A DNA stretch of 26,701 bases from a virus. Each line of letters opens with the position of its first letter. The stretch's first letter is position 1. The position numbers were made by a program, and so were the translations under genes. The notes under the pieces are model-generated. The model did no database searches. It was not told the origin of the DNA and was given only the letters and a program-made list of their open reading frames with translations. Location: IMG/VR virus record IMGVR_UViG_3300032296_003182, positions 1 to 26,701 of that record, one strand, 5' to 3'. Shown here piece by piece: positions 1 through 26,701 of this stretch.

Positions 1-1773
1 AGTACTGATTGATGCGGTATTATTTGTTACAGTGATTGTATCAAAAACATCTAGTGTAATAGAAGTTCCTGATAGTGAAGCAACATTTTTATATGGCAAC
101 TCAAACAATAATTTATTAAATCCAGGGTCAACGAAAGTTGTTGTTGAATTTTCCTGAACAACATTGGCTGAAAATGCTGCAGTTGAATAACTTGAACCTG
201 AAAGTAAAAATATTGATTTTGTGTTTGCAATCTCAGTTTGCGGTGCTGAAATATTATATAAGTGTAAATTATATTCACCAGTGGTTACATACTCAATATT
301 CCTAACATAAGCATAACCTATTCTAGTGTTAGCATCAACAGTACCACCTTTAACAGTAGAATGTAATTCTATTTTTGATCCGCTTTTTGGGTTAGGAACT
401 GTTCCATTAACGCTATTTACCGTAATATAATTACCATAATATGCAGTTGTTGTGTAGTTCGAAATTGAATCGGTATCTCTGGCTTTTTGGATTGTAAGAT
501 ATGTTGGAAATGTTGCATCAAATTCGTATCCAAATACATAAGCCTTGCCTGGAGAAATTTCAGCCACTACTGTATTTGCTGCATCTGAAAAATTAGATTC
601 TTGGAAAGAAACTTTATAAGGTTTTACAATAAAATTCCCTGCGTGGTCGTACATTTGTCTAGCAAGAGTATTTTCTAATTCGCCTAATTTCGGATCAGTA
701 TTATCTCTAATAACTATACCATTTCTGATTCTCAACAATTCAATAAATTTGGTTGTTGTTAAATCCGCAATACCCCAATCGCTTGAATTTAACCCTCCAT
801 GTGTGGTTAAATTTTTTGAAACTAATTGAAGATATATTTTATATCTGTCTGCTCCTGGAGCTGTATAATTATATGAACCTTGTGCTGGATCTAATAATGA
901 TGTATCATCAACAAAATCAACAATAGTTTCTATAACTTCAAAACCAATAACACAAGAAGGATATTGTGTTCTTAAATCTGGTATAATCGTTTGAGCCAAT
1001 GCCTTTACAAAATGGTTATTTGTAAAATAAACCCCATCAGCAATACCGACTTCCATAACAGTCCTAGAAGCATATTTTGTAATGGTTGCTGAGGAATTAA
1101 CGTAATCAGTTCTTAATTTTTGATCGACTGTAAATGTACCATCAGCTCCAATATCAACAACAATATATTTAAGTAAACCGAATGAGTCAAATGTTATAAC
1201 ATCACCCAATTCAATTGATGAACTATTTAATTGGAATGTATACGAATTTTTTTGACCATAAACATTAGAAATAGTTAGAACTGTGTCTGTTGATAATGTT
1301 GCAGAATAATCACTTACGATAGATGAATTTCCAGTGTATGCTAGAGCAGAACCTTTAGATACAAATAATTGTAAAGTTTCTCCTGATACAAAATTTACAC
1401 CAATATTTGTTATTGGTTTAATCGTCAAATAAAAATTAACAATATCAGCATCAGAAACTAAACCAACACATTTTGATGTGGAACCAACAATATATAATCC
1501 TGTAAAATTTTCAATGTCGGTTTCTAAAGATCCTAAATTTTGTAATTTTAAAGATTTAGCATTTGTATCAATAGAATATTGTCCACCAGTAACATTTGAA
1601 CCATCCGATAAAACAAATTTACCAAATTTACCAATTTGATCCTGTAAGATAGATTGTGCTTGCGTTAATTCTCTAGCCTGAACTGCTACTCCAGGTTTAA
1701 ATAAGATTTTATGAAAATTTTTATTCTCGTCAAAATCGTCATAGTATGGTTGTGTATTAAAATTTAAACTCAT
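1..1773 (-). CDS. DUF4815-type virion structural protein, 3' end cut by window edge
   Basis: The frame is open from the start at 1773 to the left edge (591 codons, no stop), so the C-terminus lies outside the window. The N-terminus MSLNFNTQPYYDDFDENKN, followed by a stretch rich in QARELTQ and QSILQDQIGKFG, matches the opening I recall for DUF4815 proteins, large virion structural proteins of marine T4-like phages that are usually 600-1100 residues long. The rest is beta-rich, with many Thr, Ser and Asn, as expected of a baseplate-attached fibre or peripheral structural protein. A good ribosome site (AAGGGAAT) precedes the start. It is the last gene seen in the gp48-to-gp8 operon and sits 13 bases after gp8, which supports a baseplate-proximal role. 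The family call is from recall; the exact place in the particle is inference. Confidence 0.75.
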   Translation of the reverse strand, partial: MSLNFNTQPYYDDFDENKNFHKILFKPGVAVQARELTQAQSILQDQIGKFGKFVLSDGSNVTGGQYSIDTNAKSLKLQNLGSLETDIENFTGLYIVGSTSKCVGLVSDADIVNFYLTIKPITNIGVNFVSGETLQLFVSKGSALAYTGNSSIVSDYSATLSTDTVLTISNVYGQKNSYTFQLNSSSIELGDVITFDSFGLLKYIVVDIGADGTFTVDQKLRTDYVNSSATITKYASRTVMEVGIADGVYFTNNHFVKALAQTIIPDLRTQYPSCVIGFEVIETIVDFVDDTSLLDPAQGSYNYTAPGADRYKIYLQLVSKNLTTHGGLNSSDWGIADLTTTKFIELLRIRNGIVIRDNTDPKLGELENTLARQMYDHAGNFIVKPYKVSFQESNFSDAANTVVAEISPGKAYVFGYEFDATFPTYLTIQKARDTDSISNYTTTAYYGNYITVNSVNGTVPNPKSGSKIELHSTVKGGTVDANTRIGYAYVRNIEYVTTGEYNLHLYNISAPQTEIANTKSIFLLSGSSYSTAAFSANVVQENSTTTFVDPGFNKLLFELPYKNVASLSGTSITLDVFDTITVTNNTASIST

Positions 1774-1786
1774 ATTCCCTTAAACC

Positions 1787-3187
1787 TTAGTAATTAAGTG
1801 TTAATCTAAACTGTTCTAATCCAGTTGATGTTCGTTGAACTTTAGTTCTATTTTCGATATAAATTATATTACCTGAGTATGGTACAATTTGTTCTATTAC
1901 TTCTTGTAATGCTTTTCTTAATGTATTTGACTCAGAACTATTTAAAATATCATTTAAAGTTATAGTACCTTGAGTATTTATAAGATATAAAATATTATTT
2001 GTTGAATCAAAATTTAATACTCTTCCTGAAAATGTTGCTTGTTCTAGAGATATCCCTTGATACACAAATTCATCTTGAGAATAACTTCCTACTCCAGGAG
2101 AAACTGTAATATCATGCGTTGCTTTATATATTGTTGAATTAGCAAATTGAGTTGATGTGCCAACTTTAATTTCCGGATTTGCTACTATACCAATTTGGCG
2201 ATAGTCGATATTATCTGGTAATGTCCCAGTTTCTGTTCCATTAAACTCAGCAGTAATCATTACAGTTGTACAACCAAATTCCTCTAATAAATCAAATCCA
2301 TGACCGCCAATAGGAGATGGTTCAGCAATTAACACTGCACCATTACCAGAATTGCCTGTAGTTGGTTCTATAGATGCAGTGGCAAATGTATAATTTGATC
2401 CAGTATTAGCCATTATAACTTTTGTTACTTTACCACCAGAAATAATTGCTTTTGCTGACGCATTTTCCCCATCACCATCAATTGTTATTGTTGTTGTTGT
2501 GCCACCACCAGCATCAGTAGAATAATTAAGACCACCGTTGTAAACATTTATAACTGAGATTTCTCCAGCACCGTATCTATTATTACCAATTCTACTTCTA
2601 TGTGTGCTTATAGGTAAGGGTATCCAATTTGCATCAAAAAATTTTAATTTTGCACCGGAATCAATTGTGAAAATGTATTTCCATTTATATCCGTCACCAG
2701 TTTCAATAATGTTTTGTATTGAATTTACAGAAAAATCAATTAACGGCTCAACAGTTGATGCGACCCCATTAGGATTAGTTGATGATGTATTATTACTTAA
2801 ACATTTAAAAATTTGATCATATGAATTTCTAACATAAAAATTGTTTAATAGTAACCCACCTTCTGTTATAGTATTTAAATTTGATGTAGATGAATATTGC
2901 GAATAAGTTGTTCCATTTTTCCAGTCAACTCTTTGTATAACTGCAGCAATATCATTGCTGTTTATTTTTTTCATTGCAATAATATTTTTATATACATTTT
3001 TCATATAAAAATCATTGTCAGGAGGAGTTGGTGGTGTATTCTCGTCATCCCAAGGTTCAATTTTTGCTATAAAACAATATAAATTTAAATATTCGTCTCC
3101 ACTATTTTTAAAAATTAAATTTGGAGCATAATACGTTTTTAACACTTCCTGAGAGAATCCAGAAAAGGGTATTAGACCTTTAATCAT
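1787..3187 (-). CDS. 8: gp8-like baseplate wedge subunit
   Basis: This 466-residue protein is the T4 gp8 homologue, a dimeric part of the baseplate wedge. Features shared with T4 gp8 include an early IEPWDDEN (T4: SEPWSSNEN), the AAVIQRVDW block (T4: DAVIPRRDW), the IETGDGYKWKYIF block (T4: IEPGDGYVWEYLF), a DYRQIGIVANP block (T4: FRQISIITNP) and a C-terminus with NIIYIENR ending in LTLNY. It is longer than T4 gp8 (334 residues). Much of the extra length is a Gly/Ala-rich beta module near residues 205-290 that resembles modules in the neighbouring gp7 and gp6. The gene starts 2 bases after the gp7 stop, so it is probably translated by coupling. Confidence is high because sequence and gene order agree. 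Confidence 0.9.
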   Translation of the reverse strand: MIKGLIPFSGFSQEVLKTYYAPNLIFKNSGDEYLNLYCFIAKIEPWDDENTPPTPPDNDFYMKNVYKNIIAMKKINSNDIAAVIQRVDWKNGTTYSQYSSTSNLNTITEGGLLLNNFYVRNSYDQIFKCLSNNTSSTNPNGVASTVEPLIDFSVNSIQNIIETGDGYKWKYIFTIDSGAKLKFFDANWIPLPISTHRSRIGNNRYGAGEISVINVYNGGLNYSTDAGGGTTTTITIDGDGENASAKAIISGGKVTKVIMANTGSNYTFATASIEPTTGNSGNGAVLIAEPSPIGGHGFDLLEEFGCTTVMITAEFNGTETGTLPDNIDYRQIGIVANPEIKVGTSTQFANSTIYKATHDITVSPGVGSYSQDEFVYQGISLEQATFSGRVLNFDSTNNILYLINTQGTITLNDILNSSESNTLRKALQEVIEQIVPYSGNIIYIENRTKVQRTSTGLEQFRLTLNY

Positions 3188-3189
3188 TT

Positions 3190-5913
3190 TTACACCGCTA
3201 TTGTATAAAGTAAAACATTACTTGTTATTAAATCTTTTATTACTGTCATAGAAACTAAATTAGAACTATTTCCAGTAGAATATAATGAATTTGAAAAATA
3301 AATTATATTATTAGAAATTTTAATAATTTTATTTGAGTTATTCCCAATTACAACAGTATCGTCGATTGAGATAAAAGTATTCACAGAATATTTATCTTCA
3401 GGATAATTTTCTTTAATAACATTAATTGTGTTTGAAGAAGTGTATCCGCTGTAAATAGCAGGGAAATTATATTGTATATTATCTTCTATTGTAAATATAT
3501 CATTTGCTGTATCAATAGATACAACTTTTGAATAAACATTCATATTATTTGTAGAAATAATATTTATTATGGTATTAACATCAAAATTTGTTGACCCAGA
3601 AGTACCCCATGAATCATTACCCCAATCATCATCACCCCATCCAGATTCATAAAAAATATCAAATGAATTTGAATAGTTTGTATTAGATGTGCGCAAAGAT
3701 ACTTCAATACCTGATGCATTATTTGAATACTGTATAGAAGAACTTGTATTAACAACAAAATTTGAATTTGATTTTAATATATTTCTTGTAACAATCCGTG
3801 TTCCGCTTGGGTGTAGTAAATTTGTTACTGCATCTTTATAAGAATCATAATCTTTTTCAGCAGAAATAACATATGTAGTTGAATTATAGACATCATTTTG
3901 TAATACAGAATGAGCAGACAATTGACCATCTGAATTAATATATCTACCTTCGTCAAAGATTATACCATCAAAGAATTTTGCAGTAGCTTTTGCGGAACCA
4001 TCACCGTAAATTTTTATACCATTTTCAAATAATGAATTTTTATATGATGATTCAAAATTTAAAACTGTAACATCTTGTTCAAGCGCTGTGCTGTACAATT
4101 TTAATGGTACAGCACTTGAAATCACGCCTTTGTAATTATAGACACGCACAGCATAAAAATCATCAGTAGGTACATCAGGATTTTTAACATCAACGTTTAT
4201 AATTGAATCAACATATCCCATAAAAGTCGGGGTTGTGTAATTTCCTTGATAAACAATAGTATTAGTAAAATCTAATCCAATCGTATTACTTACAACAATA
4301 TCTTGAATCCTTAACGAAACATTAGGGGTTGATATATAATCTTCTCCATTGTCTGATAATGTAATTTTTGTTATAGCACCAATTCTATCAGTTTCTAGAT
4401 CATATTCAACTCCAGAACCCATTATGCCAGGAATTATTAATGATGCATTAGCTCCTGTTGATGATGTTATATTAACAGTTGGCAAATTCGTTGTTTTATA
4501 ACCCATACCACCAAATGCATAAGGTTTATTGGGATCAATATAATACTCAACCCCAGTAATTCCACCATTACCATTAACTGATGTAATTTGTGCAAATGCA
4601 AAATCTCCATCACCTCCGGAAATAGTCAATGTATCATTTATTAAATACTGTTCGCCGGAATTAACTATTTTAATCGGAGCTAAAATCCCTAAATCAGCTA
4701 AATTTTGTCTTGTGTCATTAACGCGAAATAATGATTCTATATCTAATGTTGGTGGAGTTTCATATCCACCACCGCCATTATTTACTAAAATATCAACAAT
4801 AGGATACGTTATTAACGTTGTATAAGTTAATGCATTAGATAATGTTGTGTTTGCATTCGCTGAATTGATAAAATTTAAATTATTATTTCCAATAATTGTA
4901 GATAAATTGTTACCAATATAATCAGTTGCAATAAATGAAATAGTATTTGGTCTGGATTCATCTAATAATGAAATTGAACAATTAGCAACAGTATCAATTT
5001 TATTGTCGTAAATTACATCTACTTTTGAATTTGCACCTTTTTGGTACCCATATCCGCCATTAGTTACAGAAATTCTTTGTATTTGACCTGATGTAACTTC
5101 AGATATTGTTGCAACGGCTCCTATTGGGTTTTCAATAGAAAGATTTAATCCACCAGTAATAACTACAGGATAACCTACTTTGTAACGTTGACCTCTTTTT
5201 GTACTATTAATAGTAATATTTGAGAGAGAACCAACGATCTTTGATGATAATAATGTTGCTCCAGATGGTGGACCATCATTAATATCATAATCTACATATT
5301 TCCCATTTAAGAAATACACATCTTTATTTTTATTATCTAAAATTCTTATTGTTTCGCCTGAGTAATATATCCTTTCAATATTACTCAAATAAATTTGAAT
5401 AAATTTACCGTTAATTTTGCTAGTTTCGACAACTCCAATTGTTTTTGAGAGTTCCCCTAAAACTTTAAAGTTATTGATATTTAAAAAATTTTCATCTAAA
5501 GATTTAATTTTTATCGATTTTGGTACAATCCATTTTCCATCGCTTGCACGTAAAACATATTCTCTGGTAGTAAAGATGTCAATATCAACTGCATACAGTG
5601 CTCTAAATAAAAATTTAAATGAATCAGGGATACCTTTTGCTTTATATAATTCTTTAGCAATTTTTATTAATTTTATTTTATCTGCTGCAATATCATCAGG
5701 AAAATAGGGTAAAAAATCTTCTTTAAAATAATCAACAAAGTCGGCAAAACCATAATCAATATCTATTTTATCCCCGAATCCCATGATATCATAAGTTTCA
5801 TCAAACCACTCATAATATGCCGTGAAAAAATCTATAAATCTTGAGTATGATGGGTCATCTTTAATAAAAGATGGTATTTTTGACTCTAATATTGTTGAGT
5901 AACGATTTGACAT
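3190..5913 (-). CDS. 7: gp7-like baseplate wedge initiator
   Basis: This 907-residue protein sits between gp6 and gp8, the place of T4 gp7. Its first 130 residues (YSRFIDFFTAYYEWFDETYD, then KELYKAKGIPDSFKFLFRAL and VDIDIFTTRE) match the conserved core of T4 gp7 (YIQYLSDGYGTQYNN, YSTKGIEASYKFLFKVLYNEEVEIE). In T4 that core lies about two-thirds along the chain; here it is N-terminal, so the large N-terminal part of T4 gp7 is absent. The remaining chain is beta-rich and carries several Gly-rich modules of the NGGxGYxxPPT type, plus a Trp repeat (WGDDDWGNDSWGT) near residue 770. Its start immediately follows the gp6 stop (TAA-ATG) with no clear ribosome site, which suggests translational coupling. 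The role as a wedge scaffold joining gp6, gp8, gp10 and gp53 is family knowledge. Confidence 0.82.
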   Translation of the reverse strand: MSNRYSTILESKIPSFIKDDPSYSRFIDFFTAYYEWFDETYDIMGFGDKIDIDYGFADFVDYFKEDFLPYFPDDIAADKIKLIKIAKELYKAKGIPDSFKFLFRALYAVDIDIFTTREYVLRASDGKWIVPKSIKIKSLDENFLNINNFKVLGELSKTIGVVETSKINGKFIQIYLSNIERIYYSGETIRILDNKNKDVYFLNGKYVDYDINDGPPSGATLLSSKIVGSLSNITINSTKRGQRYKVGYPVVITGGLNLSIENPIGAVATISEVTSGQIQRISVTNGGYGYQKGANSKVDVIYDNKIDTVANCSISLLDESRPNTISFIATDYIGNNLSTIIGNNNLNFINSANANTTLSNALTYTTLITYPIVDILVNNGGGGYETPPTLDIESLFRVNDTRQNLADLGILAPIKIVNSGEQYLINDTLTISGGDGDFAFAQITSVNGNGGITGVEYYIDPNKPYAFGGMGYKTTNLPTVNITSSTGANASLIIPGIMGSGVEYDLETDRIGAITKITLSDNGEDYISTPNVSLRIQDIVVSNTIGLDFTNTIVYQGNYTTPTFMGYVDSIINVDVKNPDVPTDDFYAVRVYNYKGVISSAVPLKLYSTALEQDVTVLNFESSYKNSLFENGIKIYGDGSAKATAKFFDGIIFDEGRYINSDGQLSAHSVLQNDVYNSTTYVISAEKDYDSYKDAVTNLLHPSGTRIVTRNILKSNSNFVVNTSSSIQYSNNASGIEVSLRTSNTNYSNSFDIFYESGWGDDDWGNDSWGTSGSTNFDVNTIINIISTNNMNVYSKVVSIDTANDIFTIEDNIQYNFPAIYSGYTSSNTINVIKENYPEDKYSVNTFISIDDTVVIGNNSNKIIKISNNIIYFSNSLYSTGNSSNLVSMTVIKDLITSNVLLYTIAV

Positions 5914-7968
5914 TTATGCTTTTGATTGTACATTTAATGTAATTGCAGAATCATCCATAATATCCAGCGTTATTATTTTATCTTTAGTTGAATAAAATAT
6001 TGTAGATTCTGGAACTACAGTGATTGCCATATATCCTAATAGATTATTTATCTGATATGGATTAAAGTTATTAAGTTTTACTACTCCAGCTGAATAGTTA
6101 ATTTCTCCAATATTTTGTTGTAATATAACTTTGATATTGTTATTGTAATAAAAACTTCTTAAAGAAACAACGTTGCCGCTAAAAACAGGAACAATTTCTG
6201 CTCCAGAACCGCCACCACCGGAAACAACAACAACAGCTTGTGTATAATTTTTTCCTTGATTTATAATTGAAATATTTGATATAGAACCATTGGTCAATTC
6301 AGCAATTGCAGTTGCACCAGTTCCATCTCCATAAATTGTTATGGTTGGGACTGAACTATAACCAGCTCCTCCATTAATAATCGATAAGGATTCAATTATA
6401 TTGTATACTGTTGGAGATTCTTCTATTTGTACGTTTTTAATTATAGTATTTCCACCTACACTAACATAATCAAAATATTCACTAGATAATGAACCTTTTT
6501 TGATAGGGGTGCCAAATTCTAATGTAAAAGAATTAGATGTATTGAATATAGGTAAAACTCTTTTTTGTAATGAAACTGTTGATTCTGATGTTATAATTGA
6601 TTTATCTACATTTTTAATAGTTGTAATTAAATCAGGTAGAATAAAAGAAGAATCAAATGTATTTAAAGTTTGTTCACAAAAATTTAAAATAGAAAGTTTT
6701 AATAAATTTTTTAGAGCAACAGGGTCGAAAATTGATTTATTTTTATAATATAAAATATTAGATGATATTTTAATAAAAGTATAATCTATATCAACGATTT
6801 CAGGAAAAACGGTAATTACACCAAATGGTTTAATGTACTCATTAATTAATCTATATTTTTGAGATGCGGTTATACTATAGCCACCAACAGGTTTTATACA
6901 AATAAACATTTTACCATATTGAGGTGGATTCATCTCTTCCCCACCCCAAACATTTACAGCTTGGATAGGTAAAATTGGATTATCTCGTTTTAGCAATTCT
7001 AAATAATCTGATTTAGTTACAGCTCTATTTTGTGCAGCATATGCTTTTGGGGCAGCGTATTTTATTGATGAAATTGATTCTTTTTCATTACCACCTGTTG
7101 CAGCTTGACAACCATCGCTGGTCGCGTCAACGATAGTTCCAGTATATGTACCGATTTTATCCATCAAAGTAAATTTATAAGCGCCATTAGGTGCGCTACC
7201 TTTTGTAGTTAGATATTCAACTGTGATAACATTACCCGTAGTTAATGTTTTTCCAAGAATACCATCACCGAAATAAATTTGATATTTTCCATCTAATGAT
7301 TCTTGTAAAAAGTAAACTTGTGTGGTGTTATCTAACAATAAATGAGATGTAGATAATTCAAATTTATTAAATGTTGTTGATTGACTACTATCATACACTA
7401 AAACAGATAAAGTTGTTGTATCAACGTCAGAATCAGGTAATGTAAATGTTAATGAAGGGTTTTGTATGGTATTTACCTGATAGGTGTATCTTACAGGTTG
7501 GCCTTGATATATTTTTACGCCATTAAATTGAGCAGAATTATTAACAGTTGTAACAGTTACTTCTTCTAATGTAACAAATGGATAATTAACGTTGTCAATA
7601 GCATGAGAGTAAAATTTAGTATATTTTGGGATTGTAAAATTCGGAGAAGTGGTCCCATTAAATTTTACATTAATAACAGCAGTAGCTGCTCTGGAAGAAG
7701 AAGGGGTATAATTTAATAATTTTGCATGAGAAATTACAGAACCTCGTTTTACAGAAGTATCTAAAAACATTTCATTGGCAACCATATTTAAATAATAAGC
7801 ATTATAATGTGTATTATACGCTAAAATATCTAATACTTGAGAAATAACAGACCCTTCAAAATCATAATCGTTGAATTTGTCTTGACCTTTTAAATATTGT
7901 TTAAAATTATATTTGATAGAATCAAAATCTAATTCTGCTATATTTATTGATGAATTGGCTGTAGCCAT
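5914..7968 (-). CDS. 6: gp6-like baseplate wedge subunit
   Basis: This 684-residue protein has the typical gp6 (baseplate J-like) opening: LDFDSIKYNFKQYLKGQ, FNDYDFEGSVISQVLDIL and AYNTHYNAYYLNMVANEMFL. These are strongly conserved in T4-like gp6, which forms the wedge ring around the hub. T4 gp6 has 660 residues. Near residues 530-600 there is an extra Gly-rich module (INGGAGYSSVPTITIYGDG and so on) of the same design as modules in gp7 and gp8. A strong ribosome site (AGGGGAAAAT) precedes the ATG, and 28 bases separate it from gp25. In that gap the minus strand reads GATAAATAA, one base from the late-promoter core; I do not call it a promoter. Confidence 0.92.
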   Translation of the reverse strand: MATANSSINIAELDFDSIKYNFKQYLKGQDKFNDYDFEGSVISQVLDILAYNTHYNAYYLNMVANEMFLDTSVKRGSVISHAKLLNYTPSSSRAATAVINVKFNGTTSPNFTIPKYTKFYSHAIDNVNYPFVTLEEVTVTTVNNSAQFNGVKIYQGQPVRYTYQVNTIQNPSLTFTLPDSDVDTTTLSVLVYDSSQSTTFNKFELSTSHLLLDNTTQVYFLQESLDGKYQIYFGDGILGKTLTTGNVITVEYLTTKGSAPNGAYKFTLMDKIGTYTGTIVDATSDGCQAATGGNEKESISSIKYAAPKAYAAQNRAVTKSDYLELLKRDNPILPIQAVNVWGGEEMNPPQYGKMFICIKPVGGYSITASQKYRLINEYIKPFGVITVFPEIVDIDYTFIKISSNILYYKNKSIFDPVALKNLLKLSILNFCEQTLNTFDSSFILPDLITTIKNVDKSIITSESTVSLQKRVLPIFNTSNSFTLEFGTPIKKGSLSSEYFDYVSVGGNTIIKNVQIEESPTVYNIIESLSIINGGAGYSSVPTITIYGDGTGATAIAELTNGSISNISIINQGKNYTQAVVVVSGGGGSGAEIVPVFSGNVVSLRSFYYNNNIKVILQQNIGEINYSAGVVKLNNFNPYQINNLLGYMAITVVPESTIFYSTKDKIITLDIMDDSAITLNVQSKA

Positions 7969-7996
7969 ATTTTCCCCTAAATCCTTTTCTTATTAT

Positions 7997-8395
7997 TTAT
8001 CTTAATCTAGATAAAATAAAATCTGCTGTAAATGGTGTTACTAAATTTTCAATAAAAAATGTTATAGTTACTTGATATGAATTATACTCCGGTAATCCTA
8101 TTACATTAACTTTTTCCAAAGAAACCCGTTTTTCGAAATTTTTAATAACAAATTCTACTTCTTTTGTTAATGCTGACGCAGTCATTGGAGATAATGGTTC
8201 AAATAATAATCTTCTAATATTTGAACCGTAATCTGGGTTAAATGGTTTTTCGTTGTGGTTTGTTAACAATAGATTTTTTAATGCCCTAACAACAGCAAAT
8301 TCCCCCTTTGTCACCATTAAATCTTTTTTTGCTGGATGAGGGTTAAATGTTAAATCTAAATCTGAATAACCGCTGTAATTTCTTATTGTGCTCAT
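7997..8395 (-). CDS. 25: gp25-like baseplate wedge protein
   Basis: This 132-residue protein equals T4 gp25 in length and carries the gp25/GpW family pattern: SDLDLTFNPHPAKKDL, VVRALKNLLLTNHNEKPFNP and YGSNIRRLLFEPL. gp25 is the wedge protein that links the baseplate to the first sheath ring and is among the best conserved proteins of contractile injection systems. Old annotation as a lysozyme is not supported by its structure. The gene starts directly after the gp5 stop with almost no ribosome site, so coupling to gp5 is likely. Confidence 0.93.
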   Translation of the reverse strand: MSTIRNYSGYSDLDLTFNPHPAKKDLMVTKGEFAVVRALKNLLLTNHNEKPFNPDYGSNIRRLLFEPLSPMTASALTKEVEFVIKNFEKRVSLEKVNVIGLPEYNSYQVTITFFIENLVTPFTADFILSRLR

Positions 8396-8396
8396 A

Positions 8397-9419
8397 TTAG
8401 TTTAAGTTTATAGTTGAACCTTTGATTGTAGTAGCTCCGGAACTTGTTTGCGCGAGAGTTGTTGCTACCGTTGTTGTCATAGATTTATCTACAGTAAGTT
8501 TATAATCTCCTTTAATATGAGCAGAATAATTACCATCAACAGTTAGCGTACAATCACTTTTCACATAAATTTTTGCATCACCTTGAACTGTGATATTACA
8601 TTTACCCATAACATAAACATTATCATCTTGCATCACAATAGTATATTTATCTTTAACAACTTTATCTACTTTAGTTCCAGTTGGATGAACTTCAAAGAAC
8701 GTTCCTGATCTATGGTACAAATGAGTTCTTTCTGCTCCAGGAGTATCATCTAACTCAAAGTAATGACCTGATTCAGTACTTGTTACTTGATTATATGGGT
8801 ATTTTGCATTATATGGGGTTGCTGGTTCAACCCAATTTGATCCTGTTCCATCAGGAACAGTAACAACAGAATCAAGTTTTGATTTAATTATTGTTTCTGA
8901 TATACCTTCGTTTCTAGATAAACGGCTTGTTGTTGGTTCATTTAATCTACTAGGGAAATTATTTGCTCTTGGAGCTTCTTCAATTGTAACACCAGTTCCA
9001 TTTGTGTTGTAGATTAATTTTTGAACTTTTCTGGGTGCATTTTTTAATTGAGCTTCAGTTCTAGGATCATTAAATCCAGTTTCTATATCAGCGGCATCTT
9101 CAGGGATACCGTGAAACGACCCCATTATAATCGGAAATTGTGCTCCATCACCGTCCATAAAGAACCCCATCACCATATCACCTTCTCTTAGGGTTGATGG
9201 AGTTGAGAATGAATTATTGACGGGGAATAGTGGTTGCGCCCATGGTAATGATTCAGTAGATACATTTGTTTTTTTAGAATCATGTAAGCCTTTAATTCTT
9301 ACTTGGCATCTACCAACATTTAAGGGATCCATTCTGTTTTCAATAGTACCCATCCACCAAACAAACCCATCATGACCTAAAAAATTAGATCTTCTAGAAT
9401 TATTAAATTCTGTTGTCAT
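8397..9419 (-). CDS. 5: gp5-like central spike / hub protein, without lysozyme domain
   Basis: The chosen start is the ATG at 9419, because it overlaps the upstream stop as ATGA and has a clear ribosome site (GGAAAGG) six bases before it. The longer frame to 9434 would place the start before this site. The product has about 340 residues. Its N-terminal OB-fold (GFVWWMGTIENRMDP, NVGRCQVRIKGLHD, ESLPWAQPLFP, REGDMVMGFFMDGD, PIIMGSFHG) is the gp5/VgrG hub signature. The C-terminus has short repeats (ITVQGDAKIYVKSD, LTVDGNYSAHIKGDYKL) like the T4 gp5 beta-helix needle. T4 gp5 has 575 residues with a lysozyme domain between these parts; here that domain is missing. The protein should form the trimeric puncturing spike on the gp27-like hub encoded just upstream. 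Confidence 0.88.
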   Translation of the reverse strand: MTTEFNNSRRSNFLGHDGFVWWMGTIENRMDPLNVGRCQVRIKGLHDSKKTNVSTESLPWAQPLFPVNNSFSTPSTLREGDMVMGFFMDGDGAQFPIIMGSFHGIPEDAADIETGFNDPRTEAQLKNAPRKVQKLIYNTNGTGVTIEEAPRANNFPSRLNEPTTSRLSRNEGISETIIKSKLDSVVTVPDGTGSNWVEPATPYNAKYPYNQVTSTESGHYFELDDTPGAERTHLYHRSGTFFEVHPTGTKVDKVVKDKYTIVMQDDNVYVMGKCNITVQGDAKIYVKSDCTLTVDGNYSAHIKGDYKLTVDKSMTTTVATTLAQTSSGATTIKGSTINLN

Positions 9420-10768
9420 CGAATACCTTTCCAATTAGGGTCACTATTATTAAAAGAACTAAAATCATTAGGGAATGATTCTTTACAAATTTCAAGACAA
9501 GTTATAAATCTATTTTCTTGATTTATTAAATGTCTTACTGCAGTCACCAAATATTTACCAGAATAAAATGTATCTGATTTTTTTTGCCTTGTTGGGGAAT
9601 TATACACAATTTCAGGTAAATCAAATTGTATAACTTTACCAACACTTAATTCAACATCTCCTGGAACTAAGATTTTCATCCTATTGGTGAAAAGTAATGC
9701 TAATTGTGCTGTTCTATACGAAACAGTTTCTTCTACTCTATTTTCATTTATGGTTATTTCTTTATTTTTAAAATATAAATTTTCACTTTGTCCTGTAGTA
9801 GATACACAAAATTTAACTACACCAGGAGTTTCATCTATTTTATGACCAAATCTATTTGTTGCTGAGTAAGGGACTCCAGATTCACTCAATGAAGCTGAAT
9901 TTTTCTTATATTGTTTATAATCAAAATTAGTTTCTCCAAATTTTAATCTTAATGGGTCAACTGTATGAGTTTTATTAGCTAATGCTCCAGTTCTAACTGC
10001 AGTTAATGAGTCAAAAGAATTCATTAACTCAAACGATAATACATTTGAGAATTCTTTATTAATATCAGAAACCATATTATTTTGTTTTGATTTTAAATTT
10101 TTCTCATCATATTGATATTTTCTAAATACAGGTTGTTTAAATAGATTTAAAATTGATTTAAAATTGTAACCATCTCTATTTTCATAAAATAGATAAGGGG
10201 AACCGACATTTTTATCATCATTAGCTAATGCAAATGTGCACAACCAATTAATAGCTTGAATTGGTTTAAAATTTGGAATTACTAAAGATCTTAATCCAGA
10301 AGTTTCATCAATATTTTTAAAATTTTTTTGATCAACTTTTAACGAATTAAACACAATATCTTTTACAATATCAGATATTTTTGCATTTGTGTATGATTTA
10401 GATAATTTATATTGTTCGTTTAACATAAATTCTTCAGAACAAAAATGAACGATGTAATTCTCATTTGAATTTTTAGTTTGAGTTCTTGCGCTAATTTTAT
10501 AAATCCTAAAAATTTTTTCAATAGGTTTATCAAGTCCAGGTTTATCTAGTGATAAAATCAAAACTTCTTGTCCTTGTAATTGTAGAACTTGTATGTAATT
10601 CATAGAATCATTTACAACAAGAGAACCGCTTATTCCATTGTTGAATATATCCTCAAAATAGTTAAATTCAACTATAATGTTTTTAAATTCAATAGGTTGG
10701 CCTGAAACGCCAACAATCTTACAAGATTGTAACCCGACATCTTGGGCATGTAAAACACCATCAGCCAT
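9416..10768 (-). CDS. gp27-like baseplate hub protein
   Basis: This 450-residue protein lies directly before gp5 and overlaps it by four bases, the usual pairing of hub (gp27) and spike (gp5). The N-terminal part (CKIVGVSGQPIEFKNIIVEF, YFEDIFNNGISGSLVVNDS) and the middle (FNSLKVDQKNF, IQAINWLCTFA, SPYLFYENRDGYNF) look like the hub fold found in gp27, Mu gp44 and VgrG N-termini: ring-forming beta domains, then a domain that reads paired loops. T4 gp27 has 391 residues, and I see no strong residue-by-residue identity, so the call rests on context and the tail-protein D-like pattern. A GAGG ribosome site lies before the ATG inside the end of gp53, with an 8-base overlap. Confidence 0.65.
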   Translation of the reverse strand: MADGVLHAQDVGLQSCKIVGVSGQPIEFKNIIVEFNYFEDIFNNGISGSLVVNDSMNYIQVLQLQGQEVLILSLDKPGLDKPIEKIFRIYKISARTQTKNSNENYIVHFCSEEFMLNEQYKLSKSYTNAKISDIVKDIVFNSLKVDQKNFKNIDETSGLRSLVIPNFKPIQAINWLCTFALANDDKNVGSPYLFYENRDGYNFKSILNLFKQPVFRKYQYDEKNLKSKQNNMVSDINKEFSNVLSFELMNSFDSLTAVRTGALANKTHTVDPLRLKFGETNFDYKQYKKNSASLSESGVPYSATNRFGHKIDETPGVVKFCVSTTGQSENLYFKNKEITINENRVEETVSYRTAQLALLFTNRMKILVPGDVELSVGKVIQFDLPEIVYNSPTRQKKSDTFYSGKYLVTAVRHLINQENRFITCLEICKESFPNDFSSFNNSDPNWKGIR

Positions 10769-11420
10769 ATTGTTGCCTCATTAAAATTTTTAATTCATTT
10801 TCAATTTGATTCGAATACTCTTTTCTTATAAGATTTATTTCCCTTTTTGCTTCATTTAATTCCAATTCATAATCATAAATTGTAATTTGTTCTTTAGTGG
10901 TTGTCACTATAATATTATCAGATTGGTTAGTTGATTCCGAGAAATTAAATGTATCATCATCGTACCCTGAATCTCCGCCATTATACGATTTTTCATCAAT
11001 ATAAATGGTTTCTGTTGTTGATATTCCGCTAATAGTATCAGTCGTTGTAATATGCGCTCTATAACCTAATGGATTTTGGTTAAGGGTGATACTTGCATAT
11101 TCTGAACCTGTTCTATTTATTGTTTCTCCTTCAGTTTTATATTTGTAATCTAACATTTTAGTAAATTCATTATAACTTAATGGAAAATCAAAAAATGGAT
11201 TCATAATATCATTTGCCAGTAAAACTATCCAATGTTTTTCTGGATCGCCATAATATTTTGATGCAATTAATTCTGGTGTATCGCCTTCTTGCAACTGGTA
11301 TGGGTAATATATTGATAATTTATCTGAATATTTTTCTCTTATTGCTGTTCTCGCAATAAGATCAGTCACTAAACGATTATTTATTAATAATTTCGGATAT
11401 TTAGAAAAAAAATTTGCCAT
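10761..11420 (-). CDS. 53: gp53-like baseplate wedge protein (LysM-like)
   Basis: This 219-residue protein resembles T4 gp53 (196 residues), the wedge protein that joins neighbouring wedges in the baseplate ring. The central segment YQLQEGDTPELIASKYYGDP, followed by WIVLLANDIMNPFFDFPLS, parallels T4 YYIKGSPRPEELANAIYGNP with LYWVLLMCNDNYDP. This is the LysM-like core of gp53. The C-terminus (ELELNEAKREINLIRKEY) is a likely helix. The gene begins 2 bases after the gp48 stop, with a GAAGG ribosome site inside the gp48 end, and its own end overlaps the hub gene. In T4, gene 53 also sits next to genes 4 and 5. Confidence 0.85.
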   Translation of the reverse strand: MANFFSKYPKLLINNRLVTDLIARTAIREKYSDKLSIYYPYQLQEGDTPELIASKYYGDPEKHWIVLLANDIMNPFFDFPLSYNEFTKMLDYKYKTEGETINRTGSEYASITLNQNPLGYRAHITTTDTISGISTTETIYIDEKSYNGGDSGYDDDTFNFSESTNQSDNIIVTTTKEQITIYDYELELNEAKREINLIRKEYSNQIENELKILMRQQYG

Positions 11421-11422
11421 TA

Positions 11423-12871
11423 TTAATAACCTTCTTGAATTTTTTCTTTAGTAAGAATTTCCATTTCTTTAAATTGTAATGTCATACGAGTTTTAACAGG
11501 CATACCATCATTATGTGCAACCCAACCTACTTCTGGAGCATAATCTACTTGAACAGTTGTCAACGCACAGGGAGCAAATTTATGTAAATTTTCATTTCTT
11601 TGCTCCAAATACCTGTATTCAATATTAAAAATAGAAGGAACAATAAAATATCTTCCTGTTCCGCTAGAATCAATTTGTGGGGCAGCATGATATCTGAACA
11701 ACCTAATTATATCCCTAACAGTATTTGCTTCTTCTGGACTTTTAGGTGTAAATGTAAAATCAAATTGAAAAGTTCTGAAATCCATGGAAGTGAATAAAAC
11801 TTCCATTTGAGGATTTACCGCCCAGCCATATTGACCTAATAAATATTGCGAAAACCCTTTTCCTGTGATACCGCTTTTTGTTGCCATATCACCACCAATT
11901 TCCAATCCTGCTGCTGGAGTATTTCTAGCAATACTTCGTATAGTTTCCCCTGCACCACCTTTAAACCCTGATTCTGCTGCTTTTGATATATTTTCATATA
12001 ATGAAGTAAAATTTTTAGCTTGTGATATAAATTCATTAGCTAATCCAAAATTACCTAATGCTGTAGTTGCGCTAATATCAGCATAACTAGCATGTTGGTT
12101 CATATTGACGGTATCTGGCATATACAAGTTTATAAACCCTTCTACTTTAGCTGTAGAAGGAGTAAACATAAATTCACCTGTAAACTTTGATGAACCTGAA
12201 TCTTCTAGCGCAAATGTTTTTAATCCATCTGTGGCATCAGTAGCTAATTCATCAGGGGAATTTAAAAAATTTTTCACAGAATCGTATGCATTTGAGATAG
12301 TATCTGCAGAATTAGTTAAAAATTCTCCAACGCTGTTTATTGCCCCTCCTGCACCAGAAATTAAATTTGATGCAGCAGAAAGCCCAACTGTTGCCGCTGT
12401 CACCCCACCAAGTATTGATCCTGATGCTGAGGCAACACCTGCAGCGGAAGTTGCAATACCTGCTACTCCAGCAACTGACCCAATAACTCCTGCAGCAGCA
12501 CCAGTAACGGTGTTTACAGTAGTCAATGCTTGATTAGCAACACTAGCAACTGAACTTACTGTACTAGCAGCTGTGCTAGCTGCATCAGAAACAGCACTAG
12601 CAATACCAGAAAATGTACCTGCCTCCTCTGCAACTTTAGTAGCAACATTACCAACAGAATTTAATGTTGACGCTAAAGAACTAGAAATATCAGATGGAGG
12701 CATAACTGATGCAAGAGAAGAAGCTGGATTTGATTCATAATTTGATTTTTTAGGAACCAATACAGTAAAAGAAATGTAATGACCTTTTCTAGATGATCCA
12801 AGATCACTAGGGTATGATAATATCGGTAAATCATTAGGTGATTTATATAAATCTTGTAATGGGCTTGGCAT
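11423..12871 (-). CDS. 48: gp48-like baseplate tail-tube cap protein
   Basis: This 482-residue protein has a C-terminal half like T4 gp48 (364 residues): MDFRTFQFDFTFTPKSPEEA, VRDIIRLFRYHAAP, FAPCALTTVQVDYAPE and MTLQFKEMEILTKEKI. The T4 counterparts are FTWDLTPRSTEDL, IINIYQYFNYFSYG, FGPCQIQSIRFDKTP and FTLEITMREIITLN. gp48 sits on the hub and starts the tail tube with gp54. Between residues about 50 and 200 lies a long segment made almost wholly of Ala, Ser, Val, Gly and Thr, much more extended than in T4. The gene is the first of the minus-strand operon. A perfect TATAAATA late promoter lies 36 bases before its ATG, but the ribosome site is weak. Confidence 0.82.
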   Translation of the reverse strand: MPSPLQDLYKSPNDLPILSYPSDLGSSRKGHYISFTVLVPKKSNYESNPASSLASVMPPSDISSSLASTLNSVGNVATKVAEEAGTFSGIASAVSDAASTAASTVSSVASVANQALTTVNTVTGAAAGVIGSVAGVAGIATSAAGVASASGSILGGVTAATVGLSAASNLISGAGGAINSVGEFLTNSADTISNAYDSVKNFLNSPDELATDATDGLKTFALEDSGSSKFTGEFMFTPSTAKVEGFINLYMPDTVNMNQHASYADISATTALGNFGLANEFISQAKNFTSLYENISKAAESGFKGGAGETIRSIARNTPAAGLEIGGDMATKSGITGKGFSQYLLGQYGWAVNPQMEVLFTSMDFRTFQFDFTFTPKSPEEANTVRDIIRLFRYHAAPQIDSSGTGRYFIVPSIFNIEYRYLEQRNENLHKFAPCALTTVQVDYAPEVGWVAHNDGMPVKTRMTLQFKEMEILTKEKIQEGY

Positions 12872-12897
12872 AAAGTTTAACCATTTTTTTAATTTTA

Positions 12898-12910
12898 ACT
12901 AAATACTATT
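12898..12910 (+). promoter_or_regulatory. Probable late promoter for the gp4 operon (variant)
   Basis: The plus strand reads ACTAAATACTATT, which agrees with the extended T4 late consensus TATAAATACTATT at 11 of 13 positions. It lies about 30 bases before the gp4 ATG at 12940 and overlaps the minus-strand late promoter. The two first bases differ from the consensus, so strength is uncertain. Confidence 0.5.
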
Positions 12911-12914
12911 TATA
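12907..12914 (-). promoter_or_regulatory. T4-type late promoter for the gp48-to-gp8 operon
   Basis: The minus strand reads TATAAATAGTATTTAG here. TATAAATA is the exact T4 late-promoter core recognised by the gp55 sigma-like factor with gp33 and the sliding clamp. It lies 36 bases before the gp48 ATG, a suitable distance for a short leader, and gp33 is encoded in this same window. Confidence 0.8.
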
Positions 12915-12939
12915 TCAATAATTTGTAATAATTTAGATT

Positions 12940-13383
12940 ATGGCTAGAAATTATAAACAAGGAATATATAAACCGAAAAATCCACAAAAATACAGAGGAA
13001 ATGTAGATAATATAGTTTATCGTTCATCTTGGGAATTGCGTGTATTTAAATGGATGGATGATAACCCCAATATATTAGAATGGGCATCAGAAGAATGTGT
13101 TATCCCCTATAAATCCCCTGTTGATAATAAATTTCATAGATATTTTCCAGATATTTGGGCAAGAATATTAGGGGTTGATGGTAGAACTAAAACTTATTTA
13201 ATTGAAATAAAACCGCACAATCAATCAGTTGAACCAGCAGTAAAAAAGAAAATAACGAAACAATATATAACAGAAGTTTGTACATACGCAATTAACCAAG
13301 CAAAATGGAAAGCTGCCAGAGAATATTGTTTAGATCGTAAATGGGAATTTAAAGTTTTAACAGAAAAAGACTTAGGATTATAA
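12940..13383 (+). CDS. 4: gp4-like head completion protein (PD-(D/E)XK fold)
   Basis: This 147-residue protein is close to T4 gp4 (150 residues), the head completion protein added after DNA packaging. Shared blocks are KPKNPQKYRGNVDNIVYRSS, WELRVFKWMDDNPNILEWAS, SPVDNKFHRYFPDIWARIL, TYLIEIKPHNQ and KKYITEV-like and WEFKVLTEKDLGL segments. PD in YFPD and EIK in LIEIKP form a PD-(D/E)XK nuclease-like signature, which may serve to trim the packaged DNA end; catalysis is not shown for this copy. It is the first gene of the plus-strand late operon, divergent from gp48, and the next gene starts directly at its stop (TAA-ATG). Confidence 0.93.
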   Translation: MARNYKQGIYKPKNPQKYRGNVDNIVYRSSWELRVFKWMDDNPNILEWASEECVIPYKSPVDNKFHRYFPDIWARILGVDGRTKTYLIEIKPHNQSVEPAVKKKITKQYITEVCTYAINQAKWKAAREYCLDRKWEFKVLTEKDLGL

Positions 13384-14004
13384 ATGACAAAGAATGTTGG
13401 ATTAGATCCAAAATTTGATTATAAATTTACCCCAAAATCTGCCACTGAAGCAGTAAAGTGGTTCAAACAGAAAATATTAGAATTGAGGGCAGATCAATCA
13501 AAATTAAATGCAACTGTAAGTAGATTAGGACAAAAACAAATTTTAGAAACATTACCAGATGTTAAAATTTTTGAAACTGGTAGAATGTACTTGTTTAACT
13601 ATGATCCGATTGGGAGAACTTCATTACCATATTACGATACATTCCCGTTAATCTTATTGACTGATATTAAAAATGATGGGTTTTATGGAATAAATTTACA
13701 TTACCTTCCAGTTGAACAAAGAATGGTATTTTTAAGTAACATTGCCCCCCAAAAGGGAGTATATAAAAAAGATAAATTACAAAAATTATATATCAGTTAT
13801 GATAGTATAAAAGATGTTCAAGAATTTCAATTTTTTAAACCTTGTTTTAAAAAATATTTAAAAAATAGAGTACGATCAAAAATAAAAGCAATACCTGTTG
13901 AGGAGTGGGGCTATATTTCTGCTTTGCCTATTGAAACATTTAAAAAGAAAACAAAACAAGAAGTCTGGAAAGAATCTATGGCTACCCAAGATATGACACT
14001 TTAA
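13384..14004 (+). CDS. gp2-like DNA end protector candidate
   Basis: This 206-residue basic protein follows gp4 without a gap. The central block GRMYLFNYDP, LPYYDTFPLILLTD and DGFYGINLHYLPVEQR is one I recall from marine T4-like phage proteins annotated as DNA end protector (gp2), which caps packaged DNA ends against host exonuclease. Genes 2 and 4 are close neighbours in T4, which supports the call. The N-terminus contains a predicted helix (AVKWFKQKILELRADQSKLN) and the C-terminus is rich in Lys, fitting DNA contact. I cannot align it confidently with coliphage T4 gp2, so the functional name is tentative; the conserved-family status is more certain. Confidence 0.5.
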   Translation: MTKNVGLDPKFDYKFTPKSATEAVKWFKQKILELRADQSKLNATVSRLGQKQILETLPDVKIFETGRMYLFNYDPIGRTSLPYYDTFPLILLTDIKNDGFYGINLHYLPVEQRMVFLSNIAPQKGVYKKDKLQKLYISYDSIKDVQEFQFFKPCFKKYLKNRVRSKIKAIPVEEWGYISALPIETFKKKTKQEVWKESMATQDMTL

Positions 14005-14016
14005 AAGGATACAATA

Positions 14017-14817
14017 ATGTCATTTTTAGATACATTGCAAGGATTAATGGGTGGTAATAACCCAAAAACTAATGATACAAAATACGATGAAGCTAAATCT
14101 AATTTATTACAATATGATGTGGGTAGAACTGCATATTTTGATGTTGAATTTTATTTCAACAAATTTAAAGATAATGAGGCATTAAAATATGTGTGCCATT
14201 CTGCAGAACTTCCTGGTGAAGCTACAGCAACAGTTTCGCAAAAAATTTATGGTGTCACAGAAAAACATTCTGTGATGACTGGGTATAATGATATACAATT
14301 AGCATTTTATACTTGGGGATCGCAATACGAAAAATCAAGAATGTTTTTTCAAAATTGGGTAGCATACATAACGGGGAGAGAAGAATCTATAACAAATTCT
14401 TGGAAAGAAACAACCTATAATGTCAGATATAAAAGTGAATATGCGTCAACAATAAAAATAACACATTATGCCATAACTGGGCAACCTCTTGTAGAAGTAA
14501 CATTAATAGATGCATTTCCAATTGCAATTAACCAAGTACCGCTTTCTTGGTCTGCTCAAAATGAAGCTCAATCATTAAATGTTGTATTTGCTTACACCGA
14601 ATATGCTTATAATTTTAAATATGCTGATAATAATGGAGCATATTCTAGAGGACCATTAGGGGAATTATTAGGAACAGCAATTAAAACTGCATCTACAATA
14701 AATACCATTAAAGGTGCAATTGAAAGCGGAAACCCTTTGGCGATGGCATCAGCACTCCCAGGTGTCGGGTTATCAAATTTTACATTATCATCAGGATTAT
14801 CAAAAATAGGATTATAA
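14017..14817 (+). CDS. 54: gp54-like tail-tube initiator protein
   Basis: This 266-residue protein has the tail-tube fold pattern shared by gp19, gp48 and gp54. The blocks YVCHSAELPGEATATVSQ, YNDIQLAFYTWGSQYEKSRM, FFQNWVAYITG, VEVTLIDAFPIAINQVPLSW and LNVVFAYTEYAY parallel T4 gp54 (MPENRLSYETDW, LDPLVISFRMDSEASNYRAM, QDWVNSVQDP, VMFTGCIPISVSAPELSY, TTFDVTFAYRVM). gp54 completes the platform on which the gp19 tube polymerises. Its length is between gp19 (163) and gp54 (320). The C-terminus has a Ser/Gly/Leu tail like that of T4 gp54. A good ribosome site (AAAAGGAT) precedes the ATG. An alternative reading is another gp19-fold tube protein. Confidence 0.72.
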   Translation: MSFLDTLQGLMGGNNPKTNDTKYDEAKSNLLQYDVGRTAYFDVEFYFNKFKDNEALKYVCHSAELPGEATATVSQKIYGVTEKHSVMTGYNDIQLAFYTWGSQYEKSRMFFQNWVAYITGREESITNSWKETTYNVRYKSEYASTIKITHYAITGQPLVEVTLIDAFPIAINQVPLSWSAQNEAQSLNVVFAYTEYAYNFKYADNNGAYSRGPLGELLGTAIKTASTINTIKGAIESGNPLAMASALPGVGLSNFTLSSGLSKIGL

Positions 14818-14821
14818 GATT

Positions 14822-15544
14822 ATGAGTTTTTTACCGAAAATTGATGTGGCAACATATACAATTAATTTACCCGTATCAAAACAAACAGTTAAATTTAGAC
14901 CATACTTAGTTAAAGAACAAAAAATATTAATTATGGCTAAAGAATCAGGAGAAAAAAATACATTAATTGATGCTATTATTCAAGTATTAGAAAATTGTGT
15001 TACAAATGATATTGACATTAAAAATTTACCAATCACCGATGTCGAATATTTGTTTTATACTATCAGAGCAAGATCAGAATCAGAAATTGTCGATTTAAAA
15101 TACAGATGTGAAGCTTTAATTGGAGGAACCTCTTGCGGCAATGTTATGGAACATGGTTTAAATTTAATAACTGATTTAGAAATAATTGATAATGAAATTT
15201 CCCCTAATATTCAAATTAATGAAGATGTTGGGTTAAAATTAAGACACCAAAGATTTGAGATTGATAATTTACAAAATAAAATACCAACACCAGAAGAAAT
15301 TTTAGAAAGTATCGCCAAAAACGTTGAGTTTGTATATGATGAAAATTCATCATATAATGCTAAAGATATACCTATCCAAAAAATAATTGAGTGGTTAGGT
15401 GAGTTACCTGTTGAAAAATTTAAACAAATTGAGGCATTTTTAGAAAATGAACCTAAAATTGTAAAAAAATTACAAATTACATGTAATAAATGCGGTGCGG
15501 TTCATGATATTTTAGTTGAGGATATATTTGATTTTTTTATCTAA
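14822..15544 (+). CDS. 26: gp26-like baseplate hub / assembly protein, possible frameshift donor
   Basis: This 240-residue protein fits the T4 baseplate family (PF12322) to which T4 gp26 (208 residues) belongs. It has the opening ...VKFRPYLVKEQKILIMAKES, a helical VLENCVTNDIDIKNLPITD segment and FYTIRARSESE. Two Cys clusters (YRCEALIGGTSC near residue 100 and ITCNKCGAVH near 222) could bind a metal. Related proteins end in a DFF-type tail, as here (IFDFFI). The last sense codons contain a run of seven T (15532-15538), and the -1 frame is open across it into the following small ORF. gp26 acts in hub assembly; the chaperone-like frameshift arrangement is my inference. Confidence 0.78.
   Translation: MSFLPKIDVATYTINLPVSKQTVKFRPYLVKEQKILIMAKESGEKNTLIDAIIQVLENCVTNDIDIKNLPITDVEYLFYTIRARSESEIVDLKYRCEALIGGTSCGNVMEHGLNLITDLEIIDNEISPNIQINEDVGLKLRHQRFEIDNLQNKIPTPEEILESIAKNVEFVYDENSSYNAKDIPIQKIIEWLGELPVEKFKQIEAFLENEPKIVKKLQITCNKCGAVHDILVEDIFDFFI
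15532..15538 (+). promoter_or_regulatory. Candidate -1 frameshift slippery site (T TTT TTT)
   Basis: In the gp26 frame the codons are GAT TTT TTT ATC TAA, so the heptamer at 15532-15538 fits the X XXY YYZ rule with both codons able to re-pair after a one-base backward slip. The zero frame stops two codons later and the -1 frame continues for 66 codons. Confidence 0.6.
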
Positions 15545-15738
15545 TTCTTGGTAATGTTAAACTTGCAGTTTATTATAAGACAAATTTTGCTATGATGCAA
15601 TATCATGGATATAGTTTAAATGAATTGGAAGCAATGATCCCTTGGGAAAGGGAAATTTATATTGGCCTATTAGTACAATATTTGAGAGATAAAGAAGAAA
15701 AACGAAAACAACAAGAAGCTAAAAGGAATAGTATATAA
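15538..15738 (+). CDS. Small hub-assembly ORF in the -1 frame after gp26 (no good own start)
   Basis: The frame opens at 15532 after a TGA at 15529 and runs to TAA at 15736-15738. Read through a -1 slip at the T7 run it adds 66 residues to gp26: YLILGNVKLAVYYKTNFAMM, then QYHGYSLNELEAMIPWEREI and a charged Lys/Glu helix. The MIPWEREIY block with the preceding NFAMMQYHGYS resembles, from recall, a motif fused to or following gp26-like proteins in other T4-like phages. The only in-frame ATGs (15592, 15595) lie inside that conserved block and have no clear ribosome site, so frameshifting is more likely than separate initiation. The 799-residue gene starts 2 bases after the stop. Confidence 0.7.
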   Translation, partial: YLILGNVKLAVYYKTNFAMMQYHGYSLNELEAMIPWEREIYIGLLVQYLRDKEEKRKQQEAKRNSI

Positions 15739-15740
15739 CA

Positions 15741-18140
15741 ATGGAAATTAAAATACCAGAAGATGCAAAAATAAGTAATACACAAACCTCAGACGACGTT
15801 CCAAATATTGCTGCACTAGAAGCTGAATTTAAAACAAATAAAGATAAATCTGGTCCTGGGTTTATTGTTCCAAAAGATATAGCTCAAGGGGATATTATAA
15901 CAGGAATAGATGCTGTTGGAGAAGGGTTAGCTGAATCTTCTGGATCTCTTGGTTTACCGCCATTAATGATTGGAGCAGCAGCTGCTGGGTTTGGATTAAA
16001 AGGAGCAGCTGCTGGTTTGCGAGCAGCAAAATCACTAAAATCAAGTCCATTCGCTAAAAATGTTAGTGATTTCGCAACTGCAGCAAAACAAAAAGTTAGT
16101 TCTGCTACAGACACAATCGGTACTACTGCAAAAGAAACATATAATTCTGTCAGTGATACACTTGGTGCTATATTTAAAAAATCTCCCATTGATAAAACTA
16201 CTCAACAAACTTCAAAAGAAAAATTTGGGGATATATTTAGACCAAATAAAACTACTCAACAAACTTCAAAAGAAAAATTTGATGAGTTTTTCAAAAATGA
16301 AAAACCATTTAACCCAAAAATAGGAAAACCATTAGGTAAGATACCTACCAAAAAACCAATAAGAAATCCATTTAGAGTTAGCGGAAATGTTGGAGGCAGT
16401 ATTCTAGGAGGATTGGCTGGGTTGGGGGCAAGTTTATTTGGTGGTGGTAATAACAATGATCAAAATAGAAATAGTGGAAATTTATCTAACCTGTCAGCAT
16501 TACCAAATTTATCTGCAGCTTTAACATCAATGCCTTCTGGTGGCGATTCAGGAATGGTTGGGGAATCGCATTTTGGGGGAGGTAGCCTCAATGGATTGAC
16601 AATTATGGAAGCATTGTCAAAAATTTATTCTTTATTAGTTGAATCAAACGATGAATTAAGAAAAATCTCAGGTAATACTTCTAGAATGTTAAAACAATCA
16701 GCAAATGCAGACACAGCATCTGATATAGCATCAGCAAATGCAGGAGCAAGAGCAAATGAAACTGGATATGGGTATTCAGCAATAACAAGATCAACCGATT
16801 CAGAATATTTAAAGCCAGATATTGATGCACCTGAAAACAATACACCAGAAAAAGAAAACAAATCAGGATTATGGTCAAAATTAGCTGGTGTGGTTGGAAG
16901 GGGGGTAGGTTGGACAGCTAAAGCTGCTGGGGTCGGGGTGGGATTAGGAGCAGTAGCAGCATCTGATGCACAAGCCAATATTGGCGTAGATTTGCTAAGC
17001 AGAACTTCAAAATTGATGTCTAGCCTTTCTGGTGATAACCAATACGATAGGTTAAAATCAATAATTAAAGAAGGTGAAAGTAGAGGTAATTATTCTGTAG
17101 TATATGGTGGCGGAAAACCGAAAAAAGAATTGACAGAAATGTCAATTCGTGAAGTGTTAGAATATCAAGAAAAAATGCTTCAAACTAGAGATGAAAACGG
17201 TAAAGCACATAGTCCTGTTGGGGCATATCAAATAATTAGAGACACCTTAAAAGAAAATTACGAATTAGCTGGGTTATCATTAGATGATAAATTTACTCCT
17301 GAAAACCAAGATAAAATTGCAGATGTTCTTATTGCTAAAAGAATGCAGCGTTCTGATGGTTCTGCTGAAGGATTTGCTAAACAATTAGCATTAGAATGGG
17401 CATCATTGGGTGACCCTACACAAGAAAATGGAACAAGAAAACCTATACCGTCAAGTGTGGTCATGGCTGCAATCGCGGGGGTAGAAGATGATGAAACTGC
17501 AATTGAAACGCCATCTACTAATAATCTTGACCATGTCTTAACACCATCTGTTGACAATGCTAAAAAATTTGGGTTTTCTAATGAATCTTCTTTGAAATTA
17601 CCTGAAGGAACTTCGGTACTTGACAATGCAATTAAACCAAATCAAACGGTTAGTAAAGTGTTAAACAATTCTGATAAAACGGTAGCATTAACTAACCAAG
17701 AAAATATAACCGAACCTGGCCTACAATTTGGTGGTAAATATTCCAGAAATCCAAACACAGTTATCTCTCAATCAGAATTGTTTAAACCGCAAGAAATGGG
17801 TGTCGACCCAAAAACAGGAGAATTATTTGTTAAATCGAATACTCCTTCTGTAACGCCTATATTTGATGAGTCAACTAATTATGAGAATTTAAGAGAATCA
17901 ACATTAGGTGCATCAAGTATTATAACAGAAAAACCACAAGATCAATCGGCTATGCAAAGCGTAAATGAAAATCTTACTAAAGTTGCACAATTGGTTGCGT
18001 CTAATCAACAACAGCCAGCTCCGCAACCTATGAGAGCTTCTCCACCAGATGCAGCAGGAAATGCTGGCAGTATAATGTCAGTAAGGAATGAAGATCCAGT
18101 GTTGTTAACACTTACATATGGAAATGTAAAAACGGCATAA
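15741..18140 (+). CDS. Large tail protein with muralytic (lysozyme/transglycosylase-like) domain; tape-measure candidate
   Basis: This 799-residue protein has a Gly/Ala-rich hydrophobic segment at residues 70-95, a linker with an exact 18-residue tandem repeat (TTQQTSKEKF units near 153 and 171), another hydrophobic Gly/Ala stretch near 215-235, and a third near 385-415. Residues about 436-575 look like a cell-wall hydrolase of the lambda R type (GH104-like): IIKEGESRGNYSVVYGGG, with Glu as the likely acid, then SPVGAYQIIRDTLKE, DKFTPENQDKIADVLIAKRM and LALEWASLGDP. The position after gp26 and next to the gp54 group fits the tape measure (T4 gp29, 590 residues) or a hub-associated lysozyme. 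It may replace the lysozyme absent from gp5. Domain call fairly sure, tape-measure role uncertain. Confidence 0.65.
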   Translation: MEIKIPEDAKISNTQTSDDVPNIAALEAEFKTNKDKSGPGFIVPKDIAQGDIITGIDAVGEGLAESSGSLGLPPLMIGAAAAGFGLKGAAAGLRAAKSLKSSPFAKNVSDFATAAKQKVSSATDTIGTTAKETYNSVSDTLGAIFKKSPIDKTTQQTSKEKFGDIFRPNKTTQQTSKEKFDEFFKNEKPFNPKIGKPLGKIPTKKPIRNPFRVSGNVGGSILGGLAGLGASLFGGGNNNDQNRNSGNLSNLSALPNLSAALTSMPSGGDSGMVGESHFGGGSLNGLTIMEALSKIYSLLVESNDELRKISGNTSRMLKQSANADTASDIASANAGARANETGYGYSAITRSTDSEYLKPDIDAPENNTPEKENKSGLWSKLAGVVGRGVGWTAKAAGVGVGLGAVAASDAQANIGVDLLSRTSKLMSSLSGDNQYDRLKSIIKEGESRGNYSVVYGGGKPKKELTEMSIREVLEYQEKMLQTRDENGKAHSPVGAYQIIRDTLKENYELAGLSLDDKFTPENQDKIADVLIAKRMQRSDGSAEGFAKQLALEWASLGDPTQENGTRKPIPSSVVMAAIAGVEDDETAIETPSTNNLDHVLTPSVDNAKKFGFSNESSLKLPEGTSVLDNAIKPNQTVSKVLNNSDKTVALTNQENITEPGLQFGGKYSRNPNTVISQSELFKPQEMGVDPKTGELFVKSNTPSVTPIFDESTNYENLRESTLGASSIITEKPQDQSAMQSVNENLTKVAQLVASNQQQPAPQPMRASPPDAAGNAGSIMSVRNEDPVLLTLTYGNVKTA
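16192..16281 (+). repeat. 54-bp-period tandem repeat inside the 799-residue tail gene
   Basis: A 36-base sequence at 16192-16227 (beginning ATAAAACTACTCAACAAACT) recurs exactly at 16246-16281, giving a period of 54 bases, or 18 codons, in frame. It encodes two KTTQQTSKEKF units in a linker region. Base-perfect identity suggests a recent duplication. Confidence 0.9.
17121..17148 (-). terminator. Antisense intrinsic terminator inside the tail gene
   Basis: Bases 17127-17135 and 17140-17148 are a perfect 9-base inverted repeat (GAATTGACA / TGTCAATTC) with a 4-base loop. Read on the minus strand, the hairpin is followed at once by six T (17126-17121), the layout of a Rho-independent terminator. 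No T run follows on the plus strand. It would stop minus-strand transcripts leaking past the gp32 end. Confidence 0.6.
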
Positions 18141-18145
18141 AAAAA

Positions 18146-18161
18146 GGGAGCCGAAGCTCCC
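18146..18161. terminator. Bidirectional terminator between convergent genes
   Basis: GGGAGC-CGAA-GCTCCC is a perfect 6-base stem with a stable four-base loop, flanked by an A run on the left and TTT on the right. It sits between the stop of the plus-strand tail gene (18140) and the stop of minus-strand gp32 (18171). The A/T flanks allow termination in both directions. Confidence 0.88.
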
Positions 18162-18170
18162 TTTCATATA

Positions 18171-19112
18171 TTAGTCGTCGCCGACTAACTTACTGAAGTA
18201 AGACATATCATCATCTTCTTCATCGTCAATTACTGCAGTAGAAGCAGCAAAAGAAGCAGTTGTTTTCTTTTCAGCAACTGTGCTTTGGATAAATTGTTCA
18301 TCTTCAACTTCATCAAGAGATTTTGCTGTATAATCTTCAGCAGTTTTATACTTAGCGTTTTGATTTGATTGCCCTAGAACTCTTTTTAGACGAGCTTCTA
18401 ATGTTGCATAGTCTTTGAAATTTTTAGGTTCAAGAATTTCTTTTAAAGAAAATTCACTCTTCCAAACTTTTTCTAGTTTATCATCGTCATCAAATAACGC
18501 TGATGGGCTATCAAATTCAGCTAAATCATAATTTTGGTAACCATCTACTTTACGAATTTTTAATTTAAAATTCGCACCTTCCCATAAATCAAATGGATCA
18601 ATAGGTTTATCATCTTCAAATTGTGGGTTCATCGCTTGAGTAATTTTCTCAAAGATTTTTTTACCAAACACATATTTAAATGTTTTACCTTCATTTTCTG
18701 GGTGTTTAGTATCTTTGATTACATAAATATTAGAAACATAATGTAATCTACGTTTTTGTTTTCTGGCTTGTTCTTTATTAGATTCAATACCAGTTTCCCA
18801 TAATTCTGAATTGTATTTACCTAGAGGGTCATCTAGGCCAATTGAAGTTAATGATTTTTCGATATACCAACCACCTGGACCTTGGAAACCGTGATCGTAA
18901 TATTTAACCCATGGTAAACCATCCGATTCAACATCTTGTGGAGGAGTAGGAAGAAAACGAATTACAGCGTAACCGTTACCTGATTTATCAAGTTCACATT
19001 TCCAATATTCATTAGAATCATCATTTTGATTATTAGAAGACATAGATTCAACAGCTTTCGCTAATTTATCTAAATTTGAACCTGATTGTTTTTTTAATTT
19101 ACTAAAATCCAT
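18171..19112 (-). CDS. 32: gp32-like single-stranded DNA binding protein
   Basis: The chosen start is the ATG at 19112, with ribosome site AAAGGTG and the N-terminus MDFSKLKKQSGSNLDKLAK; the open frame extends to 19181, but the extra part is the leader. The 313-residue product has the gp32 layout: basic N-terminal cooperativity region (LAST-like KLKKQSGS), core (GNGYAVIRFLP, YYDHGFQGPGGWYIEKS, NIYVIKDTKHPENEGKTFKY, VFGKKIFEKI, WEGANFKLKI) and an acidic tail ending DDEEDDD...VGDD that recruits replication partners. Of the four zinc ligands of T4 gp32 (His64, Cys77, Cys87, Cys90), only the His in DHGF has a counterpart; the region after WYIEK has no Cys. It follows gp59 and gp33, as in T4. Confidence 0.93.
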   Translation of the reverse strand: MDFSKLKKQSGSNLDKLAKAVESMSSNNQNDDSNEYWKCELDKSGNGYAVIRFLPTPPQDVESDGLPWVKYYDHGFQGPGGWYIEKSLTSIGLDDPLGKYNSELWETGIESNKEQARKQKRRLHYVSNIYVIKDTKHPENEGKTFKYVFGKKIFEKITQAMNPQFEDDKPIDPFDLWEGANFKLKIRKVDGYQNYDLAEFDSPSALFDDDDKLEKVWKSEFSLKEILEPKNFKDYATLEARLKRVLGQSNQNAKYKTAEDYTAKSLDEVEDEQFIQSTVAEKKTTASFAASTAVIDDEEDDDMSYFSKLVGDD

Positions 19113-19136
19113 ATAAACACCTTTATTAACATTTGA

Positions 19137-19169
19137 TTTAAACAACGTATAGACAACATATATACAACG
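19137..19169 (-). repeat. Three 11-base tandem repeats in the gp32 leader
   Basis: On the plus strand the units are TTTAAACAACG, TATAGACAACA and TATATACAACG, starting at 19137, 19148 and 19159. On the minus strand, which is the mRNA sense, they read yGTTGTnTAnA three times. They fill most of the space between the gp59 stop (19174) and the gp32 start. A regulatory binding role is inferred from the known autogenous control of T4 gp32. Confidence 0.7.
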
Positions 19170-19173
19170 TATT

Positions 19174-19767
19174 TTACGCAAATTCCTTTACAGTTTCAAT
19201 TAAAGTTTTTTTGAATTTGCTTTTGTCATACTCTAAGAATGGCTTGTATTTCAACATTTTTGTTTTAACACGAGGCCAAATATAATCATCCTTGATATTT
19301 TTGTCCCATTTAGGAACAAATTCCATAAACTCATTCATAATAATAACAGTTTCCGGAGAAACTTCATCTCTTAACATTTTAGTTAAGAGCAAAGGAAAAT
19401 CATTTGAATCACTTTTAAATAATTTTTTGTGATTTTCTTCACCAAATATATTTATTAAATCATTTTCAAAAATATAGGATAAAGATTGTTGTTTTTTATT
19501 AAAATTTACGAAATTTTCGTGTGCTTCATGAGACAACAAATCTTGAACCCATACGGTTTCATTTTGTAAAAAATTAGCAATAAAGAATCTTTTTAAATCT
19601 TCATCAGAAAATTTTTTACTCAATTTCTCATAAACATATTTATGTTTATTTTTATGGAATTGATCAACAGAATATTTTACTCTACCATGATACTTATTAA
19701 AGTCATAATCTGTTGTAAAGTGTAATTTTAATGCTCTGTAAAGACAGCAACATAGATACGCAGACAT
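19174..19767 (-). CDS. 59: gp59-like helicase loader
   Basis: The start is placed at the ATG at 19767 (MSAYLCCCLYRALKLHF); a TTG at 19779 would add four residues but lacks support, and GGTG lies just before the ATG. The product is about 197 residues (T4 gp59: 217). It follows the gp59 pattern: LYRALKLHFTTDYDFNKYHG (T4: VYKLYLMIKQHMNGKYDVIKYNW), YVYEKLSKKFSDEDLKRFFI (T4: YFFQKLSEKYKLKELALIFI), NETVWVQDL (T4: NQDAWIGDI) and the end KFKKTLIETVKEFA (T4: AKNVFIETVKSC). gp59 loads the gp41 helicase on gp32-coated forks. It is flanked by gp32 and gp33 as in T4 and has its own early-type promoter. Confidence 0.9.
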   Translation of the reverse strand: MSAYLCCCLYRALKLHFTTDYDFNKYHGRVKYSVDQFHKNKHKYVYEKLSKKFSDEDLKRFFIANFLQNETVWVQDLLSHEAHENFVNFNKKQQSLSYIFENDLINIFGEENHKKLFKSDSNDFPLLLTKMLRDEVSPETVIIMNEFMEFVPKWDKNIKDDYIWPRVKTKMLKYKPFLEYDKSKFKKTLIETVKEFA

Positions 19768-19792
19768 TTTTATCACCAAACCTAAAAATCAT

Positions 19793-19821
19793 ATTGTAAC
19801 TTAAAACTGTTAAAAAGTCAA
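19793..19821 (-). promoter_or_regulatory. Early-type (sigma70-like) promoter for gp59-gp32
   Basis: On the minus strand: TTGACT (19821-19816), a 17-base spacer, then TACAAT (19798-19793). Spacing and boxes match host sigma70 consensus well. The -35 box lies inside the last codons of gp33. Transcription would begin near 19786, giving a leader of about 20 bases before gp59. Confidence 0.8.
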
Positions 19822-20034
19822 GCGAACAGATGAACTTTTTATTAAACGTAATGCGATAGCTTCTTCTTCCATCTTACTTTTTAAGGCAGGGGAAATTAAA
19901 GATATAATTGAATCAACTTCCAGTTCTTTTTCTTCACAATAACTTACTATCGCATCAACATATTCAAGTTTATGTATATTCACTTTAGTAAAAATTATAT
20001 TAGAGAATTCATGCATTTTATCAAAATTTTCCAT
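19810..20034 (-). CDS. 33: gp33-like late-transcription co-activator
   Basis: This 74-residue protein matches the C-terminal part of T4 gp33 (112 residues): IIFTKVNIHKLEYVDAIVSY with CEEKELEVDSIISLISPALK and EEEAIALRLIKSSSVRLTF against T4 MVEEFGMSYLEATTAFLEEN, SIPETQFAKFIPSGIIEKIQ and SEAIDENLLRPSVV. gp33 bridges the RNA polymerase beta flap and the sliding clamp for late transcription, with the clamp contact in its hydrophobic C-terminus (here VRLTF; T4 ends DFLL). The protein lacks the extra T4 N-terminal part. The gene overlaps the hydrolase stop by one base (TAATG) with no ribosome site, so it is translationally coupled. Its position between the hydrolase and gp59 repeats the T4 order 33-59-32. 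Confidence 0.75.
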   Translation of the reverse strand: MENFDKMHEFSNIIFTKVNIHKLEYVDAIVSYCEEKELEVDSIISLISPALKSKMEEEAIALRLIKSSSVRLTF

Positions 20035-20528
20035 TAAGCACTCTTTTTTGAATAAAAATTAGATTGACCTAGCTTTGCAGCTAATTTATATTCTCTACTC
20101 CATTTATATCTAGAATGAATACTTTTAAAAAATAATACATCTGGACCAAAATTAGGTAAAGAAACTCGTTTATTTAAAATATCATCAGATAAATCTAAAC
20201 TATTTTCCCAGGAATCGCTGCCATATTTTATTTTAGTTTTGCGCGAGCAAACCCAAGAAAATTGACACAATTTTTTACCGTCATCATAATTTATTTGATT
20301 GACGACACCACAAATTGTTTTTGGAAATTTTTTATGATTAGTTCGATTTAAGACTACTTTGGCAACACCCTTTTTACCAGCAATTGGTTCACCTTTTGCT
20401 TCATGATAAATGACTTTAGCCAAGCATATTTTTTCTGATTCTGTATTTACTTGTTTTGCGAAACTCGCTGTAGGTATTATTAAAATTATAATAGCAAGAA
20501 TGATCGCCTTTTTCGTAATTGAATACAT
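20034..20528 (-). CDS. SleB/CwlJ-type cell-wall hydrolase with signal peptide (putative endolysin)
   Basis: The start is the ATG at 20528, directly after a strong AGGAGA ribosome site; the frame reaches 20555 but the extra codons include that site. The 164-residue protein begins with a Sec signal or signal-anchor (MYSITKKAIILAIIILIIP with an ASFA-K boundary). The mature part is a Hydrolase_2 (SleB) domain: CLAKVIYHEAKGEPIAGKKG, VAKVVLNRTNHKKFP, TICGVVNQ and CQFSWVC, with Glu in YHEAKGE the likely catalytic acid. The family cleaves peptidoglycan glycan strands. The role in host lysis is inferred; export by the host Sec system would remove the need for a large-hole holin. It lies upstream of gp33 in one transcript. 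Confidence 0.85.
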   Translation of the reverse strand: MYSITKKAIILAIIILIIPTASFAKQVNTESEKICLAKVIYHEAKGEPIAGKKGVAKVVLNRTNHKKFPKTICGVVNQINYDDGKKLCQFSWVCSRKTKIKYGSDSWENSLDLSDDILNKRVSLPNFGPDVLFFKSIHSRYKWSREYKLAAKLGQSNFYSKKSA

Positions 20529-20644
20529 CTTTGTTTCTCCTTGAGAAATATTCAAATAAACTGTTGCAGAATATTTCTAATTATGATTAGGACTTTTTCT
20601 TTTCCTGAAAAGCTACTAATTGGTTTAAATTAACTCACAAAAAT

Positions 20645-20671
20645 CATGGTATAAAAAGTATTTATACCATG
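20645..20671. repeat. Perfect 11-base inverted repeat at the hydrolase transcription start
   Basis: CATGGTATAAA (20645-20655) and TTTATACCATG (20661-20671) are exact reverse complements separated by five bases. The repeat spans the late core on the minus strand and begins about where the early transcript should start, so it could be an operator or a 5' mRNA hairpin. Confidence 0.75.
20659..20666 (-). promoter_or_regulatory. Late promoter core, hydrolase-gp33
   Basis: The minus strand has an exact TATAAATA, followed by CTTTTTATACC. It lies about 130 bases before the hydrolase ATG. A late start would suit a lysis enzyme. In AT-rich DNA a chance match is possible. Confidence 0.5.
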
Positions 20672-20679
20672 CAGTATAT

Positions 20680-20708
20680 AGTCTAACCTAAAACTCTTAA
20701 AAAGTCAA
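20680..20708 (-). promoter_or_regulatory. Early-type promoter, hydrolase-gp33
   Basis: TTGACT, a 17-base spacer and TAGACT on the minus strand. The context TGCTTGACTTTTTAAGAG with TTTTAGGTTAGACT nearly repeats the promoter before gp59 and the one at 25332. Confidence 0.75.
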
Positions 20709-20716
20709 GCATTTTT

Positions 20717-21355
20717 TTAAAACTGTTTTCTACGATCTACCAAGTCTTTGATATATGGCCTAATTTGTTTAACAAAAACTTGCGATTTATCGTTTTCAAC
20801 CGCTATAATTGTTACAATTTGTTTAATCATAGTTCCTGTCATTTCCATATAAGCTAGTGCATAAAATGTTTCTTGGAGAAAATAATCATGTATATTTTCT
20901 TCAGTTTTTAATCTTCTAGCATTTTTAAAATCTATTACAGATAAAATACCATCAAATTCAGCAATACAATCAACACTACCAGCAATTTTTAATTTATCGC
21001 TGTATAGACAAGCTTCTTGAGCATGGATATTATTAATTCTATGTAAAACGGGTTTTAGGGAATAAAACATCTCGAGGGCATCTGGCATTCGGCATGACAA
21101 CTGTTTATTGTTGAGATAGTCTTCACACATTTGATGTAAGTTGGTTCCACGTTTAGCAGAATTGTTGGTAATTTTATCTGCAGCATCATAACCTATTCTG
21201 TCACGCCATTCTTTTAAATAAGATTTATCTGATGTAGAACCAAGTACAGTGGTAATAGATGGATAACACCGATGACCTATTTGATAATGGCGTCGTCCAT
21301 CTATGTTTACACGTGGATAAGATGTTATTTCAACTGGTACATGACAAAAATTCAT
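20717..21355 (-). CDS. PD-(D/E)XK exonuclease (Cas4/RecB/MGME1-like)
   Basis: This 212-residue protein has a PD-(D/E)XK core of the Cas4/RecB type: RGTNLHQMCEDYLNN (motif with His, near residue 70), IAGSVDCIAEFDGILSVIDF with the following KNARR (Asp and D-x-K catalytic pair, near 128-146) and QETFYALAYMEMTG (the Q-x3-Y motif). Such proteins are common in marine T4-like phages, where they are named exonuclease or mitochondrial genome maintenance exonuclease-like. They act on DNA ends in recombination or in host DNA breakdown; the exact substrate here is unknown. The N-terminal SITTVLGSTSDKSYLKEWRD segment is also typical of the family. It ends 2 bases from the PhoH side and is likely co-transcribed with phoH. 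Confidence 0.82.
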   Translation of the reverse strand: MNFCHVPVEITSYPRVNIDGRRHYQIGHRCYPSITTVLGSTSDKSYLKEWRDRIGYDAADKITNNSAKRGTNLHQMCEDYLNNKQLSCRMPDALEMFYSLKPVLHRINNIHAQEACLYSDKLKIAGSVDCIAEFDGILSVIDFKNARRLKTEENIHDYFLQETFYALAYMEMTGTMIKQIVTIIAVENDKSQVFVKQIRPYIKDLVDRRKQF

Positions 21356-21357
21356 TT

Positions 21358-22059
21358 TTACAACCCTAGAGATTCCTTGGCGATTAAGTAGTTCTTGACT
21401 AGTCTTGAACGAACACAGTCATCCATAGTAAACTCTACTAAACTGAATTCGTCAAGCTTTTTCATGATATTCAAGAAATCTTTCATACCACTTGTTTCTT
21501 TACGTTCATTTAAATCGCACTGTTTGATATCTCCGGCAAAGATTATTTTAGTACCTTCACCAATCCGAGTAAAAATTGTATTTAATTCATGAAAAGCCAT
21601 ATTTTCCATTTCATCAACAAAGATTAAACAATTAGAATATGTTAAACCACGTAGGAATGATGTTGATTCAAATTCAATAATATCTTTTTGTTTTAAGATT
21701 TCATAAGCATCATCTCTACCAAATAAATCATTTATTATAGATCTATAGGGAGCTTCATATACAGAAATTTTTTCTTTTTCTGATCCAGGTAAAAACCCTA
21801 AATCTCTAGAAGCAACTGCTGAGCGTAGGATAATAATTTTGTTAAAAGTACCTTCATCTAACATTTCTTTTAGACCAAGATATAAACTTAAAAAACTTTT
21901 ACCTGAACCTGCACTACCATATAAAACTAAATTTTTACCTTCATTATAGCAATCAAATACTTTCTCTTGATTATCTGTTTTTGGAGTTATTTTTCTTAAC
22001 TCAAAATTTAAACAGGTAACTTTATTTGTTGATTTTTTTGATTTTTTAGGTCTTAACAT
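21358..22059 (-). CDS. phoH: PhoH-like ATPase
   Basis: This 233-residue protein is a PhoH-family P-loop ATPase: Walker A GSAGSGKS at residues 48-55, ILRSAVASRDLGFLPG, Walker B region LIFVDEMEN and the sensor GEGTKIIFAGDIKQCDL. The KVFDCYNEGKNLVLYG start is typical. phoH is a signature auxiliary gene of marine phages; its role during infection is not settled (RNA helicase/NTPase-like activity or phosphate stress have been proposed). A ribosome site (AAAGGGAAT) precedes the ATG. It lies downstream of a terminator hairpin on the same strand, and I do not see a clear promoter between that hairpin and the start. Confidence 0.93.
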   Translation of the reverse strand: MLRPKKSKKSTNKVTCLNFELRKITPKTDNQEKVFDCYNEGKNLVLYGSAGSGKSFLSLYLGLKEMLDEGTFNKIIILRSAVASRDLGFLPGSEKEKISVYEAPYRSIINDLFGRDDAYEILKQKDIIEFESTSFLRGLTYSNCLIFVDEMENMAFHELNTIFTRIGEGTKIIFAGDIKQCDLNERKETSGMKDFLNIMKKLDEFSLVEFTMDDCVRSRLVKNYLIAKESLGL

Positions 22060-22088
22060 AAATTCCCTTTATAGCTCTATTAAAAATG

Positions 22089-22123
22089 AAAAACCCGCAT
22101 TACCAATTTTTTGGTTAGCGGGT
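22089..22123 (-). terminator. Intrinsic terminator upstream of phoH
   Basis: ACCCGC (22093-22098) pairs with GCGGGT (22118-22123), with an inner ACCAA/TTGGT stem and a TTTT loop. On the minus strand the hairpin is followed by TTTTTC and then ATTTTTA. It would end a short minus-strand transcript starting at the late core near 22206, or antisense reads from the endonuclease region. Confidence 0.8.
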
Positions 22124-22205
22124 CTAGTGATTTTATTCTAAAGTGTACAACTCAAAATTCTCTTGATTACTTCTCATACGATTTAAAAATTGAAAATATT
22201 AAAAG

Positions 22206-22217
22206 TATTTATAAATA
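22206..22217. promoter_or_regulatory. Palindromic bidirectional late promoter
   Basis: TATTTATAAATA gives an exact TATAAATA on the plus strand (22210-22217) and another on the minus strand (22213-22206). The plus copy is 70 bases before the homing endonuclease ATG. The minus copy faces phoH, but a terminator intervenes. Confidence 0.6.
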
Positions 22218-22286
22218 GTTGAAGATCACGGGTTCCGACGCCCTATCTACTCTAAACATTTCTTACAATATCCATAGTGAAGATTA

Positions 22287-23081
22287 ATGTCCAGCACAAA
22301 TACTTATACCGAACAAAAATACTGCACCTACATCACTCATTATTCTGGTAATCTATTACCAGCAAATTATATCGGATCATCAACAATTAATAAAATTAAT
22401 AATGGTTATCGTGGTTCAGTTAAATCTAAAAAATATAAATCAATTTGGGAATTAGAATTAAAAAACAACCCAGAATTATTTTTTACAGAAATTATATCAA
22501 CACACGATACTCGTAGAGAAGCAACTTATAAAGAATTGCAGTTACAACGAACATTTAATGTTGTAAAATCGGATTTATTCATTAACATGGCGTATGCAAT
22601 AAAGAATGGTTGTTTTGGTATGGAAATTGCTGGAGAGAACCACCCAAATTTCGGAAATTGCTGGAGCGATTTACAAAAAAATGAACAATCAGAAAAATTA
22701 AAGCGTTTTTATAAAATAGATACGAATAAAATTGCGCACAAAAATAGATGCAAAACAAGAAAACAAAGAGTTTGGACAGAAGAAGAAAAATTAAAACAAA
22801 AAAACAATAATATGGGGGAAAATAACCCTAATTTTGGGAATAGATGGAAAAAATCAAAAGAACAAATAAAAAATAACGTTGAAGCTTTACAAAAAATTTA
22901 TAAATTAACTGATCCAACTGGAACAATTTTTGTAATAAAAAATATAAAACAATTTAGTGTACAAAATAATTTGAATGTTTATAATTTATATTCGGTGGCT
23001 TCCGGAAAAAAAAGCCACCACAAAAAATGGAAATGTGAGAAATTAGAATTCTCGGGGGATATTGAATTTCCGATCAGATAA
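22287..23081 (+). CDS. GIY-YIG homing endonuclease with NUMOD motifs
   Basis: This 264-residue protein has an N-terminal GIY-YIG nuclease: CTYITHYSG (residues 13-21, GIY-like) and NYIGSS (27-32, YIG), GYRGSVKSKKYKS, and an acidic residue in THDTRREATYKELQLQR. Two NUMOD3 DNA-binding motifs follow (GENHPNFGN at 117-125 and GENNPNFGN at 177-185). A C-terminal NUMOD1/IENR1-like helix-turn-helix ends the chain (TDPTGTIFVIKNIKQFSVQN with SVASGKKSHHKKWKC). This is a free-standing mobile homing endonuclease of the Seg type; I see no intron around it. It is encoded opposite to all its neighbours, has its own late core, and its last 39 bases overlap the end of the gene at 23043. Confidence 0.9.
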   Translation: MSSTNTYTEQKYCTYITHYSGNLLPANYIGSSTINKINNGYRGSVKSKKYKSIWELELKNNPELFFTEIISTHDTRREATYKELQLQRTFNVVKSDLFINMAYAIKNGCFGMEIAGENHPNFGNCWSDLQKNEQSEKLKRFYKIDTNKIAHKNRCKTRKQRVWTEEEKLKQKNNNMGENNPNFGNRWKKSKEQIKNNVEALQKIYKLTDPTGTIFVIKNIKQFSVQNNLNVYNLYSVASGKKSHHKKWKCEKLEFSGDIEFPIR

Positions 23082-23306
23082 TGTATTTCCTGGAACAGAA
23101 TCTTTAATCCTTCCTATAATATGTTTTTGAAAATCAGCAGGAGGTTTCATTACCCCTAACCTTACTGGATCCCCGAAAATTGGAACCGAATCAAAATATC
23201 GTTCAATGTTAGAGTTTTCTTTTAAATATTCTTGATATTCAGCAATTTTCATTATTTTTTCGAAAATCTCACCAGTTTCTTTATTTCTTAGTGAATAAAT
23301 TGGCAT
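23043..23306 (-). CDS. Small conserved phage protein with FmdB-like N-terminus
   Basis: This 87-residue protein opens with MPIYSLRNKETGEIFEKIM, like the beginning of FmdB-type zinc-ribbon proteins and of a small conserved protein family in marine T4-like phages (MPTYxFxNKxTGE). The zinc Cys pairs of true FmdB are absent. The second half (GDPVRLGVMKPPADFQKHII and KDSVPGNTLSDRKFNIPREF) is typical of the phage version as I recall it. The function is unknown. Its 3' end overlaps the end of the homing endonuclease by 39 bases in opposite orientation. No clear ribosome site is visible before the ATG. Confidence 0.7.
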   Translation of the reverse strand: MPIYSLRNKETGEIFEKIMKIAEYQEYLKENSNIERYFDSVPIFGDPVRLGVMKPPADFQKHIIGRIKDSVPGNTLSDRKFNIPREF

Positions 23307-23345
23307 AAATGTATGTTTAAATTGTAATAGAATTATTTATCAATT

Positions 23346-23660
23346 TTATAAATTCGCAACATACTCTTTATAAGCTGTTGTTCGTTTATCAATATTCCCG
23401 TTTGGTAATCTAGGTAGATCTTCTGGATAATCGCTTGTATCTGGTTTAGAAGTTGCTGCAATATAGTGAGAAACTGTTGGCTGTACTTGTGGTTCAAATT
23501 TTTGTTTAAAACTTTCAAATGATTCAGCTAAAACTAAAAACGATTCTTTACTTAGATGAACAATTGTTTCATTATTATAGGAAGCAACAGCATATAAGAT
23601 ATTGTTTTCATTAATTAAAACTTCTGCTCCGTTGTGATTTTTCGATTTTACTGTTATCAT
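23346..23660 (-). CDS. Small protein of unknown function, early gene
   Basis: This 104-residue protein is not recognised. The first 55 residues (MITVKSKNHNGAEVLINENN, then ILYAVASYNNETIVHLSKES) suggest a small beta-sheet domain that superficially resembles FlbD-like proteins. The second half is Pro-rich and probably extended, ending in a charged helix (NIDKRTTAYKEYVANL). A good ribosome site (ACGAGG) lies before the ATG at 23660, and an early-type promoter starts only about 12 bases upstream, so this is a directly expressed early gene. It diverges from the RNA-like region at 23757. Confidence 0.7.
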   Translation of the reverse strand: MITVKSKNHNGAEVLINENNILYAVASYNNETIVHLSKESFLVLAESFESFKQKFEPQVQPTVSHYIAATSKPDTSDYPEDLPRLPNGNIDKRTTAYKEYVANL

Positions 23661-23678
23661 AATACCTCGTAATATTTT

Positions 23679-23707
23679 ATTTTACTATATAGAATATAAA
23701 TAGTCAA
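23679..23707 (-). promoter_or_regulatory. Early-type promoter for the 104-residue gene
   Basis: On the minus strand TTGACT (23707-23702), a 17-base spacer, and TAAAAT (23684-23679). It drives the gene starting at 23660. The plus strand across the same bases contains TATAAATA (23695-23702), a possible late core pointing the other way. Confidence 0.7.
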
Positions 23708-23721
23708 GTACAATTTAGTGC

Positions 23722-23750
23722 TTGACTAAAAATTGTTTTTAGTATATAGT
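23722..23750 (+). promoter_or_regulatory. Early-type promoter of the structured RNA region
   Basis: TTGACT (23722-23727), a 17-base spacer, TATAGT (23745-23750). The preceding TTTAGTGC is shared with the promoter at 25332. Transcription should start near 23757. No protein gene follows for about 450 bases, so the immediate product is an RNA or a long leader. Confidence 0.8.
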
Positions 23751-23756
23751 AAAGAA

Positions 23757-24056
23757 AATGTGTCTGTATAAAGGTTGATACGCCGACTGATATCGTATTG
23801 ATAACCTATTCACCATAAAAGTGTGTAGAATAGCTCTGTCTAAGAAAAAAGAGGTAAAGACACCACCTCGTTACTTCTAGGAAACTAGATGAAATTATCA
23901 ATCACTCCAAACAAGAGATGATCCAATTAGGCGCAGGATCTTTAAAATCGCTACAGGTGTGGAAAGCAGCAGAACCAATCTTGGGTTGATAATGATAAAA
24001 TACCTGTCTTATTCTAAAAAAATGAATTTGGGCTCCGGATAGCCTTATTCAACCTT
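23757..24056 (+). ncRNA. Candidate structured phage RNA of about 300 bases
   Basis: No reading frame of note exists on either strand. The plus strand has many complementary segments: an end-closing helix AAGGTTGA (23771-23778) with TCAACCTT (24049-24056); a stem GATACG/CGTATT (23777-23782 with 23794-23799, one G-T pair); GAGGT/ACCTC (23851-23855 with 23865-23869); TCTAG-GAAA-CTAGA, a GNRA-capped hairpin (23876-23889); ATTATCAATC (23894-23903) with GGTTGATAAT (23984-23993); GATCC/GGATC (23920-23940); ACAGGTG (23953-23959) with TACCTGT (24001-24007), which crosses the previous long helix as a pseudoknot; and GGCT/AGCC inside TGAAT/ATTCA (24023-24051). G-T pairs and the GAAA loop favour the plus strand, as does the promoter at 23722. 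It does not match tmRNA, RNase P or group I intron cores that I can recognise. Confidence 0.6.
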
Positions 24057-24078
24057 AAAAAAGATAAATATAAAAATG

Positions 24079-24148
24079 CGCTTCCGAAGGAAGCGATGCG
24101 AGCGAAGCGAAGCATTAAATTAGTTCCCTTCGGGAACCCGCTTCGCGG
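24079..24148. repeat. Cluster of GC-rich perfect hairpins
   Basis: In very AT-rich surroundings there are three tight inverted repeats: CGCTTCC-GAA-GGAAGCG (24079-24095), GTTCCC-TTC-GGGAAC (24123-24137) and CCGC-TTC-GCGG (24138-24148). Between the first two lies ATGC...GCAT with repeated GCGAA units (24096-24115). Base composition is unlike the rest of the window, suggesting an imported palindromic element. On the minus strand the first hairpin is followed by CATTTTTATA. Confidence 0.85.
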
Positions 24149-24155
24149 AAATCTA

Positions 24156-24184
24156 TTGACGTAAATTGAATTTCATAATACAAT
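24156..24184 (+). promoter_or_regulatory. Sigma70-type promoter for the small-gene cluster
   Basis: TTGACG (24156-24161), a 17-base spacer, TACAAT (24179-24184). It would start transcription about 20 bases before the ATG at 24210. Unlike the other early promoters it lacks the GCTTGACT extension. Confidence 0.65.
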
Positions 24185-24209
24185 AAATAAAATTAAAAGG
24201 ATGTTAATT

Positions 24210-24368
24210 ATGGATAGACAAAAAATTATTGTTGCCTTAGAAACTTTAAGGGATTATAATAGATGGAGAAGAGGGCAGCTAAAAGTGATGCCTAACGCAA
24301 CATTAATAGGAGAATCAATTGAATTAGTGATTGATTTAATATCAACAGAAATCTTAAATAAAAAATAA
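24210..24368 (+). CDS. Small conserved phage protein, 52 residues
   Basis: ATG at 24210 to TAA at 24366-24368, preceded by AAAAGGA. The product begins MDRQKIIVALETLRDYNRWR and continues RGQLKVMPNATLIGESIELV. The pattern NRWRRG...MPNxTxIGExI is one I recall from many small phage early proteins (NWRRG...PxPxxxGxAID). The function is unknown. The next gene begins one base after the stop, so the two are probably coupled. Confidence 0.75.
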   Translation: MDRQKIIVALETLRDYNRWRRGQLKVMPNATLIGESIELVIDLISTEILNKK

Positions 24369-24369
24369 T

Positions 24370-24792
24370 ATGATCAAGAACGTTTATGAAATTTTAAAAG
24401 AATTTGAAGGTGCTGAAACCGATCAACAACGAAAACAAATTCTTGAACAAAATAATATCTATTACTTTAAACAAGTATTACAGTATACATTTAATCCAAA
24501 TTATCAATTCTACATTAAAGAATTTCCAACAGAATATATCAAACCCGATACTTTTCCTGGAATTCGATTAGCTGGTCTTGAGTCAGAACTTCGTAGAGTT
24601 TATCTTTTCTTAAAAGGTGATCCAACAGCGGATACATTAACAGAACAAAAACGTAATGTTCTTCTATTACAACTTTTAGAATCATTTGAACCTGAAGAAG
24701 CAGTTGTTTTCGTCAACATGATGAAAAAAGACCTTCAAATCCCAGGATTAACAGAATCTTTAGTCAAAGAAGTTTTTCCAGAATTATTTTAA
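24370..24792 (+). CDS. Conserved phage protein, DUF6433-like
   Basis: This 140-residue mostly helical protein has YEILKEFEGAETDQQRKQIL, VLQYTFNPNYQFYIKEFP, LESELRRVYLFLKG and LLLQLLESFEPEEAVVFVN, then KDLQIPGLTESLVKEVFPEL. I recall this layout (helix, YTFNP with F/YxKEhP, RRLYLFLxG, LLxxhLExhxPxEA, KDLxxxGLTxxhVxEhFPxLh) as a widespread marine phage family, named DUF6433 in some annotations. Related blocks occur in phages beside early genes. Its function is unknown. No ribosome site is visible, so coupling to the 52-residue gene is likely. Confidence 0.7.
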   Translation: MIKNVYEILKEFEGAETDQQRKQILEQNNIYYFKQVLQYTFNPNYQFYIKEFPTEYIKPDTFPGIRLAGLESELRRVYLFLKGDPTADTLTEQKRNVLLLQLLESFEPEEAVVFVNMMKKDLQIPGLTESLVKEVFPELF

Positions 24793-24808
24793 CACTTTTA
24801 AATTTTAT

Positions 24809-24976
24809 ATGAAACAAAATATTAATATTTTTGATGATTTCGGTGAGTTTCAAACAAAAAAACGAAAATCAACTAAAAATTTGAAAACCAAACGAGTCTC
24901 ATTTTCTGAATTGGATTATGACGATAATTTTTCTTCAAACAAAAAATACAAAAATGTCGATTATAAAAAATACTAG
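24809..24976 (+). CDS. Small Lys-rich hypothetical protein, 55 residues
   Basis: ATG at 24809 to TAG at 24974-24976. The product (MKQNINIFDDFGEFQTKKRK ... YKNVDYKKY) has a Lys-rich centre and a Tyr/Asp-rich end. No ribosome site is visible, and it overlaps the next small frame by 23 bases. It is kept because codon use matches neighbours and it fills the gap in an otherwise packed cluster. Confidence 0.5.
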   Translation: MKQNINIFDDFGEFQTKKRKSTKNLKTKRVSFSELDYDDNFSSNKKYKNVDYKKY

Positions 24977-25106
24977 AGATATATACAACAATATTTCTAA
25001 ACCTGAACCTGCAAAAAGCCCAGTAATTCCAGCTAATCAAGAATTGTTGGATAAAGTTGTTAGCGATTTAAATAAAAAACCTCAAATTGCTCCAAAAATA
25101 AATTAA
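24954..25106 (+). CDS. Small hypothetical protein, 50 residues
   Basis: The ATG at 24954 is preferred to the frame's first ATG at 24918, because the upstream part lies wholly inside the preceding ORF. The product begins MSIIKNTRDIYNNISKPEPA and is Pro/Lys-rich later. No convincing ribosome site; overlap with the preceding ORF suggests coupling. No family recognised. Confidence 0.45.
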   Translation: MSIIKNTRDIYNNISKPEPAKSPVIPANQELLDKVVSDLNKKPQIAPKIN

Positions 25107-25115
25107 GAGATTAAT

Positions 25116-25328
25116 ATGATACCAGAAGATTCTACTTTACGCAGACATTACCTGACTGAATTGAAATATAAACAGGAATCTCAATTTGAGGATTTTATTT
25201 CTGTTGCTACAGGTAAAGGAACACAAGTTAAACCAATACCACAATTTCCTGCAGCCCAGGAATCAATTCCTTATTCTTCTTATCTAACAGCATTTGCTTT
25301 TGTTTTGTTGCTGTTGGTTTTATTTTAG
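25116..25328 (+). CDS. Small tail-anchored membrane protein, 70 residues
   Basis: The N-terminal 50 residues are charged and soluble (MIPEDSTLRRHYLTELKYKQ, then FEDFISVATGKGTQVKP). The last 18 residues are a single hydrophobic helix (YLTAFAFVLLLLVLF) ending at the stop, so it should be a tail-anchored inner-membrane protein with its N-terminus in the cytoplasm. Ribosome site GAGA before the ATG. Unknown function; in phages such small proteins may act on the host membrane or be lysis accessories, but nothing here proves either. The next promoter begins just after its stop. Confidence 0.65.
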   Translation: MIPEDSTLRRHYLTELKYKQESQFEDFISVATGKGTQVKPIPQFPAAQESIPYSSYLTAFAFVLLLLVLF

Positions 25329-25331
25329 TGC

Positions 25332-25360
25332 TTGACTTTTTGATGACTTTAGGTTAAGAT
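25332..25360 (+). promoter_or_regulatory. Early-type promoter before the SH3-like gene
   Basis: TTGACT (25332-25337), a 17-base spacer, TAAGAT (25355-25360). Nearly the same sequence as the promoter at 20680-20708, including GCTTGACTTTTT and TTTAGGTTA. It drives the 85-residue gene and probably gene 39. Confidence 0.8.
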
Positions 25361-25392
25361 AAAGTTTCCAATTAACCTGTAAGGATTTTATT

Positions 25393-25650
25393 ATGAGTAT
25401 TTACACTAAAGAAGATATTAAACAATTATTGCAAAATAATGTTGGTACTGTAACTTTCACTAAAACTGATGGTACAGAACGAGTTATGAAATGCACTTTA
25501 CAATCTCATGTGTTACCTATTACTGAAATTGTTGAGGGTAAAGTAATTAAAACCGAAAATCCTAATGTGTTATCTGTTTGGGATTTAGATAATAATGGTT
25601 GGCGTTCTTTCAAAATTGATTCTGTACTTTCATTAAATATTAATATTTAA
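25393..25650 (+). CDS. DUF2693-type SH3-like small phage protein
   Basis: This 85-residue protein (MSIYTKEDIKQLLQNNVGTV, TFTKTDGTERVMKCTLQSHV, ENPNVLSVWDLDNNGWRSFK) matches the pattern of the DUF2693 (SH3_4-like) family of T4-like phages: V-x-FTKxDGTxRxMxCTL with NPxxxxVWDxxxxxWRSFR. It is a small beta-barrel, probably a nucleic-acid or protein adaptor of unknown function. It has a clear ribosome site (GTAAGGA) and its own early promoter. Its last codons form an 18-base palindrome directly before gene 39. Confidence 0.8.
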   Translation: MSIYTKEDIKQLLQNNVGTVTFTKTDGTERVMKCTLQSHVLPITEIVEGKVIKTENPNVLSVWDLDNNGWRSFKIDSVLSLNINI

Positions 25651-25651
25651 A

Positions 25652-26701
25652 ATGACAAAACATATTCAACAAACTTATCAAGTTCTTGATGAGATTGAAC
25701 ATATTAGAAAAAGAACTGGCATGTATGCTGGTTCTACTTCAATCCAAACAAGCCAAGAATGGGTTTATAATACTCAATCTAAAAATATGGAAAAGCGAGA
25801 TATTTCATATATCCCCGCTTTTATTAAAATCTTTTCTGAAATTCTTGATAATTCTATTGACGAAGGAAAACGCGCACCTGATGTATTAAATCAAATTAAA
25901 GTAGATATTACATTTGATGAAATTTCTATTCAGGATAATGGTCGAGGTATTCCCGTAGAAATTCATGATCAAACTGGAACATACATTGCAGAAACAGTTT
26001 TTTCTAATTTGCGCGCAGGTTCCAATTTTAATGATGATGAAGATCAATCATTAATTGGTACTAATGGTGTTGGTTCAACATTAACTAATGTTCTTTCTAC
26101 AAATTTTAAAATTGAATCTTGCGACGGTAAGAAAAAATTAACTCAAGATTTCTGGAATGGGATGCGAGAGCGTTCAGAACCTAAAATTAAAGAATATTCT
26201 AAAAATGGAACTAAAATTACATTCACGCCAGATTATGAATTTTTTAAGTTAACAGGTTTAGATGCAGACCATATTTGTAAAATTCAAAAGAAAGTAATTG
26301 ATGCTGCTGCAAATAATTTAAATATTAAATTTTATTTTAATGGTGAATTAATTAAATTTAAATCTTTTGATGATTATATTTCATTATATTCTGCTGAGTA
26401 TTACACAGATAATACTGATGATTGGAAAGTTGGTATCAGTTCTTCGGATGGATTTGAGCAAATTTCTTTTATCAATTCGGTAGAAACTTATCAAGGTGGA
26501 ACTCATGTCAATTATGTTGTTGATCAAATCACAACTAAACTTCGTGAGCACTTTAAGAAAAAACATAAAGTGGATGTAAAACCTAGTGATATTAAAAATC
26601 ATTTTAGAGTTTATATTGCTGGTACAGTAAATCGACCAAGGTTTTCTAGTCAAACAAAAGAAAATATGATTAGTTTGCCAACCGAATGGAAAACTTCCTG
26701 G
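25652..26701 (+). CDS. 39: DNA topoisomerase II large (ATPase) subunit, gp39-like, 3' end cut by window edge
   Basis: The frame runs from ATG at 25652 to the window end (350 codons, incomplete). The GHKL ATPase motifs are in place: EILDNSIDE at residues 63-71 (Mg-binding Asn), QDNGRGIP at 94-101 and GTNGVGSTLTN at 136-146. The QVLDEIEHIRKRTGMYAG opening and the transducer-side YQGGTHVNYVVDQI block are typical of T4 gp39 and bacterial GyrB/ParE. In T4 the enzyme supports origin use and DNA unlinking. Whether a separate gp60-like part follows cannot be seen. It begins 2 bases after the preceding stop, without a visible ribosome site. Confidence 0.93.
   Translation, partial: MTKHIQQTYQVLDEIEHIRKRTGMYAGSTSIQTSQEWVYNTQSKNMEKRDISYIPAFIKIFSEILDNSIDEGKRAPDVLNQIKVDITFDEISIQDNGRGIPVEIHDQTGTYIAETVFSNLRAGSNFNDDEDQSLIGTNGVGSTLTNVLSTNFKIESCDGKKKLTQDFWNGMRERSEPKIKEYSKNGTKITFTPDYEFFKLTGLDADHICKIQKKVIDAAANNLNIKFYFNGELIKFKSFDDYISLYSAEYYTDNTDDWKVGISSSDGFEQISFINSVETYQGGTHVNYVVDQITTKLREHFKKKHKVDVKPSDIKNHFRVYIAGTVNRPRFSSQTKENMISLPTEWKTSW

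Follow-up and report, generated by a model that had tools for sequence, protein, structure and literature searches.

The window is the whole of the 26,701-nucleotide stretch analysed, the IMG/VR virus record IMGVR_UViG_3300032296_003182 (26.7 kb), in which profile searches identified T4-like tail, baseplate, and replication genes. The gene for gp26, predicted to be the short form of a hub/tail assembly chaperone, is on the plus strand at positions 14822 to 15544. It encodes 240 amino acids, of which residues 10 to 239 match PF12322 (T4_baseplate, 1.4e-48), and it also matches phrog_150 (4e-50). Upstream, at 14017 to 14817 of the same strand, is the gene for a tail tube-type protein (PF23849 Phage_TTP_2, 5.9e-10; phrog_45, 2e-21). 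Downstream, at 15741 to 18140 and also on the plus strand, is an ORF of 799 amino acids that matches phrog_6126 (virion structural protein, 1.9e-11) and is a tape measure candidate by position only. No sequence match was found between this ORF and T4 gp29; in Cr30 and phiM7, tape-measure families are matched by the ORFs that occupy a comparable position. In G/GT the gene comes after the tail tube gene and before the tape measure gene; the tail tube-type gene upstream agrees with this order, and the ORF downstream is a candidate for the second place.

The 3' end of the gp26 gene is GAT TTT TTT ATC TAA. As the first-pass annotation had it, the seven T at 15532 to 15538 on the plus strand are in the phase for a -1 slip (T TTT TTT in the zero frame), with the gp26 stop codon, 15542 to 15544, being the second codon past the heptamer. 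The overlapping -1 frame opens directly after a TGA at 15529 to 15531 and ends with the stop codon at 15736 to 15738. It provides an extension of 66 residues after the slip (15538 to 15738, plus strand), beginning YLILGNVKLAVYYKTNFAMMQYHGYSLNELEAMIPWEREIY, which joined to gp26 residues 1 to 239 would make a predicted fusion of 305 amino acids. The first ATG, GTG, or TTG of this frame is at 15592, and the earlier claim that the frame is conserved ahead of any start codon was borne out. On the plus strand of the window, which is 30% GC, there are 13 T-runs of at least 7 bases. Such runs alone are therefore common, and what gives the observation its weight is the phase, the position, and the conservation.

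The extension matches phrog_634, "baseplate hub assembly catalyst" (T4 gp51), with an E-value of 1.1e-25 from position 56 of the 121 in the profile, and also matches the end of phrog_150. Judged by these profiles (PF12322, phrog_150, and phrog_634), both parts belong to the T4 gp26/gp51 family. An AlphaFold2 model (pLDDT 86.7) matches predicted T4-like hub chaperones. Against solved structures the model has no significant match; the highest probability among the matches listed is for the HK97 tail assembly chaperone 2ob9 (0.35, E 2.6), a modelled likeness that is suggestive only. The sequence search of solved structures returned no meaningful match.

A total of 111 loci, from 80 viral contigs, isolate genomes, and further contigs, were collected as relatives and grouped into 38 clusters at 80% amino-acid identity. 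One IMG/VR contig from metagenome 3300033571 (L003) is identical to positions 11822 to 18735 of the window, over 6914 bases. A gp51 encoded in the -1 frame relative to gp26 is seen in the 80 viral contigs and in the isolates, namely cyanophages, Vibrio nt-1, Aeromonas ZPAH1, Stenotrophomonas Yut3, Caulobacter Cr30, Sinorhizobium phiM7, and Rhizobium RL2RES. The sequence T TTT TTN is present in phase, 7 to 13 bases ahead of the gp26 stop and with gp51 in the -1 frame, in 34 of the 38 clusters. No single-gene relative with fused frames and without the T-run was found among those collected. Retention of the slippery run together with split frames is what had been predicted to favour frameshifting when this junction was compared between related genomes. 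By codon choice, the chance of T TTT TTN has a mean p of 0.39 per cluster and a product of approximately 1e-15, which overstates the surprise as the clusters share ancestry; at other xFF sites in the same loci, 18 of 179 are T TTT TTN. The last base of the heptamer varies across clusters (T, C, or G) and the second codon of the slip in RL2RES is TTG (Leu). It is therefore the T-run that has been kept, rather than the Phe-Phe pair.

The SD-like sequence GAGG at 15518 to 15521 on the plus strand, with 10 bases between it and the heptamer, is a probable stimulator. Its anti-SD duplex of -5.6 kcal/mol is in the top 4.1% of positions within the gp26 gene. Most relatives have an SD-like stretch at the same place, where the mean anti-SD duplex is -5.4 kcal/mol versus -0.85 elsewhere in the same genes, and in 22 of the 38 clusters it is among the top 5% of positions. 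Of 20 clusters with Glu-Gly at this place, 16 use GAG, where 5.0 would be expected (binomial p 3e-7, for clusters that are not independent), so the SD-like sequence is chosen beyond amino-acid need. A downstream pseudoknot or hairpin was not supported as a general stimulator, with a mean z of -1.24, 12 of the 38 clusters below -2, and +0.39 for the window; downstream RNA structure is absent in the window and is not common to the 38 clusters.

It is conceivable, though improbable, that RNA polymerase slips on the T-run and generates mixed mRNAs, of which some would carry both parts in a single open frame. The homopolymeric site suits this reading, and such slippage would result in the same short and long products as frameshifting. 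However, the run is only six T long, with C or G next, in about half of the clusters, and no cluster has a T-run longer than the heptamer needs. The choice of an SD-like element 10 bases upstream also argues against it, since this is an element that acts on ribosomes.

Selection on the -1 frame was assessed over the codons from the gp26 stop to the first conserved ATG. In this region the mismatches at the three codon positions of the -1 frame are 0.44, 0.33, and 0.61, and the mean BLOSUM score is -0.003 versus -1.13 and -0.91 in the other frames. Substitutions are conservative in the -1 frame only, and it has no stop codons versus 17 and 50 in the others. In 29 of 34 clusters NFA keeps a fixed place, residue 17 counted from the slip, without any change in length. 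These patterns show that protein-level selection acts on the -1 frame starting at the slip site itself, and that the stretch from the gp26 stop to the conserved ATG is therefore translated. In the window that stretch precedes the first start codon, so ribosomes would most simply reach it from gp26.

The records of relatives that were examined either list gp26 and gp51 as separate genes or leave gp51 unannotated, and none annotates a frameshift. That gp51 might indeed be a separate gene, with its own or a coupled start codon, agrees with its annotation as a gene in many public records and with the TAATG or TGATG found at the gp26 stop in some. An ATG or GTG overlapping the gp26 stop in the gp51 frame is present in 8 of the 38 clusters (L085, L088, L089, L090, L092, L093, L094, and L018), the window not being among them. 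An own start in the window was rejected as its first ATG is 48 bases past the gp26 stop and inside the conserved block, with no SD-like stretch before it and with conservation beginning upstream. In addition, a separate gene would leave the slip site unneeded, and in T4 gp51 the extension is joined to a domain resembling gp26. A separate gp51 is thus very unlikely. It is possible that, in the 8 clusters with overlapping start codons, a free gp51 domain is made through coupled initiation besides the fusion. The least probable alternative, a homopolymer error in the assembly that split one open frame, had been raised at the outset and suits the homopolymeric site, but is refuted for the family and very unlikely for this contig, because the same split is at the same place in 34 clusters, isolate genomes included, and because contig L003 is identical to the window across all 6914 bases.

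The preferred reading is a programmed -1 ribosomal frameshift in a T4-type tail (hub) assembly chaperone gene of the lambda G/GT kind, for which the probability is estimated at about 0.92. What was observed directly is the slip site with its phase and its conservation, together with the conservation of the -1 frame at the protein level. Most ribosomes would end at 15542, yielding the 240-amino-acid gp26 as the major product. With tRNA-Phe in both the P and A sites on T TTT TTT, a fraction of the ribosomes would slip back by one base, probably helped by the pairing of GAGG, 10 bases upstream, with 16S rRNA. The ribosomes that slip would make the 305-amino-acid gp26-gp51 fusion as a minor product. 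Both this slippage and the ratio of short to long forms are predictions from the sequence.

The slip site of lambda is G GGA AAG. In Escherichia coli dnaX, an A-run is the slip site, with an internal SD approximately 10 bases upstream and a strong hairpin downstream. The window resembles lambda G/GT in the probable -1 frameshift close to where the short gene ends, the minor long form this would produce, and the location of the gene after the tail tube gene, but the slip is T TTT TTT, not G GGA AAG, and there is no sequence similarity. It resembles dnaX in that the SD-like element is likewise 10 bases upstream of the slip, whereas it has a T-run and no consistent hairpin in place of the A-run and strong hairpin. 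The marks of the frameshift-type (G/GT) chaperone, a slippery site and a -1 extension late in the short gene, are kept together in 34 of the 38 clusters. Such a chaperone would also be expected to bind the tape measure, to be missing from the virion, and to come as two products at a fixed ratio. Xu, Hendrix and Duda reportedly dealt with phage lambda G/GT and similar tail assembly chaperones in 2004. The comparison with lambda G/GT drawn in the first-pass annotation holds up and can be made more specific, in that the extension corresponds to the hub-assembly protein gp51, and that T4 makes its short and long forms from a pair of paralogous genes, 26 and 51. Lambda G/GT and T4 genetics suggest, by analogy, that the short and long pair would serve hub and tape-measure assembly, with the long form acting on the hub or the tape measure as lambda GT and T4 gp51 do.

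T4 offers a natural control: its genes 26 and 51 are paralogues, both belonging to PF12322, that are adjacent and divergent. The two proteins are the same as those predicted for the window, as T4 gp26 stops close to the slip position (EFFELL) and T4 gp51 carries the extension in one frame, but they come from two divergent genes without a slip site rather than from one recoded gene. Among ten T4-type records with a readable gene 26 end, Phe-Phe is TTC TTT in seven and is not retained in three, and a T6 run is present in none. Single-gene forms, T4-type 26, and T4-type 51 are three supported groups in the tree. It is plausible that duplication has replaced frameshifting, although on this unrooted tree the reverse may also hold. 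T4 gp51 is needed for assembly, yet is absent from the particle (PMC3004832).

The principle of a T4-like short and long chaperone made through poly-T frameshifting has already been published, and the window adds a member. According to PMC10885494 and PMC12846349, Vladimirov, Gautam and Davidson (2022, Virology 566:9-15) described the short and long chaperone genes of T4-like phages in both arrangements, with a poly-T -1 signal in the short gene or, in some of these phages, a short gene and a fused long gene instead. As presented in these citing papers, through which the comparison was made, their chaperones have no feature that distinguishes them from the window. That T4 uses a short and a long gene instead of frameshifting is credited there to the same authors and is not a new insight. 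For the cyanophage and related T4-like records examined here, gp26 and gp51 are most likely one recoded gene, and the gp51 starts given are probably not real. The two genes of T4 would then be a duplicated solution to the same need, offering a ready comparison between frameshifting and gene duplication as ways to set the chaperone ratio.

The Ackermannviridae-type loci (L084, L086, L092, L095, and L118) keep the -1 split of gp26 and gp51, but an X XXY YYZ heptamer and an SD-like element are absent at these five junctions. Their common core is xTT TTC (ATT, GTT, or CTT TTC) shortly before the stop, as in the Det7 junction, ATT TTC ATT TAA. Conservation of the -1 frame precedes any start codon in Det7 and MAM1. 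Tentatively, the fusion in the Ackermannviridae may depend on an undescribed recoding signal, in which case three solutions, tandem slip with SD, another slip, and gene duplication, would keep the same short and long pair.

Two other genes in the window are of note. An HNH/homing endonuclease-type gene at 22287 to 23081 (phrog_10820, 5e-30) adjoins a PhoH-like gene, and a small endolysin-like gene at 20034 to 20555 (phrog_938, 1.7e-14) is inside the replication gene block.
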